DNA of 64,000 nt from Flavobacteriales bacterium (GTDB lineage: Bacteria > Bacteroidota > Bacteroidia > Flavobacteriales_E > Vicingaceae): the NCBI GenBank assembly GCA_002706365.1, contig PALM01000030.1, forward strand, positions 1-64,000, read 5' to 3'. Below the pieces are notes generated by a model, which saw only the letters and a list, made by a program, of their open reading frames with translations, made no database searches and was not told the origin of the DNA. Positions 1 through 64,000 of the stretch are shown here, in pieces (position 1 is the first letter of the stretch; every line of letters begins with the position of its first letter). The position numbers and the translations under genes were made by a program.

Positions 1-1
1 C

Positions 2-2539
2 AGCTTGAAGGCTCAAGAGCCCAGTAAGCTATCGCTTGAACTAAAATGGTATTTAGAAGCAATAAGTCCCGCAGAAATGGTACCACTATTAGTGGAAGCC
101 AATTCAAATGAGCTTTCTAAGATTGTTGAAGGATATGGTGGTAAGCTAAGGTTGAAAGTCGGGCTACTCTACTCCATTGATATTCCCGCAACAGCAGTAG
201 AAGCATTCTCAATGGAAAGAGCAGTTGAGAAAATTGAATTCAGCAATGCTCCCGCGCATTTTCTAAACGACACAATGCTTATTCAAACAAGGGCGGATCA
301 GGTACAAGCAATGCTGGCTCCTTTGCGACAGCAATACAGTGGTAAAGGTATTGTTCTTGGAGTGATAGATTCGGGAATTGAATTGGATCATCCGGATTTT
401 CAAGACAGCTTGGGAAATACAAGAGTGCTTTATGTTTGGGATCAAGGGGTTCTGTATGATCCAGCCCATCAAGCAGCTAACTATACTTATGGAGTAGAAT
501 GGGACTCCACAGAGATCAACAACAATACCTCAACACATGATGATAATCCTTCGGAGTTTGGTCATGGTTCAATGGTCACAGGTGCAGCAGCCTCAAATGC
601 ATTGGCCACCGGTAATTTCAAAGGCATTGCTCCTGAAGTGAATATTATTTCTGTGGCCACAGACTTTGCGAAGCCCAATTGGTTACAAACTGTTGCAGAA
701 GCAGTCGACTATATCTTCAGTAAAGCAGATTCTCTGGGAATGCCATGTGTAATTAATGCCAGCATTGGTACTTATATAGGCTCTCACGACGGAGAAGACA
801 TTGCAGCTCGAATGATCGATCAGATGATCAAAGCCAAAAGCGGTCGCACACTTGTAGCCGCAGCGGGAAATGCAGGCACTTTCAATTTCCATTTGCAGCA
901 TGCTCCTCAACAAGATACCCTCTTCAGCTGGTTTGAGCATTCAAATCAATTATTCAATGGACAAGGTGGCTTGTACTTTCAAGTCTGGGCTGATACTGCA
1001 GATATGGACGATATCGAATTTTCCATCGGCACCGACCGAAAACAAGGAAGTTACTATGAATTCAGAGCCAGAACCGCCTTCGACTCCATACAAAATAGAT
1101 TGAATGTGATCTACACCGATTCAATAATAGGTGCCAATCAGAATAGAATCGCATATGTATACACTTATGCAGAACAGAGTCGTGGAAGATACCTTTTGGA
1201 GGTGGCAATCCCACAACCAGACTCGGCTCAATACCTTTATAGATTTGAATCAGCAGGCACAGGAAAGCTAGATATATGGAGCTCGATGATCTTAACAGGA
1301 ACTTCAAATATTGTAGAACAAAATCTACCCTCTCAAGCTCAATTCCCGGATATTCAGAAGTATGTAAAACCCGATTCACTACAAAGCATAGTGAGCAGCT
1401 TTACATGTCTTCCCTCAGTAATTACTGTTGGGAATTATGTGAATAGAAGCAGTTGGATAGATGCCAATAATCAAAATCAGACTGTTAATGTAACGCCCGG
1501 ACAGATCTCAATAAATTCAAGTCTTGGCCCAAATAGAAGAGGATATTTAAAACCGGATATCTCTTCAGCCGGCGACTATATGTTTTCAGCTGGCCGATTG
1601 GCAACAATGCAAGCTTTGCTTCAGAATGAACCTGAGAAGATCGCTTTTGATAGTTTGCATATGCGAAATGGAGGTACATCCATGGCCGCCCCCACAGTTG
1701 CCGGCATGATTGCTCTCTACCTAGAACAATGCAGTGGAGCTGACTACCAAAGGATCAAGCAAGACCTTATATCTGCTGCTAGAACGGATCAATTCACACA
1801 AAATCTTCCTAATCCTAAATGGGGTAATGGCAAAGCTGATGCAATGGCTTTTTTGAGTAGAAATGTCTTTCAACCACAGTTTGCCATGCTGCTTCCTGAG
1901 TATTGTGTAGGAGATACGGCCACCATCGCAGTAAGCGGAAACTATCAATGGTATAGATGGAGTAATGGAGATACCACAAATCAGATTGCTGTGAACGACA
2001 CTACTTTGATCTATGTTGAAGTTCAAGACAGTGTATGTAAATCTGTATCGGATAGCATTCAGTTGAGCTTTAGGCCACTTCCAAGCAAGCCAACTCTTGT
2101 ACAGAGGACCGATAGCCTAATTGCCAATGTTCAAGGTCTATATCGTTGGTATTTCAATGGAAGTTTGATTGGCGGACAAACGGATTCGATCTTAGTCGCT
2201 ACGCAAAGTGGAGACTATTTTGCTGAAGTTATAAATGTATTTGGCTGTTCTTCATTTTCAGATACCATCAATTATATTAGCACATCGATAGTCGAAAGTG
2301 AATCTACCCCTTACAAGATCTATCCAAACCCTGCATTTGACAAGCTTTTTATAAGGTTGGAAAAGGGATTTGATGAATTGAGATTGATCAATTTGGAAGG
2401 TAAGGAGTTATATTATATGGCTGCACCTGGAATGGAGCAACCAATTGAGTTAGAAATGGGTCAATTAAATAGCGGGATCTATTTAATCGAGCTAATTGGC
2501 AATGGAGAAATCCGTCGAGAGAAAATATTAAAATGGTAA
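2..2539 (+). CDS. Secreted S8 (subtilisin-like) serine protease with T9SS sorting domain, 5' partial
   Basis: Extracellular endopeptidase of the S8 family. The frame is open from the first bases of the window and no signal peptide is visible, so the true start lies upstream; the TTG at 5 is not a convincing start. Counting from that TTG, the catalytic triad is visible as Asp122 (GVIDSG), His187 (EFGHGS) and Ser559 (GGTSMAAP). The long distance between His and Ser reflects an inserted beta-rich region, typical of Bacteroidota S8 proteases. After the catalytic domain come Ig-like segments (about 630-760). A T9SS type A sorting domain starts near residue 773 (IYPNPAFDKLF) and runs to the C-terminus, so the protein should cross the outer membrane through the Por machinery. 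The gene overlaps the next S8 protease gene by 7 bp (ATGGTAA), so the two are almost certainly co-transcribed. Confidence 0.92.
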   Translation, partial: SLKAQEPSKLSLELKWYLEAISPAEMVPLLVEANSNELSKIVEGYGGKLRLKVGLLYSIDIPATAVEAFSMERAVEKIEFSNAPAHFLNDTMLIQTRADQVQAMLAPLRQQYSGKGIVLGVIDSGIELDHPDFQDSLGNTRVLYVWDQGVLYDPAHQAANYTYGVEWDSTEINNNTSTHDDNPSEFGHGSMVTGAAASNALATGNFKGIAPEVNIISVATDFAKPNWLQTVAEAVDYIFSKADSLGMPCVINASIGTYIGSHDGEDIAARMIDQMIKAKSGRTLVAAAGNAGTFNFHLQHAPQQDTLFSWFEHSNQLFNGQGGLYFQVWADTADMDDIEFSIGTDRKQGSYYEFRARTAFDSIQNRLNVIYTDSIIGANQNRIAYVYTYAEQSRGRYLLEVAIPQPDSAQYLYRFESAGTGKLDIWSSMILTGTSNIVEQNLPSQAQFPDIQKYVKPDSLQSIVSSFTCLPSVITVGNYVNRSSWIDANNQNQTVNVTPGQISINSSLGPNRRGYLKPDISSAGDYMFSAGRLATMQALLQNEPEKIAFDSLHMRNGGTSMAAPTVAGMIALYLEQCSGADYQRIKQDLISAARTDQFTQNLPNPKWGNGKADAMAFLSRNVFQPQFAMLLPEYCVGDTATIAVSGNYQWYRWSNGDTTNQIAVNDTTLIYVEVQDSVCKSVSDSIQLSFRPLPSKPTLVQRTDSLIANVQGLYRWYFNGSLIGGQTDSILVATQSGDYFAEVINVFGCSSFSDTINYISTSIVESESTPYKIYPNPAFDKLFIRLEKGFDELRLINLEGKELYYMAAPGMEQPIELEMGQLNSGIYLIELIGNGEIRREKILKW

Positions 2540-5307
2540 ATCGCATACTTCTTTTTATAGGCTGTTTGTTTTTCCTTGGAGCGAATGAATCAAAAGCTCA
2601 AGAAATCATTTTTAAATTAAAGGCAGAATACAACAGCTCTGCAAAATCGAGCTTGATCAAAGCTGCTTCGGTTCAATCTGTATTGGATGAGGCTCAGCTA
2701 AATGCCAGCCCTCTCTTTCCAAATCACTCGCCACTTCAGAAATCAGAATTGGCTTCAGGCAAAGTAGATATTAGCGGTATTTACAAAATAGAAGCAAATA
2801 GCGAAGAACAGGCTTTGGCCATTCTGAGGAAGCTCAAGAAAGACCCTCATCTTGAATATGTGGAAATGGCTCCGATAAATCAGATCGTGTATCAACCTAA
2901 TGATACTGCCAATTACAGACAAGATTGGTACTTAAACTCGGTTCAGGCATTCAGAGCTTGGGATGTTGAACAAGGCGACACCTCAGTATATGTCGCAATT
3001 CTCGATACAGGAAGTGATTCTGATCATGAGGATCTTATGGACAACCTCTATAAGAATCCCAATGATCCCCCAAACAATATAGATGATGATGGTGATGGCT
3101 TTGTAGATAATTATTTGGGTTGGGATGTAGGTAATAACAATAACACCATTGACCCAGATGATGGCAATAGTCATGGCAGTCAGGTAGCTGGAATTTCATC
3201 TGCGAGCACAGATAATGTGACCGGGATCTCGGGTTTTGGTTTTGATACCAGAGTAATGACGGTTAAAGTCACCAATTTCTCTGGACAATTGGTTGGAGCT
3301 TATCAGGGTATTGTCTATGCTGCCGATCAAAATGCTCCAATAATCAATTGCTCTTGGGGAAGCTATACATTTAGTCAGTTCGCTCAGGACATTGTCAACT
3401 ATGCAGCCATTAACAAGGGCTCTCTTGTTATTGGAGCTGCGGGAAATGGTCCATTTAGCGGTCCAAATAGCGATAAAGGAATTGAAGATCGCTTCTACCC
3501 TGCAGCCTATGAGAATGTGTTTTCTGTGGGTGCGCTGGTGCTAGGTGATACGGTTTGGAGAGGTTCGAACTATGGCTACTGGCTAGATATCTACGCTCCC
3601 GGTGTTGGTCTTTATACAACTACCAATGGTGGTGGCTATGGTTTCGTAGGTGGAACATCAATGGCTGCGCCAGTTGTTGCTGCTGCAGCTGCTCTTGTTA
3701 AATCTCATTATCCTAACAATACAGCCAAGCAAATTGAAGAACGCTTGATCAATTCCGCCGTGAATATTGATGCAAGCAATGAAAGCAAGTATTTTGAAAA
3801 AGTAGGAGCCGGAAAAGTGGACTTCTACAATGCTTTAGTGTTCGATAGCCTTCCGGGTATTCGCATGGAGAATATCAGTTATAGCAATGGTTCATCGCCA
3901 GAGGTATTTAGCGGAGACTCTATATTCATCAGTGGTGACTTCATCAACTATTTAGAGCCTTCAGTAGCGGGAAATGCGCAATTGGAGATTATGAATGGGG
4001 GTGCGCAAGCTATCAATCAACAAATTAGTTTAGCAGCTATTCCAGCTCAAGGCACTATCGACAACAGACAGGATCCGTTTATTTTCAAAATAGACCCCAA
4101 CATAGGAATCAATCAGAGGTTGGAGTTTAAGCTGACTATAAACGCAGGTTCCTATCAAAAGATACAATACTTCTCTACCATCGTCAACAATGACTACCTC
4201 ACTATGCGCAATGATGAGATGGCAGTAACGGTGAGTAGTGATGGCGGTTTAGGCTTTGCAGGTCCGTCGAACTCCTTAGGTGAAGGTGTACGCTTTAGAG
4301 AAGGTAGTTCACTTTTATATGAAGGAGGTTTGATGATGGGGAATTCCAATTCATATGTGGTTGATAAGTTCAGAGGAGAAGGTGGAACTGATAACGACTT
4401 CTACCCTTTAAGCTTAGTAAGAGAAGTGAATTACGCTCAAGCTGAATCGGCCACTTCAACCTTGTTTAATGATGCTAGATTTTCATCCCCGGCCAATATT
4501 GAAGTCGAGCAAACCAACTACTTCTACGATTCTACTTACACAGAGAATGCCCTTTTGATCAACTATCAGATCAAAAATATTAGTGGTACTGACCTAAATA
4601 ATTTCTATGCGGGTTTAATTGCCGATTGGGATTTGATAAGCTATCCAAGAAATAGAGTATTCTATGATGATCAGAGAAAGATGGGCATAAGCCTTTCGTT
4701 AGATTCTTCTGTTGTTGCAGGATTGATGGCTATTAGTCACCCAAACCTTGCCAATCATTATGCAATAGACAATCAAGATAATGGCGCTGGTGGAGTGAAT
4801 CTATCTGATGGATTCGATTCCACTGAAAAATTCACGGTCTTATTAGGAGGCAGAGATAGTGCTGGCTATTATCAGGCGGGTGGATCTGATATTTTGGATG
4901 CTATTTCGATGGGACCATTCAATATTTCAACTGACAGCAGCATAAGTCTGAGCTTTGCGGTATTGGTTGCCAATGATCTTAATAGTTTGGAGACGGCTGC
5001 AGATTCTGCCAGATCCATCTATGAGAATTTCCCAATAGGTCTGAATGAAACCAGATCTAGAACCAAGGACTTCAGCATCTTTCCCAATCCAGCAAATGAT
5101 GTACTAAATGTGCTTTCCAAATCGAATGGATTAAAGGCATTCGATATTGAAATCTACGACCTAAGAGGACAGCTGATCATCAGGAAAATGGTGAATACCA
5201 AGCAATTGGTGAAGCTCAATATTGAATCGTTGAAAAATGGTGTATATCTTCTGCGCATTATAGAAGAGGATCAGATATTTCAGGATAAATTCGTGGTAGC
5301 TAACTGA
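2533..5307 (+). CDS. Secreted S8 serine protease with T9SS sorting domain
   Basis: A second S8-family protease, 924 aa, complete. An N-terminal signal peptide (about residues 1-22, ending SKAQ) is followed by a propeptide-like region (about 25-120). The triad is Asp158 (ILDTGSD), His214 (SHGSQVAG) and Ser376 (GGTSMAAP). An Asp/Asn-rich stretch (NIDDDGDGFVDN) just after the Asp motif resembles a calcium-binding loop. The catalytic domain is more compact than that of the upstream protease, so the two are not recent duplicates. A long beta-rich C-terminal part follows (about 440-840), ending in a T9SS type A sorting domain from about 850 (IFPNPANDVLNV). The start ATG overlaps the stop of the preceding gene, which suggests translational coupling. 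Substrate unknown; a nutritional or processing role outside the cell is an inference. Confidence 0.93.
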   Translation: MVNRILLFIGCLFFLGANESKAQEIIFKLKAEYNSSAKSSLIKAASVQSVLDEAQLNASPLFPNHSPLQKSELASGKVDISGIYKIEANSEEQALAILRKLKKDPHLEYVEMAPINQIVYQPNDTANYRQDWYLNSVQAFRAWDVEQGDTSVYVAILDTGSDSDHEDLMDNLYKNPNDPPNNIDDDGDGFVDNYLGWDVGNNNNTIDPDDGNSHGSQVAGISSASTDNVTGISGFGFDTRVMTVKVTNFSGQLVGAYQGIVYAADQNAPIINCSWGSYTFSQFAQDIVNYAAINKGSLVIGAAGNGPFSGPNSDKGIEDRFYPAAYENVFSVGALVLGDTVWRGSNYGYWLDIYAPGVGLYTTTNGGGYGFVGGTSMAAPVVAAAAALVKSHYPNNTAKQIEERLINSAVNIDASNESKYFEKVGAGKVDFYNALVFDSLPGIRMENISYSNGSSPEVFSGDSIFISGDFINYLEPSVAGNAQLEIMNGGAQAINQQISLAAIPAQGTIDNRQDPFIFKIDPNIGINQRLEFKLTINAGSYQKIQYFSTIVNNDYLTMRNDEMAVTVSSDGGLGFAGPSNSLGEGVRFREGSSLLYEGGLMMGNSNSYVVDKFRGEGGTDNDFYPLSLVREVNYAQAESATSTLFNDARFSSPANIEVEQTNYFYDSTYTENALLINYQIKNISGTDLNNFYAGLIADWDLISYPRNRVFYDDQRKMGISLSLDSSVVAGLMAISHPNLANHYAIDNQDNGAGGVNLSDGFDSTEKFTVLLGGRDSAGYYQAGGSDILDAISMGPFNISTDSSISLSFAVLVANDLNSLETAADSARSIYENFPIGLNETRSRTKDFSIFPNPANDVLNVLSKSNGLKAFDIEIYDLRGQLIIRKMVNTKQLVKLNIESLKNGVYLLRIIEEDQIFQDKFVVAN

Positions 5308-5330
5308 TATTAATACAAGCTATTTGCTGA

Positions 5331-6035
5331 ATGTCTGAAGTCAGAAAACTGATTCTCACAGATTCGAAGAAGAAGGCCAAGCGGCGTTTCGCTATAAGCG
5401 ATATTCACGGCTGCTATAAAACCTTTCAAGCCCTTATTTCTCAAATTGCCTTAAAAAAAGAGGATTATCTCTTCATCTTAGGTGATGCAGTTAATCGCGG
5501 ACCGGATTCTGCTGCCATCTTGGATGAGATACTCAGACTTAAAATGGATGGGTATCAGATCTTCTATCTCAGGGGAAATCATGAACAAGCGATCTTAGAC
5601 AGTATTGAGAAAAAACCCAAGCTCAGAGAAAAGTTAATTCGCAATCACAACAATGGTGACCTTTTCGATGAAAGGATCATCAAGGAGAAATACCACAAGC
5701 TCTTAGAAGAAAGCTATCACTATATAGAAACCGAAGACTATTTTCTCGTGCATGCGGGATTTGACTTTTCTAAAGCTGAGCCCTTCGAAGACAGTCGCTC
5801 AATGCTCTTTATCAATAGGTTCAAAGCCAAAAAAGGTCCTCTAAAAAATAAGAAAGTAGTAGTTGGTCATAAACCTAAAAGCCTATCAAAGATCTTACTT
5901 CGATTGGCCTCCAATAAGCGAAAGATCTATATTGACAATGGCTGTGTGAATCATCAAGTAGAAGGCATGGGAAACTTACTCTGCTTTAACCTTGATACTA
6001 GGGCTTTAAGTATTCAGAGGAATTTGGATCTTTAG
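5331..6035 (+). CDS. Calcineurin-like metallophosphoesterase (PP1/PrpA-like)
   Basis: Cytoplasmic metallophosphatase of the bacterial PPP/PrpA-like branch, 234 aa. Visible metal-site motifs are SDIHG (Asp24, His26), GDAVNRG (Asp52), RGNHE (Asn83, His84), and later His residues in VHAGFD and VVGHKP. The second motif is normally GDxxDRG; here the second Asp is Asn55. In PPP phosphatases that Asp interacts with the catalytic His, so activity could be altered, although the other ligands are present. No signal peptide. The gene begins 23 bp after the second protease gene on the same strand and could be read from the same transcript. Substrate (phosphoprotein or dinucleoside polyphosphate) cannot be told from sequence. 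Confidence 0.85.
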   Translation: MSEVRKLILTDSKKKAKRRFAISDIHGCYKTFQALISQIALKKEDYLFILGDAVNRGPDSAAILDEILRLKMDGYQIFYLRGNHEQAILDSIEKKPKLREKLIRNHNNGDLFDERIIKEKYHKLLEESYHYIETEDYFLVHAGFDFSKAEPFEDSRSMLFINRFKAKKGPLKNKKVVVGHKPKSLSKILLRLASNKRKIYIDNGCVNHQVEGMGNLLCFNLDTRALSIQRNLDL

Positions 6036-6090
6036 AGCTCTACTCTATTTTAAATAGCACTACCTTTATCCTCCTTTCAAATAAATTAGA

Positions 6091-9000
6091 ATGAATTTCA
6101 GACTACTCCTTAGTACGGCTCTCATAGCTCTACTCTCTATCAATACTATAGCTCAATCTCCTGGTGACACGATCAAAGTACAGGCTTGGCAATATTCCAG
6201 CAATAACAGAGATACTATAATCAGCTTTCCAAATAACCCAAGTTTGAATTTTGAACGGGTGATCATGCGCTATGCCATGCGTTGCAAAGGAGCTCAAGTA
6301 TCTTCTGTTACCAATAGAAATCTCGGTTGTGGAGAATGGGATTATTCATGCAACACCTATATCCACAATCCATCTCTCGCAGACTCTATAGACAGAACGA
6401 TCAATAAGTACCAGATCACTCCATCTACCTCAGACACTGTTTTCAGTGCTATTCCAACCTTTGATTATTTGCCTAAACAGCAATTGGATGTCGCTATCGA
6501 CAGCATTTTGAATGAAACAAAGGTGACTGTGGGCCTTCCTCCACAGAATCCAGCTTATACTTTTGCTATAGATGGCAGAGCAAAATATGGGAAGTCAATA
6601 CTACACTACACGGCTGCTGAATTAACCAATGCGGGAATTAATTCTGGAAATATTGATGGATTTAGAATCTATGCTGCAACCACAGGAGCTACTCTAAGAG
6701 ATTTTAGAATCGGGATCAAGCATGCAGCCGCCAATCCATTCAATTCAATAGATACGAACACTACCCAAGGTTTTCAGAATGTTTATTATCATGATAGATA
6801 TTTTGGATTTGGTGGTAACAGAGTGCAATTCCATACCCCATTCAATTGGAATGGAACCTCAGATATCTTAATTGAAATCACTTATAAAGCAGGGACACAA
6901 GGAATTTCTTTATGGCAAGACTCACTTGGACCGGCTATGGCAATTGCCGCAACTGATGATTACTCTTTGGATCTTTTTCCAAATAATTATGTAGAGGCCA
7001 ACAGCTATCAAGTTATTAGTGGCAGTAACCCACGTACAGTTGAAGCTTGGATCAAAACTACAAGTGGTGGAGAGATCACTAGCTGGGGAGCAAATAGCAC
7101 TAGCGCAAAGCAATCATTCAGGGTAATTGACGCCAATGGCTTTATCAGACTGGAGATTGCCGGTGGATATATTGTTGGCTCTACTCCTGTGAATGATGGA
7201 AAATGGCATCATGTAGCTTATAGCTTTTCAGGTTCTTCTTTGAGTGATGTTTTACTCTATGTGGATGGAAATTTAGAAACGATAAGCTCCATCTCCAATA
7301 TCGCGATGAATACTCAACTCTCATTGCCCCTTCAAATCTCAAATGGTTTTCACAGCCGATATTTCAATGGTGAGATCGATCAATTGAGAATTTGGTCAGC
7401 TGCTTTAAATGCGCAAACCATAAAGGATTGGATGTATAAAAGAGTTGATGCTTCTCACCTTTTCAATAGTTTCTTTGAATTGGCCTACCCTATTACTTCA
7501 GACTCTTCGGCAATATTCGACATAAGTGGTAATCAAAGAGATGCCACATTCAAATCGACTAATAGCTTCAAGCTTTTGAATGAAACTGAATTATTCAAAG
7601 ACTTTAGATCAGTTTATCGTCCTTGGATCGAGTTTTATCAAGGGAATTATCAGTTGACAGTGGCAAACGATACACTTATAGATACCATTCCTAGAGAAGG
7701 CTTTATAGTTGAAGAAAGAGCAATTGTTCCTCGATCTGGTACTACCCTTAGCGACAGCATATCGAGGACTATACTTAACTACTACCCAACTACAAATAGA
7801 TTGTATGATCTGAATGCTAATCTTGTGAGTAGCAGCTTATCCAGCAATCTAGACACCTTAGTTCAGACATCACTTCCCTATTATCAGAGAAACCCATCCA
7901 AAGTAGAGATCATGTCATTTGTAACTCCATACGGTATCAATCTCGACTTAGGTCAGGATGGTAAAGCATGGTATTTTGATGTAAGCGACTTTATGCCGGT
8001 GCTCAAGGGGAATCGAAGAATAACTATGGAAAGAGGCGGACAGAACCAAGAAGAAATGGATATTGAATTCTATTTCATCGTAGGAACACCTCCAGCTGAA
8101 GTGAAGAGCATTAGACAGATATGGAAAGTGGATTCAAGGCCATATTCTGCAATTAGCAATAACACCTATTTTGCCCCTAGGATAATGGATCTTGATACAT
8201 CTGCTAGGATATTCAAGATACGCTCTGCGATTACCGGTCATGGACAAGAGGGCGAGTTCATTCCAAGAACTCATACCATTACTGTGAATAGCAACAACTT
8301 CCCGAGGTTCGTTTGGAAAGAATGTGCAGAAAACCCAGTATTTCCACAAGGAGGCACCTGGATCTACGATAGAGCAGGTTGGTGTCCGGGAATGGCCACA
8401 GATGTTGCTGAATATGATATTACTAATCTGGTTCAATCCTCCAGTATCAATGTGGATTATGGCGTAAGCAATGCTACAGGTACTTCAAATTACATCGTCT
8501 CTAATCAGTTAGTGGAATATGGCCCTTTGAACTTTGCCAATGATGCGCGAATCGAGAATGTGCGCAGACCAAATCAACAAACTGAATTCGGCAAGAAGAA
8601 TCCTACATGTTTTGATCCGGTCATCATTTTGAGAAATACTGGATCAAATAACCTCAGTTCTGCTACTATTGAAGTAAGCGTCAATAATAGCACTCCTTTT
8701 ACATACAATTGGACGGGTAATCTCAATCCATTGGATAGTGAAAGCGTAAGTATTCCTGTTCCCGGAAGCTTCTGGGTAGCAGCAAATCAATCAGTAAATA
8801 CATTTACTGCGAGGATTACAGGTGTGAATAATGGCAGCGACCAATATGTGCACAACAACCATTATAACAGTCGTTTTAGCATGGCAGACACACTGCCCAG
8901 TCAGTTCCGAATGATCATAAAAACCAATAATGCTGCATTTCAAAATAGCATTACCATCAGAAACGACTCCAACAATGTTGTATTCAGTAGAAGTGGCTTC

Positions 9001-9477
9001 CAAAATAATGCAACTACCGGAAATATCATCAGTCTGCCGGTTGGTTGCTATCAATTGAGATTGGATGATCTGAATGATGATGGACTTTCATTCTTCGCCA
9101 ATAATGCGGGTACGGGATACTTCAGATTAGAAGATATGAACCTGCAGGTAATGAAGACTTTCAATTCAGATTTTGGCGATCGCATCGAATATTATTTCAC
9201 GATTGATCGATTAACTGATCTTGCAGAGGAAGTTAAATTGGAAGATCGAATTCAACTCTTCCCAAATCCCGCAGAAGATTTCATTCAATTGGAAGCGAGT
9301 ATTGAAGAATTGAACTGGAATATCAATGATGCTATGGGAAAACTAGTGCTTAGTGGAAGTAAGTCAGAAGGCATAAGGCTTCAAAAGATTGATCTCTCTA
9401 AGCTTTCTAAAGGAGTATACTTCTTCCAGATTGAACAAGACGAGCAGATGGTAGTGAAGAAGATCGTGAAGCAATAG
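6091..9477 (+). CDS. Secreted PNGase F-like protein with LamG insert and T9SS sorting domain
   Basis: Large secreted protein, 1128 aa, with signal peptide (about 1-21, ending TIAQ). The N-terminal part carries a Cys-rich motif, GCGEWDYSC at about 79-87. The region around 700-790 contains a segment ending in AGWCPG (about 762-767). Both resemble the two lobes of the peptide-N4-(N-acetyl-beta-glucosaminyl)asparagine amidase F (PNGase F) fold, which removes N-glycans from glycoproteins. Between them lies a LamG/concanavalin A-like domain (about 300-460; typical phrases VEAWIKT and KWHHVAYSF). The C-terminus has a T9SS type A sorting domain from about 1057 (LFPNPAEDFIQL). It is far longer than the characterised PNGase F, and I cannot confirm the catalytic acids, so enzymatic activity is inference. 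It is followed by a strong bidirectional terminator. Confidence 0.8.
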   Translation: MNFRLLLSTALIALLSINTIAQSPGDTIKVQAWQYSSNNRDTIISFPNNPSLNFERVIMRYAMRCKGAQVSSVTNRNLGCGEWDYSCNTYIHNPSLADSIDRTINKYQITPSTSDTVFSAIPTFDYLPKQQLDVAIDSILNETKVTVGLPPQNPAYTFAIDGRAKYGKSILHYTAAELTNAGINSGNIDGFRIYAATTGATLRDFRIGIKHAAANPFNSIDTNTTQGFQNVYYHDRYFGFGGNRVQFHTPFNWNGTSDILIEITYKAGTQGISLWQDSLGPAMAIAATDDYSLDLFPNNYVEANSYQVISGSNPRTVEAWIKTTSGGEITSWGANSTSAKQSFRVIDANGFIRLEIAGGYIVGSTPVNDGKWHHVAYSFSGSSLSDVLLYVDGNLETISSISNIAMNTQLSLPLQISNGFHSRYFNGEIDQLRIWSAALNAQTIKDWMYKRVDASHLFNSFFELAYPITSDSSAIFDISGNQRDATFKSTNSFKLLNETELFKDFRSVYRPWIEFYQGNYQLTVANDTLIDTIPREGFIVEERAIVPRSGTTLSDSISRTILNYYPTTNRLYDLNANLVSSSLSSNLDTLVQTSLPYYQRNPSKVEIMSFVTPYGINLDLGQDGKAWYFDVSDFMPVLKGNRRITMERGGQNQEEMDIEFYFIVGTPPAEVKSIRQIWKVDSRPYSAISNNTYFAPRIMDLDTSARIFKIRSAITGHGQEGEFIPRTHTITVNSNNFPRFVWKECAENPVFPQGGTWIYDRAGWCPGMATDVAEYDITNLVQSSSINVDYGVSNATGTSNYIVSNQLVEYGPLNFANDARIENVRRPNQQTEFGKKNPTCFDPVIILRNTGSNNLSSATIEVSVNNSTPFTYNWTGNLNPLDSESVSIPVPGSFWVAANQSVNTFTARITGVNNGSDQYVHNNHYNSRFSMADTLPSQFRMIIKTNNAAFQNSITIRNDSNNVVFSRSGFQNNATTGNIISLPVGCYQLRLDDLNDDGLSFFANNAGTGYFRLEDMNLQVMKTFNSDFGDRIEYYFTIDRLTDLAEEVKLEDRIQLFPNPAEDFIQLEASIEELNWNINDAMGKLVLSGSKSEGIRLQKIDLSKLSKGVYFFQIEQDEQMVVKKIVKQ

Positions 9478-9508
9478 TACTTCACCGAAAAACGAAGGCA
9501 ATAAAAAA

Positions 9509-9530
9509 GCCCCTTCAAAAATGAAGGGGC
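9509..9530. terminator. Bidirectional intrinsic terminator
   Basis: A perfect 9-bp GC-rich stem (9509-9517 with 9522-9530, AAAA loop) is flanked by A6 on the left and T8 on the right. It therefore works for both the plus-strand PNGase F-like gene and the convergent minus-strand rpsT. Confidence 0.92.
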
Positions 9531-9555
9531 TTTTTTTTAAACTTTTAAGCGAAGC

Positions 9556-9807
9556 TTACAAAGAGTTCACATGCTTAGTCAACTTGGATTTCAAGTTAGC
9601 TGCTTTTTTATCATGAATGATATTTCTCTTTGCTAGTCTGTCAATCATACTAACTACTTTAGGCAATTGCTCAGTAGCTTTCTTCTTGTCGCTAGTCTCT
9701 CTTAGATCCGCAATAGCATTACGCGTAGTTTTCGCATAATAACGATTGTGAAGATTTCTCTTACGAATCTGACGGATTCTCTTTAATGCTGATTTGTGAT
9801 TAGCCAT
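9556..9807 (-). CDS. rpsT: 30S ribosomal protein S20
   Basis: Small-subunit ribosomal protein that binds 16S rRNA, 83 aa, the normal length. The N-terminus (MANHKSALKRIRQIRKRN) is the classic S20 opening, and the protein is Lys/Arg-rich and helical throughout. It lies 22 bp downstream of tRNA-Glu on the same strand and is probably co-transcribed with it from a promoter upstream of the tRNA. Transcription ends at the terminator at 9509-9530. Confidence 0.98.
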   Translation of the reverse strand: MANHKSALKRIRQIRKRNLHNRYYAKTTRNAIADLRETSDKKKATEQLPKVVSMIDRLAKRNIIHDKKAANLKSKLTKHVNSL

Positions 9808-9829
9808 CTAACTTCTTCTAATGTTCTTG

Positions 9830-9901
9830 CAGTCCGTAGGGGAATCGAACCCCTGTTACCAGGATGAAAACCTGGCGTCCTAACCCCTAGACGAACGGAC
9901 C
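9830..9901 (-). tRNA. tRNA-Glu (anticodon TTC)
   Basis: Read on the minus strand, the 72-nt sequence folds as a standard cloverleaf. The 7-bp acceptor stem starts with G1-U72, the D-arm is GTCTAGGGGTTAGGAC, the anticodon arm CCAGG-TTTTCAT-CCTGG places TTC at 34-36, and the T-arm AGGGG-TTCGATT-CCCCT has the invariant TTCGA. The discriminator base is G, as expected for tRNA-Glu. CCA is not encoded. Confidence 0.97.
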
Positions 9902-9928
9902 GTATTTTGTTTCCAAAAATTTGGAGTG

Positions 9929-9936
9929 CAAATGTA
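9929..9936 (-). promoter_or_regulatory. Candidate Bacteroidota -7 element for tRNA-Glu-rpsT
   Basis: The minus strand reads TACATTTG, an exact match to the Bacteroidota -7 consensus TAnnTTTG, 27 bp upstream of the tRNA-Glu 5' end. The upstream region is AT-rich with T runs but no clean -33 TTTG at ideal spacing, so this is a plausible but unproven promoter. Confidence 0.5.
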
Positions 9937-10028
9937 ATAGAAAAATGATAATTGGGAAAAGAATTTTTTTGATTTTTTTTATCCTATCAAAAAACAGCTG
10001 AATTCCTTTGGCTTAAGGCCATAGACAG

Positions 10029-10712
10029 CTAGTCGTCAAAGCTGAATTTAAAGCCCAATCTCTTCGCAGTTTTAATTCTCATGGAAGAGGAGTCTTGCAG
10101 TACTTCTCCAACACTAATGAACTGACTTAATTTGTATGGTGGCAAAGTAAGATCGAAAGACATTGAGTATATGATTGCCTGCTCCAAGATCGATTGAATT
10201 GCAGCCATATCAATCTTCTGATTTACAAAGTCATTGAAGAGAAAATTCAACTGCCTTCTACCCTCTACATAAAAGTGCTGGTCTTTATTAATCATTATCC
10301 TTCCAATCAAATGACCTTCGTCATTTATCCTATTATACTTGAATGAGTCTGCAAGGAAATTATAGATATTGATCAAGCCACAATAATTCCTGCTATGGTC
10401 ATCTTGAATATATGAAGTCTTCATAAGTGGATGATTCATTTGAAATCCATGCACGTTCGTATGCATATAGATCAGCAGCACATCACCACCGATCTTGATT
10501 TCAAACTCGAATGCACTTTTCTCTTCGAACTCAAGAGGAACATTACTATCTATGCCTGTAGTTTCAGACTGCAAAGCGGTAATCATCTCCTGAGCAATCA
10601 ATTTGAATTGCTTAAAGGTCTTTAGGGTATTCCTGTAGATCTTTTGTTTGAGGCAGGCTTTGTCTTTAACCTCCTTAACGATCTTCTGAAAATCCTCGCT
10701 TTGCTTTTTCAT
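10029..10712 (-). CDS. Hypothetical protein, 227 aa
   Basis: I do not recognise this family. It is a soluble protein of 227 aa with no signal peptide or membrane segment. The N-terminal 60 residues are Lys-rich and likely helical (KQSEDFQKIVKEVKDKA). A mixed alpha/beta body follows, with a motif around HGFQMNHPLMKTSYIQDD and a segment GRIMINKDQHFYVEGRRQLNF. The start ATG lies 16 bp downstream of the proS stop on the same strand, so it is very likely in a proS transcript. Codon use and length make it a real gene rather than a shadow. The C-terminus (TAKRLGFKFSFDD) ends about 130 bp before tRNA-Glu. Confidence 0.75.
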   Translation of the reverse strand: MKKQSEDFQKIVKEVKDKACLKQKIYRNTLKTFKQFKLIAQEMITALQSETTGIDSNVPLEFEEKSAFEFEIKIGGDVLLIYMHTNVHGFQMNHPLMKTSYIQDDHSRNYCGLINIYNFLADSFKYNRINDEGHLIGRIMINKDQHFYVEGRRQLNFLFNDFVNQKIDMAAIQSILEQAIIYSMSFDLTLPPYKLSQFISVGEVLQDSSSMRIKTAKRLGFKFSFDD

Positions 10713-10728
10713 GCACCTAAAGTATGAA

Positions 10729-12204
10729 TTAATAGGCTTTGGCGAATACCACTCTTCTTGCAGATGGATTACCGCTCACCATGCATTTACCTGCTTCCGG
10801 TTTACCGAATGGAATGCATCTAATTGTGGCTTTAGTCTCTTGCTGGATCTTTTCCTCGGTTTCTGCAGTACCATCCCAATGAGCATAAATAAAGCCTCCC
10901 TTTTCTTCCAAGACCTTCTTAAACTCATCATAGCTATCCACAATATGGGTATTCTCCTCTCTAAAATCGACTGCCTTATTGTAGAGGTTCTCCTGAATAT
11001 TCTCCAACATATGCTCGATCTTATTGCCGATATCGCTTAGATCGAAACTCTTTTTCTCAAGCGTATCTCTTCTTGCTACTTCAATAGTTCCATTTTCGAT
11101 ATCGCGCATTCCCATTGCCAAGCGCACTGGAACGCCTTTAAACTCATATTCTGCGAATTTCCAGCCTGGTTTATGTGTATCGCGGTCGTCTAGTTTTACT
11201 CTTATGCCTCTGGCTTCAAGAATTTCTTTGATCTTCTGCAACTCACTTACAACTCTTTCTCTCTGCTCATCTCCCTTATAGATTGGTACCATCGCAACTT
11301 GATAAGGAGCAAGCTTAGGAGGCAATACCAATCCATTATCATCGGAATGTGTCATGATCAAAGCTCCCATCAGACGAGTACTTACTCCCCATGAAGAAGC
11401 CCAAACATATTCTTGCTTTCCTTCTTGAGAAGTAAACTTCACATCAAATGCCTTTGCGAAATTCTGACCTAAGAAATGTGAAGTACCGGCTTGAAGAGCT
11501 TTCCCATCTTGCATAAGTGCTTCGATACAATAAGTCTCTTCAGCACCTGCAAACTTCTCACTTTCAGATTTTAAGCCTTTCACCACAGGCATTGCCATGA
11601 ATTCCTCAGCGAATTTTGCGTAAATATCAAGGATCATTCTGGTTTCTTCAACTGCTTCATCTTTGGTAGCATGAGCTGTATGCCCTTCTTGCCAAAGGAA
11701 TTCTGCAGTTCTCAAGAACAGTCTTGTTCTCATTTCCCAACGCACCACATTGGCCCATTGATTCACCAAGATCGGTAGATCGCGATATGATTGAATCCAA
11801 TTCTTATAGGTTTTCCAAATGATAGCTTCTGAAGTCGGACGAACCACTAACTCTTCTTCCAGCTTCGCATTCTCATCTACTTTTAGTTTACCTGGATTAT
11901 CTTCATCAGTTTTTAGGCGATAGTGGGTAACTACAGCACATTCTTTTGCAAAGCCTTCTGCATTCTTTTCTTCTGCTTCAAATAAACTTTTCGGCACAAA
12001 AAGTGGGAAATAGGCATTGGTATGACCAGTTTCTTTAAACATTTTATCGAGTTGAGCTTGCATTTTTTCCCAGATGGAGAATCCATATGGTTTTATTACC
12101 ATGCAACCTCGAACCGCTGAATGCTCCGCCAGATCTGCTCTGCTAACGATTTCATTGTACCATTGAGAATAATCTTCTGCTCTACTGGGAAAGCCTTTTG
12201 CCAT
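10729..12204 (-). CDS. proS: Prolyl-tRNA synthetase, archaeal/eukaryal (ProS type 3) form
   Basis: Charges tRNA-Pro with proline; class II synthetase, cytoplasmic. At 491 aa it is of the shorter archaeal/eukaryal type, lacking the INS editing insertion of the E. coli-type enzyme, as is usual in Bacteroidota. Class II signatures include RPTSEAIIW (motif 2 region). The C-terminal part carries the anticodon-binding domain (about 285-390) and the extra zinc-binding-like C-terminal domain ending in VVFAKAY. The ATG at 12204 fits [16 protein letters not shown]. It is divergent from the lipoprotein gene and is followed 16 bp later by an unknown gene. Confidence 0.97.
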
Positions 12205-12247
12205 TGTGGTATAGATTTTGTTTTATGTGGTGTGAACTTCTCTCGAG

Positions 12248-12255
12248 CAAAAGTA
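12248..12255 (-). promoter_or_regulatory. Candidate -7 element for proS
   Basis: The minus strand reads TACTTTTG, matching TAnnTTTG, 43 bp upstream of the proS ATG in the divergent spacer. No -33 TTTG is present at the usual distance. Confidence 0.4.
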
Positions 12256-12295
12256 TTATTTAATCATGATACTGCCGGAGACAAAACGAATAGGC

Positions 12296-13792
12296 ATGAA
12301 ACGATTAGCGAAACTTTTCTACATTATTACTGGAATTAGCTTGCTTACAGCTTGCGCAACATCTTCGCAACCTTATGCTTACGACGATGTATATTACAGT
12401 CCGTCGAACGATCCGGTACGTCAAGTTGAAACAGATCCGAGAGATGATTTCAATAAAACAGATGATATTTCTTATCAATCTTATCCAAATAGATATTCTG
12501 AAGAGCAATCGGAAGATTATCCTCAAGAAATGTATCAAAACCGATATGTGGAAGGTGAGCAGATCGAGAACGAGCAGCCTACCACCAACAATGGGAATAA
12601 TCAGACCGTAATTATCAATAACAATACCTCTGATGGAGGTGTGGAGTATTATGATGAGGACTATGCCAGATCGGTGGAACGTTTGAATGCTCCTATTCAG
12701 TCGTTCAATACATATGACTCTTATCAACGCGATCGTATTCTTTATACGGTTGATCCATTTTTCTATCAGCCTGCCATCTACGCTGGCTATGGATTCTATG
12801 ATCCCTTTGTGCCAAGTGCTGGATTGAGAATAGGCTGGAATAGCTGGAGCGGTTGGAATGTTGGAATCGGAATTGGATTCGGATATTCTTCATGGGCTTG
12901 TTATGATCCTTTCTGGAATCCTTGGAGACCTTCTTGGGGTTACAACCCTTGGAACCCTTGGTATCCATCTTATGGATGGGGATATGGTTATGGTTGGGGT
13001 TACGATCCTTATTGGGCTGGTTACAATCATGGTTATTACAACGGATGGAATAATGGATATTATGCCGGAGGTGGTGGTTATCATGATGGAGGCAGAAGCG
13101 GAAGAACCTATATAAACACTCCAAGAGGTAGCAGTGGTTCTAGAGCATTCAATACTGGAAGAGAAAGAGCACCTCGTCCTGGAAGCAACACAGCTAACAA
13201 CCGTATGGCTGATGGAGAGTACAATACCTCTCGTCAGACAAGGTCTACTCAAAGCAGAGAAGCTGTAGATCGCCAGAAAAGCGTTCCAGTTGAAAGAGAG
13301 TCTGGTACAAGAGAAGCAGCTACTAGGGAAACGCCTACGCGCTATGCGACGGATAGAAACAGAGAAAGCTATAGTCGTTCTAGTACAAGTCGTCCATCTG
13401 GAAGTGAAGGTAGTAGTCGTCAAACTACTAGACCTAGCCAGACTAGATCTAGCAATGGTAATCAGCAGTCTAGACCTGCAAGTAGACCGTCGACTCAGCC
13501 GGCTCAAAGACAGCAACAATCCAATTCTTCTGGGACAACTAGACCGCGAACTAGAAGTAGTAACTATTCAAATCAGCGTTATAATAATAGCAGATCAACT
13601 CAGCCTGCTCAAAGACAACGTTCTAGTGGCTCTCAGACTCGACCGTCGACAAACTACAGACAAAGTCAGAGTAGACCTTCATATAATAGAACGCCGAGTT
13701 ATACGCCATCTAGAAGCTCTGGTGGTGGCGGCGGAGGTATGCAAAGATCTGCTCCAGCAAGATCATCAGGTGGTTCACGACCAAGAAGATAG
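12296..13792 (+). CDS. Lipoprotein, Tyr/Trp/Gly-rich then Ser/Arg/Gln-rich, vitellogenin-like low complexity
   Basis: An outer-surface or periplasmic lipoprotein of about 498 aa. I chose the ATG at 12296 (MKRLAKLFYIITG) because a clean lipoprotein signal with lipobox LLTAC follows directly; the ATG at 12266 would add ten residues before it. After the Cys come an acidic, Asn-rich linker (to about 130), a segment very rich in Tyr, Trp and Gly (about 160-265, WNPWRPSWGYNPW), and a long Ser/Arg/Gln/Thr-rich basic tail ending GGSRPRR. The composition resembles proteins annotated 'vitellogenin II-like' in Bacteroidota; no enzymatic domain is visible. Low complexity creates several long antisense open frames that are not genes. 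The gene is 3 bp upstream of the FadL-like porin, so it is co-transcribed and possibly functions with it at the outer membrane. Confidence 0.8.
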   Translation: MKRLAKLFYIITGISLLTACATSSQPYAYDDVYYSPSNDPVRQVETDPRDDFNKTDDISYQSYPNRYSEEQSEDYPQEMYQNRYVEGEQIENEQPTTNNGNNQTVIINNNTSDGGVEYYDEDYARSVERLNAPIQSFNTYDSYQRDRILYTVDPFFYQPAIYAGYGFYDPFVPSAGLRIGWNSWSGWNVGIGIGFGYSSWACYDPFWNPWRPSWGYNPWNPWYPSYGWGYGYGWGYDPYWAGYNHGYYNGWNNGYYAGGGGYHDGGRSGRTYINTPRGSSGSRAFNTGRERAPRPGSNTANNRMADGEYNTSRQTRSTQSREAVDRQKSVPVERESGTREAATRETPTRYATDRNRESYSRSSTSRPSGSEGSSRQTTRPSQTRSSNGNQQSRPASRPSTQPAQRQQQSNSSGTTRPRTRSSNYSNQRYNNSRSTQPAQRQRSSGSQTRPSTNYRQSQSRPSYNRTPSYTPSRSSGGGGGGMQRSAPARSSGGSRPRR

Positions 13793-13795
13793 CAT

Positions 13796-15289
13796 ATGAA
13801 AAAGTTAATAGGAATAGCACTTATAGCCTTGTCTGTGAACGTAGTTTACGGACAAGGAACCGAAGATGCACTGCGATTTTCACGCATGCACTACTTGGGA
13901 ACTGCTCGCTTTAATGCCATGGGAGGTTCATTTGGAGCCCTAGGTGGAGAGATCAGTGGAATACTTATTAATCCAGCTGGTATCGGTGTATATCGAAATT
14001 CGGAATTCACCTTCTCCACAGCATTGCAAAGCACAATTCAGGAAGTTGGATTCAGGAATGGACTTAGAAATGAGAATAGCCTGAATTTCAACATCCCCAA
14101 TATAGCTTTTGTGAATAGCTATAGAGGCGATCCCAATGGTTGGAAGAATTATTCGTTTTCTATTGGTCATAATAGAGTAAATAGCTTCAAAGGGAATTAC
14201 TCTTTCAATGGAAATAATACCGAAGGATCTTCCTTTTTGGACCCATATGTACTTGACCTGAATGAGACTTTTCCCTCTACTGACGACTTGATCAACTATA
14301 ATGTGTATCCATTTGGTCATGCTCAAGCCTTTGAAACTTATGCTATCGACATCTTTCAAGATGGTGGGGGAAATGAATTTTACGATCGATGGTTGATCGA
14401 TGAAGAGAGTATTGATCAAACTAAAGAAGTTGAGGAAACTGGCCGACAGTCGGAGACATACTTTGCATTAGGTGGCAACTATCGGGATAAATTATACATA
14501 GGAGGTAGTATGGCCGTCCAAACTACTCGCTTCGAACGCAATATAGTGCGTTATGAGGAATACAATTATGCAGGACCGCCACCTGCCGGAGTAGTTGACA
14601 TCAATTCTTATAGGGAAGAAACCAATCTATTGTCACTTGGTACAGGTTTCAATCTCAAATTTGGTATGATCTATAGAATTACAGAACAGTTGAGAATTGG
14701 AGCCTCTGTGCACTCCCCTACTTGGTTTAGGTTTAGTGAGGAATATATAGTAGAATCAGTTAGTAGTTTCTCAGATGGCAATAGGTATGATTCCGAAACA
14801 CTAGAATCAAACTACGACTATAGATTGCGTACGCCATGGAGATTTAATACCAGTTTGGCATATGTATTTGGCCGACAAGGTATGATCAATGTGGATTATG
14901 AATATGTAGATTATTCATATGCCCGTTTCGACGATGTGAGAGGATTTAATTATAACTACTCATTCGTTAACAATAACATCAATGATGTACTGCAGGCAAC
15001 GCATAACTTAAGGTTTGGTGCTGAGATTCGCCTAGATCCTTTTGTAGCTAGAGCAGGATTCAGATATGAAGGCAATCCATATGGAGACAATGTGGAATTC
15101 AATCCGGATGAAAGCAGAATGACTTATTCTCTAGGAGGAGGATATCGCTATAAAAACTTCAATTTCGATCTTTCTTATAGCATGAGTCAGATGGATTATA
15201 TCGATCCATTCTACGAAACCTCTCCTGCTGAAGCCAATATCACAAGAAATGATCATTTGGTGACTGCTACTTTTGGATGGAGATGGTAA
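13796..15289 (+). CDS. OmpP1/FadL/TodX-family outer membrane transporter
   Basis: Predicted outer-membrane beta-barrel of 497 aa that would let hydrophobic compounds cross the outer membrane. The signal peptide covers about 1-19 (ending VYGQ). The mature N-terminus has the family's characteristic plug-like opening, ARFNAMGGSFGALGGE followed by INPAGIGVYR. The rest is alternating aromatic beta-strands, ending with the terminal strand LVTATFGWRW, whose final aromatic residue fits BAM recognition. It starts 3 bp after the lipoprotein gene. A long stem-loop overlaps its stop codon. The transported substrate cannot be inferred. Confidence 0.88.
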   Translation: MKKLIGIALIALSVNVVYGQGTEDALRFSRMHYLGTARFNAMGGSFGALGGEISGILINPAGIGVYRNSEFTFSTALQSTIQEVGFRNGLRNENSLNFNIPNIAFVNSYRGDPNGWKNYSFSIGHNRVNSFKGNYSFNGNNTEGSSFLDPYVLDLNETFPSTDDLINYNVYPFGHAQAFETYAIDIFQDGGGNEFYDRWLIDEESIDQTKEVEETGRQSETYFALGGNYRDKLYIGGSMAVQTTRFERNIVRYEEYNYAGPPPAGVVDINSYREETNLLSLGTGFNLKFGMIYRITEQLRIGASVHSPTWFRFSEEYIVESVSSFSDGNRYDSETLESNYDYRLRTPWRFNTSLAYVFGRQGMINVDYEYVDYSYARFDDVRGFNYNYSFVNNNINDVLQATHNLRFGAEIRLDPFVARAGFRYEGNPYGDNVEFNPDESRMTYSLGGGYRYKNFNFDLSYSMSQMDYIDPFYETSPAEANITRNDHLVTATFGWRW

Positions 15290-15320
15290 AATCTTTGAAG
15301 CTCGATGCTTCAAAGATTTT
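15288..15320 (+). terminator. Stem-loop terminator after the FadL-like gene
   Basis: A perfect 14-bp stem (15288-15301 with 15307-15320) has a TCGAT loop and ends in TTTT. It begins inside the stop codon of the porin gene. The stem is AT-rich and no extra T tract follows, so it could also be an mRNA 3'-end stabilising hairpin. Confidence 0.65.
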
Positions 15321-15337
15321 AGAGTGCCTAGAGTGCA

Positions 15338-15368
15338 CTAACACTTCTACGCCAAGGCTTCGAAGTGC
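15338..15368 (+). repeat. 31-bp dispersed repeat, copy A (inverted relative to 47779-47809)
   Basis: This stretch is identical, as reverse complement, to 47779-47809. The flanks of both copies are mosaics of the same short words (AGTGCACTAA, GCAGCTAGAGTGC), so each is part of a larger AGTGCA-rich repeat field (about 15320-15400 and 47735-47830). No coding potential is seen. Confidence 0.85.
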
Positions 15369-15442
15369 AAGGAGTGCAGCTAGAGTGCCTAAAGTATTAA
15401 GCCGATAGCCGAGAATTGAATAGTTTTATTTGACAAGCTCAC

Positions 15443-15459
15443 GCGGACATGATGTCCGC
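15443..15459. repeat. GGAC-N5-GTCC palindrome, copy 1
   Basis: GCGGAC-ATGAT-GTCCGC is a perfect inverted repeat with a 5-nt loop. It is one of three related hairpins in the window (also 35808-35828 and 41786-41804), whose stems differ by compensating changes while the GGAC/GTCC core is kept. It is a REP-like dispersed palindrome. Confidence 0.7.
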
Positions 15460-15485
15460 CTGACTTTTTTACTCAGACCAAAATA

Positions 15486-15527
15486 TCCTAATTCCTTCCT
15501 CTTTAATCTTTCCTCCTTAATCCTTAT
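15486..15527. repeat. 7-bp-register tandem tract (TCCTTAA type), 6 units
   Basis: Six consecutive heptamers keep an exact 7-bp register (TCCTAAT, TCCTTCC, TCTTTAA and variants). Read on the minus strand the units are of the AGGATTA type found again at 35475-35558. Confidence 0.8.
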
Positions 15528-15530
15528 TTG

Positions 15531-15565
15531 TCACCCCGAGCCCTTCGGCTTCGCTCAGGGTAAAC
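15531..15565. repeat. Dispersed CCCGAGC/GCTCAGGG imperfect palindrome
   Basis: An imperfect inverted repeat (CCCGAGC...GCTCAGGG) around CTTCGGCTTCG. A shorter relative, CTTCGGCTCCGCTCAGGG, occurs at about 56562-56579. From memory, similar 'CACCCTGAGCGAAGTCGAAGGG' words are widely dispersed between genes in many bacteria; I could not verify this here. Confidence 0.55.
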
Positions 15566-15584
15566 TCAGTCGAGGAGTCAGATA

Positions 15585-17591
15585 TTAAAAAAGATCTTCC
15601 AGATCCTTATCATCAACCAGATTCGGTACTGTAACCTTCAATCTTGGTTCGGCTTCCATGGCTCTTTTGATGGCGTAAATGGCTCCTTCATTACGAGCCC
15701 AATTTCTGCGGGCTATACCATTGTTCACATCCCAATGTAGCATCGACTTCAATCTTCGGTCGGAATCTTCGCTACCGTCTAGCATCATACCAAAGCCACC
15801 ATTGATCACTTCGCCCCAGCCTACTCCACCACCATTGTGGATAGATACCCAAGTAGCGCCTCTGAAGGAATCGCCAATCACATTTTGGATGGCCATGTCT
15901 GCAGTAAACTGAGATCCATCATAGATATTGGAGGTTTCACGATATGGTGAATCCGTACCAGAAACATCATGATGATCCCTACCCAGAATAACCGGAGCAG
16001 AGATCCTGCCATCGGCCACAGCCTTATTGAAAGCTTCGGCAATCTTGATCCTTCCTTCTGCATCCGCATAGAGGATCCTCGCTTGAGAGCCAACTACTAG
16101 TTTATTCTCTTCAGCCTGACGGATCCATCTGAGATTATCTTCAATCTGCTGTTTGATCTCTTGTGGAGCTTCAGCGGCCATCGCTTCCAGCACTTCTGTT
16201 GCTATACGGTCTGTTTCACTTAGATCTTTTGGATCGTTTGATGCACAAACCCATCGGAAAGGACCAAATCCATAATCGAAACACATTGGTCCCATGATAT
16301 CCTGCACATATGAAGGGTATTTGAATTTATTACCATTCATTATATCCGCCCCAGCGCGACTAGCTTCCAGCAAAAAGGCATTTCCATAGTCGAAGAAGTA
16401 CATTCCTTCTTGACAGAGCTTATTCACAGCATTTACATGTCGCTTCAAAGTATCCTGAACCGCCGCTTTGAACTTTTCCGGCTCTTCAGCCATCATTCGA
16501 TTAGACTCTTCCAAGCTATAGCCCACAGGATAATAACCTCCTGCCCATGGATTGTGAAGAGAGGTCTGATCGGAACCCAACTCCACCTTGATCGACTCTG
16601 CTGCTAACTTCTCCCATAGATCTACCACATTACCTTGATAAGCAAGAGAAACAGCTTCTTTATTCTTTTGTGCCTCTTTACATCTGGCAATCAATTCATC
16701 TAGATCTTCATATACTTCATCTACCCATCCTTGAGAGTGGCGCGTATGAGTTGCTTTTGCATTGATCTCAGCGGTAATACTAACTGCTCCTGCAATCTTA
16801 GCTGCTTTAGGCTGAGCACCCGACATACCGCCTAGTCCGGCAGTCACGAAGAGCTTTCCACCTAGATCAGCTAAACCTATCTTTCTTCCTGCATTCAGCA
16901 CAGTAATTGTAGTTCCGTGTACTATTCCTTGCGGACCGATATACATGAATGAACCTGCGGTCATTTGTCCGTACTGAGTTACACCTAAAGCATTGAATCT
17001 TTCCCAATCATCCGGTTTGGAGTAGTTGGGGATCATCATTCCATTAGTCACCACAACTCTTGGCGCATCTTTATGAGAAGGAAAGAGTCCCATTGGATGA
17101 CCTGAGTATAGCACTAATGTTTGCTCATCTGTCATCTCAGACAAATACTTCATACAGAGAAGGTATTGAGCCCAGTTTTGGAAAACGGCACCATTTCCGC
17201 CATAAGTGATCAATTCATGAGGGTGCTGAGCTACTGCATAATCCAAATTGTTAGATAACATGAGCATAATGCCGGCAGCCTGCTTCGACTGATGAGGAAA
17301 ATCATCAAGATGGCGTGCCTTGATCTCATAATCAGGACGATAGCGATACATATAGATCCTCCCGTATTCTTTTAATTCCTGAGCAAAATCCTTAGCCAAT
17401 TCTGCATGCTGAGAAGAAGGGAAATAACGGAGGGCATTTTGCAATGCCAAACGCTTTTCTTCAGCCGATAGAATATCTTTTCGCTTGGGTGCGTGATTGA
17501 TATTTGGATCATATGTCTTCTTTACTGGAATCTCCGATGGGATACCCGCTTTGATCTCTTCCTTGAATGATGTCATTTTATCAGTCAGCAT
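15585..17591 (-). CDS. hutU: Urocanate hydratase
   Basis: Second step of histidine degradation: hydrates urocanate to 4-imidazolone-5-propionate using NAD+ as an electrophilic cofactor; cytoplasmic. The 668-aa protein is longer than the roughly 550-aa proteobacterial enzyme and belongs to the longer Bacteroidota type. Visible signatures are the Gly-rich NAD site VTAGLGGMSGAQPKAA, the YGGNGAVFQNWAQY segment near the N-terminus, and the motif CFDYGFGPFRWVCAS that surrounds the active site. The rest of the hut pathway is not in the window, so hutU is separate from hutH/hutI here. It follows a 59-aa Cys-rich gene by 2 bp on the same strand. Confidence 0.96.
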   Translation of the reverse strand: MLTDKMTSFKEEIKAGIPSEIPVKKTYDPNINHAPKRKDILSAEEKRLALQNALRYFPSSQHAELAKDFAQELKEYGRIYMYRYRPDYEIKARHLDDFPHQSKQAAGIMLMLSNNLDYAVAQHPHELITYGGNGAVFQNWAQYLLCMKYLSEMTDEQTLVLYSGHPMGLFPSHKDAPRVVVTNGMMIPNYSKPDDWERFNALGVTQYGQMTAGSFMYIGPQGIVHGTTITVLNAGRKIGLADLGGKLFVTAGLGGMSGAQPKAAKIAGAVSITAEINAKATHTRHSQGWVDEVYEDLDELIARCKEAQKNKEAVSLAYQGNVVDLWEKLAAESIKVELGSDQTSLHNPWAGGYYPVGYSLEESNRMMAEEPEKFKAAVQDTLKRHVNAVNKLCQEGMYFFDYGNAFLLEASRAGADIMNGNKFKYPSYVQDIMGPMCFDYGFGPFRWVCASNDPKDLSETDRIATEVLEAMAAEAPQEIKQQIEDNLRWIRQAEENKLVVGSQARILYADAEGRIKIAEAFNKAVADGRISAPVILGRDHHDVSGTDSPYRETSNIYDGSQFTADMAIQNVIGDSFRGATWVSIHNGGGVGWGEVINGGFGMMLDGSEDSDRRLKSMLHWDVNNGIARRNWARNEGAIYAIKRAMEAEPRLKVTVPNLVDDKDLEDLF

Positions 17592-17593
17592 AA

Positions 17594-17773
17594 TTATTTT
17601 CTTTTGGCAGAGAAGCCTCTCTTAAATCCATATGGACAGTGCTTGCAACCATTCTTGCAGCAATATCCTCTCTTTAGGTGATACTTCTCCGTGAATACTA
17701 TATAACCCTCCTTACTAAGGTAATAATCGTCTTTATCGTACTTGTCTTGAATTGAAAATCCGTCCATACTCAT
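17594..17773 (-). CDS. Small Cys-rich protein, DUF5522-like
   Basis: A 59-aa protein starting at ATG 17773 (MSMDGFSIQDKYDKDDYY); the open frame extends three codons further to a TTG that is less likely. The C-terminal half has four closely spaced cysteines in GYCCKNGCKHCPYGF, the signature of the small DUF5522 family, suggestive of a metal site. Function unknown. It is immediately upstream of hutU (2 bp), so the two share a transcript. Its small size explains why it is often missed in annotation. Confidence 0.8.
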   Translation of the reverse strand: MSMDGFSIQDKYDKDDYYLSKEGYIVFTEKYHLKRGYCCKNGCKHCPYGFKRGFSAKRK

Positions 17774-17827
17774 CGCCTGCAAAATTAATCAACTTAAAAG
17801 GCAAGCCAATGTTCATAGCTTTGCTAA

Positions 17828-18730
17828 ATGTTTAATCTAAAATTGCCTTCAGCACTTCAGAAAGTCGATCATCCTCTATTGAGGAAGGTCGATTGTGAAT
17901 TATGGGTGAAGAGAGACGATCTGATCCATCCTGAAATCTCCGGTAATAAATGGAGAAAGCTCGCTCTCAACATCAAAGAAGCTGAACAAAAAGGCTTTTC
18001 GAAAGTGCTAACCTTCGGTGGGGCGTATTCCAATCATATAGCTGCAACTGCTGCTATAGCAGGAATCTCCAATTTGGAATTTCATGCAATGATCCGTGGA
18101 GAGGAGTTGAATCCCAATTCAAATTACTGTCTTCAAAAGGCAAATGAACAGGGTTTGAATTTGCACTTTATCTCACGTTCAGACTATGCAGAACTCAAGA
18201 GTATTAAGGATTGGAGTCGAATGGGAGAGGAATGGAAAGACACTTACATCATTCCTGAAGGAGGTGGAAATGAATTGGGAGTTCGAGGTTGTGAAGAGAT
18301 CTACAATGAAATTGAGCTTGCCTTCGATCATCTATACTGTGCGGCGGGAACCGGAACAACTGCTGCGGGTATTCTAAGAAGCCTAAAGGGAGAAAAACTC
18401 CATATTGTATCCGCTTTGAAAGGAGGTGGATTCCTCAAGGAGGAAATCCTCAAATGGCAGACTAAAAAAGAAAAAAAGCATCAGATTGAACTTATTGAGG
18501 ATTATCATTTTGGAGGCTTCGGCAAAGTGACAGAGGAATTGGTCGATTTTCAAGAGTCATGTAAAACTGAATGGGGTCTTGAACTAGACTATCTATATAC
18601 TTCAAAGGCCTTTTTTGCGTTAGTAGAACTCCTTAAAAAAGAACACTTTCCGGCCAAAAGCAGAATTGTGTTTTATCATTCAGGCGGATTACAAGGCAAT
18701 AGAGGGATAAGAGAACACAAATCTCAATAA
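17828..18730 (+). CDS. PLP-dependent ACC deaminase / D-cysteine desulfhydrase family enzyme
   Basis: Tryptophan-synthase-beta fold-type II PLP enzyme, 300 aa, cytoplasmic. The PLP lysine is Lys41 in SGNKWRKL, preceded by VKRDDLIHP. The serine/asparagine substrate loop appears as FGGAYSNHIAATA, and a Gly-rich phosphate-binding segment as CAAGTGTTAAG. Family members convert 1-aminocyclopropane-1-carboxylate to 2-oxobutyrate and ammonia or desulfurise D-cysteine; sequence alone does not decide between these, and many Bacteroidota homologues are annotated generically. Divergent from the DUF5522-hutU pair with a spacer of only 54 bp, so the promoters overlap. Confidence 0.85.
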   Translation: MFNLKLPSALQKVDHPLLRKVDCELWVKRDDLIHPEISGNKWRKLALNIKEAEQKGFSKVLTFGGAYSNHIAATAAIAGISNLEFHAMIRGEELNPNSNYCLQKANEQGLNLHFISRSDYAELKSIKDWSRMGEEWKDTYIIPEGGGNELGVRGCEEIYNEIELAFDHLYCAAGTGTTAAGILRSLKGEKLHIVSALKGGGFLKEEILKWQTKKEKKHQIELIEDYHFGGFGKVTEELVDFQESCKTEWGLELDYLYTSKAFFALVELLKKEHFPAKSRIVFYHSGGLQGNRGIREHKSQ

Positions 18731-18782
18731 TCCATTGTTAATATCTTGTTGATACCGCTCTACATCACAATAGACTTGGCCT

Positions 18783-18790
18783 TATTTTTG
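18783..18790 (+). promoter_or_regulatory. Candidate -7 element for the glucosaminidase gene
   Basis: TATTTTTG matches TAnnTTTG, 28 bp before the ATG at 18819. A -33 TTTG at normal spacing is not evident. Confidence 0.35.
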
Positions 18791-18818
18791 TTAATAAGGA
18801 TATTAACATTTTGTTGAA

Positions 18819-19754
18819 ATGCGTGCTATAACCACTATACTATTTGCATTAGCGACAAGTATTTTACTTGCTCAGCCGGCTAAGAACCGTATGAGTCAGG
18901 CTGATTATATTGAAAAATATAAGGATGAGGCCATAAAGGAGATGAGAAGAAGTGGAGTACCGGCAAGTATCACTTTAGCTCAAGGTATCCTTGAATCTGG
19001 CAATGGAAATAGCTCTTTGGCCAGAAAAGCTAACAATCATTTTGGAATTAAATGTCATTCCGACTGGAATGGGGATACCTATATACAAGACGACGATCGC
19101 AAGAATGAATGTTTCAGAAAGTACAAGCATGTGCTTGAATCTTACCGTGATCATTCTGAATTCCTAAAGAAGCCTCGATATGCCTTCTTATTTGAGCTTA
19201 AACCAACGGATTATAAAGGATGGGCCCACGGACTAAAGAAAGCGGGTTATGCGACCAATCCAAAATATCCGAGGCTATTGATCGACATTATTGAAAAGAA
19301 TGAACTCTATCAGTACGATGAGGGCTATAAGCGGAAAAAACACAAGGATCTTGCAAAGGACGATGAAATAGAAACGCCCATTGCAAAGCCATCTGCCTCC
19401 TCAACTAGTGCGCTGATCAACCATCACAAGGTTAAAGTCCATGAAAATCACATCCGATACATCGAAACCAAAGAAGGAGATAATTTTGAGGATCTAGCTC
19501 AGGAATTCAATATGGGGTTATGGCAATTCTATAAATACAACGACCTTAAAGAGGGAGATGCAGTTCCAGCTGGAATAATCTATCTTCAACCAAAAAGAGG
19601 AAGAGCTCAAGCAGATTCACATACCGTAGCTGAAGGAGAAACCTTATGGGATATCTCTCAAATGCACGGTATCAAAATGAAAAAACTGCTTAAGCGAAAC
19701 GGACTTGAAGAAGGTGATAAGGTGAAAGCAGGAACAGTGCTTAAACTTCGTTAG
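18819..19754 (+). CDS. Peptidoglycan N-acetylglucosaminidase (GH73) with LysM domains
   Basis: Cell-wall hydrolase of 311 aa that cleaves the glycan backbone of peptidoglycan. Signal peptide about 1-18 (ending LLAQ). The GH73 (FlgJ/mannosyl-glycoprotein endo-beta-N-acetylglucosamidase) domain spans about 28-165, with the catalytic Glu59 in LAQGILESGNG and the family motif NNHFGIKCH. After a Lys/Ser-rich linker come two LysM-type segments (about 210-258 and 264-311; the second is canonical, HTVAEGETLWDISQ), which bind N-acetylglucosamine chains and hold the enzyme on the sacculus. Likely periplasmic. It converges with pheT with only 4 bp between the stops and no obvious terminator. Confidence 0.93.
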   Translation: MRAITTILFALATSILLAQPAKNRMSQADYIEKYKDEAIKEMRRSGVPASITLAQGILESGNGNSSLARKANNHFGIKCHSDWNGDTYIQDDDRKNECFRKYKHVLESYRDHSEFLKKPRYAFLFELKPTDYKGWAHGLKKAGYATNPKYPRLLIDIIEKNELYQYDEGYKRKKHKDLAKDDEIETPIAKPSASSTSALINHHKVKVHENHIRYIETKEGDNFEDLAQEFNMGLWQFYKYNDLKEGDAVPAGIIYLQPKRGRAQADSHTVAEGETLWDISQMHGIKMKKLLKRNGLEEGDKVKAGTVLKLR

Positions 19755-19758
19755 AAGC

Positions 19759-22167
19759 TTACCTCAACTCCGCTCCCAACACTTTCTTAAAGCTCTCGAT
19801 CAACCTACCCATGATCTTATCTACATGTTGATCGGTCAAGGTTTTGCCTTTATCCTGGAAAGTAAAGCTCACTCCATAAGATTGCTTACCCTTCTCCAGT
19901 TTATCCCCTTCATATACATCAAAGAGATTCACTTCTCGCAAATAGGTGGTTTCTGTATCTCTTGCCAGCGTTCGGATTTGCTCGAAACTGATCGATTTAT
20001 CAATAAGCAATGCAAGATCCCTTCTCACCGATGGGAATTTGGCAATTGGCTTATACTGTATCTCTCCTGAAGGGATTTGCTGTATGATCACTTCCCAATT
20101 CAATTCGGCAAAATAGACTTCTTCTTCGATCTCGAATTTCTCTAAGATCGCATCCGATACTTTACCCAAAATACCAAGAGAATTCTTGCCTTTCATTAAC
20201 TCTATGCCATAGACGAACTGATCGTTCTTGATCTCTTTGATCTTATATCTATTGATACCCAAGTTCTCGATTACTTCAATGCATACCGACTTCAGATCAT
20301 AGAAATCGAAGGCCTGTTCTTTTGCTCTCCAACTCTCTTCTGTACGATTTCCACTAAGCCATATACCTAACTTTCTGAATTCCTCATAGGAATCATTAGA
20401 AGGCTTGAAGTATACCTTGCCAAATTCAAAGAACCTTAAGTTTCCTCGCTTTCGATTCAAATTCCAGTTGATGGCAGATAATCCGCCGTGAAGCATGGTC
20501 TGACGCATCACTTCCAATTCCTTACTTAAAGGATTCAGAATTGGAACAAACTGATCATTCGTAGCATAATGCTCAGGATTGGTCAATGAATTATTCAATA
20601 TTTCTCTAAACCCTATGGAAGCAAGCTGATTAGCTGCCTTCTCCTCTGCTTTCAATGCAGTTCTATCGACATTCATGCCTATTGAAGTCCTTAGTTGCTC
20701 TGGCATAGGAACTGCATTCAGGCCATGAATTCTTAGGATCTCCTCTATAACATCCACTTCTCTTTGCACATCTACCCTGTACGCAGGTACTTGCAATCGA
20801 AGCCCTTTCTTATTCTCATTGAGAATCTTGATCTCAAGGTTCTCTAATATCTCTTTGATCGTACTTCTGTGCAGATTCATTCCGATCAATCGATCGCAAT
20901 TCTCATAGTTCAATTCTACAAGAAAGTCTTCAACAGGCTCTGGATAGATATCCAGAATATCAGAAGCAACTTTTGCACCACATACTTCCTTGAACAGCTG
21001 AGCAGCTCTTTTTAGCGCGTAGACTGTAATATTGGGATCAGCTCCTCTTTCATATCTGAAAGATGCATCGGTATTCAAAGCATGAAACTTAGCTGTCTTG
21101 CGAATAGATACAGGATTGAAATAGGCGCTTTCCAAAAAGACAGAAGTGGTGCTATCTTTAACTCCGGAGTCGATTCCTCCAAACACTCCGGCCATACACA
21201 TACCGTCTTTGGCATTGCATATCATCAGCTCATCGCCTGATAATTCTCTTTCTACTTCATCAAGCGTCGTGAATTTCGAACCTTCTCTAAGCTTCTTGAC
21301 TATCACTTCATTCCCCTTGATCTTATCCGCATCAAATGCGTGCAATGGCTGACCAATCTCGTGAAGGATGAAATTGGTGATGTCAACCACATTATTTATA
21401 GGCTTAGAACCTATTGATTGTAATCTTCTTTTAAGCCAGTCTGGCGATTCTCCAACTTTCACATCGGTAAAAGTGAGGGCTGAGTATCTCGGACAAGCCT
21501 TTGGGTCTTCGATCTTTACATCGATCTGTAAATCCTTTGAATCGACTTTGAAGTCGGCTACACTAGGAAGTTCTGCCTTTACATCATCCTGTAAATTGAG
21601 GTATGCTGCAAGATCTCTAGCTACACCATAATGGGAAGCTGCATCAACCCTATTTGGAGTTAAACCGATCTCAAATACCTCATCTTCCTCTATATTCAAA
21701 TAAGTAGCAAGATCTTCTCCTACCTCTGCATCCTTTTCTAGAACTAAGATCCCATCATGAGAGTTTCCAAGTCCTAGTTCATCTTCTGCACATAGCATTC
21801 CCTCTGATGCTTCTCCTCTGATCTTGGATTTCTTTATCTTGAACTCTTTGCCATCCATAAAAAGCACACTACCCACTAGAGCAACAGGAACTTTTTGTCC
21901 TTCAGCTACATTGGGTGCTCCGCAGACAATATCCAATAGGTCGGCATGACCTACATCTACCTTGGTCAATTTCAAACGATCGGCATTTGGGTGGGGCTTT
22001 ACGCTTTTTACTTCGCCAATTACCACACCTTTGAGTCCGCCTTTAACGCTCTCAACCTTTTCGAGACCTTCTACTTCCAGACCAATATCTGTTAGTATTT
22101 CAGACACCTTTTCTGCAGGCAGATCTGTCTTGATGTATTCTTTAAGCCAATTGTAGGAAATCTTCAT
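19759..22167 (-). CDS. pheT: Phenylalanyl-tRNA synthetase beta subunit
   Basis: Large subunit of the alpha2-beta2 class II synthetase, 802 aa, the usual length. Visible parts in order are the N-terminal OB-fold tRNA-binding domain (about 40-150, KPHPNADRLKLTKVDVG), the B3/B4 editing domain (about 200-400), the B5 domain (about 405-480), the catalytic-like core, and the C-terminal anticodon-binding FDX-ACB domain (about 700-802, SVRRDLALLID). pheS is not adjacent, which is common in Bacteroidota. Confidence 0.97.
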   Translation of the reverse strand: MKISYNWLKEYIKTDLPAEKVSEILTDIGLEVEGLEKVESVKGGLKGVVIGEVKSVKPHPNADRLKLTKVDVGHADLLDIVCGAPNVAEGQKVPVALVGSVLFMDGKEFKIKKSKIRGEASEGMLCAEDELGLGNSHDGILVLEKDAEVGEDLATYLNIEEDEVFEIGLTPNRVDAASHYGVARDLAAYLNLQDDVKAELPSVADFKVDSKDLQIDVKIEDPKACPRYSALTFTDVKVGESPDWLKRRLQSIGSKPINNVVDITNFILHEIGQPLHAFDADKIKGNEVIVKKLREGSKFTTLDEVERELSGDELMICNAKDGMCMAGVFGGIDSGVKDSTTSVFLESAYFNPVSIRKTAKFHALNTDASFRYERGADPNITVYALKRAAQLFKEVCGAKVASDILDIYPEPVEDFLVELNYENCDRLIGMNLHRSTIKEILENLEIKILNENKKGLRLQVPAYRVDVQREVDVIEEILRIHGLNAVPMPEQLRTSIGMNVDRTALKAEEKAANQLASIGFREILNNSLTNPEHYATNDQFVPILNPLSKELEVMRQTMLHGGLSAINWNLNRKRGNLRFFEFGKVYFKPSNDSYEEFRKLGIWLSGNRTEESWRAKEQAFDFYDLKSVCIEVIENLGINRYKIKEIKNDQFVYGIELMKGKNSLGILGKVSDAILEKFEIEEEVYFAELNWEVIIQQIPSGEIQYKPIAKFPSVRRDLALLIDKSISFEQIRTLARDTETTYLREVNLFDVYEGDKLEKGKQSYGVSFTFQDKGKTLTDQHVDKIMGRLIESFKKVLGAELR

Positions 22168-22221
22168 TTGAACGGCATTAGGCTTGCAAAAATAATAAAA
22201 GGGTGCAGGCTATGAATTCAT

Positions 22222-23115
22222 CTAGGCGTCTATTTGCCAAAGCTTCACCATACTGTCATCACCCGTTGAGATCAAGAGCGATTCTTCAGGCCAAAAAAGC
22301 GCATTTACCGAGTGAGAATGGCCGCCGTATTCCCTTCCCTCTATCCTTTCCAAAACCTTTAGGCTATCTACATCCCATATTTTCACAGTCTTGTCTCTGC
22401 TTGCCGTGGCAAAATATTTCCCGGAAGGAGAGAATTGTAGATCATAGATCGGCCAATAGTGGGCCGGCAAGGACTTCAAAATCTCATTGCTATGCTTATC
22501 AATCAAATGAAGGTGGGCTTCTTTATCACCGGCTAATATGTGCTTATCGTCTGTTGAGTAGCGAGCCACATTAAAGCCAGCCTTGCTTTTAATTTGTCCA
22601 ACTTCTGCATAATCTGAAGTGGAAAAACGAGAGATTATTCCATCGCCGCGACAGATCAAAAGTTCTTTTTCATCTTCAGAAAGCTCCATTTTTCTCAATT
22701 TGACATCACAAAGTTGCTGATGGTAGAGTCGCTCAAATGTTTTGGCCGACCAAACCGAAAAGCTTCCATCTCCTGAAGCGAAGACCAGTTCTTGCTTTTG
22801 AGGAAGGTAGACCATATCAAAAATGTATTTTTCATGCCCTTTGAGATATTTGATCTCCTTTCTGGCTTCCAGATCAATAATATGCACCCCTCCTTCCATT
22901 TGCCCAATCAACAAAAGGTTGAACTCTTCCAAATAAAGCAAACTGATGATAGCCGCAGCCGAATTAGCCAGCACTCCACCTTCTTCACTTTCGAGATCCC
23001 ACTCCACTACCCTGCGGTCTGAGCCACCACTCAGAATCTTATGATCCTTAAAGTTAGCTACTGCGTAAAGTGGGCCTTTATGTCCTTCTAACTGATTCTT
23101 TCTTTTTGCTTTCAT
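22222..23115 (-). CDS. WD40 repeat protein
   Basis: A 297-aa protein built of WD40 beta-propeller repeats, probably six to seven. The first (EGHKGPLYAVANF) and the last two (YFATASRDKTVKIWDVD; LLISTGDDSMVKLWQID) are canonical with GH and WD-type endings; the middle ones are degenerate. No signal peptide, so cytoplasmic. Propellers of this kind are protein-interaction scaffolds; no partner can be inferred. It overlaps the recG stop by 4 bp (ATG at 23115 against the recG end at 23112), so it is translationally coupled to recG. Confidence 0.88.
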   Translation of the reverse strand: MKAKRKNQLEGHKGPLYAVANFKDHKILSGGSDRRVVEWDLESEEGGVLANSAAAIISLLYLEEFNLLLIGQMEGGVHIIDLEARKEIKYLKGHEKYIFDMVYLPQKQELVFASGDGSFSVWSAKTFERLYHQQLCDVKLRKMELSEDEKELLICRGDGIISRFSTSDYAEVGQIKSKAGFNVARYSTDDKHILAGDKEAHLHLIDKHSNEILKSLPAHYWPIYDLQFSPSGKYFATASRDKTVKIWDVDSLKVLERIEGREYGGHSHSVNALFWPEESLLISTGDDSMVKLWQIDA

Positions 23116-25220
23116 GCGATACGACTCCAGTCCATTTTTCCCTTCTTCTGCTGTTGAATATAATGTTTCACCATACTGTGATCATTCATTGCCAAATCCG
23201 GGTCGCGATTCAAGAGGTCTTCTGCTGCCTCTCTAGCTAGTTTGATGATCCTGCCATCCCTGGCAAGGTCGGTTAGTTTTAAATTTATGGGCAGACCACT
23301 TTGCTGTGTGCCAGTAAGATCGCCCGGTCCACGCAACTGCAGGTCAACTTCAGATATCCTAAAGCCATCATTGGTCTCCACCATGGTTTGCATGCGTGTG
23401 CGGCTATCCGAGGAGAGCTTATTGCCCGTCATCAACACACAAAAAGACTGCTCGGCACCTCTACCTACTCGGCCACGCAGCTGGTGTAATTGAGAAAGGC
23501 CGAAACGTTCAGCACTTTCTATGATCATTACAGATGCATTAGGCACATTCACTCCTACTTCGATCACTGTGGTAGAAACCATTATGTCGGTTTCTCCATT
23601 CACAAAGCGATCCATTTCAAAGTTCTTCTTATCCGCCGGCATCTTGCCATGCACTATGCTCACTTTGTACTTTGGAGGAGCAAAGCGTTTGAAAATATGC
23701 TGAAAACCTTCTTCAAGATTGGCATAATCCATTTTGGCCGACTCCTCTATAAGTGGATAAACAACGTAAATCTGTCGGCCTTTGGCAATCTCCTCTTCCA
23801 TAAAACCGAAGAGTCTTAATCGCTTACTTTCATACCAATGAATAGTTTTGATGGGTTTTCTTCCAGGTGGCAATTCATCAATGGTAGAAACATCCAAATC
23901 GCCGTAGAGCGTCATGGCTAGAGTTCTGGGGATAGGTGTAGCCGTCATGATCAGCACATGAGGTGCCTGTTTTGATTTCTTCCATAATCGGGCTCTTTGA
24001 GCTACTCCAAAGCGATGTTGCTCATCGATCACAGCCAAGCCCAATTGCTTGAATTTTACTTTGTCCTCAAGTAATGCATGGGTACCGACTAAGATCTGCA
24101 TGCTTCCATCTTCCAATGCTTCATGAATAGGGATTCGATCAGCTTTGGGAGTTGAACCTGTCAAGAGGGCGAAGCGCACTCCTAAAGGTTCTAATAGCTC
24201 TTTCAAGGATTCATAGTGTTGGGTAGCAAGTATTTCGGTTGGCGCCATCATAGCTGCTTGAAATCCATTGTCCAAAGCGATAAGCATACTCATTACAGCC
24301 ACAATGGTCTTTCCGCTCCCCACATCACCTTGCAGCAGGCGATTCATTTGCTTACCGCTACCTAGGTCTTTGCGAATTTCTTTTAATACCCTTTTCTGAG
24401 CTCCGGTTAGATCAAAGCTCAAGTACTTTTCGTAGAACTGATTCAAATAATCCCCCACTTGAGAGAAGACGTAACCCTGACTACTCTCTAACTTCACCAG
24501 CTTCAGCTTGAGCATTTCCAATTGAATGAAGAAAAGCTCTTCGAATTTCATTCGAAAGCGAGCTTTTTTGAGTTCTTCCGCATTCTCGGGAAAGTGTATT
24601 TGAAAGATGGCCTGTTCTCTATTGATCAGGGCGTATTTTGATCGTATTTCATCCGATATATTCTCTGGGATCCTTCCTTTTGCTTTTTGTAGAAGGTTTC
24701 GACTGAGCTTTTGTATTTGTCGGCCACCCAACGACATCTTCCCCAGCTTCTCTGTAGAGGGATAGACCGGGCTGATCTTGGAACTCAATTGTGATTGATA
24801 CTCTTCCAGACTTTGCAATTCCGGATGAACTAGGTTCAAGTGTCCTTTATACAAATTGGGTTTGGCAAAGAGAATATAGGTCTGATTGGTCTTTAAGACC
24901 TTCTTAAAATAGCTCACACCTTTGAACCAGACCAGATCAACACTTCCACTATCGTCTCTAAATTTAGCTACCAGGCGTTTGCGATAGCGATCACCCATTT
25001 CTTCCATAAAGGTGATCTGCCCTTTTAATTGGACATAAGGTAAGTCGCCATGGATCTCAGAAACCTTGTAGAATTTAGAGCGATCTTCATAGCGAAATGG
25101 AAAGTAAAAAAGCAGGTCACCAAAGGTGTTCAGATGGAGTTCTTCGCCAAGCAACTCAGCGCGTTTAGGTCCAACCCCTTTAATGAATTCTATGGATGTA
25201 TCGAGAAACTGATCTGCCAT
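23112..25220 (-). CDS. recG: ATP-dependent DNA helicase RecG
   Basis: Branch-migration helicase that rescues stalled replication forks and processes recombination intermediates. I prefer the ATG at 25220 (MADQFLDTSIEFIKGVGPKRA) because homologues begin near this FLDTxIEFxKGVGPK motif; an in-frame start 21 bp upstream exists. The N-terminal wedge/OB domain covers about 50-160. Helicase motif I is LLQGDVGSGKT, motif II is DEQH (the usual RecG DExH form), motif III is MTATPIPRT, and motif VI is HQLRGRVGRG. About 702 aa, the usual size. Coupled to the downstream WD40 gene. Confidence 0.97.
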   Translation of the reverse strand: MADQFLDTSIEFIKGVGPKRAELLGEELHLNTFGDLLFYFPFRYEDRSKFYKVSEIHGDLPYVQLKGQITFMEEMGDRYRKRLVAKFRDDSGSVDLVWFKGVSYFKKVLKTNQTYILFAKPNLYKGHLNLVHPELQSLEEYQSQLSSKISPVYPSTEKLGKMSLGGRQIQKLSRNLLQKAKGRIPENISDEIRSKYALINREQAIFQIHFPENAEELKKARFRMKFEELFFIQLEMLKLKLVKLESSQGYVFSQVGDYLNQFYEKYLSFDLTGAQKRVLKEIRKDLGSGKQMNRLLQGDVGSGKTIVAVMSMLIALDNGFQAAMMAPTEILATQHYESLKELLEPLGVRFALLTGSTPKADRIPIHEALEDGSMQILVGTHALLEDKVKFKQLGLAVIDEQHRFGVAQRARLWKKSKQAPHVLIMTATPIPRTLAMTLYGDLDVSTIDELPPGRKPIKTIHWYESKRLRLFGFMEEEIAKGRQIYVVYPLIEESAKMDYANLEEGFQHIFKRFAPPKYKVSIVHGKMPADKKNFEMDRFVNGETDIMVSTTVIEVGVNVPNASVMIIESAERFGLSQLHQLRGRVGRGAEQSFCVLMTGNKLSSDSRTRMQTMVETNDGFRISEVDLQLRGPGDLTGTQQSGLPINLKLTDLARDGRIIKLAREAAEDLLNRDPDLAMNDHSMVKHYIQQQKKGKMDWSRIA

Positions 25221-25362
25221 GCTGAAAAATGCCCGCCCCATCCGCCGAAAGGCGAATTAATAATAGATTAAAGTTAGCTGATAGATAGCTATGAAGGAAA
25301 TATCATGACAGTTTTCTTTTCACAATTCACAAATCATATAATTTGGATAAGTGCATAAAAAA

Positions 25363-25384
25363 AGCCCTTCGAATACGAAGGGCT
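25363..25384 (-). terminator. Intrinsic terminator after the 25.4-kb T9SS gene
   Basis: A 9-bp stem (25363-25371 with 25376-25384) has an AATA loop and A/T runs on both sides. On the minus strand it ends in a T tract, 24 bp past the stop codon at 25408. Confidence 0.9.
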
Positions 25385-25407
25385 TTTTATCTAACAAACC
25401 AATTAAA

Positions 25408-27126
25408 TTACTTCATGATAGAAAGCTTTCGGCTGATCTCATTCTCACCGAATTGGATCCTCAGGAAGTAAAGACCATTATCGAGATTCTCAGTGTCCAA
25501 TCTCAATTGATGTCTACCATTAGATAGTGTGCCGTAGTCTTCAGTAAGAACTACTCTACCTTTCATATCCACTATGTTAGCTTGAACTTGGGTGTTGTTC
25601 TTAAGTTCGAAACTCAAGTTAGTGAAGGCTAAATTTGATGGATTAGGATAGATATTCAATTCCTGAAGATCTTGATCCAACTCTTCCACAGATACAGGAG
25701 GCTCGTAAAATCTCACATCATCAATTGCGATATCACCATTGAAGCTTGTTCCTCTTACAGTGATAAAACGAACTCTAAGCTGAGCATTATTGCTTACCAG
25801 ACTCGTAAAATCCACTACTTTATTCTGATATGGGTCAGAAGAAGCAGTCTGCTGCTGACCGACAATAGAATCAATCGTGGTCCACACACCTTGATCTTCA
25901 GCTTGTATGAACAGTGTTTGAATATCAGCGCCATACATATGGTACCAGAACTCCATTTTAAAGCCAATTGGAGGAGCAGATAGATCCATACAAGGTGAAG
26001 TAAGGGCGGTGATCTGTCCAGGAGCTGCCGGTGCACTGGCTTCTGTATAAAAGAAGATTCCATTTCCACTTGTGTGATCTCCGGAAGGACCGGTCATTGT
26101 ACTAGTTGTTGCTGTATCGCTAGTTACCCAAAGGAAACCTCCATTGCTTTGAACAGACCAACCATTGGCGAAAAAGCCCGTATTGAAAGGTGGAAGTGCA
26201 TCAAAGTCTTCAGTGTAAGGAATTGATCTAAGCGTATTTACAACAACTGTTCTAAGCGTATCATTTGAACGTCTTCCATCTACTGTCATATCGGTATATA
26301 CCTCAATAATATATTGACCCGGAGTTGAAAGGTCTAAAGTCTTAGATACTAAAGTTGCAGAAGTGCCAGGATTCAAAGGACCAACGAAAGTATCTGTTTC
26401 AAGTGGGCCAGATACACCACCTAAAATCGCTCTAAAGTTGATTGGAATGATCATCAATGTATCAGATCCAAAATTCGTTATCTCAACTTCTACAGTTTCA
26501 GCAGCTGTCAGATTACATCTAGTAGTTGGGTCGATCAATTGAGTTATACCTGCATCCTCAGCAGGTAGATCATACACTTTCACATTATCGATTAATAGTA
26601 GAAATTGATCATTTGAATTATTTCTCCAGCCAATGTAGATCGTATCATTTGCATAGGCTGCTAAGCTTATGCTTCTGCGAGTCCAAAAGCCATTCTCACC
26701 AGTGGTTGAAAATAGTGTTGTAGACAATCCAGCTACATCAGGTGTAGTTGTAGAGATCAATAGCTCATACCCATCGGGGAATGCAGCATCTTGAGCTTTA
26801 GCATCGAATTCCAATACGGGATTTGAGCCCGTAATGATCATAGGAGTGATCATATAATCATTTGAAGTACCAGCAGGAGTGTACCAAGAAGTACTTGTAG
26901 CTACTGAGTCACCTACACCCGTTGAATCGAAGTCTTCACGAACGACCCAGGCGTCTGTCACATAAGCAACATTTGTATTTGGAGTGTTGCCATCCACATC
27001 GATCAATGTCCAGTTGCTAAGAGCATTTCCCCCATTAAAATTCTCAAAAAATGCATTCTGAGCATTCAGATTAAAGCCTGCTAGTGTAAGGCAGACGAGA
27101 GCAAAAAAGTAGTTGAGTTTTTTCAT
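25408..27126 (-). CDS. Secreted choice-of-anchor J protein with T9SS sorting domain
   Basis: Secreted adhesin-like protein. I start it at 27126 (MKKLNYFFALVCL), which matches the start of the neighbouring paralogue; the open frame extends ten codons upstream. Signal peptide ends LNAQ. Residues about 20-190 form a choice-of-anchor J (cleaved-adhesin-like) beta-sandwich (FFENFNGGNALSNWTL), followed by a CARDB-like Ig segment (about 200-290), a second choice-of-anchor J/MAM-like domain (about 300-480), and a T9SS type A sorting domain (about 500-572, NIYPNPSNLAFTNL). The first module is almost identical to that of the next gene (27346-29334), showing recent duplication or gene conversion. Ligand unknown. 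Confidence 0.88.
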   Translation of the reverse strand: MKKLNYFFALVCLTLAGFNLNAQNAFFENFNGGNALSNWTLIDVDGNTPNTNVAYVTDAWVVREDFDSTGVGDSVATSTSWYTPAGTSNDYMITPMIITGSNPVLEFDAKAQDAAFPDGYELLISTTTPDVAGLSTTLFSTTGENGFWTRRSISLAAYANDTIYIGWRNNSNDQFLLLIDNVKVYDLPAEDAGITQLIDPTTRCNLTAAETVEVEITNFGSDTLMIIPINFRAILGGVSGPLETDTFVGPLNPGTSATLVSKTLDLSTPGQYIIEVYTDMTVDGRRSNDTLRTVVVNTLRSIPYTEDFDALPPFNTGFFANGWSVQSNGGFLWVTSDTATTSTMTGPSGDHTSGNGIFFYTEASAPAAPGQITALTSPCMDLSAPPIGFKMEFWYHMYGADIQTLFIQAEDQGVWTTIDSIVGQQQTASSDPYQNKVVDFTSLVSNNAQLRVRFITVRGTSFNGDIAIDDVRFYEPPVSVEELDQDLQELNIYPNPSNLAFTNLSFELKNNTQVQANIVDMKGRVVLTEDYGTLSNGRHQLRLDTENLDNGLYFLRIQFGENEISRKLSIMK

Positions 27127-27301
27127 CATATCGTTTTGATTAATTATCCACTTCAAAACTAATAAGCAGTCAAGCTCAAGCTTCTAAAAAAGAATACCAA
27201 TACTTAACAAGCTGACATTGTGTGTCTTATAAATTCGTCTACCCAGATATCAATTTTTACGACCACTCATAAATCCATTTTAACATTTGGAAATAAAAAA
27301 A

Positions 27302-27318
27302 CCCCGACAATGTCGGGG
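27302..27318 (-). terminator. Intrinsic terminator after the 27.3-kb T9SS gene
   Basis: The stem CCCCGAC/GTCGGGG (27302-27308 with 27312-27318) has a 3-nt loop and, on the minus strand, a following T7 tract. The same hairpin is repeated at 29390-29408, so the terminator was duplicated together with the gene 3' end. Confidence 0.88.
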
Positions 27319-27345
27319 CTCTTTCATCAAATTATGAGTTTGATC

Positions 27346-29334
27346 TTATTTCAAGATGCTGATCTTGCGACTTACTTCATAATCACCAACTCTTAGGTTC
27401 ACGAAGTAGAATCCATTTTCAAGATCTTGAGTATTCAGTTGAATTCTCTGATTTCCTTGAGTCAATGTTCCAAAGTCTTCAATGCTCACTACTTTTCCAG
27501 TAACATCAGTGATACGAGCTTGAACATTAGCTGAATTCTCCATGAAGAACTCCATATTGGTAAACGGAAGATCTGATGGGTTTGGATAGATATTCAAGCT
27601 ATTCTCCAATACTTTTTCTTGTCCATCTACAGAAGTTGCAATACCCAACTTCGCTCTGTTTACGTTGAAGATCTCGTACTGAGAAATATCAGTTCCACCT
27701 TCTTTAGAAACGATTCCAATTAGGCTTACATGAGATGCATCCCAAGAGTTGTTCAAAGTAAAGTTGAATGTTCTAGTATAAGGAGTATTCAATGCATAGC
27801 TAGAAGGAATAACAGTTACATCTCCAAAAGTACTTGGCAAGATATCTCTCATTACTCTTCTGTGAGGATAGTTTGTAATTGGGTTACCTCTTCCAGCAAA
27901 TGGGTGACCAGTTTGAGTGTTGTAAGCGTTGATCTGATCATAACCAGTTCCACTACCAATTACACTATCTTCAACGATCATCAAGCTGATGCTTAGATTT
28001 CCACCTGGCTGTACATAATCAACAAATGAAGCTGTTACATTCACAGTCATGTTTCTGTTTGTTGGATTATACACACCACCCAAGTTCACATCCACAGGAG
28101 AACCTGCATTTGCTTGAGCAAGAGAACGAATAGCCCAAGTACTTGCTGTCCAGTTTGGATAACCAGCTCCTCTTCCGAATGCTACATCAGATTCTCCATC
28201 GAAAAGCTTTCTATCAACCATTCCTGTTGGAGCTGCATTCACTCCTAAAGTAGAACAAAGTGCAGAAGCTTCCGTATTGGTCATCTGATCAGTACTAAAG
28301 CAAGAGTGCACACTCACAGTAGCCACATTTGCATAGTTTGATTCCATTTGTGCAGCTACCCAAGCTCCATCCGGACAAAACTGACAAACTGCAGTAGTGA
28401 ACTGCTCAAAAAGAGCTGTTTTAGGTACAGTATTACCCAAGTTTACAAAGATGTCTGCTGTAGCAGTATCATTTGCAGTATTACCATCAGCTACACCATT
28501 TGGCAAGCTAGTCCATACTCTAAGATTACTGAAGTTACCAGCGTTTGAAGGAGTCCAGCTAACCTGGTGACTAAATGTGCTACTGTTTCCAGTTGCAATA
28601 TTCACAGATAGCGTATCCATGTTTACCGGTCCGTTGTTCACCGACCAATTAACTACTACTGAAGTAAGAGTATTCACACCATTGTTTGCTACAGTACCTG
28701 TGATAGCAGTAGAGCTAGCATTAGTTACTACAGATGGAACAGTGATAGATGCTAAAGAAGCATCATCAGAAGCCGCATCATATACTTTCACATTATCGAT
28801 CAACAGTAGAAATTGATCATTGGAGTTATTTCTCCAGCCAATGTAAATGGTATCATTTGCATATGCTGAAAGGTTAATGGTTCTTCTTGTCCAAGCTGCA
28901 TTTTCAGCAGTTGTTGAGAACAATGTGGTTGACAGTCCAGCTACATCAGGAGTAGTTGTAGACAGCAACAATTCGTAACCATCAGGGAAATTAGGATCCT
29001 GAGCTTTAGCGTCGAACTCCAATACTGGAGTGGAGCCCGTAATGATCATAGGAGTAATCATATAATCATTGGCAGCACCTGCAGGTGAATACCAAGAATT
29101 ACTTACAGCAGCAGAATCTCCAACACCAGTAGTATCGAAGTCTTCTCTTACTACCCATGCATCAGTAACATATGCTACATTAGGGGCAGGAGTTCTTCCA
29201 TCTACGTCAATTAGTGTCCAATTGCTTAGCGCATTACCACCATTAAAGTTTTCAAAGAAGGCATTTTGTGCCTGAACTGATTGCACAGCTGCAATCAAGC
29301 CAAATAAAGCGAGAAAATAGTTGAGTTTTTTCAT
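27346..29334 (-). CDS. Secreted choice-of-anchor J plus Omp28-domain protein with T9SS sorting domain
   Basis: A 662-aa secreted protein. Signal peptide about 1-22 (ending VQAQ); choice-of-anchor J domain about 23-190, nearly identical to that of the gene at 25408-27126; CARDB-like Ig segment about 195-300; Omp28-like domain about 305-560 with a thioredoxin-type CxxC pair (TTAVCQFCPDG); T9SS type A sorting domain from about 590 (NIYPNPSDLPFTNM). The Omp28 half is nearly identical to that of the gene at 29434-31569. It is thus a chimera of its two neighbours. The CxxC suggests redox activity or disulfide formation, but this is inference. Its own terminator lies at 27302-27318. Confidence 0.9.
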   Translation of the reverse strand: MKKLNYFLALFGLIAAVQSVQAQNAFFENFNGGNALSNWTLIDVDGRTPAPNVAYVTDAWVVREDFDTTGVGDSAAVSNSWYSPAGAANDYMITPMIITGSTPVLEFDAKAQDPNFPDGYELLLSTTTPDVAGLSTTLFSTTAENAAWTRRTINLSAYANDTIYIGWRNNSNDQFLLLIDNVKVYDAASDDASLASITVPSVVTNASSTAITGTVANNGVNTLTSVVVNWSVNNGPVNMDTLSVNIATGNSSTFSHQVSWTPSNAGNFSNLRVWTSLPNGVADGNTANDTATADIFVNLGNTVPKTALFEQFTTAVCQFCPDGAWVAAQMESNYANVATVSVHSCFSTDQMTNTEASALCSTLGVNAAPTGMVDRKLFDGESDVAFGRGAGYPNWTASTWAIRSLAQANAGSPVDVNLGGVYNPTNRNMTVNVTASFVDYVQPGGNLSISLMIVEDSVIGSGTGYDQINAYNTQTGHPFAGRGNPITNYPHRRVMRDILPSTFGDVTVIPSSYALNTPYTRTFNFTLNNSWDASHVSLIGIVSKEGGTDISQYEIFNVNRAKLGIATSVDGQEKVLENSLNIYPNPSDLPFTNMEFFMENSANVQARITDVTGKVVSIEDFGTLTQGNQRIQLNTQDLENGFYFVNLRVGDYEVSRKISILK

Positions 29335-29389
29335 ATTTAATTTTATTAGGTCTCCAAATTACCCAAATGAGATTGAAGAAAATAAAAAA

Positions 29390-29408
29390 GCCCCGACAAT
29401 GTCGGGGC
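29390..29408 (-). terminator. Intrinsic terminator after the 29.4-kb T9SS gene
   Basis: The stem GCCCCGAC/GTCGGGGC (29390-29397 with 29401-29408) has an AAT loop and a T6 tract on the minus strand. It shares its core with the terminator at 27302-27318. Confidence 0.88.
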
Positions 29409-29433
29409 CCTTTCATTTATTATGAATTTGATC

Positions 29434-31569
29434 TTATTTCAAGATGCTGATCTTACGGCTTACTTCATACTCACCTACTTTTAGGTTCACGAAGTAGAAT
29501 CCATTTTCAAGATCCTGAGTATTCAACTGAATTCTCTGATTTCCTTGAGTCAAGGTTCCAAAGTCTTCAATGCTCACTACTTTACCTGTGATGTCGGTAA
29601 TACGAGCTTGAACGAATGCTGAGTTCTCCATGTAGAATTCTACATTCGTAAATGGAAGATTAGTTGGGTTTGGATAGATATTCAAAGTCTTATCCAATGA
29701 CTTGTTCTCGTCTATTGCGGTAGCAATACTCAATTTCTCTCTATCGATATTGTAGATCTCGTATTGACCAATTTCTGGACCACCATCCTTAGACACTATA
29801 CCAATCAAAGTCACATGACTTGCATCCCATGCATTGTTCAAAGTGAAATTGAATTGACGGTTGTAAGGTGTATTCAATGCGTAGTTCGCAGGAATCGCTG
29901 CAACATCTCCAAAAGTACTTGGCAAGATATCTCTCATCACTCTTCTGTGTGGATAGTTGGTAATTGGATTACCTCTTCCAGCAAATGGGTGTCCAGTAGA
30001 AGTGTTATAAGCATTGATCTGATCATAACCAGTTCCACTACCAATTACACTATCTTCAACGATCATCAAGCTGATTCCAAGATCTCCTCCAGGCTCTGTA
30101 AAGTCAGTAAATGAAGCAGTTACATTCACAGTGATGTTTCTTGTAACAGGATCATAGATACCACCAACTACTACATCAACTGGTGAACCAGCATTTGCTT
30201 GAGAAAGTGAACGTGAAGCCCATGTACTAGCTGTCCAGTTAGGATAACCAGCACCTCTTCCAAATGCCACATCTGACTCAGATGGGAAAAGCTTTCTATC
30301 TACCATTCCTGTTGGTGCAGCATTCACTCCCAAAGTAGCACATAGATCTACAGCCTCTTGATTGGTCATTTGATCTGTACTAAAGCAAGAGTGGATACTC
30401 ACTGTAGCTACATTTGCATAGTTCGACTCCATTTGTCCGGCAACCCAAGCTCCATCTGGACAGAACTGGCAAACAGCAGTAGTAAACTGCTCAAACAATG
30501 CAGTTTTTGCAACTGTATTTCCATTACCTACTGCAACTTCAAGATTTAAAGTATCATTACTAGGAACTTGATCTACTCCATTGTTAGGAGCCTCTAACCA
30601 AGCCTCAATTGTGTTTGATGCAGAAGTAGATGAAGGGTTCCACTGAATAGTATGGTTGATTGTTGCTTGAGCAGCATAGGCTAAGTTCAAAGCAATTGTA
30701 TCACTTTGAATAGCTCCATTGTTTATTCTGTAGTGAAATTCAACAGATGTAAGTGTAGTTGTTCCAAGGTTTCTAATATCAGCACTAATAGTAGTGTTTG
30801 TATTCACCAATACCTTTGAAGCTACATTGATACTAGCAATTTCTGCATCTAAGCTCGGAGGTGTTCCAGGAGTAAACTGATAGTAAGAGTTATCTGCTGG
30901 AGTAGGACCATTAGTAGTGTTAGAAGTAATGTTCGGTGATCCTGGAACTACAAATGCAGTTGCAGTATCGATTTGAACACCAACTGTAAGTGTGTTAGGA
31001 CCTGTATTCGTACGTTGGTCAACAACATAAATATTATTTGATGTTTCTTCCAAAACAACAGACCAATAAGCCCATCCAGCTCCAAGAGTAGAGTATGAAT
31101 TGAACATGATCCAATGCTGACGATTAGGTGCAGTACCGAAAGTCTTAGAAATGATATAATCACCTGTACCACCAGCAAAAAGCCCCCAAATTACTACAGA
31201 GTTATCTGGAATCGAAGTTGAAGGAAGGTTTGCATTAGTTGATGTTGGATTAACGGTTGAAGCCACATCAAATGTTACTACACCGTTTGTACTAACCTTG
31301 TAAGAAGTAACAGCTGTACTATCAAACTGGAAAGAAAATGGAATAGTCTGGTTCGCTGTCCAACTAGGGGTTGTTGAGGTATTCACAGAACCTGTGAATA
31401 ATGTTGCCCAACCAGCAGGTAAACCACCACCAACAGGGTATTCATTATCGTTGTTCAAATTACCGGGATTCACACCGGCATTAATATTAGAGGAAACAAT
31501 GTACTGGGCTTGAGTAGAGAATGCAAAAACGCATAAAGCCGCAGCCAAGAGAGTAGTTATCTTTTTCAT
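29434..31569 (-). CDS. Secreted Omp28-domain protein with T9SS sorting domain
   Basis: A 711-aa secreted protein. Signal peptide about 1-21 (ending STQAQ). Residues about 25-235 are a beta-rich domain I do not recognise, with low-complexity Thr/Ser/Asn content; it is not the choice-of-anchor J module of the neighbours. A CARDB-like Ig segment (about 240-350) is followed by an Omp28-like domain (about 355-605, same CQFCPDG motif) and a T9SS type A sorting domain (from about 640, NIYPNPTNLPFTNV). From the CARDB end to the stop it is a close copy of 27346-29334. Upstream lies a 190-bp spacer divergent from the ABC transporter gene. Confidence 0.88.
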   Translation of the reverse strand: MKKITTLLAAALCVFAFSTQAQYIVSSNINAGVNPGNLNNDNEYPVGGGLPAGWATLFTGSVNTSTTPSWTANQTIPFSFQFDSTAVTSYKVSTNGVVTFDVASTVNPTSTNANLPSTSIPDNSVVIWGLFAGGTGDYIISKTFGTAPNRQHWIMFNSYSTLGAGWAYWSVVLEETSNNIYVVDQRTNTGPNTLTVGVQIDTATAFVVPGSPNITSNTTNGPTPADNSYYQFTPGTPPSLDAEIASINVASKVLVNTNTTISADIRNLGTTTLTSVEFHYRINNGAIQSDTIALNLAYAAQATINHTIQWNPSSTSASNTIEAWLEAPNNGVDQVPSNDTLNLEVAVGNGNTVAKTALFEQFTTAVCQFCPDGAWVAGQMESNYANVATVSIHSCFSTDQMTNQEAVDLCATLGVNAAPTGMVDRKLFPSESDVAFGRGAGYPNWTASTWASRSLSQANAGSPVDVVVGGIYDPVTRNITVNVTASFTDFTEPGGDLGISLMIVEDSVIGSGTGYDQINAYNTSTGHPFAGRGNPITNYPHRRVMRDILPSTFGDVAAIPANYALNTPYNRQFNFTLNNAWDASHVTLIGIVSKDGGPEIGQYEIYNIDREKLSIATAIDENKSLDKTLNIYPNPTNLPFTNVEFYMENSAFVQARITDITGKVVSIEDFGTLTQGNQRIQLNTQDLENGFYFVNLKVGEYEVSRKISILK

Positions 31570-31732
31570 AAGCTTTAGTTAATAAATGATGAAGCATTAA
31601 AATTAGATAAACTTTTGCTATTCCCTACTTAAAATCCAATTAAATGGAGGCTGGCTTATTGAATTGATGAACAGCATTTTAGAAGGATAAATGGCAATTT
31701 GATTCATTCTACAAATTGAATCACTCAGCCCT

Positions 31733-31740
31733 TATATTTG
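31733..31740 (+). promoter_or_regulatory. Candidate -7 element for the ABC transporter operon
   Basis: TATATTTG matches TAnnTTTG, 21 bp before the ATG at 31762. No well-placed -33 TTTG was found. Confidence 0.45.
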
Positions 31741-31761
31741 TCGGCAAATTGATCTAATTAA

Positions 31762-32703
31762 ATGAGTATCATTCTAAAAGCTGAAGATATTGTCAAGGAA
31801 TACGCCAATCACAAGGCACTTGACCATGTGAGTTTGGAAGTCCCAAAGGGTAAGATCTTTGGATTGCTCGGTCCGAATGGAGCGGGGAAAACTTCCATGA
31901 TCCGTATCATCAATCAAATTACAGCACCGGATTCAGGTAGAATCTATTTTGATGGTGAACCATTAAAAGCTAGACATGTAGAGCAGATTGGTTATTTACC
32001 CGAAGAAAGAGGTCTTTACAAGAAAATGGAAGTTGGAGAGCAAGCTCTTTATTTAGCCCAATTAAAGGGAATGAAGAAGAGTGAGGCCAAAGAAAGACTT
32101 AAAGATTGGTTCAAGAAATTTGAAATCTCCCAATGGTGGAATAAGAAAGTGGAAGAACTTTCGAAAGGGATGGCTCAAAAAGTACAGTTCATCGTAACTG
32201 TGCTTCACGAACCTAAACTTTTAATCCTGGATGAGCCATTTTCTGGATTTGACCCAATCAATACAAATCTTGTTAAGTCAGAGATCCTAAGGCTCAAAGA
32301 AGAAGGATCAACCATCATACTTTCCACGCATAATATGGGTTCTGTTGAAGAGATCTGCGAGCACATTGCCTTGATCAATCGTTCAAAGAAGATCTTGGAT
32401 GGAGAAGTAAAACAGATCCAAGAAGACTTCAAGGAAGGTGTTTATGAGCTAAAGTTCAAAGGAAATATGATTGCCTTTACCAATGCATTGTGGACCAATT
32501 GCGAGCTATTGGAGCATAAGGAAGGTGGAGCATACAACACTGCCAGAGTAAGGCTCAAAGAAGGAAGATCGCCGAATGCATTCTTGCAAGGCATATTGCC
32601 GGAAGTGGAGGTATTTGGGTTGACGGAAGTTGTGCCCTCCATGAACGATATATTTATTCGACAAGTTGAATCTGTAAATGAAATTGAAGAACCTAGAATC
32701 TAG
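31762..32703 (+). CDS. ABC transporter ATP-binding protein (NatA/CcmA-like)
   Basis: ATPase subunit of an ABC-2-type exporter, 313 aa. Walker A is GPNGAGKT (37-44), the signature motif LSKGMAQKVQ, Walker B LLILDEPFSGFDP, and the H-loop STHNMG. A C-terminal extension of about 90 residues follows, as in NatA-like proteins. The permease gene starts 168 bp downstream on the same strand, so the pair forms an exporter; NatAB homologues export sodium, but substrate here is unknown. The last four residues (EPRI) and the stop TAG are encoded by the first units of a 7-bp tandem tract, so the native C-terminus may have been replaced. Confidence 0.92.
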   Translation: MSIILKAEDIVKEYANHKALDHVSLEVPKGKIFGLLGPNGAGKTSMIRIINQITAPDSGRIYFDGEPLKARHVEQIGYLPEERGLYKKMEVGEQALYLAQLKGMKKSEAKERLKDWFKKFEISQWWNKKVEELSKGMAQKVQFIVTVLHEPKLLILDEPFSGFDPINTNLVKSEILRLKEEGSTIILSTHNMGSVEEICEHIALINRSKKILDGEVKQIQEDFKEGVYELKFKGNMIAFTNALWTNCELLEHKEGGAYNTARVRLKEGRSPNAFLQGILPEVEVFGLTEVVPSMNDIFIRQVESVNEIEEPRI

Positions 32704-32718
32704 AACCTAGAGTCTAGA
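32691..32718. repeat. 7-bp-register tract (NNCTAGA type), 4 units, overlapping the ABC ATPase stop
   Basis: Four exact-register heptamers (ACCTAGA, ATCTAGA, ACCTAGA, GTCTAGA). The ABC ATPase stop codon TAG at 32701-32703 lies inside the second unit. Confidence 0.88.
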
Positions 32719-32729
32719 CACATTAGAGT

Positions 32730-32756
32730 CAAAGAAAATGAATAAAATCAGCCTAA
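32730..32756 (+). repeat. Duplicate of the ABC permease translation start, copy 1
   Basis: This 27-bp stretch (CAAAGAAAATGAATAAAATC and seven more bases) matches 32863-32889, the real start of the permease gene, at 26 of 27 positions. It includes the ATG (32738) and the codons for MNKISL, then runs off into repeat sequence and stops after 19 codons. The copies are 133 bp apart, exactly 19 x 7. A duplicated gene 5' end flanking a repeat array looks like the footprint of an insertion or a template-switching event. Confidence 0.85.
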
Positions 32757-32759
32757 AGA

Positions 32760-32864
32760 GCAAATCAGAAATCAGAAATCTGAAATCGGAAAAGTGAAAT
32801 ATGAAAGTTTGAGCTTGGAGTACGACTAAAAGTCCAGCTTCCGGCATCCAGCTTCTAGTATCCA
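32760..32864. repeat. 7-bp-register tract of mixed unit types, 15 units
   Basis: Fifteen heptamers in constant register fill the space between the two copies of the permease start. Units change from AGAAATC and TGAAATC types to TGGAGTA, AAGTCCA and then GCATCCA/GCTTCTA types, without loss of the 7-bp phase. No open frame of interest. Confidence 0.8.
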
Positions 32865-32870
32865 AAGAAA

Positions 32871-34208
32871 ATGAATAAAATCAGCTTAATCATACAAAGA
32901 GAGTATACAAGCCGAGTGAAGAAGAAATCCTTCATTGTGATGAGTATTCTAGGTCCATTGTTAATTGCATCAATTTTAGTGGTGCCAATTTGGCTATCTA
33001 CTCAAGATGAGGATAGTCAGCTCGTTGAAGTGGTCGACGAGAGTGGATTATTCATCAATCAATTTGAAAACACTGATGAAGTGGAATTCCAATATGAATT
33101 TCGCTCTTTAGCGGAGGCTCAGAAAGGGCTTAATGATGGTGGGCCATACACAGCAGTCTTACATATTCCTAAAGTGGTTGTTAGCTTGCCAAAGACGGTT
33201 CAGTTGTTCTACAAAGACAAGCCAAAAGGCAGTTCAATAAACTTTATGGAAGATCAGATCGCAAAAGTGATCGAGAGCAAAAAGCTAGAAGATCTTCACG
33301 GACTCACATTAGATCAGATCTCTGGTTTGAGACCTGATGTGCAAATTGTGAGCAATAAAATGACTTCTGATGGAGAAAGTGAAGAAACTGCTGGTGGTTT
33401 GGCTTTGGGAGTAGGATTTGTGCTTGCCTTCTTTATTTATTTCTTCATTTTCCTTTTTGGAGTTCAAGTGATGCGAGGCGTAATTGAGGAGAAGACCAGC
33501 CGGATCGTTGAGGTGATCATCTCATCTGTGAAGCCATTTCAATTGATGATGGGTAAGATCATTGGCATTGCATTGGTAGCTGTCACCCAGTTCTTGATCT
33601 GGGTAGTTTTAAGTACTGTTTTGATTACCGGAGCCCAAAGCTTTTTTGCAGAAGACTTGAAAAAGGCCCAAACAGAGCAAGTAAAGCAAATGGAACAATT
33701 CAGTCCGGAGATCAAAGAAGCGATGGAAGAAGAGTCGGCTGAAGTGGGATTGGCACAGCGACTTAATGACCGATTGGGTAGAATAAATTTCCCTCTTATC
33801 CTTTCCTGCTTCTTATTCTATTTCTTGGGTGGTTACTTACTCTATGGCTCTCTGTTCGCAGCCATTGGTTCCGCAGTTGACAATGAAACTGACACCCAGC
33901 AATTCATGCTGCCTGTGACCATTCCATTGATCATCTCGATCGTAATTGCTCAAGTGGTTATTGAAAATCCAGATGGCCAATTGGCATTTTGGAGTTCTAT
34001 TATCCCCCTCACCTCCCCCATTATTATGATGATACGTATTCCTGTGGGTGTGGATACTTGGGAGCTATTACTCTCAATGGGTCTTTTGATCGCCACTTTC
34101 ATCGGAACCACTTGGTTGGCCGCAAGGATCTACCGCACCGGAATCTTGATGTATGGGAAGAAGGTTAATTTTAAAGAGATTGGGAAGTGGATCTTTTACC
34201 GCAGCTAG
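32871..34208 (+). CDS. ABC-2 type transporter permease (NatB-like)
   Basis: Membrane subunit of the exporter whose ATPase is encoded just upstream, 445 aa. One transmembrane helix near the N-terminus (about 22-44) is followed by an extracytoplasmic domain of about 130 residues, then five to six membrane helices (about 175-420), the arrangement of NatB/YhaP-type ABC-2 permeases. A conserved segment VIEEKTSRIVEVIISSVKP, typical of the family, sits at the cytoplasmic side. A decoy copy of its start codon region lies 133 bp upstream. No signal peptide is cleaved. Confidence 0.9.
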   Translation: MNKISLIIQREYTSRVKKKSFIVMSILGPLLIASILVVPIWLSTQDEDSQLVEVVDESGLFINQFENTDEVEFQYEFRSLAEAQKGLNDGGPYTAVLHIPKVVVSLPKTVQLFYKDKPKGSSINFMEDQIAKVIESKKLEDLHGLTLDQISGLRPDVQIVSNKMTSDGESEETAGGLALGVGFVLAFFIYFFIFLFGVQVMRGVIEEKTSRIVEVIISSVKPFQLMMGKIIGIALVAVTQFLIWVVLSTVLITGAQSFFAEDLKKAQTEQVKQMEQFSPEIKEAMEEESAEVGLAQRLNDRLGRINFPLILSCFLFYFLGGYLLYGSLFAAIGSAVDNETDTQQFMLPVTIPLIISIVIAQVVIENPDGQLAFWSSIIPLTSPIIMMIRIPVGVDTWELLLSMGLLIATFIGTTWLAARIYRTGILMYGKKVNFKEIGKWIFYRS

Positions 34209-34215
34209 CTGCGGT

Positions 34216-34278
34216 GAATTACGAATGTGGAATTACGAATTACGAATGAATCTAGATTCTAGTTCTAGATTCTAGACT
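34216..34278. repeat. 7-bp-register tract joining GAATTAC and TCTAGAT types, 9 units
   Basis: Nine heptamers in one register begin 7 bp after the permease stop. The first five are of the GAATTAC/GAATGTG kind and the last four of the TCTAGAT/CTAGACT kind. Two unrelated unit types therefore share one phase. Confidence 0.85.
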
Positions 34279-34298
34279 CTTATCCTTTAATTTGCTTT

Positions 34299-35462
34299 AT
34301 GGCCAACATCCTTATCATAGACGACGACCGTCCAATCCGTACCTCACTAACAGAAGTATTGGAATACGAAAAATTCAAAGTAGATAGTGCTGAAGATGGT
34401 GCTAGCGGATTGAAAATGCTCAAAGCGGGCAAATACGATCTCTTGCTTTGTGATATCAAAATGCCAAAGATGGACGGCATGGAGGTGCTTGATAAGCTAA
34501 TTGAAGAGAATATTGAAGTGCCTGTGGTGATGATTTCCGGTCATGGCGATATAGAAACCGCAGTCACAGCTGTAAAAAAAGGTGCATTTGATTTTATCGC
34601 CAAGCCTCTCGACCTCAACCGACTGCTAGTTACTGTAAGAAACGCCCTGGATAAGAATGAATTGGTTAGTGAAACCAAGCAACTTAGAAAGAAGGTATAC
34701 AAGAGCAAGCTTAACGAGATCATCGGAGAAGCTAAAGCCATTCAAGAAGTGAAAGAGATGATCATGAAAGTGGCTCCTACAGATGCCAGAGTGCTAATCA
34801 CCGGTGAGAATGGAACCGGAAAAGAATTGGTGGCTTTGAACCTGCATCAGCATTCAGAACGCAATAAAGCTCCATTTGTAGAGGTGAATTGCGCAGCTAT
34901 TCCCTCTGAATTGATCGAAAGTGAGCTTTTCGGACATGAAAAAGGAGCTTTTACCTCAGCAATCAAGCAGAAGAAGGGAAAATTCGAGCAAGCTGAAGGA
35001 GGAACATTATTCCTGGATGAGATTGGCGACATGAGCGCATCCGCTCAAGCCAAGGTCTTGCGAGCTCTCCAAGAAAATAAGATCTCAAGAGTAGGAAGTG
35101 AAAAGGATATTAGTGTAAATGTGCGTGTTCTTGCCGCTACCAATAAGGATTTGAAGAAAGAAATTGAAGAAGGAAGATTTAGAGAAGACCTCTATCACCG
35201 TTTAAGTGTAATCTTGATCAAAGTCCCTGCCCTTCGCGAACGCAAAGCTGATATTCCATTATTGGCAGATTACTTCTTAGATAAGCTGAGCAAGGAGAAC
35301 GGTCATCCAAAAAAAGCAATCTCAGATAAGGCTTTGAAAGCATTAGAACAATTCGAATGGACCGGAAACATTCGTGAATTGCGCAATGTAATTGAGCGTT
35401 TGATCATTCTTGGAGGTGCTGAGATTAGCGAATCCGATGTGAAGCAGTATGTTCAGGCCTGA
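34299..35462 (+). CDS. Sigma-54-interacting response regulator (NtrC-like) lacking a DNA-binding domain
   Basis: Two-component response regulator and sigma-54 activator, 387 aa. The receiver domain (about 1-120) has the phospho-acceptor Asp52 (LLLCDIKMPK), acidic pocket DDD (8-10), and Lys in FIAKPLD. The AAA+ domain (about 142-370) has Walker A GENGTGKE, the GAFTSA loop that contacts sigma-54, Walker B LFLDEIGDM, and the arginine region RFREDLYHRL. It ends at SESDVKQYVQA, directly after the AAA+ domain, with no Fis-type helix-turn-helix. From memory, this HTH-less form is conserved in Flavobacteriia. It may activate from solution without enhancer binding. No partner kinase is in the window. 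Confidence 0.93.
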   Translation: MANILIIDDDRPIRTSLTEVLEYEKFKVDSAEDGASGLKMLKAGKYDLLLCDIKMPKMDGMEVLDKLIEENIEVPVVMISGHGDIETAVTAVKKGAFDFIAKPLDLNRLLVTVRNALDKNELVSETKQLRKKVYKSKLNEIIGEAKAIQEVKEMIMKVAPTDARVLITGENGTGKELVALNLHQHSERNKAPFVEVNCAAIPSELIESELFGHEKGAFTSAIKQKKGKFEQAEGGTLFLDEIGDMSASAQAKVLRALQENKISRVGSEKDISVNVRVLAATNKDLKKEIEEGRFREDLYHRLSVILIKVPALRERKADIPLLADYFLDKLSKENGHPKKAISDKALKALEQFEWTGNIRELRNVIERLIILGGAEISESDVKQYVQA

Positions 35463-35474
35463 AAGGGCTGAGTT

Positions 35475-35558
35475 TGGAGCTTGGAGAATGGATTAAGGAT
35501 CAAGGATCAAGGACAAAGGACAAAGGATTAAAGATTAAGGAGTTAGGAGTTCGGATTC
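35475..35558. repeat. 7-bp-register tract (AGGATCA type), 12 units
   Basis: Twelve heptamers over 84 bp, exactly 12 x 7, begin 12 bp after the stop of the response regulator gene. Nearly all units have GGA at positions 2-4; successive units differ by one or two bases (TGGAGCT, AGGATCA, AGGACAA, AGGATTA, AGGAGTT, CGGATTC). Confidence 0.92.
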
Positions 35559-35560
35559 AA

Positions 35561-35584
35561 CAATGTAGCAATGTGAAAATGTGC
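35561..35584. repeat. 8-bp-register tract (CAATGTAG type), 3 units
   Basis: Three octamers (CAATGTAG, CAATGTGA, AAATGTGC). A related octamer run lies at 52186-52217 on the other strand; there too it adjoins a heptamer tract ending in an AGTTCGGAT-like word. Confidence 0.6.
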
Positions 35585-35591
35585 AAGAAAT

Positions 35592-35660
35592 ATCTGCGAA
35601 TATCAGCGGGAAGCTTTTGGATTTTTCTTTCTCCCGCAGATCTCGCAGATTGACGCTGAT
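35592..35660. repeat. TCTGCG/ATCAGCGGG dispersed element, rearranged copy
   Basis: Two half-elements face outwards: ATCTGCGAATATCAGCGGGAA (read as two parts, 35592-35612) and TTTCTCCCGCAGATCTCGC onward (35628-35660). They are the right and left ends of the 146-bp element seen at 49024-49168 and 54866-55012, in inverted order. The remainder of the 35463-36013 spacer holds an ACCTTAGCGAAGCC/CCTTTGCGAAAC word (35673-35706), an imperfect CCCGAT/TCGGG palindrome (35740-35769), a hairpin and a heptamer tract. Confidence 0.65.
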
Positions 35661-35807
35661 CAAATCATAGAGCACCTTAGCGAAGCCTTCGTGAACCTTT
35701 GCGAAACAGCTTAAGCACAATCGATATCCGTCCCTCGATACAATCCCGATAAATCGAGATCAGTCGGGAACCAAAGCTGGAATTATTAATTTCATTTGAA
35801 TACGCTA

Positions 35808-35828
35808 GCGTGGACATGCTGTCCGTGC
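35808..35828. repeat. GGAC-N5-GTCC palindrome, copy 2
   Basis: GCGTGGAC-ATGCT-GTCCGTGC forms an 8-bp stem with two G-T pairs and a 5-nt loop. The loop differs by one base from copy 1 (ATGAT). Confidence 0.65.
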
Positions 35829-35870
35829 ATTGGTTTTTGGATTGAACTAAGGGAGAACCACTTGAACAAG

Positions 35871-35905
35871 TCTAGACTCTAGGCTCTAGGCTCTAGGCTC
35901 TAGTT
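35871..35905. repeat. 7-bp-register tract (TCTAGGC type), 5 units
   Basis: Five heptamers (TCTAGAC, then three TCTAGGC, then TCTAGTT) in exact register, about 110 bp upstream of the T9SS gene at 36014. Confidence 0.88.
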
Positions 35906-36013
35906 TCTCAAAAAAAATCCTACCTTTAAGGAAAACCAATTAGCCTATAACAAAAACTACTCTATCCTTTAAATTCTTGTTTCCAAGGTTCAGTAGTACT
36001 TAATACAAGTACA

Positions 36014-37480
36014 ATGAAACGTCTACTATTTATAGCCCTTATCGCTATAGGGCATTTTTGCTATGCGCAGGATTATGCGCCGGTTTACACCAATCAACAA
36101 ATTCATTTTTTTGAAGATACTTCAACCACCTATTCCAGCAGTTTTGGTCCTTTCCAACTTGACATCATTGGTCTAAATACAGATTCATTTCAAATTGTAG
36201 CGAATGACACTGTCATCTTTGGATATGATGAAGTGCCGATCATCACCATGATGTATTCCTGCGATACTGCTGAGTATGCTAGGCAAGGAGATCAAATTAT
36301 AAAATCACTAGATCAAACCATCTTCTTCAATAAAGGAGGTGATTCCATCTTTTTCAAGCACAATGTATCGGTCAATAGTCGCTGGAAAATAATGGATCTA
36401 CAGAATAAAGAAGATCTTGTCTGCAATGTTTTTGCAAAAGGCACCGCATTTGTAAATAATACAACGGATAGTATAGCATTCTTAGAGCTTTTTCAAGCTG
36501 ATAGCGCTGGAAGTAGATTGACCAATGGATTTGCAGACACTCTTAGATTAAGCAAATCTAATGGCCTATTGGATTTTAAGATTTGGCGCGATTTTCCAAA
36601 TGCAAATCAGAATTTGAATCTTTTTAGGGTTGATATTGAGATTCCAACAATTGGTGAAATCTATGATTATGAAATTGGAGACGAATTTCATTATCAAGAG
36701 TCTTACGGTTCTGCTGCACCACCTTCCTATTCCAATGTGATCATATTGGATAAATGGCATTCAAACGCTAATGATACGGTATTCTATGAAAGGCATGTAC
36801 TTGGGGAAACTTCTACTGTTGACTATTCTACAAATCCTCCATCCCTTAACTATAATAGAACTCAAAATTTTGACACCATCTATTACACCAATTTAGATGA
36901 AAAGGTAATAGATGCAGTAGTTGGTGAGCTTCATAATAATCCCGGATTCTCTCTAAATAGATATATGAACGGCCATATGTATCATTTATATCCGAAAAGC
37001 TATGTGTCGGATCGAAGAATGTTAACAGCACACTATTATCTGTATTATGATCAAGCCAATGACTGTTATCAAATAAATACTTCTGAGGAATTTTATACTG
37101 TAGGTGAAGGTCTTGGAATAACTTGGAATTACTTCGACTATGCCGGCAGTGCCGCAGCTGCAAATAATCAAATGATCTATTATTCCAAAGGCAATGAAAC
37201 CTATGGTACTCCATATAACATTGTGATCGGCTTAGATGAAAATTCAACTGAAGTAGATCAATTCATTCTCTACCCCAACCCCGCCAATGACCAATTTCAA
37301 ATCAAAGGAATCACCCAAAACAGTCGCATTTGGATCTATGATCTTTCGGGAAAGCTGAAGATGAATCTAAATGTAAATCCTAACTCCTCTGTTGATATCA
37401 GTCGATTGGAAAGTGGAATGTACTTGATTCAGATCGAGAGTGATGGGGCGGTAGTAAGGAAGAAATTATTAGTAAAATAG
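36014..37480 (+). CDS. Secreted T9SS protein of unknown function
   Basis: A 488-aa secreted protein. Signal peptide about 1-19 (ending CYAQ). The middle region (about 20-410) is Asp/Asn/Tyr-rich and probably beta-structured; I recognise no enzymatic or binding domain in it. A T9SS type A sorting domain begins near 417 (LYPNPANDQFQI) and ends VVRKKLLVK. Preceded by a 551-bp repeat-filled spacer and followed by a stem-loop 20 bp after the stop. Not part of an obvious operon. Confidence 0.8.
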   Translation: MKRLLFIALIAIGHFCYAQDYAPVYTNQQIHFFEDTSTTYSSSFGPFQLDIIGLNTDSFQIVANDTVIFGYDEVPIITMMYSCDTAEYARQGDQIIKSLDQTIFFNKGGDSIFFKHNVSVNSRWKIMDLQNKEDLVCNVFAKGTAFVNNTTDSIAFLELFQADSAGSRLTNGFADTLRLSKSNGLLDFKIWRDFPNANQNLNLFRVDIEIPTIGEIYDYEIGDEFHYQESYGSAAPPSYSNVIILDKWHSNANDTVFYERHVLGETSTVDYSTNPPSLNYNRTQNFDTIYYTNLDEKVIDAVVGELHNNPGFSLNRYMNGHMYHLYPKSYVSDRRMLTAHYYLYYDQANDCYQINTSEEFYTVGEGLGITWNYFDYAGSAAAANNQMIYYSKGNETYGTPYNIVIGLDENSTEVDQFILYPNPANDQFQIKGITQNSRIWIYDLSGKLKMNLNVNPNSSVDISRLESGMYLIQIESDGAVVRKKLLVK

Positions 37481-37499
37481 GTTTTGCTGGCTCACAGAG

Positions 37500-37518
37500 A
37501 GCCCGAAAATTTCGGGCT
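37500..37518. repeat. Perfect AGCCCGAAA/TTTCGGGCT palindrome
   Basis: A 9-bp inverted repeat with a single central base, 19 bp after the stop of the T9SS gene. It lacks a T tract, so it is a weak terminator candidate; it may be a dispersed palindrome. Confidence 0.6.
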
Positions 37519-37612
37519 TACACAGGGAAGTCTCAGAGACCTCAGGGTCGGAAACAGTGGTCCCCCTAAGCTGGCTGCTCGCAGGCAACTCTTCCCACTG
37601 TAGCTTAGTTCC

Positions 37613-37689
37613 GCATCGCAGGATTTGCAATCCTGCGTGGTATTAAGCTAAAATGGAAGTGATTCGCAGGATTGCAAATCCTGCGATGC
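37613..37689. repeat. Doublet of a 25-bp palindromic repeat in inverted orientation (REP/BIME-like)
   Basis: Left copy 37613-37637 and right copy 37665-37689 are exact reverse complements of each other over 25 bp. Each one is itself a near-palindrome (CGCAGGATTTGCAATCCTGCG). The 27-bp spacer is unrelated. This paired arrangement resembles REP doublets mobilised by Y1 (RAYT-type) transposases; no such transposase is in the window. Confidence 0.75.
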
Positions 37690-37699
37690 TACGATGCAT

Positions 37700-40306
37700 C
37701 TAATTCGTAATTACCTTTCTCGCTTCCTCCAAAGCATCCTCAATCCCTTCAACCTTCTTCCCTCCTGCTGTGGCAAAGAAGAATTGTCCGCCGCCTCCAC
37801 CTTGGATGTGCTTGGCTAGATCGCGGATCATTTTTGAAGCATCCCAATCTTTTTCTTTAGCTAGATCTTCCGAGATCAAAAGGGTAATAGTTGGTTTATC
37901 ACCGGCATCAGATGCAAGCATTAGGAATAGCCTATCCTCCTCTCCTTTGAATTGGAAAGCCAATTGCTTGATGGCTCCGGCATCTAGACCGACTTTCTCG
38001 ATCAAATAATTGAAGTCTCCTGCTTTTTGGATCTTCTCCTTTAGCTCGTTCTTTAGGTTACCTGCAGCTTTCGACTTTAATTGCTCAAGCTCTTTAGTCA
38101 ACTTCTTCTGCTCTTGCATCAAATTCTTCAAGGCTTGCAAAGGTTGCTTGGCATTCTTGAGTTCGGCTTTGATCTCATTCAATAAACTTTCCTCTTCCTG
38201 CACATAAGCTTCTGCTTTCGCTCCACTCACCGCTTCAATTCTTCGCACTCCGGCAGCCACGGCCGACTCAGAAATGATCTTGAAGAAACCTATATCTCCA
38301 GTCGCTTTGGCATGTGTACCTCCACATAATTCAATAGAATCCCCGAATTGAATGGTTCGAACGGTATCGCCATACTTTTCACCAAAGAGGGCCATGGCGC
38401 CTTTAGCCTTGGCTTCTTCAATAGCAATTGCTCTTTCTTCCTCTAAAGGATAGTTTGCTCTGATCTGTTGATTCACCGATTCCTCAATTTGCCTCAACTC
38501 TTCATCACTCACTTTTTGAAAATGTGAGAAGTCGAATCGCAAGTACTCTGGATGAACTAATGACCCCTTCTGTTCAACATGCTCGCCCAAAATAGTGCGC
38601 AAGGCATGATGTAAGAGGTGTGTTGCGGTATGGTTCAAGACAGTTGGTCTGCGCATTTCACTTACCACCGCTTTAAATTCTCCCTCTAGGTTCTTAGGTA
38701 ACTCCTTCGTAAAATGAAGGATCTGATTGTTCTCTTTCTTGGTATCGAAGATTCCGGTTTTAGCACCATCGATCTCGATATAGCCTTGATCACCGACTTG
38801 TCCACCACCTTCTGGATAAAAAGGTGTTTGATCGAATACCAATTGGTAGATCTCCCCTTTCTTTTGGCTGACTTTTCTATAAGTCCTCAGCTTTACAGTA
38901 GCTTCCAGTTGATCGTAGCCCAGGAATTTGGAATCTTCACCCTGGCTGACGTCGATCCAGTCGCCGGCATCTGACTTTGATGCTTCTCTAGAGCGATCCT
39001 TTTGCTCTTTCAATGCAGCTTCAAATCCTTGCATATCCACTTGCCAGCCTTTTTCCTGAGCTAATAATTGGGTTAGGTCGATAGGAAAGCCAAAGGTGTC
39101 GTACAGTTCAAAGGCAAATTTGCCATCAACCTTATTATTTGATGCTTTGTAATTCTCGAATAAAGTGATACCCTTCTCTAGCGTGCGTAGGAAGGATGCT
39201 TCCTCCTCTTTGATCACCTTAGTGATCAATTCCGACTGCGACTTCAACTCTCCAAAATATTCTCCCAGACTTTCGATCAAGGTTGGCAATAAGGCAAACA
39301 TGAATGGCTGATCGAAATTCAGAAAGCTATAACCGTATCTCACAGCTCTCCTCAATATTCTTCTGATCACATATCCTGCTCCCGTATTCGAAGGCAGCTG
39401 TCCGTCTGCAATAGCAAAAGCAACCGCTCTCAAGTGATCCGCAATCACTCTAAAGGCTATATCGGCCTTATCTTCCATACTAAAACCGTACTTCTTGCCG
39501 CTCGACTTCTCCAATTGATTGATCAAGGGCATGAAAAGGTCGGTGTCGTAGTTCGACTGTTTGCCTTGCAAGGCCATGCAGAGCCTTTCCAGACCCATTC
39601 CGGTGTCGACATGCTTGGCTGGAAGCGCTTTCAGACTGCCATCTTGCATGCGGTTGAATTCCATGAATACCAGATTCCAAATCTCCACTACTTGAGGATG
39701 GTCTTGGTTGACCAATGACTTACCATCCGTTTTCTTTTTCTCATCCTCAGATCTAAGATCGATATGGATCTCAGAACAGGGACCACACGGACCGGTAGCT
39801 CCCATTTCCCAGAAATTGTCCTTTTTGCCTGCAGGAATGATGCGCTCTTCCGGAACGATCTTTTTCCAGGCATCAAAGGCATCTTGATCCAATGGCAAGC
39901 CATCGGCATCATCGCCTTCAAAAACCGTTACGTAAAGCAATTCAGGATTTATCTTGTAAACATCAGTGAGTAATTCCCAGGCCCATGGAATGGTTTCGTT
40001 CTTGAAATAATCGCCAAAAGACCAATTACCGAGCATCTCGAACATGGTATGGTGGTAGGTATCTACACCAACTTCTTCCAAATCGTTGTGCTTCCCGGAT
40101 ACGCGAAGGCACTTTTGACTATCCACTACGCGTTTAGATGGAGGCTCGGCATTTCCCAGGAATGCGTCCTTGAATTGGTTCATTCCCGCATTGGTAAAAA
40201 GCAATGTAGGATCGTTCTTCATCACTATTGGCGCTGAGTCTACCAATTTGTGTTGCTTTGATTTGAAGAAGTCGAAAAATGCCTGACGGATATCTCTTGA
40301 AGTCAT
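37700..40306 (-). CDS. alaS: Alanyl-tRNA synthetase
   Basis: Class II synthetase charging tRNA-Ala, 868 aa, the usual length. The catalytic domain occupies about 1-450 (opening TSRDIRQAFFDFFKSKQH; motif 3-like GMGLERL). The editing domain has the metal-binding HxxxH (HTATHLLHHAL) and the CxxxH of ELCGGTHAKATG. A coiled-coil region (about 700-760) and the C-Ala domain with a Gly-rich HIQGGGGGQFFFATAGG segment close the protein. It ends about 10 bp from the palindrome doublet and is divergent from the M23 peptidase gene. Confidence 0.97.
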   Translation of the reverse strand: MTSRDIRQAFFDFFKSKQHKLVDSAPIVMKNDPTLLFTNAGMNQFKDAFLGNAEPPSKRVVDSQKCLRVSGKHNDLEEVGVDTYHHTMFEMLGNWSFGDYFKNETIPWAWELLTDVYKINPELLYVTVFEGDDADGLPLDQDAFDAWKKIVPEERIIPAGKKDNFWEMGATGPCGPCSEIHIDLRSEDEKKKTDGKSLVNQDHPQVVEIWNLVFMEFNRMQDGSLKALPAKHVDTGMGLERLCMALQGKQSNYDTDLFMPLINQLEKSSGKKYGFSMEDKADIAFRVIADHLRAVAFAIADGQLPSNTGAGYVIRRILRRAVRYGYSFLNFDQPFMFALLPTLIESLGEYFGELKSQSELITKVIKEEEASFLRTLEKGITLFENYKASNNKVDGKFAFELYDTFGFPIDLTQLLAQEKGWQVDMQGFEAALKEQKDRSREASKSDAGDWIDVSQGEDSKFLGYDQLEATVKLRTYRKVSQKKGEIYQLVFDQTPFYPEGGGQVGDQGYIEIDGAKTGIFDTKKENNQILHFTKELPKNLEGEFKAVVSEMRRPTVLNHTATHLLHHALRTILGEHVEQKGSLVHPEYLRFDFSHFQKVSDEELRQIEESVNQQIRANYPLEEERAIAIEEAKAKGAMALFGEKYGDTVRTIQFGDSIELCGGTHAKATGDIGFFKIISESAVAAGVRRIEAVSGAKAEAYVQEEESLLNEIKAELKNAKQPLQALKNLMQEQKKLTKELEQLKSKAAGNLKNELKEKIQKAGDFNYLIEKVGLDAGAIKQLAFQFKGEEDRLFLMLASDAGDKPTITLLISEDLAKEKDWDASKMIRDLAKHIQGGGGGQFFFATAGGKKVEGIEDALEEARKVITN

Positions 40307-40391
40307 CGCTGTTGAAAACTTATGCAGATCGACTGCGTTTTTTGGTTATTTCCTTGCAAATTTGGATGATGTGAGGTCTTTGCAAAAATTA

Positions 40392-40399
40392 TAAATTTG
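40392..40399 (+). promoter_or_regulatory. Candidate -7 element for the M23 peptidase-merR genes
   Basis: TAAATTTG matches TAnnTTTG, 43 bp before the TTG start at 40443. Confidence 0.45.
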
Positions 40400-40442
40400 C
40401 AGCGCCTTAACAATTGGCAAAACTAATTAAAAGCTAGAGCAA

Positions 40443-41414
40443 TTGGCTAGAACTAAATATCGCTTTAATACAAAAACGCTTAGCTACGAAAAGATCGAGC
40501 TTGACTGGAAACAGAAGCTATTTCGCGTATCCACATTTGTAGTGGCCAGTATCTTCATGGGCTTTTTGTTGTATGTAATGGCTTCAAAACTGATCGACTC
40601 TCCAAAAGAGAAGTTGCTCAAAAAGGAAAACAATCAATTAAAATCCCAGTATGAATTCCTAAACCGTCGCATGGAGCAAGTAACTGCTGTGCTAGAAGAT
40701 ATTCGAAGAAGGGATGATGAGATCTACAGGATCATTTTTGAAGCAGAACCAATTGCAAAAGAAATTCGCGAAGCGGGTTTTGGTGGGGTGAATCGCTATA
40801 AAAAACTAGAAGGTTATAAGAACTCTGAGCTGATCATTGAAAGTGCATCCATGTTGGATCAGATCACAAAACAACTATACATTCAATCGAAATCTTTCGA
40901 TGAAGTGCTAGACATGGCTATCCGTAAGGAAGAAATGTTAGCTGCCATCCCAGCAATTCAGCCTGTAGCCAATAAAGAGCTAAAGAGAATGGCATCCGGT
41001 TATGGTATGCGCATGCACCCTATCTACAAAAGAAGAAAGATGCATACAGGTATGGATTTCTCGGCAGAAAGAGGCACAGAGATCTATGCAACAGGAGCGG
41101 GTACTGTAGAAGTGGCTACAAAAAGTAGAAGAGGTTATGGAAACCATGTGATCATAGATCACGGTTATGGGTACAAAACCCTTTACGCTCATATGAGCAC
41201 CATCAATGTGCGCAGAGGTGAGAAAGTAGTTAGAGGAACTGTAATTGGTCTGGTTGGAAATACCGGTTTATCCGTAGCTCCTCACCTTCACTATGAAGTA
41301 ATCAAGAATGGTGATAAGGTGAATCCTATCAATTATTACTTCAACGACCTCACTCCAGAAGAGTATGATCGTATGATCGAATTTGCTGCCCAGCCTACAC
41401 AATCTTTTGATTAA
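40443..41414 (+). CDS. M23-family (LytM) metallopeptidase with membrane anchor
   Basis: Predicted periplasmic peptidoglycan endopeptidase or activator, 323 aa. The start is TTG at 40443 (read as Met; MARTKYRFNTKTLSYEKIEL), supported because this conserved N-terminus begins exactly here and no ATG precedes it. One transmembrane helix (about 29-50) anchors a coiled-coil region (about 55-90). The C-terminal LytM domain (about 185-300) has the zinc motif in MHTGMDFSA and the second ligand pair HLHYEV, so catalytic residues are intact. The merR gene follows 17 bp later on the same strand. Confidence 0.9.
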   Translation: MARTKYRFNTKTLSYEKIELDWKQKLFRVSTFVVASIFMGFLLYVMASKLIDSPKEKLLKKENNQLKSQYEFLNRRMEQVTAVLEDIRRRDDEIYRIIFEAEPIAKEIREAGFGGVNRYKKLEGYKNSELIIESASMLDQITKQLYIQSKSFDEVLDMAIRKEEMLAAIPAIQPVANKELKRMASGYGMRMHPIYKRRKMHTGMDFSAERGTEIYATGAGTVEVATKSRRGYGNHVIIDHGYGYKTLYAHMSTINVRRGEKVVRGTVIGLVGNTGLSVAPHLHYEVIKNGDKVNPINYYFNDLTPEEYDRMIEFAAQPTQSFD

Positions 41415-41431
41415 AATTCTCAATCAATTAA

Positions 41432-41773
41432 ATGAGCGAAATCGATTCAGAAAAAACCTCAAACAAGCTTTACTACTCAATTGGTGAAGTGAGCAAGATG
41501 TTTGATGTGAATCCTTCCTTAATTCGCTTTTGGGAGAAAGAATTCAGCATTATAAAGCCCAAGAAGAACAAAAAGGGCAACAGACTTTTCACTAAAAAGG
41601 ATGTGGACAATCTCACCTTGATCTACCATTTGGTAAAAGAGAAAGGCTACACCTTAGATGGCGCAAAGAAGAAAATGCGCGAGAATAAGGATGAGAAGCT
41701 GGATGAAGTGGAGATGCTGAAAAGCCTTAAGAAAATAAAGGCCTTTCTCGAATCTTTGAAATCCGAATTATAA
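41432..41773 (+). CDS. MerR-family transcriptional regulator
   Basis: A 113-aa DNA-binding protein. The MerR winged helix-turn-helix occupies about 14-80 (YYSIGEVSKMFDVNPSLIRFWEKEF) and a short coiled helix ends the protein. No Cys-rich effector domain, so the inducer is unknown. Flavobacteriia carry this short MerR protein beside an M23 peptidase, as here (17-bp spacing), which suggests a cell-wall or envelope role. A diverged second copy of the final 13 codons and stop lies 37 bp downstream, so the 3' end appears to have been replaced. Confidence 0.9.
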   Translation: MSEIDSEKTSNKLYYSIGEVSKMFDVNPSLIRFWEKEFSIIKPKKNKKGNRLFTKKDVDNLTLIYHLVKEKGYTLDGAKKKMRENKDEKLDEVEMLKSLKKIKAFLESLKSEL

Positions 41774-41785
41774 TAACATTCCGCA

Positions 41786-41804
41786 CTCGGACAGTATGTC
41801 CGAG
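41786..41804. repeat. GGAC-N5-GTCC palindrome, copy 3
   Basis: CTCGGAC-AGTAT-GTCCGAG is a perfect 7-bp stem with a 5-nt loop, between the merR stop and the displaced merR 3' end. Confidence 0.7.
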
Positions 41805-41810
41805 CGAGGA

Positions 41811-41852
41811 AAAATCAGAGCCTTTTTGGAGTCGTTGAAGGAGGAATTATGA
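41811..41852 (+). pseudogene. Displaced, diverged copy of the merR 3' end
   Basis: Read from 41811 it encodes KIRAFLESLKEEL and a TGA stop, 11 of 13 residues identical to the real merR end (KIKAFLESLKSEL, 41732-41773). DNA identity is only about 30 of 42 bases, and most differences are at synonymous positions. It has no start codon and lies in another frame from merR, so it is a relic. Confidence 0.8.
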
Positions 41853-41894
41853 TCTAGAACCTAGAGTCTAGACTCTAGAATCTAGATTCTAGGC
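41853..41894. repeat. 7-bp-register tract (TCTAGAA type), 6 units
   Basis: Six heptamers (TCTAGAA, CCTAGAG, TCTAGAC, TCTAGAA, TCTAGAT, TCTAGGC) begin directly after the stop of the displaced merR 3' end and run to 11 bp before the stop of the convergent gene. Confidence 0.9.
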
Positions 41895-41904
41895 TCTCAA
41901 AAAG

Positions 41905-43647
41905 CTAGTACACTTGCACCGTATACCTGCGTTTAAGCCCCAACCAAAACTCCCCTTCTCTTACCATATCAAACTGCACTTCATAGATTCCCTTCATATC
42001 CGGAGCATGCAGTCGGATGTGTTGTTTGGTGGAATCGATCACATCGATCTGTAGAGCCGTTCTAGCACCATCCCATCTAACCATCGTATCTGCTTGAATC
42101 CAATGAGATGCAATGTAGAGTTTGGTGCTGAGCGCAGAAGGAATAGGGATCTCAGAACTATTCTTGATCTTCACTTCTACCCAGCTGGTGTCTGCGGCTG
42201 GGATCTTTAGCATTTGGTCTTTGGTAGTTGGACTGATCTCGAACTTATCAGCTCTTTCTTTTAAACCATCTAGGCCTCTTTCAGTATTGAGCATTTTATA
42301 GCCGGCTTTATCAAACGCAAAGTATTCCGGATCTAAATCCTCGTAATCCATCCGCTCGAAGCGACGAAAGAGAAAGCTACTATCTGTAAGTAGTTCTCTA
42401 TGATTGGTGTAATTCATTTCAATATTCGTCACCAAGGAAACTGATTCCTCCGCTCCATCACAGGCTGAAAGCAAGAGCGCTTCAACCGGCAGCGACCATT
42501 CTATTCGTTGATACGGCCGACGGATGTTCTCTGAGTAGATCAAGCCTTTTTGATGCGGCATTGAGGCTATCATTTGCTCGATCTGCGCAGTTCTCATTTG
42601 CATTGGCTTGGCATTGTAAAAGACCGAAATCCCATAGCCCAAAAAGATCAATCCAAATGCCCATCTAGAGAATGTCAAAACAGATGAAGACGCTTTTTCC
42701 AGCATACTGAAAGCAAAGAGTATAGCGCTGATGGCAATTATTGGTTGAAAAACCACTTCGGTGTACCAATCATCTTTGGTCAGATCCCATCTGTACAGTC
42801 CGGCTGCATAGATCAAGACGAATGACATCGGCCAGAGCGCAGCGGCGAGCCACTTTCTGCTAATTATAAAACGAATGCTTGACAAAATGCCAAGAATTAA
42901 TACCAGCCAATACTTTTTCACCAATAGAAGCAAACTATCGATCAAAAAACCTGGCTCTTTAAGCAAGCTAATGGTAGAATCCTCTAGCCCAACCACTTTC
43001 TGATTTTCATAAGAGTCGCTTCCGATAAGCTCTACAAACAGCGCGGCTAAAAAGAATGCGATCAGTGGGTAATGAAGTCTTTTGAGCAATCTACGATCCA
43101 ATAGATCATAGGCAAGTAGTACAAAAGCAATGAGATAATTCAGTGGATGAGAAGTGAGCAAGAACCACCAGGCAAAGAGCATCAAGATCAACCACTTATC
43201 GTCTTTCCAGCGATCTGTGCGCATGATTGCCATCACCAAGAAAGCCATCAAAGCACCCCAAACGATCTCTAGCATGGGGATGAAATACAGCCATTCTTGA
43301 CCAACAAGCATGACCAATGGAATGCAGATGGCAGCCCAAGATGCTTTGAAATGGTTGTTTAAAAGCAAAAAGATCAGATAGAAGAAAACGACCTGACCAA
43401 TGGAATAGAGGATCAATAAGGACTTCAGGGATAGACCTAATGCTTTTCCAAAAAGTGGTAGAAGCTGAGAAAGTGCGAGGATAGACCTACCGTGCTCGAT
43501 ATGAAACCAGCCTTCATTAATGCTTTTGAAGATGTAGTAGGAAGAATCGACAAAGAGGCGCTCCTTAAAGAATAGCACAGCTGCTACTGCTAAAAGCAGA
43601 AAGATGAAATGGTAAAGAAGATTGGGCGAAAGTCGGGAGGCCTTCAA
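41905..43647 (-). CDS. Multi-pass membrane protein of unknown function
   Basis: A 580-aa integral membrane protein. About ten to eleven hydrophobic helices fill residues 10-350, followed by a soluble C-terminal part of about 220 residues that is probably beta-rich. The layout (many helices and a C-terminal extracytoplasmic domain) resembles GT-C glycosyltransferases and related surface-polysaccharide proteins, but I cannot identify the DxD-like loop with confidence. It is the last gene of the pepD-mqnB-mqnD-hldD operon, starting 6 bp after hldD, and the neighbouring heptose epimerase fits a role in cell-surface glycan assembly (inference). Confidence 0.75.
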   Translation of the reverse strand: MKASRLSPNLLYHFIFLLLAVAAVLFFKERLFVDSSYYIFKSINEGWFHIEHGRSILALSQLLPLFGKALGLSLKSLLILYSIGQVVFFYLIFLLLNNHFKASWAAICIPLVMLVGQEWLYFIPMLEIVWGALMAFLVMAIMRTDRWKDDKWLILMLFAWWFLLTSHPLNYLIAFVLLAYDLLDRRLLKRLHYPLIAFFLAALFVELIGSDSYENQKVVGLEDSTISLLKEPGFLIDSLLLLVKKYWLVLILGILSSIRFIISRKWLAAALWPMSFVLIYAAGLYRWDLTKDDWYTEVVFQPIIAISAILFAFSMLEKASSSVLTFSRWAFGLIFLGYGISVFYNAKPMQMRTAQIEQMIASMPHQKGLIYSENIRRPYQRIEWSLPVEALLLSACDGAEESVSLVTNIEMNYTNHRELLTDSSFLFRRFERMDYEDLDPEYFAFDKAGYKMLNTERGLDGLKERADKFEISPTTKDQMLKIPAADTSWVEVKIKNSSEIPIPSALSTKLYIASHWIQADTMVRWDGARTALQIDVIDSTKQHIRLHAPDMKGIYEVQFDMVREGEFWLGLKRRYTVQVY

Positions 43648-43653
43648 AGTATC

Positions 43654-44619
43654 TTAAAAATAGCTGTGGTCGCTAAGATAATGTTTTACATAATCTTCTA
43701 CCCCATCTTCAAGCGTTGTGAATGGTTCACTGTAGCCTGCGGCAATCAATTTGCTCATATCTGCCTCTGTGAAGTACTGATACTTATCGCGAATATCTTC
43801 AGGAGTAGGAATGAATTCAATATCGATCTCTTGACCCATGGCTTTGAAGGTACTCTCGACAAGATCCCTAAAAGTCCTGGCTTTTCCACTTCCCAGATTG
43901 TAGAGTCCATTAGCCGGACGATGCTCCATCATCCAATAGCAAACACTTACCAAGTCGCGCACATAGATGAAGTCGCGTTGCTGCTCGCCATCCTTATAAT
44001 CGGGATTGTGCGACATAAACAGCTTCATTTTACCGGTCTTTGAGATCTGATTATATGCATGCCAGATCACAGATGCCATGCGGCCTTTGTGGTATTCATT
44101 AGGTCCGTAAACATTGAAGAATTTGAGTCCGCACCAAAATGGCGGCTGCTCTTCTTGCTTCAAAGCCCAAATGTCGAAATCGTTCTTTGATCTACCGTAG
44201 GGATTCAAAGGTTTGAGCTTATCAATGATATCGTGATCATCTTTATAACCTAGCTCACCAAGACCATAAGTAGCAGCTGATGAAGCGTAGACTAAACCAA
44301 TATCCGCCTTAGCGCAAATTCTCCAGATTTCCTTAGAATAATCGATATTCAGCTTCTGAAAGATCTTTTCATCAAACTCTGTAGTATCTGTACGAGCACC
44401 TATGTGAAATACAAAATCGATCTTATCAAAATTCTTCTTGAACCAAGGAATGAATTCATTTCGATCCATCTTATCGGTAAAAGACTTTCCTTTAAGATTC
44501 TCAGTGGATTCTAGGTATGAGCCCTTATCGACCAACAAAAGATCCTTATATCCTTTACTATTGAGAAAAGCTGTAAGATAGCTGCCTATAAAACCCGCAG
44601 CTCCGGTAACTACTATCAT
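43654..44619 (-). CDS. hldD: ADP-L-glycero-D-manno-heptose 6-epimerase
   Basis: Short-chain dehydrogenase-type epimerase making ADP-L-glycero-D-manno-heptose for the LPS inner core, 321 aa, cytoplasmic. The NAD(P)-binding motif is TGAAGFIGSYL at the N-terminus; the catalytic Tyr-x3-Lys is seen in NPYGRSKNDFD, with SSAATYG before it. HldD-typical features are KFFNVYGPNEYHKGRMASV and RDFIYVRD. The start ATG overlaps the mqnD stop by 4 bp. A generic NAD-dependent sugar epimerase is the alternative, but the KGRMAS segment favours HldD. Confidence 0.92.
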   Translation of the reverse strand: MIVVTGAAGFIGSYLTAFLNSKGYKDLLLVDKGSYLESTENLKGKSFTDKMDRNEFIPWFKKNFDKIDFVFHIGARTDTTEFDEKIFQKLNIDYSKEIWRICAKADIGLVYASSAATYGLGELGYKDDHDIIDKLKPLNPYGRSKNDFDIWALKQEEQPPFWCGLKFFNVYGPNEYHKGRMASVIWHAYNQISKTGKMKLFMSHNPDYKDGEQQRDFIYVRDLVSVCYWMMEHRPANGLYNLGSGKARTFRDLVESTFKAMGQEIDIEFIPTPEDIRDKYQYFTEADMSKLIAAGYSEPFTTLEDGVEDYVKHYLSDHSYF

Positions 44620-45455
44620 GATACAAAAATAGGTTTGCTAATCTCAGCTAGCAATTCTTTTTCAACTGCTTTGTCGAAAAGTGTCTTCACGGCTGCTTCT
44701 CCTTCTACTCCAAGGTCAACACTGTATTGATTCACATAGAGATCAATGTGTTGTTGGATCACATGCTCATCCATCTCTGCAGCATGAGCTTTCACATAGT
44801 CGGCTGATTCCTGAGGATGCTCAAAGGCGTATTGTACCGACTCACTGATCAACCTTTGAAGCTCTTGTTTGGTTTTTTCATCCAGCGAGCGCTTTACAGC
44901 GATACCACCTAAGGGAATCAATGATGAAGACACTTCTTCCCAATAATTGCCCAGATCCATTAACGAAATAAGACCCTTATCTTGATAGGTAAAGCGATTC
45001 TCATGAATGATCAAGCCAGCATCTACTTCTCCATTAAGCACCGCATCTTCGATCTCTGAGAAGAGCATTACTCTTTTCTTCTGGGATCTAGGATAAGCTA
45101 AGCTCAACAGAAAATTAGCGGTGGTATTCTCTCCCGGAATGGCGATCACTGCCTCGTCGATCTCTTCTTCCTTCAACTCTTCTCTGGCGATCAAGAGTGG
45201 TCCTACTCCCTTTCCAAGAGCACCACCTGAACGAAGGATCTGATAATCGTCGAGAGAATTGGCCAAAGCGGCATAAGAAAGCTTGCAGACATCAAATTTT
45301 TGCGAGACTATGCTTTGATTCAAGGCTTCTACATCCAAATGCTCAACTTCAAAATCAAGGTCGGTATTGTTCAGTTTGCCGTGAGTTAAAGCGTGAAAGA
45401 TGAAGGTGTCGTTCGGACAAGGAGAGATGCCCAATTTTAGTTTCTTGCTAGACAT
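44616..45455 (-). CDS. mqnD: 1,4-dihydroxy-6-naphthoate synthase (futalosine pathway)
   Basis: Fourth enzyme of the futalosine route to menaquinone: converts cyclic dehypoxanthine futalosine to 1,4-dihydroxy-6-naphthoate. 279 aa, periplasmic-binding-protein type II fold, but no signal peptide, so cytoplasmic. The opening LGISPCPNDTFIFHAL with its conserved SPCPND, and the later GLIIHENRFTY with a key His, are typical of MqnD. It overlaps the mqnB stop by 8 bp and hldD by 4 bp. With mqnB adjacent and mqnA at 55.1 kb, the organism uses the futalosine pathway rather than the MenF-D-C route. Confidence 0.95.
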   Translation of the reverse strand: MSSKKLKLGISPCPNDTFIFHALTHGKLNNTDLDFEVEHLDVEALNQSIVSQKFDVCKLSYAALANSLDDYQILRSGGALGKGVGPLLIAREELKEEEIDEAVIAIPGENTTANFLLSLAYPRSQKKRVMLFSEIEDAVLNGEVDAGLIIHENRFTYQDKGLISLMDLGNYWEEVSSSLIPLGGIAVKRSLDEKTKQELQRLISESVQYAFEHPQESADYVKAHAAEMDEHVIQQHIDLYVNQYSVDLGVEGEAAVKTLFDKAVEKELLAEISKPIFVS

Positions 45456-46113
45456 GTTTGAGTACTTTCAAAGTATTAGAAGCCAAATTAGCGAGAGCGT
45501 CATCTATTTTCCAGGCCGACTTATCTCGGTTTTCCACATAGTTTGACACAGTGCGCAATTGTGCGCCCGGCAAACCTCTCATATTGCAAGCATAGTAGAA
45601 TGCAGCTCCCTCCATACTGACAATCTCTGCATCAAAATGTTGCATCACTTTATGGATGCTAGCCTCATTTCCAAGTACCCGATTCACAGAAACTGCTTTT
45701 TTAAGCGGGATTTCTAGGTCGTTGCTTAGTCGTTCTGCCAAGTCAGACTTTAGAAGTCCGTCTTGGTATGGAAAATCATCAGCTGCTCTCAGCTTCATAT
45801 CTTGAAGACTAAGCCACTTATCTCCATCCTCTGCACCTTCTTCAATTGCAAGATCAGAAGCAGCTAAGACAGCTTGGGTAAGCTCAATATCCCTATCTAA
45901 ACTGCCACAGATACCTACGCTCAATGCCATATCGAAATCTTCATTGGCCAGTATCTTACCCAAATGATAGGCTGTTGCCATCATTCCCACTCCAGTGATC
46001 AATAATTTGATCTCGTGATTGCCAAAACCGTATTCATCGCCATCAATCTTATCAAAATGCCTAAGAATGGGCTGAACTTCTAATTGAGTGGCTGAATGAA
46101 GCAGGACTCTCAT
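45448..46113 (-). CDS. mqnB: Futalosine hydrolase
   Basis: Second enzyme of the futalosine pathway: removes hypoxanthine from futalosine to give dehypoxanthine futalosine. 221 aa, purine nucleoside phosphorylase/MTAN fold. The opening MRVLLHSATQLEVQPIL, the Gly-rich GICGSLD, and the nucleoside-binding VSMEGAAFYYACNMRGLP with a conserved Glu are visible. It begins 3 bp after the pepD stop and overlaps mqnD. Confidence 0.94.
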   Translation of the reverse strand: MRVLLHSATQLEVQPILRHFDKIDGDEYGFGNHEIKLLITGVGMMATAYHLGKILANEDFDMALSVGICGSLDRDIELTQAVLAASDLAIEEGAEDGDKWLSLQDMKLRAADDFPYQDGLLKSDLAERLSNDLEIPLKKAVSVNRVLGNEASIHKVMQHFDAEIVSMEGAAFYYACNMRGLPGAQLRTVSNYVENRDKSAWKIDDALANLASNTLKVLKHV

Positions 46114-46116
46114 TTT

Positions 46117-47577
46117 CTATTTCTTGGGAATGCGTTTGAGAGCATCTAATAAGTAATCCCAGTACTTCTGAACTGATGAGATCTGGCAACATTCGTCTGG
46201 AGAATGAGCTCCGCGAATGTTCGGTCCGAAAGAAACCATATCCAGATCCGGGTAATTAGAACCGATTATACCGCATTCCAGACCTCCGTGACCAGCCATT
46301 ACTCTGGGCTCGGATTTGAATTTCTCTCTATAAAGAGCTTCCATCAATTTTAAGATCTCAGAATCTGTTGCGGGCGTCCATCCAGGATAATCTCCATCCG
46401 TGCTCACCTCAGCACCAATGATTGAAAAGGCTGCTTCTAGACTTTTAACCACTTCAGCTTTTTCAGATTCTACAGAAGAACGTGTAAGACACAGACAGTT
46501 GAACTCACCATCTTTGAGAATGATTTGAGATAGGTTATTGGAGCTCTGAACAGTGTTCTCCAAGGAAGGGCTCATGCGATACACTCCGCTTAATACAGCA
46601 TATATAGCTGTGATGAATTTCTTGGAGAATTCTACAGAAGCTGCAGATCCGGCTCTTTCGATCAGATTCCATGTCAGTTTCATCTTAGGATCAGTAAGGG
46701 CATACTCTGCCTTGATCTTATCGAATTCAGCTTCAATAGCCTTAATGATTGCATCCTTTTCAGGGGCAGCACAATAGAAGATCACTTTAGATTCTCTAGG
46801 GATCGCATTTCGCAGACCTCCACCATCGATCTCTACAATTCGAATATCACCTTCTTCCATTGCAGCAGAAAGCAAACGATTATTCAATTTATTTGCATTC
46901 CCATAGCCTTTGTGGATATCCATGCCTGAATGTCCGCCATTCAAACCACTCAATTCGATCTGTAGAGACACTTCAGGTATGCTACTTTCCTCTTGCTGAT
47001 ACTTTCCGGTGGCATTCACATTCACTCCACCAGCGCAACCTATGGTCAACTCATCATCGTCTTCTGTATCAAGGTTTAGTAGAATATCTGCCGACAAAAA
47101 GCCAGGCTTCAAGCCAAAGGCACCGGTCATTCCGGTTTCTTCATCAATGGTAAAAAGGCATTCTAGAGCAGGATGAGCAATATCATCAGATTCAAGGATC
47201 GCCATCATTGTGGCAACGCCAATACCATTATCGGCACCAAGGGTAGTTCCTTTAGCTTTTACCCAATCTCCATCAACATACATTTTGATCCCTTCAGTAT
47301 CGAAATCGAAGTCGGTATCGCTATTCTTTTGATGAACCATATCCAAGTGCGCCTGCAAAGCGACTTTTTGTCGGTCTTCTAGACCTGCAGTAGCCGGTTT
47401 TGAGATCAATACATTTCCTACTTCATCTACTTTGGTTTCCAAACCTAGATTCTCTCCGAATTCCTTCATAAAGGCGATCACACGCTCTTCTTTCTTTGAA
47501 GGACGGGGAACGGCGTTCAGGTCTGCGAAATTCTTCCAGAGGGATTTGGGTTCTAAGTTGGCTACTTCTTGGCTCAT
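46117..47577 (-). CDS. pepD: Aminoacyl-histidine dipeptidase (peptidase D, M20 family)
   Basis: Cytoplasmic di-zinc dipeptidase cleaving Xaa-His dipeptides such as carnosine, 486 aa, normal length. Metal and catalytic residues are visible in LQAHLDMVHQK (His and Asp), GTTLGADNGIGVA (bridging Asp), and FTIDEETGMTGAF (the EE pair). The dimerisation 'lid' domain occupies about 210-390. First gene of the minus-strand operon with mqnB, mqnD and hldD, a mixed-function operon that is probably expressed for housekeeping. Confidence 0.95.
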   Translation of the reverse strand: MSQEVANLEPKSLWKNFADLNAVPRPSKKEERVIAFMKEFGENLGLETKVDEVGNVLISKPATAGLEDRQKVALQAHLDMVHQKNSDTDFDFDTEGIKMYVDGDWVKAKGTTLGADNGIGVATMMAILESDDIAHPALECLFTIDEETGMTGAFGLKPGFLSADILLNLDTEDDDELTIGCAGGVNVNATGKYQQEESSIPEVSLQIELSGLNGGHSGMDIHKGYGNANKLNNRLLSAAMEEGDIRIVEIDGGGLRNAIPRESKVIFYCAAPEKDAIIKAIEAEFDKIKAEYALTDPKMKLTWNLIERAGSAASVEFSKKFITAIYAVLSGVYRMSPSLENTVQSSNNLSQIILKDGEFNCLCLTRSSVESEKAEVVKSLEAAFSIIGAEVSTDGDYPGWTPATDSEILKLMEALYREKFKSEPRVMAGHGGLECGIIGSNYPDLDMVSFGPNIRGAHSPDECCQISSVQKYWDYLLDALKRIPKK

Positions 47578-47611
47578 ATTGTGCGTTTTTTAGGAATGAC
47601 AAAAGTAGGAA

Positions 47612-47681
47612 ACTAGAAGCTGGAAGCCAGAAGCCAGAGGCTAGATTTAATTTTGAATTATGAATGTGTGAATGATGAATT
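47612..47681. repeat. 7-bp-register tract (GCTGGAA then TGAATTA types), 10 units
   Basis: Ten heptamers in one register upstream of pepD. The order of unit types, AGCTGGA-like then TTTAATT-like then TGTGAAT/ATGAATT-like, is the same as in the tract at 53878-53940. Confidence 0.85.
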
Positions 47682-47778
47682 GGCAAATAAATTGAAGTCT
47701 AAAGTTTATCATATTTAGCTCACATTTTCCCAACTTTAGCGCACTCTAGCTGCATTTTAGGCACTTTAGTTGCACTTA

Positions 47779-47809
47779 GCACTTCGAAGCCTTGGCGTAG
47801 AAGTGTTAG
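47779..47809 (-). repeat. 31-bp dispersed repeat, copy B
   Basis: Exact reverse complement of 15338-15368. The surrounding 47735-47830 consists of related words (TAGCTGCATTTTAG occurs twice, at 47748-47761 and 47807-47820). Confidence 0.85.
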
Positions 47810-47842
47810 CTGCATTTTAGTGCACTCCCAACTTATTCTAAG

Positions 47843-47850
47843 TAACTTTG
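47843..47850 (+). promoter_or_regulatory. Candidate -7 element for the queD-folE operon
   Basis: TAACTTTG matches TAnnTTTG, 19 bp before the ATG at 47870. No good -33 TTTG. Confidence 0.5.
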
Positions 47851-47869
47851 CGCTTCTAAAATTTACGCA

Positions 47870-48289
47870 ATGCCGATTACGCATATTACTAGGAGAGAGA
47901 GATTTAGTGCAGCTCATAAGCTGGCTAAAGAAGAGTGGAGTGATGAGCAGAACATGGAAGTGTTTGGAAAGTGCTCAAATCCAAACTGGCACGGGCATAA
48001 TTATCAGTTGTTCGTCACGGTTAAAGGGGAGACGGAACCTTCTACAGGATTCGTTGTTGATTTGTCGGCTTTAGGTGATTTGATCAAGGAGCGTGTGATC
48101 AGCAAAATGGATCATAAGAATTTGAATCTGGATGTTGATTTCATGAAGGGCAAAATGACCTCAACAGAAAACATTGCAATAGCAATTTGGGACCAACTCT
48201 ACGAGCCGATCAAATCTCTGGGAGCAGAACTGCACAAGATTATGCTGCAGGAAACAGAGAATAATTACGTAGAATATTATGGAGAATAA
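47870..48289 (+). CDS. queD: 6-carboxy-5,6,7,8-tetrahydropterin synthase / PTPS family protein
   Basis: Pterin-forming enzyme of the QueD/6-pyruvoyl-tetrahydropterin synthase family, 139 aa, cytoplasmic. Zinc-binding histidines lie in FSAAHKL and in HGHNYQ; the catalytic Cys is in [13 protein letters not shown], a spacing closer to eukaryotic-type PTPS than to E. coli QueD. It overlaps folE by 11 bp, so both steps from GTP (FolE makes dihydroneopterin triphosphate, this enzyme uses it) are coupled, giving a precursor for queuosine or for a tetrahydropterin cofactor. Which of the two products is made is not decided by sequence. Confidence 0.88.
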
Positions 48290-48920
48290 GGTAGTTCCAT
48301 TTAGAGGATCAGACGACGAACAAGAAGGATACGAAAGAGTGGATCAATACAACGAAGAAAAGATTGCCAAGCTCGCTGGACTTTACAAAGAAGCTATTAC
48401 TGAGCTTGGTGAAGATGTACAGAGAGAGGGTTTGCTAAAGACCCCAGAGCGTATGGCTAAAGCCATGCAATTCCTCACTCACGGTTATGATGTAGATCCA
48501 GCTGAGATCTTGAAGTCGGCCATGTTCAAGGAAGATCACAGTCAGATGGTGATTGTGAAAGACATTGAGATCTTCTCTATGTGTGAGCACCATATGCTGC
48601 CTTTCATTGGAAAAGCTCATGTGGCTTATATCCCAAATGGAACAATCGTAGGCTTGAGCAAGATCCCTAGAGTGGTTGATGCCTTTGCAAGAAGATTGCA
48701 AGTTCAGGAAAGATTGACCGATCAGATCAAGCAGTGTATTCATGATACCTTGAAACCTCAAGGAGTTGCAGTGGTTATTGAAGCCCGCCATTTGTGCATG
48801 CAAATGCGTGGAATTCAGAAGCAAAATTCTGTTACTACTACTTCGGCATTTACAGGAGCTTTTGAGAAAGACTCTACTAGAAAAGAGTTTATACAACTTT
48901 TGTCGGCAGATTTAGTTTAA
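48279..48920 (+). CDS. folE: GTP cyclohydrolase I
   Basis: Converts GTP to 7,8-dihydroneopterin triphosphate, the entry to folate, queuosine and tetrahydropterin synthesis; 213 aa, forms decamers. Zinc ligands are visible in [10 protein letters not shown] (Cys and His) and in [11 protein letters not shown] (the second Cys). The segment [21 protein letters not shown] is the standard substrate-binding signature. The start overlaps the end of queD by 11 bp. The N-terminal 30 residues are acidic and not conserved. Confidence 0.97.
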
Positions 48921-49023
48921 AGTCCTGCTACTTTACTGACATTTTTACCGAATTTTCGATTGGTATTTGATTTGATAGCTAATGATTCAATAAAGATATT
49001 TTAGTTTAAAATTGAATTAATGT

Positions 49024-49168
49024 TTTCCCGCAGATATCGCAGATAAAACCAATATTTACAAATTAGAATTAGTTGATCTCGCGGATTTTGATTCTCTTAA
49101 AAATTGTATTTATAGAACTGAATTAATCTGCGCAATCAGCGAAAAGAATCAGCGCAATCAGCGGGAAA
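49024..49168. repeat. Dispersed element with TTTCCCGC/GCGGGAAA ends, full copy 1 (145 bp)
   Basis: Ends are inverted repeats (TTTCCCGC at 49024-49031 and GCGGGAAA at 49161-49168). The left end continues CAGATATCGCAGAT; the right end is built of ATCTGCG/ATCAGCG words. The interior is alignable throughout with the copy at 54866-55012 (for example around GATCTC, GATT and AAATTG). No open frame. The preceding 48921-49023 holds nothing I can recognise. Confidence 0.78.
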
Positions 49169-49197
49169 TAAGAATGAAGCTTGGGTAGAAGTATTTT

Positions 49198-49205
49198 TAA
49201 TTTTG
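49198..49205 (+). promoter_or_regulatory. Candidate -7 element for the Bax inhibitor-1 gene
   Basis: TAATTTTG matches TAnnTTTG, 26 bp before the ATG at 49232 and just downstream of the 145-bp element. Confidence 0.45.
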
Positions 49206-49231
49206 TTGTATAAAGTTTAAAAAACAAAAAA

Positions 49232-49960
49232 ATGAACGATTTGAATCAACATAGAGAAAGCTCATTGGATCGCGAATTGCGAACTGAGACTGCAGTAAAG
49301 AGTTTTATGGCTAATGTATTTACCTATATGACAGGTGCATTGGCGATTACAGGGGTATTTGCCTTTTGGTTTGCCTCATCAGAAAATCTTATGAGTTATT
49401 TGTACAATAGGGAGACTGGTGCCACAGCTTTAGGTTGGATCGTCACTATAGCACCATTGATCTTCGTATTTGCAATGTCGATGAGTTTCAACAGGCTTTC
49501 ATCCTTTGCTCTGTTACTGCTATTCATTGCATTCTCTTCAATAATGGGAATCAGCTTTAGCTTTATATTCCTTGCTTATACAGCAAGTAGTATAACCACT
49601 ACTTTCTTTATCACAGCTGGAACATTTGGTGCCATGGCATTGGTGGGATACACTACATCAACCGACCTTACCAAGTTTGGAGGCATATTAATGATGGCCT
49701 TGATCGGATTGATCATCGCAATGGTGGTGAATTGGTTTGTTGGAAGTGGAACCTTGGATTATGTAATCAGCTGCATTGGAGTATTGATCTTTACCGGTCT
49801 TACTGCTTATGATGTGCAGAAGCTAAAGCGAATTGGAATTGGCGAAGAGTACGGTGCAGAGGGCATGAATAAATTGGCCATTATGGGAGCTCTAAGCCTT
49901 TATCTAGACTTCATCAATTTGTTCCTATTCTTGCTAAGACTCTTCGGCGATAGAAGATAA
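49232..49960 (+). CDS. Bax inhibitor-1/YccA family membrane protein
   Basis: A 242-aa integral membrane protein with seven hydrophobic helices (about 28-235), the number and length expected for the BI-1/YccA (TMBIM) family. A conserved family segment is seen near the end (IFTGLTAYDVQKLKRI), followed by ALSLYLDFINLFLFLLRLFG. Family members form pH-sensitive calcium leak channels or associate with the FtsH protease in bacteria; which applies here is unknown. Single gene, closed by a terminator shared with the fabD leader. Confidence 0.93.
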   Translation: MNDLNQHRESSLDRELRTETAVKSFMANVFTYMTGALAITGVFAFWFASSENLMSYLYNRETGATALGWIVTIAPLIFVFAMSMSFNRLSSFALLLLFIAFSSIMGISFSFIFLAYTASSITTTFFITAGTFGAMALVGYTTSTDLTKFGGILMMALIGLIIAMVVNWFVGSGTLDYVISCIGVLIFTGLTAYDVQKLKRIGIGEEYGAEGMNKLAIMGALSLYLDFINLFLFLLRLFGDRR

Positions 49961-49986
49961 GAGTTTCAGAAAGTATTTTGTTATTT

Positions 49987-50009
49987 TGCCTGTCCTAAAA
50001 CGACAGGCA
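49987..50009 (+). terminator. Intrinsic terminator after the Bax inhibitor-1 gene
   Basis: An 8-bp stem TGCCTGTC/GACAGGCA (49987-49994 with 50002-50009) has a 7-nt loop followed by T5. It ends 19 bp before fabD, so fabD must use its own start of transcription inside or beyond it, or rely on read-through. Confidence 0.85.
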
Positions 50010-50028
50010 TTTTTAATTCTATAAAGGC

Positions 50029-50910
50029 ATGAAAGCATACGTATTTCCCGGACAAGGGGCACAATTCAGCGGTATGGGTAAAGATCTGTACGATTACTCA
50101 GCAGAAGCTAAGCGTCATTTTGAAATGGCCAATGAGATATTGGGATTTGAGATCTCTAAGATCATGTTTGAAGGTAGCGATGAAGAGTTGAAACAAACCA
50201 ATGTTACTCAGCCAGCCATTTTCTTACATTCAGTGATCCTTGCCCAAGCTTTAGGAGATAACTTCAAGCCTGCTATGGCGGCTGGGCACTCATTGGGTGA
50301 ATTCTCTGCTTTAGTTGCCTGTGGGGCGATGAACTTTCAAGATGGTTTGAAATTAGTTTCTCAAAGAGCCAATGCTATGCAAAAAGCATGTGAAGCAGTT
50401 CCTTCTACCATGGCAGCAGTATTGGGAATGGAAGATGCAGATGTAGAGCGAATCTGTGCAGAGGTAGATGGAGTTGTAGTAGCAGCGAATTATAATTGTC
50501 CTGGACAATTGGTGATCAGCGGTGAGATCAAAGCGATTGATGAAGCTTGCGAGAGACTAACAGCTGCAGGAGCTAAAAGAGCCCTTAAGCTTCCGGTTGG
50601 TGGTGCCTTTCATTCTCCACTTATGGAGCCGGCAAGAGAAGAATTAGCCAAGGCAATTGAAAGTACTGAGATCAAATCGCCAATTTGCCCGGTATACCAG
50701 AATGTGGTTGCAATAGGCGTAAGTGATCCAGCAGCGATCAAGAGCAATTTGATCGAACAACTTACAGCCCCTGTACGTTGGACCCAAACAATGCATCAAA
50801 TGATTGCAGATGGAGCTTCCAAATTCATTGAAGTTGGACCGGGTAAGGTACTTCAAGGATTGGTGAAGAAAGTGGATCGAGCATTTGAGACAGAAAGCGC
50901 AGCGGTATAA
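50029..50910 (+). CDS. fabD: Malonyl-CoA:ACP transacylase
   Basis: Loads malonate onto acyl carrier protein for fatty acid synthesis; 293 aa, cytoplasmic. The opening YVFPGQGAQFSGMGKDL, the nucleophile Ser in AAGHSLGEFSAL, the Arg in LVSQRANAMQ, and the catalytic His in GGAFHSPLM are all present. The rest of the fab cluster (acpP, fabF, fabG) is not adjacent. Proline dehydrogenase follows 5 bp later on the same strand, an arrangement with no obvious pathway link. Confidence 0.97.
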   Translation: MKAYVFPGQGAQFSGMGKDLYDYSAEAKRHFEMANEILGFEISKIMFEGSDEELKQTNVTQPAIFLHSVILAQALGDNFKPAMAAGHSLGEFSALVACGAMNFQDGLKLVSQRANAMQKACEAVPSTMAAVLGMEDADVERICAEVDGVVVAANYNCPGQLVISGEIKAIDEACERLTAAGAKRALKLPVGGAFHSPLMEPAREELAKAIESTEIKSPICPVYQNVVAIGVSDPAAIKSNLIEQLTAPVRWTQTMHQMIADGASKFIEVGPGKVLQGLVKKVDRAFETESAAV

Positions 50911-50915
50911 GTTAA

Positions 50916-52082
50916 ATGATAGATTTCGAGAATACGGAGATTGCTTTTGCAAACAAAAGTGATCGACATTTACGCAAGACTTACTTTGCATTTCGATTGA
51001 TCGCCAATAGATGGTTGAATTTAATCGGAATTAGTCTTCTGCGTACAGCATTATTCCTAAGATTACCAGTCCAGCCGATTATCAGAGCTACGGTATTCAA
51101 TGTTTTTTGTGGTGGAGAGAGTATTGAGGATTGCGAGGATCGCATCCAGGAATTGGGTCAATTCAATGTAAAGACCATACTCGACTATTCAGTAGAAGGC
51201 AAACAAAGAGAGGCCGACTTCGATCGTACCTTAGGTAAGGCAGTTGCTTCGATTGAGCGTGCCAGTAAGGACACGAATGTTCCCTTCTGTGTATTCAAAG
51301 TAACAGGCTTAATGCCGTTCGACCTGCTAAAGAAAGTGAGTGCCCAAGAAGAGCTCACCGAGGAAGAATCACTTGTATTCCTGAGGGGAAGGAACAGAGT
51401 TGATATCATTTGTCAGAATGCCTTCAATGCCGGAATCCCGGTAATGATCGATGCTGAAGAAAGTTGGATACAAGATGCCATAGATGAAATTGCCTTGATC
51501 ATGATGCATAGGTACAATCAAGAGCGACCATTGGTTTATAATACAGCTCAAATGTATCGTCACGACAGATTAGATTACATCAAAAACCTTTATCAGCAGT
51601 CGATCGAAGAGAAATTCTTCGTTGGATTGAAGTTGGTAAGAGGAGCCTATATGGAGAAAGAGCGCGCTAGAGCAGCTAGAAAAGGTTATACAGATCCAAT
51701 TCAGCCTAATAAAGCAGCTACCGATGCCGATTTCAATAGAGGATTAGAGTTCTGTATCGATCGTTTAGACCGAATTGCATTGATCTGCGCAACCCATAAT
51801 GAGGAGAGCAACAGATACCTCACTGAGCTAATGGAGGAAAGAGAAATCATCGCCGATCACCCTAGGGTTCACTTCTCTCAATTGCTTGGGATGAGTGATC
51901 ACATTAGCTTCAATTTGGCGAAAGTCCATTACAATGTGACCAAATATGTGCCTTACGGCCCGATAAAAGAAGTAATGCCCTATTTAATCCGCAGAGCCAA
52001 TGAGAACACCTCAATTGCAGGACAGACGAGTAGAGAGTTGAGGCTGATCGAGGCAGAGATGAAGCGAAGAAGCGAGAAATGA
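50916..52082 (+). CDS. Proline dehydrogenase
   Basis: FAD-dependent enzyme oxidising L-proline to delta-1-pyrroline-5-carboxylate, 388 aa, monofunctional (no P5C dehydrogenase or DNA-binding domain). The beta/alpha-barrel motifs of the family are seen: MIDAEESW, KLVRGAYMEKER, and the C-terminal substrate motif YLIRRANENTS with paired arginines. It begins 5 bp after fabD. The P5C dehydrogenase gene is not in the window. A 7-bp tandem tract begins 3 bp after its stop. Confidence 0.95.
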   Translation: MIDFENTEIAFANKSDRHLRKTYFAFRLIANRWLNLIGISLLRTALFLRLPVQPIIRATVFNVFCGGESIEDCEDRIQELGQFNVKTILDYSVEGKQREADFDRTLGKAVASIERASKDTNVPFCVFKVTGLMPFDLLKKVSAQEELTEEESLVFLRGRNRVDIICQNAFNAGIPVMIDAEESWIQDAIDEIALIMMHRYNQERPLVYNTAQMYRHDRLDYIKNLYQQSIEEKFFVGLKLVRGAYMEKERARAARKGYTDPIQPNKAATDADFNRGLEFCIDRLDRIALICATHNEESNRYLTELMEEREIIADHPRVHFSQLLGMSDHISFNLAKVHYNVTKYVPYGPIKEVMPYLIRRANENTSIAGQTSRELRLIEAEMKRRSEK

Positions 52083-52085
52083 GAA

Positions 52086-52148
52086 CCTAGAGCCTAGAAT
52101 CTAGAGTCTAGACTAATTGTCAATTTTCAATCTGTGAATGATGAATGA
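52086..52148. repeat. 7-bp-register tract (CCTAGAG then TGAATGA types), 9 units
   Basis: Nine heptamers in one register begin 3 bp after the proline dehydrogenase stop. Four are of the NCTAGAN type, and the next five are TAATTGT, CAATTTT, CAATCTG and two TGAATGA units. Confidence 0.85.
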
Positions 52149-52185
52149 TTTTTCGATTTAATCGCTTGATATAATCAAATCTGCC

Positions 52186-52259
52186 ACATTGTTACATTGG
52201 TATATTGATACATTTTCACATTCCAGCTCCCTCATCTCAACTCCCACATCCGAACTACC
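52186..52259. repeat. 8-bp-register (ACATTGGT type) then 7-bp-register (AACTCCC type) tracts
   Basis: Four octamers at 52186-52217 (ACATTGTT, ACATTGGT, ATATTGAT, ACATTTTC) are followed by about 5 heptamers at 52225-52259 (AGCTCCC, TCATCTC, AACTCCC, ACATCCG, AACTACC). The stop codon of the minus-strand T9SS domain frame (52255-52257) is inside the last heptamer. Confidence 0.7.
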
Positions 52260-52518
52260 TTTCAATCACCAATCGCTCAGACAGCTCTCCTATTCTAATA
52301 AAATACACACCATTGGCTAAATCGCGCAGGTCGCAATTAAAATTCAGCACGGAGATCTGTTGATTGCGAATTAGCTGCCCTTGCTGATTGTAGATTTGAA
52401 AAGGTTCTCCAAGAAACTCTTCTCCCAATTCAATACTCAAATTGTTGGAGGCCGGATTGGGATAGAAACTTAGTTTGAGCTCCTCAGACTCTTCAATTAA
52501 GCCAGTAAGCTGACAGCC
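52255..52518 (-). pseudogene. T9SS sorting domain separated from the BspA-like gene by a frameshift
   Basis: On the minus strand, the frame open from 52518 encodes GCQLTGLIEESEELKLSFYP and then NPASNNLSIEL..., a complete T9SS type A sorting domain ending LSERLVIER. It has no start of its own and lies one frame off the upstream BspA-like gene, whose frame stops at 52497. One added base (or two lost bases) between about 52519 and 52499 would fuse the two. Confidence 0.85.
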
Positions 52519-53813
52519 CTAAGGATGTCACCATTGAATGTCCAGCCGTTAGCAATCAATTGCGCTCGAGCATTTGCTCCTGCGCAATATTCTACATTAT
52601 GAGCTCCAACAGTTTGGTTTAGCATAGGATGATTTGCATTTAAGTGCATTAAGAGGCTATCGTAATTCTGATAAGAGTAAACCGAATTTGAGAGAAAACC
52701 AATCATACCATTCACATTGCTGTAATCCCACTTATTAAGAGGCTGATCAAAGGAGTTAGTGAATTGAAACATGTAATACATATCCTTCACTGAAGAAGTA
52801 TTCCATTTATCCAATGGTTGATTAAAATCTCGGCAGCCGGTGAACATATTACTCAAATGCTCAACCGAATCCATTACCCAATCATTTATATTCTGATTGA
52901 ATTCACTAGCATAACCAAACATCCAGGTCATATGGGAAACGGAGGTTACATCCCAATTATTCAATGGTTGATTGAATTTCTCAGCATTCACAAACATCCA
53001 AGTCATATTTTGGACTGAAGACACATCCCATGAATTCAATGGTTGGTTAAAGGATACAGCCGAATGAAACATATCTCCCATATTGATCACGGATGAAACA
53101 TCCCAATTATTCAATGGCTGATTGAATGAAGAACGTAGCTGACCTATATTACCAGCATTAAACATAGAATTCATATTGGTGGCCGAAGAAACATCCCAAG
53201 CATCCAAAGGCTTATTAAAAGCCAGTGCTTTCTGAAACATATGTGAGAAATCTGTAATGTTGGAGACATCCCAATGATTGACATTCCCATTGAATGATAT
53301 AGCATTGCGAAACATTCCCTGTAATGAACCTACCGCAGATAAATCAATGGTATCTGAAGCAACTGTCGTCAAGTTCTCACAACCGCTAAAAGCATATCTC
53401 AGATCTAACCAAGTTTGATCACCCCATTGATCAATAGAGATCAATTTGTTCTTATCGTTCAAACCAATATTTTGCATAAAATTCAGCTTATCACCGAACT
53501 TCAATACCGGGAAATTCCCTCTAATCTTAATCGTCTCCAATCCAGCAGTTGGGTAAGTATGACTGATAGTAGAACTTACTCCTGTAGTATCAAAAATTCC
53601 ATCATTATCCCAATCTACATCAAAGTTGTGTAAGAGGTTATTGTCGACGAAGATCTGATACGAATTAAATCCGCTAGTCCCTGTTTTAGCTGTATTTACC
53701 GTAAATACAAAATCGGAAGAGCTCACTTGAGCTTTGATTTGACTTGCAGCAATGATGCAAAATGCAAGAATCATTAAGCTAGAATAGGATTTGAAAGTAG
53801 TAGCAATGTTCAT
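52497..53813 (-). CDS. BspA-like (DUF285) leucine-rich repeat surface protein, C-terminally frameshifted
   Basis: Secreted repeat protein of about 438 aa. The start ATG at 53813 (MNIATTFKSYSSLMIL) gives a good signal peptide ending IKAQ; the frame extends nine codons upstream. Residues about 120-400 are tandem DUF285 repeats of about 23-25 residues, recognisable from phrases such as FNQPLNNWDVSS and MTWMF. Such repeats form a curved adhesin-like surface seen in BspA proteins. The frame ends at GDILRAVSLLA, while the expected C-terminal T9SS sorting domain lies in the next frame (52255-52518). Without it the product would not be secreted by T9SS, so this is either a pseudogene, phase variation, or a sequencing error. 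Confidence 0.85.
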   Translation of the reverse strand: MNIATTFKSYSSLMILAFCIIAASQIKAQVSSSDFVFTVNTAKTGTSGFNSYQIFVDNNLLHNFDVDWDNDGIFDTTGVSSTISHTYPTAGLETIKIRGNFPVLKFGDKLNFMQNIGLNDKNKLISIDQWGDQTWLDLRYAFSGCENLTTVASDTIDLSAVGSLQGMFRNAISFNGNVNHWDVSNITDFSHMFQKALAFNKPLDAWDVSSATNMNSMFNAGNIGQLRSSFNQPLNNWDVSSVINMGDMFHSAVSFNQPLNSWDVSSVQNMTWMFVNAEKFNQPLNNWDVTSVSHMTWMFGYASEFNQNINDWVMDSVEHLSNMFTGCRDFNQPLDKWNTSSVKDMYYMFQFTNSFDQPLNKWDYSNVNGMIGFLSNSVYSYQNYDSLLMHLNANHPMLNQTVGAHNVEYCAGANARAQLIANGWTFNGDILRAVSLLA

Positions 53814-53877
53814 CTTATTGTTGTTTTTTTTACTAGACACAAGAAGCTTGGTCTTCGTCTAATGAGAATTCAGAAGA

Positions 53878-54024
53878 AGCTGGAAGCTGGAAGCTAGATG
53901 CTGGATTTAATTTTCAATTTTTAATGTGTGAATGGTGCATGCTTAGATGTTATATGTTAGAAAATTCGAAAAGGTCTAAACTCTAAAATCTAATCTCTAA
54001 ACTCTTAATCCACATTTCATATTT
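53878..54024. repeat. 7-bp-register tract of changing unit types, 21 units
   Basis: The divergent spacer between the BspA-like gene and the EI24-like gene is 21 heptamers in one unbroken register (147 bp). Unit types change along it: AGCTGGA (4 related units), TTTAATT, TGTGAAT, TGTTAGA, a short linker, CTAAACT/CTAATCT, then CACATTT. Within the linker (AAATTCG, AAAAGGT) the phase is kept although the units are unlike. Confidence 0.85.
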
Positions 54025-54035
54025 ACCTTAGCAGC

Positions 54036-54821
54036 ATGTCGTTACTAAAAGACCTCCAATTCGGCCTGGAAGGCTATAGCAAAGCCAATAAATTCATTTT
54101 CAAGCATAAGCTACAGTATTTCTATTTGGTGCCTTTGGTGCTGAGCATTGTTCTGCTCATCAGCGGCTTTAGTCTTACCGGTATGCTAAACGATCTGCTT
54201 TGGGAGCGCTTGCAGGAATGGTGGGATCCGGATAGTTGGGACTTCTGGGGAGCAGAATTTCTGAGTGGTTTCTTATCAGTTTTGATCTGGTTGGTCTTTA
54301 GAATTCTCTTCTTCTTGATCTATGCCTTTGTGGGTGGCTATGTGATCCTGATCATTATGGCGCCGGTCTTGGCCTATATTTCTGAGAAGACAGAAAGTAT
54401 TATTCTAGGTACCGACTTCCCTTTTTCCTGGTCGCAGTTTTTCAAAGACATCTTTAGAGGTATTGTTTTAGCCATACGGAACTTCTTCATCGAGATCTTA
54501 GCTACGATCGTATTGTTCTTCTTGAGCTTTGTACCGCTTTTGGGTTTTGTCACCGGCCCCTTACTCTTTGGTATTTCAGCCTATTTCTACGGTTTTTCCT
54601 TTATGGATTATACCGCGGAACGCAGGAAAATGAAAGTGAAGGAAAGTGTAGATTTTGTCAAGCAGAATCGCGGTATCGCCATAGCAAATGGAGGCATCTT
54701 CGCACTATTCCTTTTGATTCCTTTTATAGGAGTGACTATTGCTACCTTCATTGCAATCAATAGTACGGTGGCGGCTTCAATTTCGATATTAAAGAAAGAA
54801 AATAGTAGTCTAGAACTCTAA
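54036..54821 (+). CDS. EI24 domain (CysZ-like) membrane protein
   Basis: A 261-aa inner-membrane protein with four to six hydrophobic helices (about 28-50, 85-115, 145-200, 215-245). The opening LLKDLQFGLEGYSKANKFI and the later segment FYGFSFMDYTAERR (with a conserved Tyr and Arg) match the EI24/CysZ-like family, whose E. coli member takes up sulfate for cysteine synthesis. Sulfate transport here is inference only. The last codons (SLEL) and stop come from the first heptamers of the following tract. Confidence 0.85.
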   Translation: MSLLKDLQFGLEGYSKANKFIFKHKLQYFYLVPLVLSIVLLISGFSLTGMLNDLLWERLQEWWDPDSWDFWGAEFLSGFLSVLIWLVFRILFFLIYAFVGGYVILIIMAPVLAYISEKTESIILGTDFPFSWSQFFKDIFRGIVLAIRNFFIEILATIVLFFLSFVPLLGFVTGPLLFGISAYFYGFSFMDYTAERRKMKVKESVDFVKQNRGIAIANGGIFALFLLIPFIGVTIATFIAINSTVAASISILKKENSSLEL

Positions 54822-54866
54822 AGATGCTTGAAGCTGGAGGCTGGAGGCTAGAATGAAACTTTAATT
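54808..54866. repeat. 7-bp-register tract (TCTAGAA, then AGCTGGA type), about 8 units
   Basis: GTCTAGA and ACTCTAA cover the end and stop codon of the EI24-like gene; AGCTGGA, GGCTGGA, GGCTAGA and TTTAATT follow (54832-54866) with a 3-bp phase slip between the two parts. It abuts the next dispersed element exactly. Confidence 0.75.
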
Positions 54867-55012
54867 TTCCCGCAGATGACGCAGATAAGACCTTTAGCTA
54901 CCAGACAGGAGATTTGATGATCTCTCTGATTTAATTCTAAATTCAAATTGGATGCAGAGCACTAATCAAATCTGCGAAATCTGCGAAAGAAATCAGCGTA
55001 ATCAGCGGGAAA
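54866..55012. repeat. Dispersed element with TTTCCCGC/GCGGGAAA ends, full copy 2 (147 bp)
   Basis: Ends TTTCCCGC and GCGGGAAA are inverted; the right end is TCTGCGAAATCTGCGAAAG then ATCAGCG words. Length and interior match the copy at 49024-49168. Confidence 0.8.
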
Positions 55013-55075
55013 TAAACTATTGATATTTCGAATTCCTATAGGATTTGAATTCAAAGGCTAATACTTTTGTTATCA

Positions 55076-55837
55076 ATGAATCAAACCAAAATCAGAGTCT
55101 CCGCCGTCTCCTACCTCAACACCATTCCTTTCATCCACGGAATTGAGAATTCGCCTGCCCTTTTAGAACAGATTGAATTAAGCAGAGACATCCCTTCTGA
55201 ATGTGCTAGAAAATTAATGAGCGGGGAGGTAGATCTTGGCTTAGTTCCGGTGGCCATTTTACCTCAGATGGATGAATCTTTTATCGTAACCGACTTCTGT
55301 ATAGGCGCGGTGGGTGAAGTGAGTTCAGTCTTGCTCTTCTCAGATGTTCCTTTGGAAGAGATCGAAGAGGTCTATCTTGATTATCAATCTAGGACTTCCG
55401 TTCAGCTTTGTCACATCCTCTGCAGAGAATACTGGAAAATCACACCCAAATTCATTAAAGCTGAGCCTGGTTTTGAATCAAAGATCAAGGACAAAACTGC
55501 CGGATTAGTGATCGGTGATCGTTGCTTTGGCATGAAAGGCAAGCATAAGTATCAATACGACCTATCCAAAGAGTGGTACGATTGGAAGAAACTACCGTTT
55601 GTCTTCGCTGTTTGGCTTAGTAGATCAGAATTGAGCAAGAGTTTTGAGCAAGAGTTTAATACCGCTTTGCAAAATGGCCTTGGCGACTTGATTGGAGCGA
55701 TCAAGAAATATCCTTACGAAGGACTGAGTCATGATGAGCTATTGGCTTATTTAGAGAAATCCATCGATTATCATTTGGATGATGATAAGGTGAAGGGATT
55801 GAATGAGTTTTTAGCTGCGCTAGAATCTAGAGTCTAG
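55076..55837 (+). CDS. mqnA: Chorismate dehydratase (futalosine pathway)
   Basis: First committed step of the futalosine route: dehydrates chorismate to 3-[(1-carboxyvinyl)oxy]benzoate. 253 aa from the ATG at 55076 (MNQTKIRVSAVSYLNTIPF); an upstream in-frame TTG is less likely. The family signature VSAVSYLNTIPF and the LGLVPVAIL segment are clear. No signal peptide. With mqnB and mqnD at 44.6-46.1 kb, three of the first four enzymes of the pathway are in this window, in two separate places. The last four codons (ESRV) and stop TAG come from a 7-bp tandem tract. Confidence 0.95.
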   Translation: MNQTKIRVSAVSYLNTIPFIHGIENSPALLEQIELSRDIPSECARKLMSGEVDLGLVPVAILPQMDESFIVTDFCIGAVGEVSSVLLFSDVPLEEIEEVYLDYQSRTSVQLCHILCREYWKITPKFIKAEPGFESKIKDKTAGLVIGDRCFGMKGKHKYQYDLSKEWYDWKKLPFVFAVWLSRSELSKSFEQEFNTALQNGLGDLIGAIKKYPYEGLSHDELLAYLEKSIDYHLDDDKVKGLNEFLAALESRV

Positions 55838-55853
55838 AACCTAGAGTCTAGAA
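55819..55853. repeat. 7-bp-register tract (TCTAGAG type), 5 units, overlapping the mqnA stop
   Basis: Five heptamers (GCTAGAA, TCTAGAG, TCTAGAA, CCTAGAG, TCTAGAA). The mqnA stop codon TAG (55835-55837) lies in the third unit. Confidence 0.9.
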
Positions 55854-55867
55854 ATTAAATGTAGAGT

Positions 55868-56311
55868 ATGAAAGAAGAACTGTTATTCCTATACAAAAGG
55901 GATCTATTGCAACTCAAAAATGAGGTTGAGGCTTTTAAAGATGAGAGTAATCTATGGCGATTGGAAGGTGAGATCAAGAATACCGCTGGTAACCTGGCTT
56001 TGCATCTGTGCGGAAACTTACAACACTTCATTGGACATATACTCTGCGGATCGGATTATCAAAGGGATCGAGATTATGAATTCGCTGCAAAGAATGTCGC
56101 TAGAGAAGATATCATCAAAGAAATAGATACCACCATAGAAACCCTTGAAAGGCTTGTCCCAAAGCTAGATAAGTCTACATTTGATCAAGCTTTTCCAATC
56201 AAAATTGCTTTAGGTGATTTTACGATCTTTCAAATGCTGGTGCACCTTCAGGGTCATCTGAATTATCATTTGGGGCAGGTGAATTATTTGAGAAGGATAC
56301 TTGATTGTTAA
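55868..56311 (+). CDS. DinB-like protein
   Basis: A 147-aa four-helix-bundle protein of the DinB/YfiT-like superfamily. The metal-binding histidines expected for this fold are seen in HLCGNLQHFIGH near residue 44-55 and in HLQGHLNYHLGQVNYL near the C-terminus. Family members are often metal-dependent thiol transferases (bacillithiol or similar) or of unknown activity. It starts 14 bp after the heptamer tract following mqnA. Confidence 0.82.
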   Translation: MKEELLFLYKRDLLQLKNEVEAFKDESNLWRLEGEIKNTAGNLALHLCGNLQHFIGHILCGSDYQRDRDYEFAAKNVAREDIIKEIDTTIETLERLVPKLDKSTFDQAFPIKIALGDFTIFQMLVHLQGHLNYHLGQVNYLRRILDC

Positions 56312-56515
56312 TCGAGGGAATCCAGAATCCAAGAGTATCCAGATTAATGTACATTAATTCTAATTGTGAATTTGTATCCTAAAATAGTCTAAACTAAATA
56401 GCAAGCGAAGGATCTAAATATCATCTGCTCTAACCACAAAAGCTATTCGCTAGGCTCATAGCTTCACAAAGGCGCTTCGCTCTGCACAGCGGACACAGAG
56501 ACATTATATTTTTAA

Positions 56516-56543
56516 TCTCCGGCAACCGGCAATCGGCCATCGG
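56516..56543. repeat. 7-bp-register tract (CAATCGG type), 4 units
   Basis: TCTCCGG, CAACCGG, CAATCGG, CCATCGG in exact register, weakly continued by ACTCTTT, CAAATTT, CACACTT. The 56312-56515 part of this spacer holds no gene; around 56430-56500 it has an AAAGCTATTCGCTAGGC/GCGCTTCGC word resembling the one at 35673-35706. Confidence 0.7.
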
Positions 56544-56603
56544 ACTCTTTCAAATTTCACACTTCGGCTCCGCTCAGGGACCAAATACAGAGACCGGATT
56601 ACA

Positions 56604-56652
56604 GATGTTAGATGTTAGATGTTAGATGTTAGATGTTAGATGTTAGATGTTA
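56604..56652. repeat. Perfect 7 x 7-bp tandem repeat (GATGTTA)
   Basis: Seven exact copies of GATGTTA. It is the most homogeneous of the heptamer tracts and so probably the youngest; a slippage-prone variable-number locus. Confidence 0.97.
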
Positions 56653-56667
56653 GAAATCTATAGAAAG

Positions 56668-56695
56668 TCTAAACTCTAATCTCTAAAATCTAAAC
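56668..56695. repeat. 7-bp-register tract (TCTAAAC type), 4 units
   Basis: TCTAAAC, TCTAATC, TCTAAAA, TCTAAAC. Roughly the reverse complement of the GATGTTA/GATTTTA arm to its left, giving an inverted pair around a short linker (56653-56667). Confidence 0.88.
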
Positions 56696-56708
56696 TCTTC
56701 TTTCACAA

Positions 56709-59189
56709 TTAAAACGGATCAACATCAATCCCCAATCGAATACTCTTATACTCATCCATAGACTGAAAATGATTGAGAATATCTCTCAATACCGACTTGC
56801 TTTTCTTTAATGGTAGTCCTTTCTCTAGTTTTAGTACGATCTGTTGTAAATAAAAGGTCCTCACCCTTTCTACCATTGGTGCTTCCGGACCTAAAACCCT
56901 ATCCGCGAAAGCGCCCTTCATCTGATCTGTAAGATATGCAGCTGCTTTACCCACTTTGGCTTTATCGCGATGACGCAGAGTGAGGGTAATCATTCTAAAA
57001 AAAGGTGGATAGCGAAAATTGCGCCTATCGATCAACTCATTTCGATACATGCCTTCATAATCGTGATCGATGAGTTGACGAATGATCTGATGATCGGGAT
57101 TATAGGTCTGTATCAATACCCTTCCTCTTTTGCCTTTCCTTCCTGCTCTTCCAGCTACCTGACTCATTAGTTGATAGGCTCTTTCGAAGGATCTGAAATC
57201 GGGAAAATGCAAGAGATTATCGGCATTTAGCACTCCGACCAAAGCCACATTCTCAAAGTCGAGCCCTTTAGTAACCATCTGTGTTCCCACCAAAATATCT
57301 ACCTCACCTTCCTGAAAAGATGTAATGATTTGATGGTAGGCTTGTTTAGCTCTGGTGGTATCCAGATCCATACGTTGAATTCGCGCTTCTGGAAGATAAA
57401 TGGCCAACTCCTCCTCTATCTTCTCTGTTCCAAATCCTTTCACTCTAAGGTTGGTATCCCCACAAGATGGACAAGTAGAAGGCAATGGAATGTGATAACC
57501 ACAATAATGACAATTGAGTTGCTTCTTGTATTTATGGTAGGTTAGACTGATATCGCAATTGATGCATTGTGGAGCGTTACCACAGGTTTCACAGATCAGA
57601 ATAGGCGAATATCCACGACGATTTTGAAATAAGATGATCTGCTTCTTGTCCTCCAAACTCTCTTCCATCATTTTGAGGAGTTCAGGACTGAAGTGCGACT
57701 TCATTTGCTTGCGCTTGGTGGCTTCTGCTATGTCGGCCACTAAGATCTCTGGCAATTGGATCTCTCCATATCTCTTATTCAGCTGCACATAATGATACTT
57801 GCCTTCCTGAGCATGGTAAAAGCTCTCTATTGAAGGAGTGGCAGAGCCCAAAAGGACTTTGGCATTTTGCATAATAGCCAAATAGATTGCCGAATCTCTT
57901 GCTTGATAGCGAGGAGCAGGATCATATTGCTTGAATGTGGATTCATGTTCTTCATCAATAATGACTAATCCCAGATCTTGGAATGGCAGAAATAGCGCTG
58001 ATCTAGCTCCTAATATGATTTGAAAATCCTCATAATGTCCGGGATTGAACTTATTCACTGCATTCCAGACCTCTACCCTTTCGTTCTCATTGAAACGAGA
58101 ATGATACACCCCTATTTTCTCTCCAAAGATCAGCTGCAATCGCTGAACTATTTGGGTTGTTAAAGCAATCTCAGGCAGCAAATAGAGCACTTGTTTCTTT
58201 TGCTCAATAGCTTCTTGAATAAGTTTTATGTAGATCTCAGTCTTTCCAGAGGAGGTTACACCGTGCAGTAAAACCGTTTTATTCTCATCAAAGCCCTTTT
58301 TCACCTCTTCGTAGGCAGTTTGCTGATGAGTAGAGAGTGCTTTAGCTTCCTTTGATGCCTCTTCAGTTTGGAGTCGGCCCGACTCCACAGCATATACTTC
58401 AAAGATTCCTTTCTTAACCAACTCATTGAGCAAGGAAGCGCTAGCATTGGATTGCTTTTGAAGATCCAACTTTCTCACCTCTTCAGGATTCGACGAGAAG
58501 TGATTACTCATCTGTATATAGTTCATCAACACTTCTAGCTGGCGCTGTGCTCTTTCTAGCTGATCAAAAGCCTTCTGAAGATCCTCTTCACTTCTATATT
58601 GCTCGCTTAGCCTTACATAGTCGACCATTTTAGGTTTAAAGCGCAGTTTGATCTCCTCTTCAACCATAATGGCTTTCTTCTCGATCATCTTGCGAAGCTT
58701 AGGCTGGACATGCTTCACTTCCAAAATATCAGCAATCTCTTCGATCTTTAACACCTGTCTCAATTCAAGGGCTTCAATAAGCAGGAATTCATCATCGGAA
58801 AGATCATTGACCACAGATTGATAATCAGGGTGGAGCACGATCTTACTCTCACTGGCTAACCTTAAGCCTGCAGGCAAAGCAGCTGTCATCACTTCACCTA
58901 TATTGGCCATATAGTATTCTGCCAACCAATCCCAGAACTCCAATTGTCTTTCAGAGAGTATGGGAAATTCATCTACGATGGAGAGGATATATTTTGCTTC
59001 GTATTCAGCGGGAGCTGTTTCGTGTATCTTCTTGATCAGAGCTGAGTACTGCTTGCGGCCTTTTCCAAATTGAACGATCACTCTTTGTCCCACCTGCACC
59101 AGATCATTCCAATCTCTAGGCACCCTATAGGTAAAGGTCTTGGGCAGAGATAAAGGAAGAATGAGATCGACGAAATAGGTTTTGTGCAA
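56709..59189 (-). CDS. priA: Primosomal protein N' (PriA helicase)
   Basis: 3'-5' DNA helicase that reloads the replisome at repaired or stalled forks; 826 aa. The N-terminal 3'-DNA-binding domain (about 1-100) opens KTYFVDLILPLSLPKTFTYR. Helicase motifs are Walker A LLHGVTSSGKTEIY and DEEH; the double zinc finger is seen as CETCGNAPQCINCDISL, then CHYCG and CPSCG. The C-terminal helicase lobe has VAGRAGRKGKRG. Intact. Confidence 0.97.
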   Translation of the reverse strand: MHKTYFVDLILPLSLPKTFTYRVPRDWNDLVQVGQRVIVQFGKGRKQYSALIKKIHETAPAEYEAKYILSIVDEFPILSERQLEFWDWLAEYYMANIGEVMTAALPAGLRLASESKIVLHPDYQSVVNDLSDDEFLLIEALELRQVLKIEEIADILEVKHVQPKLRKMIEKKAIMVEEEIKLRFKPKMVDYVRLSEQYRSEEDLQKAFDQLERAQRQLEVLMNYIQMSNHFSSNPEEVRKLDLQKQSNASASLLNELVKKGIFEVYAVESGRLQTEEASKEAKALSTHQQTAYEEVKKGFDENKTVLLHGVTSSGKTEIYIKLIQEAIEQKKQVLYLLPEIALTTQIVQRLQLIFGEKIGVYHSRFNENERVEVWNAVNKFNPGHYEDFQIILGARSALFLPFQDLGLVIIDEEHESTFKQYDPAPRYQARDSAIYLAIMQNAKVLLGSATPSIESFYHAQEGKYHYVQLNKRYGEIQLPEILVADIAEATKRKQMKSHFSPELLKMMEESLEDKKQIILFQNRRGYSPILICETCGNAPQCINCDISLTYHKYKKQLNCHYCGYHIPLPSTCPSCGDTNLRVKGFGTEKIEEELAIYLPEARIQRMDLDTTRAKQAYHQIITSFQEGEVDILVGTQMVTKGLDFENVALVGVLNADNLLHFPDFRSFERAYQLMSQVAGRAGRKGKRGRVLIQTYNPDHQIIRQLIDHDYEGMYRNELIDRRNFRYPPFFRMITLTLRHRDKAKVGKAAAYLTDQMKGAFADRVLGPEAPMVERVRTFYLQQIVLKLEKGLPLKKSKSVLRDILNHFQSMDEYKSIRLGIDVDPF

Positions 59190-59254
59190 GGTTTCTCTTT
59201 TGGGAGATTGAAGTTACAAAGAAGGAGAAATTAATGGGTACTAAACAAGATTTA

Positions 59255-59368
59255 TTTTCCCGCTACAAAAATCAACATTGACTCCAAAAGCTTTATTGAT
59301 TGAAATGAAGTTTGATGAGAAATATAAACTCAAAAAATCTGCGAAAATCTGCGTGATCTGCGGGAGAA
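59255..59368. repeat. Dispersed element with TTTTCCCGC/GCGGGA ends, shorter copy (114 bp)
   Basis: The left end TTTTCCCGC and right end TCTGCGAAAATCTGCGTG with GCGGGAGAA match the element at 49024 and 54866, but about 30 bp of the left arm is missing. Confidence 0.68.
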
Positions 59369-59441
59369 TTAGGCATATATCTATAAATAAATAGATTTCT
59401 TATTGATCTCAAAATGTATTAACTTATAATGTATAATCATG

Positions 59442-59817
59442 ATGAGTGAAAACAAAATATCTTTTGAAATAAGAGGTTCTATATTTAGTGTATAATAATT
59501 TGGGGCCAGGACTTTTAGAATCAGTATATGTTAATGCACTAGCCTTTGAACTATTAAGGAGAAATTTAATAGTTCAAAAAGAAGTTCCTTTACCAGTGTA
59601 CTATAAAAATGAAAAGATGAGTCTTGGTTTTAGAATTGATCTTTTAATCAATAAAAAAGTTCTGATTGAAGTGAAGTCTGTTGAGTCTATTGCAGAGGTT
59701 CATCACAAACAAATACTAACCTATCTTAGATTGTCGAATCTGAAACTCGGAATTCTAGTTAACTTTAATGTAAGTGACATTAATCAGGGTATTTACAGAA
59801 AAGTAAATGGCTTATAG
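59442..59817 (+). pseudogene. GxxExxY family PD-(D/E)XK nuclease-fold gene, frameshifted near the 5' end
   Basis: From the ATG at 59442 the frame encodes MSENKISFEIRGSIFSV and then stops at 59493-59495. One base forward, from 59488, the frame runs VYNNLGPGLLESVYVNAL to the end at 59817, matching the GxxExxY family (normally one continuous protein of about 125 aa with IFxVYNNLGPGLLESVY). Restoring one TA in GTATAATAAT at 59490-59499 rejoins the frames. The nuclease core is intact: Asp in GFRIDLLI and the E-x-K of VLIEVKS. The short frame could start from GTG 59488, but this is not the family's natural start. Function of the family is not well defined. Confidence 0.85.
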
Positions 59818-59858
59818 CACTAAAATCAAGAAGTGACTTAGAAATAACATTGGTGATG

Positions 59859-59890
59859 TTCCCGCAGATCTCCCAGATTTTCGCAGATTT
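59859..59890. repeat. Left-end fragment of the CCCGCAGAT dispersed element
   Basis: TTCCCGCAGATCTCCCAGAT followed by TTTCGCAGATTT: left-end words of the 146-bp element without the right end. Confidence 0.55.
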
Positions 59891-59938
59891 CTTTCTCTGC
59901 CATTTAAGATAATATCGCTACATAAGCAGGAATACTAT

Positions 59939-60910
59939 CTACAACGAAAGCAATTCCGCCAACTCCAGCAGATTCCAATTGATCTCTTGATGGTGTTTTA
60001 CTGCTTGTTTGAAAGGTGTGAATGCTATATCACCGTTTATTTGTCCGACCATCTCCATTGAAAGTCCGGCCTTCAAAGCCTTCACAGCCGCATGACCAAG
60101 AGTGCTACCCAGTAAGCGGTCGTTGGCACTAGGACTACCCCCTCTTTGCAGATGACCAAGCACAGTGACCTTGGTTTCATAGTGGTCGAATTTCTTTTTG
60201 ACTTTGGCGGCCACTTCATAGGCTCCACCGGCATCATCACCTTCAGCCACAATGATGATACTACTGCTTTTATGTCTTTCCCAACCTCTTTCAAGCTTTT
60301 CGATCAATTGGTCGACATAGGTTTCTGTTTCTGGCAAAAGAATAGCCTCAGCACCAACAGAAATACCTGAACGCAAGGCAATGAAGCCCGCATCCTTACC
60401 CATAACTTCCACAAAGAAAAGGCGGTTGTGCGCATCAGCTGTATCGCGGATCTTATCTACACATTCCACTACCGTATTCACTGCGGTATCAAAACCCAAA
60501 GTAAAATCAGTTCCGTAAAGGTCATTGTCGATCGTACCCGGAACACCCACGCATTTTATCCCTTGTTCCTCTTCTAGGAGCAATGCCCCTTGAAAACTAC
60601 CGTCGCCACCAATAACCACCAAACCCTCAATACCTTTAGCTTTAAGATTATCTGCAGCTTGCTTTCTACCTTCTTCAGTTCTGAACTCTTTGGATCTAGA
60701 ACTCTTGAGTATGGTGCCGCCTCTTTGGATGATATTCGACACATCGGAAGAATCCATCTTCCTCATATCGCCGTTGATCAAACCTTCATAGCCTGAATAC
60801 ACACCCCAACATTCCATATGATGATTAACGGCAGTGCGCACCACAGAGCGTATGCAGGCATTCATTCCCGGGGAATCGCCTCCTGATGTTAGTAGGGCTA
60901 TTTTTTTCAT
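59939..60910 (-). CDS. pfkA: 6-phosphofructokinase
   Basis: ATP-dependent phosphorylation of fructose-6-phosphate in glycolysis, 323 aa, cytoplasmic tetramer. The N-terminus LLTSGGDSPGMNACIR gives the ATP-binding Gly-rich loop; GGDGSFQGA and the catalytic PGTIDNDLYGTD are standard. The effector segments are present (GHLQRGGSPSANDR). ATP-type active-site residues look normal (GGDG). Single gene, with an inverted heptamer pair upstream. Confidence 0.97.
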   Translation of the reverse strand: MKKIALLTSGGDSPGMNACIRSVVRTAVNHHMECWGVYSGYEGLINGDMRKMDSSDVSNIIQRGGTILKSSRSKEFRTEEGRKQAADNLKAKGIEGLVVIGGDGSFQGALLLEEEQGIKCVGVPGTIDNDLYGTDFTLGFDTAVNTVVECVDKIRDTADAHNRLFFVEVMGKDAGFIALRSGISVGAEAILLPETETYVDQLIEKLERGWERHKSSSIIIVAEGDDAGGAYEVAAKVKKKFDHYETKVTVLGHLQRGGSPSANDRLLGSTLGHAAVKALKAGLSMEMVGQINGDIAFTPFKQAVKHHQEINWNLLELAELLSL

Positions 60911-60921
60911 TTTTCTTGATA

Positions 60922-61025
60922 GATTTTAGAGATTAGATGTTAGATTTTAGATGTGCTGTGCGAATTGATGCATTAAATCTTAGAAATCTAAAAAGAGTCT
61001 AAACTCTAATATCTAAATTCTAAAC
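60922..61025. repeat. Inverted pair of 7-bp-register tracts (GATTTTA arm and TCTAAAC arm)
   Basis: Left arm 60922-60949 (GATTTTA, GAGATTA, GATGTTA, GATTTTA) and right arm 60998-61025 (TCTAAAC, TCTAATA, TCTAAAT, TCTAAAC) are largely reverse complements of each other around a 48-bp centre, as at 56604-56695. The right arm ends 2 bp before the stop codon (61028-61030) of the methyltransferase gene. Confidence 0.85.
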
Positions 61026-61027
61026 TC

Positions 61028-62254
61028 TTACTTATTATCTATTCTTTTACCTGAGAACAAACTAAACTTCCTAAACGAACATTCCAATTTACCATTCATC
61101 AAAGGAAATTTCCTCTCTGCTCTCAAGCCTATTCTTTTCAAAGCTTGAATATCAGAAGAAATGATCCAGGCATCCCAACCGGCATAGCTATGTTTGAGCT
61201 TAGTTCCGATCTCACCATAAAATTCGATCATTTTATCTTCATCTCCCAATCGCTCACCATAAGGTGGATTGAAGATCATAACACCCTTTTCGGCTGGAGG
61301 ATCCATCTTTAAGAAATCACCTTCCTGCACTTCGATGTACGATTTCATTTTTGAGACATTGATATTCACTCTTGCTGCTCTTAAAGAGCGAGCATCCTTA
61401 TCTCTAACGATGATCTTTACCGTTGGAGCTTTCGAAGATTTTCGTCCTTCTTCCAACACTTCTGCAAGCAATTCTCCATCAAAAGAGCTCCAAAACTCAA
61501 ATCCAAATCGCTCTCTCAATAGGTTGGGTGGAACATTGGCTTGAATCAAAGCCGCTTCAATTGCAATAGTTGCCGATCCACACATGGGATCCATCAAGAG
61601 TTCCTTGCCATCCCAATCTGAAAGCATCACCATTGCCGCAGCTAAAGACTCATTGATTGGAGCCTTATGTTGTTCTTTCTTATATCCTCTTTTGAATAAA
61701 GGATCGCCTGAGCTATCCAAAGATAGATCGATCTTATCTGCCCTGATATGAAGATGGATCTTGATATCGGGATTATTGCGCTCGATGTTTGGTCGCTTCT
61801 TACCTTGTTCTCTAAACCGATCGACAATCGCATCTTTCACCTTCAATAGGGCAAACTGTGAATGCGAGAAATGCTCTGAATGTACCGCAGCATCAATTGA
61901 AAAGGTAGCATCTTCTGAGAAGTAATCTTCCCATGGAAAATCCTTGGCTTGCTTGTACAATTCTTCATCTCTTCTTGCCCTGTAAGTATGGATTGGCACA
62001 AGGACTTTCAAAGCCGTTCTCAACCATAAATTGGCTTTGTACATCAATTTATGGTCACCTCTGAAGCTAACCGCACGCTTAAGTACTCTAACATTCTTTG
62101 CACCTAATGCATCCAGCTCCTTTTCTACCAATGGCTCTAGATGCTGCATGCAGGTTGCCACCATTTCAAACTCAGCTTTCTGACTACTTAGGTCGATAAA
62201 CTTGGGAGCTTCAAAACTTATACGTTTCCTTTTATTCATCTGCCAAAGATACAT
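61028..62254 (-). CDS. THUMP-domain class I rRNA methyltransferase (RlmL/YpsC-type)
   Basis: SAM-dependent 23S rRNA guanine-N2 methyltransferase, 408 aa. An N-terminal ferredoxin-like and THUMP region (about 30-165) is followed by a Rossmann methyltransferase domain with MDPMCGSATIAIEAAL and the target-base motif MIFNPPYGERLGDE (NPPY). It covers only the RlmL half of the E. coli RlmKL fusion. The start is uncertain: ATG at 62254, or 62239 (MNKRKRISF). Divergent from the symporter gene at 62343. Confidence 0.93.
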   Translation of the reverse strand: MYLWQMNKRKRISFEAPKFIDLSSQKAEFEMVATCMQHLEPLVEKELDALGAKNVRVLKRAVSFRGDHKLMYKANLWLRTALKVLVPIHTYRARRDEELYKQAKDFPWEDYFSEDATFSIDAAVHSEHFSHSQFALLKVKDAIVDRFREQGKKRPNIERNNPDIKIHLHIRADKIDLSLDSSGDPLFKRGYKKEQHKAPINESLAAAMVMLSDWDGKELLMDPMCGSATIAIEAALIQANVPPNLLRERFGFEFWSSFDGELLAEVLEEGRKSSKAPTVKIIVRDKDARSLRAARVNINVSKMKSYIEVQEGDFLKMDPPAEKGVMIFNPPYGERLGDEDKMIEFYGEIGTKLKHSYAGWDAWIISSDIQALKRIGLRAERKFPLMNGKLECSFRKFSLFSGKRIDNK

Positions 62255-62342
62255 AAAGGCATTGCTGGCTTTTTATAAAGATGTTGATAAGATTATCCAT
62301 ATCCAATATTATCTGAAGCGGAAATTTTATCCATTTGTATCT

Positions 62343-64000
62343 ATGGAATTAGCGCTTGTCGACTGGCTAATCATAATTGCCTATTTGGTTCTTGCTTTGG
62401 GAATAGGCTTGCGTTATAGAAATGCAGCATCCGGAAGTCTGACCGACTTCTTTCTGGGTGGAAGGAAGTTCCCCTGGTACCTTGCCGGGATCTCTATGGT
62501 GGCCACCACCTTTGCTGCTGACACTCCACTTTGGGTTACTGAAAAGATCGCTCAACACGGAATATCCGGGAACTGGCTGTGGTGGAATATGCTCATTGGT
62601 GGAATGCTAACCACCTTCTTTTTTGCCAAGCTCTGGCGAAAAGCCGAGATCATCACTGAGCTGGAGCTGATCGAGTTTCGCTATAAAGGTAAAGCAGCCG
62701 CCTTTCTCCGTGGATTTAAGTCGGTATACATGGGAATCTTCCTCAATGCTGTAATCATTGGATGGGTAAATACTGCATTGGGCACCATACTCATGAGCTT
62801 CTTTGATATTCCCGAATCAGAAGTGCTCTATTACATCTTAGGCGCTATGCTAATTGTGCTGATCTATTCTTCCTTGGCGGGATTAACAGGTGTAGCCATC
62901 ACCGATTTTGTGCAGTTCTTCATCGCAATGGGAGGATGTATAGTGCTTGCCATTGTGGTAGTCAACTCCGACGAAATTGGTGGAATTAGTGGTCTAAAGG
63001 AACAATTACCCGCTTGGCGATTCGACTTCTTCCCGAATATTGGAGATGGGAGTTTAAGTGAACAAGTGGGCACCTACAGCATTGGAATAGCTGCTTTTCT
63101 GTCATTTGGCTTGGTGCAATGGTGGGCAAGCTGGTATCCGGGAGCAGAACCAGGTGGCGGTGGCTACATTGCACAGAGGATGATGAGTGCCAGAAATGAG
63201 AAAGAAGCCATTTACGCCACTCTTTTCTTTCAAATTGCACATTACTGCCTTAGACCATGGCCTTGGATAATAGTGGGCTTATGTGCTTTGGTATTGTACC
63301 CTGATCTGAGCATTGAAGATTCTTCTCAAGGATTTGTATTGGCCATGAAGGATCATTTACCTGCGGGCTTGAAAGGATTGTTATTGGTGGCATTCCTCTC
63401 GGCCTATATGAGTACGCTTTCCACACAGTTGAATTGGGGAGCCAGCTACCTTACCAATGATCTATATCTGAGATTCTTAAGGAAAGGTAAAAAAGGTGAG
63501 ACAGAAGCGGAGAAGCAAAAAGACCTTGTTCAAAAGGGTCGTTTGTTCACTATTCTTATTGTATTCTTTGCATTGATAGCCGGTAGCCAGATGAAAACCA
63601 TAGATGGAGCCGCAAGATTCCTTATTGAGTGCGGTGCTGGTCTGGGAATGGTGCTTATACTTCGTTGGTATTGGTGGCGTATCAATGCCTGGAGTGAGAT
63701 TGTGGCCAGCATTGCTCCATTTGCGGGATATATAATGGCCAATTGGTGGCTAGAGTTGTCTGAGCCTTTCAATTTCCTATTCACAGTAGGTTTTAGCAGC
63801 ATATGTTGGATAGCTGCCACCTTCATTACCAAGCCGGAACCAAAAGAACATTTGCAAAAATTTTACGATAAAGTGGAACCCGCAGGCTGGTGGAAACCGT
63901 ATAAGCAGGAAGGTAAGAGACAAGCAATGTTACCTCTCATTATAGCCTGGATAAGTGCCATTATTATGGCCTATGCCCTACTTTTCCTAATTGGCGATCT
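62343..64000 (+). CDS. Sodium:solute symporter family protein, 3' partial
   Basis: Integral membrane secondary transporter of the SSS family; 552 codons are present and the frame runs off the window end. It starts at ATG 62343 (MELALVDWLIIIAYLVL). At least twelve hydrophobic helices are seen. A family sodium-site region is recognisable in TDFFLGGRKFPWYLAGISM and in the later LSAYMSTLSTQLNWGASYL. The branch with LWVTEKIAQHGISGNWLWW is common in Bacteroidota and resembles symporters of unknown substrate. Divergent from the rRNA methyltransferase gene. Confidence 0.92.
   Translation, partial: MELALVDWLIIIAYLVLALGIGLRYRNAASGSLTDFFLGGRKFPWYLAGISMVATTFAADTPLWVTEKIAQHGISGNWLWWNMLIGGMLTTFFFAKLWRKAEIITELELIEFRYKGKAAAFLRGFKSVYMGIFLNAVIIGWVNTALGTILMSFFDIPESEVLYYILGAMLIVLIYSSLAGLTGVAITDFVQFFIAMGGCIVLAIVVVNSDEIGGISGLKEQLPAWRFDFFPNIGDGSLSEQVGTYSIGIAAFLSFGLVQWWASWYPGAEPGGGGYIAQRMMSARNEKEAIYATLFFQIAHYCLRPWPWIIVGLCALVLYPDLSIEDSSQGFVLAMKDHLPAGLKGLLLVAFLSAYMSTLSTQLNWGASYLTNDLYLRFLRKGKKGETEAEKQKDLVQKGRLFTILIVFFALIAGSQMKTIDGAARFLIECGAGLGMVLILRWYWWRINAWSEIVASIAPFAGYIMANWWLELSEPFNFLFTVGFSSICWIAATFITKPEPKEHLQKFYDKVEPAGWWKPYKQEGKRQAMLPLIIAWISAIIMAYALLFLIGD

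Follow-up and report, generated by a model that had tools for sequence, protein, structure and literature searches.

An apparently doubled overlap between an ABC transporter ATPase gene and its permease gene around heptamer repeats in a Flavobacteriales genome

The window analyzed here comprises 64,000 nucleotides of a Flavobacteriales bacterium (Vicingaceae; positions 1 to 64,000 of contig PALM01000030.1, assembly GCA_002706365.1). The locus of interest contains, on the forward strand, a gene for an ABC transporter ATPase (31762..32703; PF00005 and DrrA1-3_C) and a gene for an ABC-2 type permease (32871..34208; PF12698, ABC2_membrane_3). The present stop codon of the ATPase, TAG at 32701-32703, lies inside a first forward-strand heptamer array of AACCTAG/AATCTAG units (32684..32724), which occupies the former tail of that gene. 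Further downstream there are two more arrays in the same orientation, one made of AAATCAG/AAATCTG units (32761..32809) and the other of TCCAGCT/TCCGGCA/TTCTAGT units (32833..32866), the right edge of the latter, TCTAGyATC, being common to the genus-mate G001. Between them, a stretch without period-7 signal and with no strand assigned (32810..32832) forms part of an imperfect hairpin. On the other side of the ATPase gene, two adjacent and similar genes of the minus strand (27346-31569; 662 and 711 aa), whose C-terminal regions are near-identical, apparently represent a tandem gene duplication adjoining the locus.

As was reported in a preliminary description of this stretch, a block of 27 bp occurs twice on the forward strand, at 32730..32756 and at 32863..32889, with 26 of the 27 positions identical and a spacing of 133 bp (19 x 7). 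The same description was also right in that the ATG of the upstream copy opens a frame of exactly 19 codons (32738..32797, MNKISLKSKSEIRNLKSEK-stop). The 22-nt core of the block is found at these two sites only in 3,018,417 bases, even allowing two mismatches. Furthermore, among the 26 loci in which the ATPase and the permease are at least 21 bp apart, a long upstream copy of the permease start was present only in the window (score 24, the others reaching at most 9). The downstream copy holds the permease start now in use, and the ATG of the upstream copy is most likely a leftover, a decoy that should not be called as the permease start in annotation.

The space between the two copies had been described as 15 in-phase heptamers, which overstates its regularity. 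Period-7 matching was 0.78 at 32762-32809 and 0.63 at 32833-32866, and it fell to 0.31, near background, at 32810-32832; therefore, about 11 of the 15 units are real. A distance of 133 bp would be a multiple of 7 by accident in 1 of 7 cases, and the argument from phase was dropped as too weak.

The identity of the upstream copy becomes apparent when the ATPase frame is read beyond the TAG at 32701. It continues as NLESRHIRV-KENE-stop and ends with a TAA at 32743-32745, which is the octamer of the upstream copy; in the relative G006, the ATPase tail reads KAENE-stop on the same octamer. The upstream copy thus sits in the ancestral frame of the ATPase and would end that protein at the octamer. 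Since the frame finishes in KENE-stop right where the two genes formerly overlapped, this copy would be the old ATPase end together with the old permease start. The preliminary description, in which the 5' end of the permease had been copied to the far side of the array, holds as regards the duplication itself; nevertheless, the duplicated block appears to be the overlap between the end of the ATPase and the start of the permease, with its upstream copy as the ATPase-side original. In other words, the two copies read as the two halves of a doubled gene overlap.

Short gene overlaps, of the ATGA type and longer, occur in bacterial operons, and the ancestral state of this junction would be one of them, an overlap of 8 bp that was lost by its duplication around an insertion. 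The gene pair was found, through a permease search, in 58 of 60 related genomes, and the junction was examined in 36 relatives. In 22 of these, the ATPase stop and the permease start share 8 bp, with an octamer of the ATGAATAA or ATGAGTAA type, no array and one copy of the block; a 4-bp overlap is present in two others, and in four the genes are 1-5 bp apart. Among more distant Bacteroidota, the 8-bp overlap was observed at 37 of 117 loci, a set in which some genomes are counted twice. At this junction, the distance of 167 bp in the window genome compares with values between -8 and about +4 in five relatives. In the permease tree, the window genome (G000) and its only genus-mate, G001, are grouped (95/93) inside a clade of mostly overlapping members, which indicates that the overlap is ancestral and the spacing derived. 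The comparison with close relatives thus recovered the empty site that had been proposed as a check, and none of the relatives without an array has the block twice. The same duplication was not found in other relatives with separated genes (26 spaced versions of the junction). As separate cases, the relative G024 has between the ATPase and the permease a gene for a four-helix protein of the 23S_rRNA_IVP family (PF05635; L018), within a 524-bp spacer with repeats; in its sister G029, the two genes simply overlap by 8 bp.

In G001, the same junction has a 64-bp spacer made of heptamer words different from those of the window. The right edges of both spacers are alike (TCTAGCATCTACAAAGAA-ATG in G001 and TCTAGTATCCAAAGAAA-ATG in the window), and the ATPase of G001 stops, in the right frame, within ATAAATAA, one base off the octamer. 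The stretch ATAAATAA may be a candidate for an upstream copy that has lost its start, the candidate position having ATA instead of ATG. In the alignment with the upstream copy, shuffled sequences reached the score in 57-133 of 2000 trials after a post hoc deletion, and two other comparisons were not significant. Because of the similar right edge and the near-octamer stop, the insertion of the array may be older than the split between G000 and G001. At another junction, an orthologous TCTAG array is present in both genus members (L133:12938-12999 and L200:9919-9973) with the same edges, a similar number of units and altered letters, so that arrays can be old and stably inherited.

Another aspect to consider is the abundance of such arrays, for which a census was made in a 461-kb sample of the window genome, in stretches of five family members and in 291 kb of G001. 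The sample of the window genome contained 82 period-7 arrays (178/Mb), as compared with 0-44/Mb in the five family members and about 52/Mb in G001 (15 arrays). Period 7 dominates, since other periods gave 0-7 arrays each, period 14 excepted. Only 4 of the 82 arrays are inside genes, the rest being between genes or at gene edges. The arrays at the locus are built from dispersed repeat words, of which the genome holds dozens of copies: a TCTAG element of about 32 bp (32688-32719) occurs in roughly 30 other places, and an AAATCAG element of similar size (core 32761-32792) matches many other loci. The arrays belong to the already known intergenic heptamer repeats and are expanded in this lineage.

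Regarding their position, several of the junctions that carry arrays on the window contig are nearly gapless in relatives with conserved gene order (-8, 2, 6, 1, -2 and -2 bp in G015 and others; these lengths are approximate, given that genes were called by a simple longest-frame rule), and many array-free junctions keep their length (for example, 250 vs 248-255 and 342 vs 334-344 bp). The next junction of the locus, between the permease and a sigma-54 response regulator (34209-34298), has a gap of 90 bp with a forward-strand heptamer array (34215..34280) and no duplication; the gap is about 1-9 bp in five relatives and 144 bp in G001. In the 82 arrays, 25 gene stops and 2 gene starts were found (binomial p 6e-6), and stops in all six frames were present in 39 arrays vs 13.5 expected after permuting unit positions; in both cases, the arrays include related copies and the counts are not independent. 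TAG is enriched among the array-borne stops of the 461-kb sample (14/25 vs 96/347); the arrays of the sample include those of the window at 52068-52117 and 55817-55857. The heptamer arrays enter junctions with hardly any gap and come to occupy the 3' ends of genes, a point of relevance to the way in which they spread. In two other places of the window (56588-56704 and 60916-61033), a purine-led half is followed by a roughly complementary, pyrimidine-led half (AGATGTT and then TCTAAAC units), and such arrays could form long imperfect hairpins.

It had also been proposed that the duplication was a long target-site duplication, or that the array had itself arisen by a template switch. Target-site duplication did not hold for the arrays in general: direct repeats of constant length were not found around most array copies, and a long flanking direct repeat was present in only 1 of the other 74 arrays of the 461 kb, with a cross-paired control giving a similar picture at scores up to 15. 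The single array with such a repeat (L123) is in a separate repeat cluster and touches no gene edges. Since the other arrays have no flanking duplications, the mechanism that places them normally leaves none, and the duplication of the window would be a target-site duplication in form only. Concerning the template switch, the creation of the array by this means lacks support, the array consisting of dispersed words; a single source array elsewhere in the genome was sought and discarded, only pieces of about 30-55 bp matching many loci. Apart from this, long direct repeats were observed in an intergenic cluster of another repeat family (L123:2251-2275 and 2448-2472), and an intergenic repeat cluster elsewhere (L124:12349-12496) includes a block with TCTAG units, about 148 bp long, that has been copied.

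Taken together, we consider that the locus is most probably (with a probability of about 0.78) the scar of a repeat insertion into an overlapping gene pair, in which the overlap was doubled around the insert. In the ancestor, the octamer ATGAATAA would have belonged both to the stop of the ATPase and to the start of the permease. DNA consisting of heptamer words that are dispersed in this genome would then have been inserted just within the start of the permease gene, with about 27 bp across the overlap ending up on both sides of it, as in a one-off target-site duplication. Both genes would have survived in this way, the left copy keeping the end of the ATPase and the right copy the start of the permease. 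At a later time, and in this species, the tail of the ATPase would have received a TCTAG array and, with it, the earlier TAG stop; the left copy would therefore persist as a relic whose start codon looks intact but is not used.

We infer that duplication and insertion happened in one event and that selection favored the keeping of both gene ends. The order of events is only deduced, because among the genomes compared there is none with the duplication and no array, or with the array and no duplication. An insertion into an overlap would destroy one of the genes unless the overlap is copied, and for this reason, of the rare outcomes, the duplicated one would be likely to survive. The absence of arrays from most conserved overlapping junctions of the window contig fits this role of selection. 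The doubling itself may have come about through a break with staggered ends, through template switching or through a tandem duplication that preceded the insertion.

The last of these routes leads to an alternative, which we regard as unlikely, in which a short tandem duplication of the overlap (about 28 bp) came first and the heptamer arrays entered or grew between the copies later. The distance would agree with array growth between tandem copies (133 = 28 + 15 x 7), although, as we mentioned before, a multiple of 7 is weak evidence. This order would also suit arrays pieced together from several dispersed words, as though gained stepwise, and spacer words that differ between G000 and G001. 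However, a bare tandem duplication is absent from the 36 close relatives and from about 70 more distant loci.

We find it quite improbable that selection maintains the upstream copy as a regulatory decoy, a mini-gene controlling the translation of the permease after the loss of coupling through the overlap. Its ATG and the 8 bases upstream are intact, its 19-codon frame is clean, and the copies differ at one base only despite the variable spacer; nevertheless, a recent origin explains this similarity equally well, and the start is apparently missing in G001. In addition, the RNA structure of the spacer is not unusual (z -1.08), and no structure or motif evidence for an effect of the decoy start on permease expression was found. 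The notion that the arrays are mobile elements inserting with target-site duplications, of which the window locus would be an ordinary example, is slightly less probable still. The array families are dispersed over many loci with a rather constant length (about 32 bp) and sit at junctions that are nearly gapless in relatives, as expected from such elements, but the flanking repeats described above, found once in 74 arrays and inside another repeat cluster, largely refute it, and neither a constant duplication length nor an associated coding gene was seen; at the locus itself, inspection of the sequence and its genes brought no terminal inverted repeats to notice. Finally, an assembly artefact or a chance similarity is hardly credible: this genome is known from its draft assembly of 47 contigs alone, but the uniqueness of the core in 3.0 Mb excludes chance, the spacer and both copies lie within a single contig whose gene order is conserved, and assembly k-mers are typically longer than a repeat of 27 bp.

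If the locus is indeed the scar of an insertion around which the overlap was doubled, it illustrates clearly how a pair of overlapping genes can come apart with neither being damaged, the overlap being copied so that each gene retains one copy. Comparisons between genomes usually show the end states only, and in the window genome the intermediate scar is still readable. A broader proposal, which we advance tentatively and consider rather doubtful, is that array insertion recurrently dissolves overlaps and tight operon junctions throughout the genome, the arrays bringing stops in every frame to the 3' ends of genes and, at overlaps, surviving only with a duplication. If true, compact operons would be loosened in this way without breaking genes.

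With regard to known systems, intergenic direct repeats of a heptamer (TAACTGA) have been described in Beggiatoaceae, Cyanobacteria and some Bacteroidetes (MacGregor 2015, PMC4679880). They resemble the arrays of the window in their 7-bp units, their intergenic position, their patchy distribution among lineages and their absence at the same junction in relatives, and also in that they overlap upstream stop codons and carry stops in all three frames. In contrast, the words of the window belong to the TCTAG, AAATCAG and AAGCTGG families and form mosaics of short dispersed elements; the BOGUAY repeats are mostly located just before start codons, whereas those of the window genome are at gene 3' ends; and a duplicated gene overlap, present in the window, is not described for the TAACTGA repeats in the parts of that work consulted. 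The GGGAATC and GGGGA(T/C)T repeats of Xanthomonas and Nostoc (PMC4692102) are likewise heptameric, intergenic and variable between close relatives, but they are G-rich and form quadruplexes, and the words of the window are not G-rich. The target-site duplications of insertion sequences and MITE-like elements (PMC2229807) share with the window a direct repeat of host DNA on both sides of an insert and the donation of stops to neighbouring genes; unlike them, the other arrays of the window genome lack such repeats, and neither a transposase nor a constant length was observed. A literature search yielded no report of a gene-overlap duplication at an array, which is not proof of absence. Intergenic heptamer arrays were already known, as was the fact that they can be missing from relatives and can overlap stop codons (PMC4679880; PMC4692102), and the locus of the window is to be seen as a tidy evolutionary scar and not as a new kind of element.
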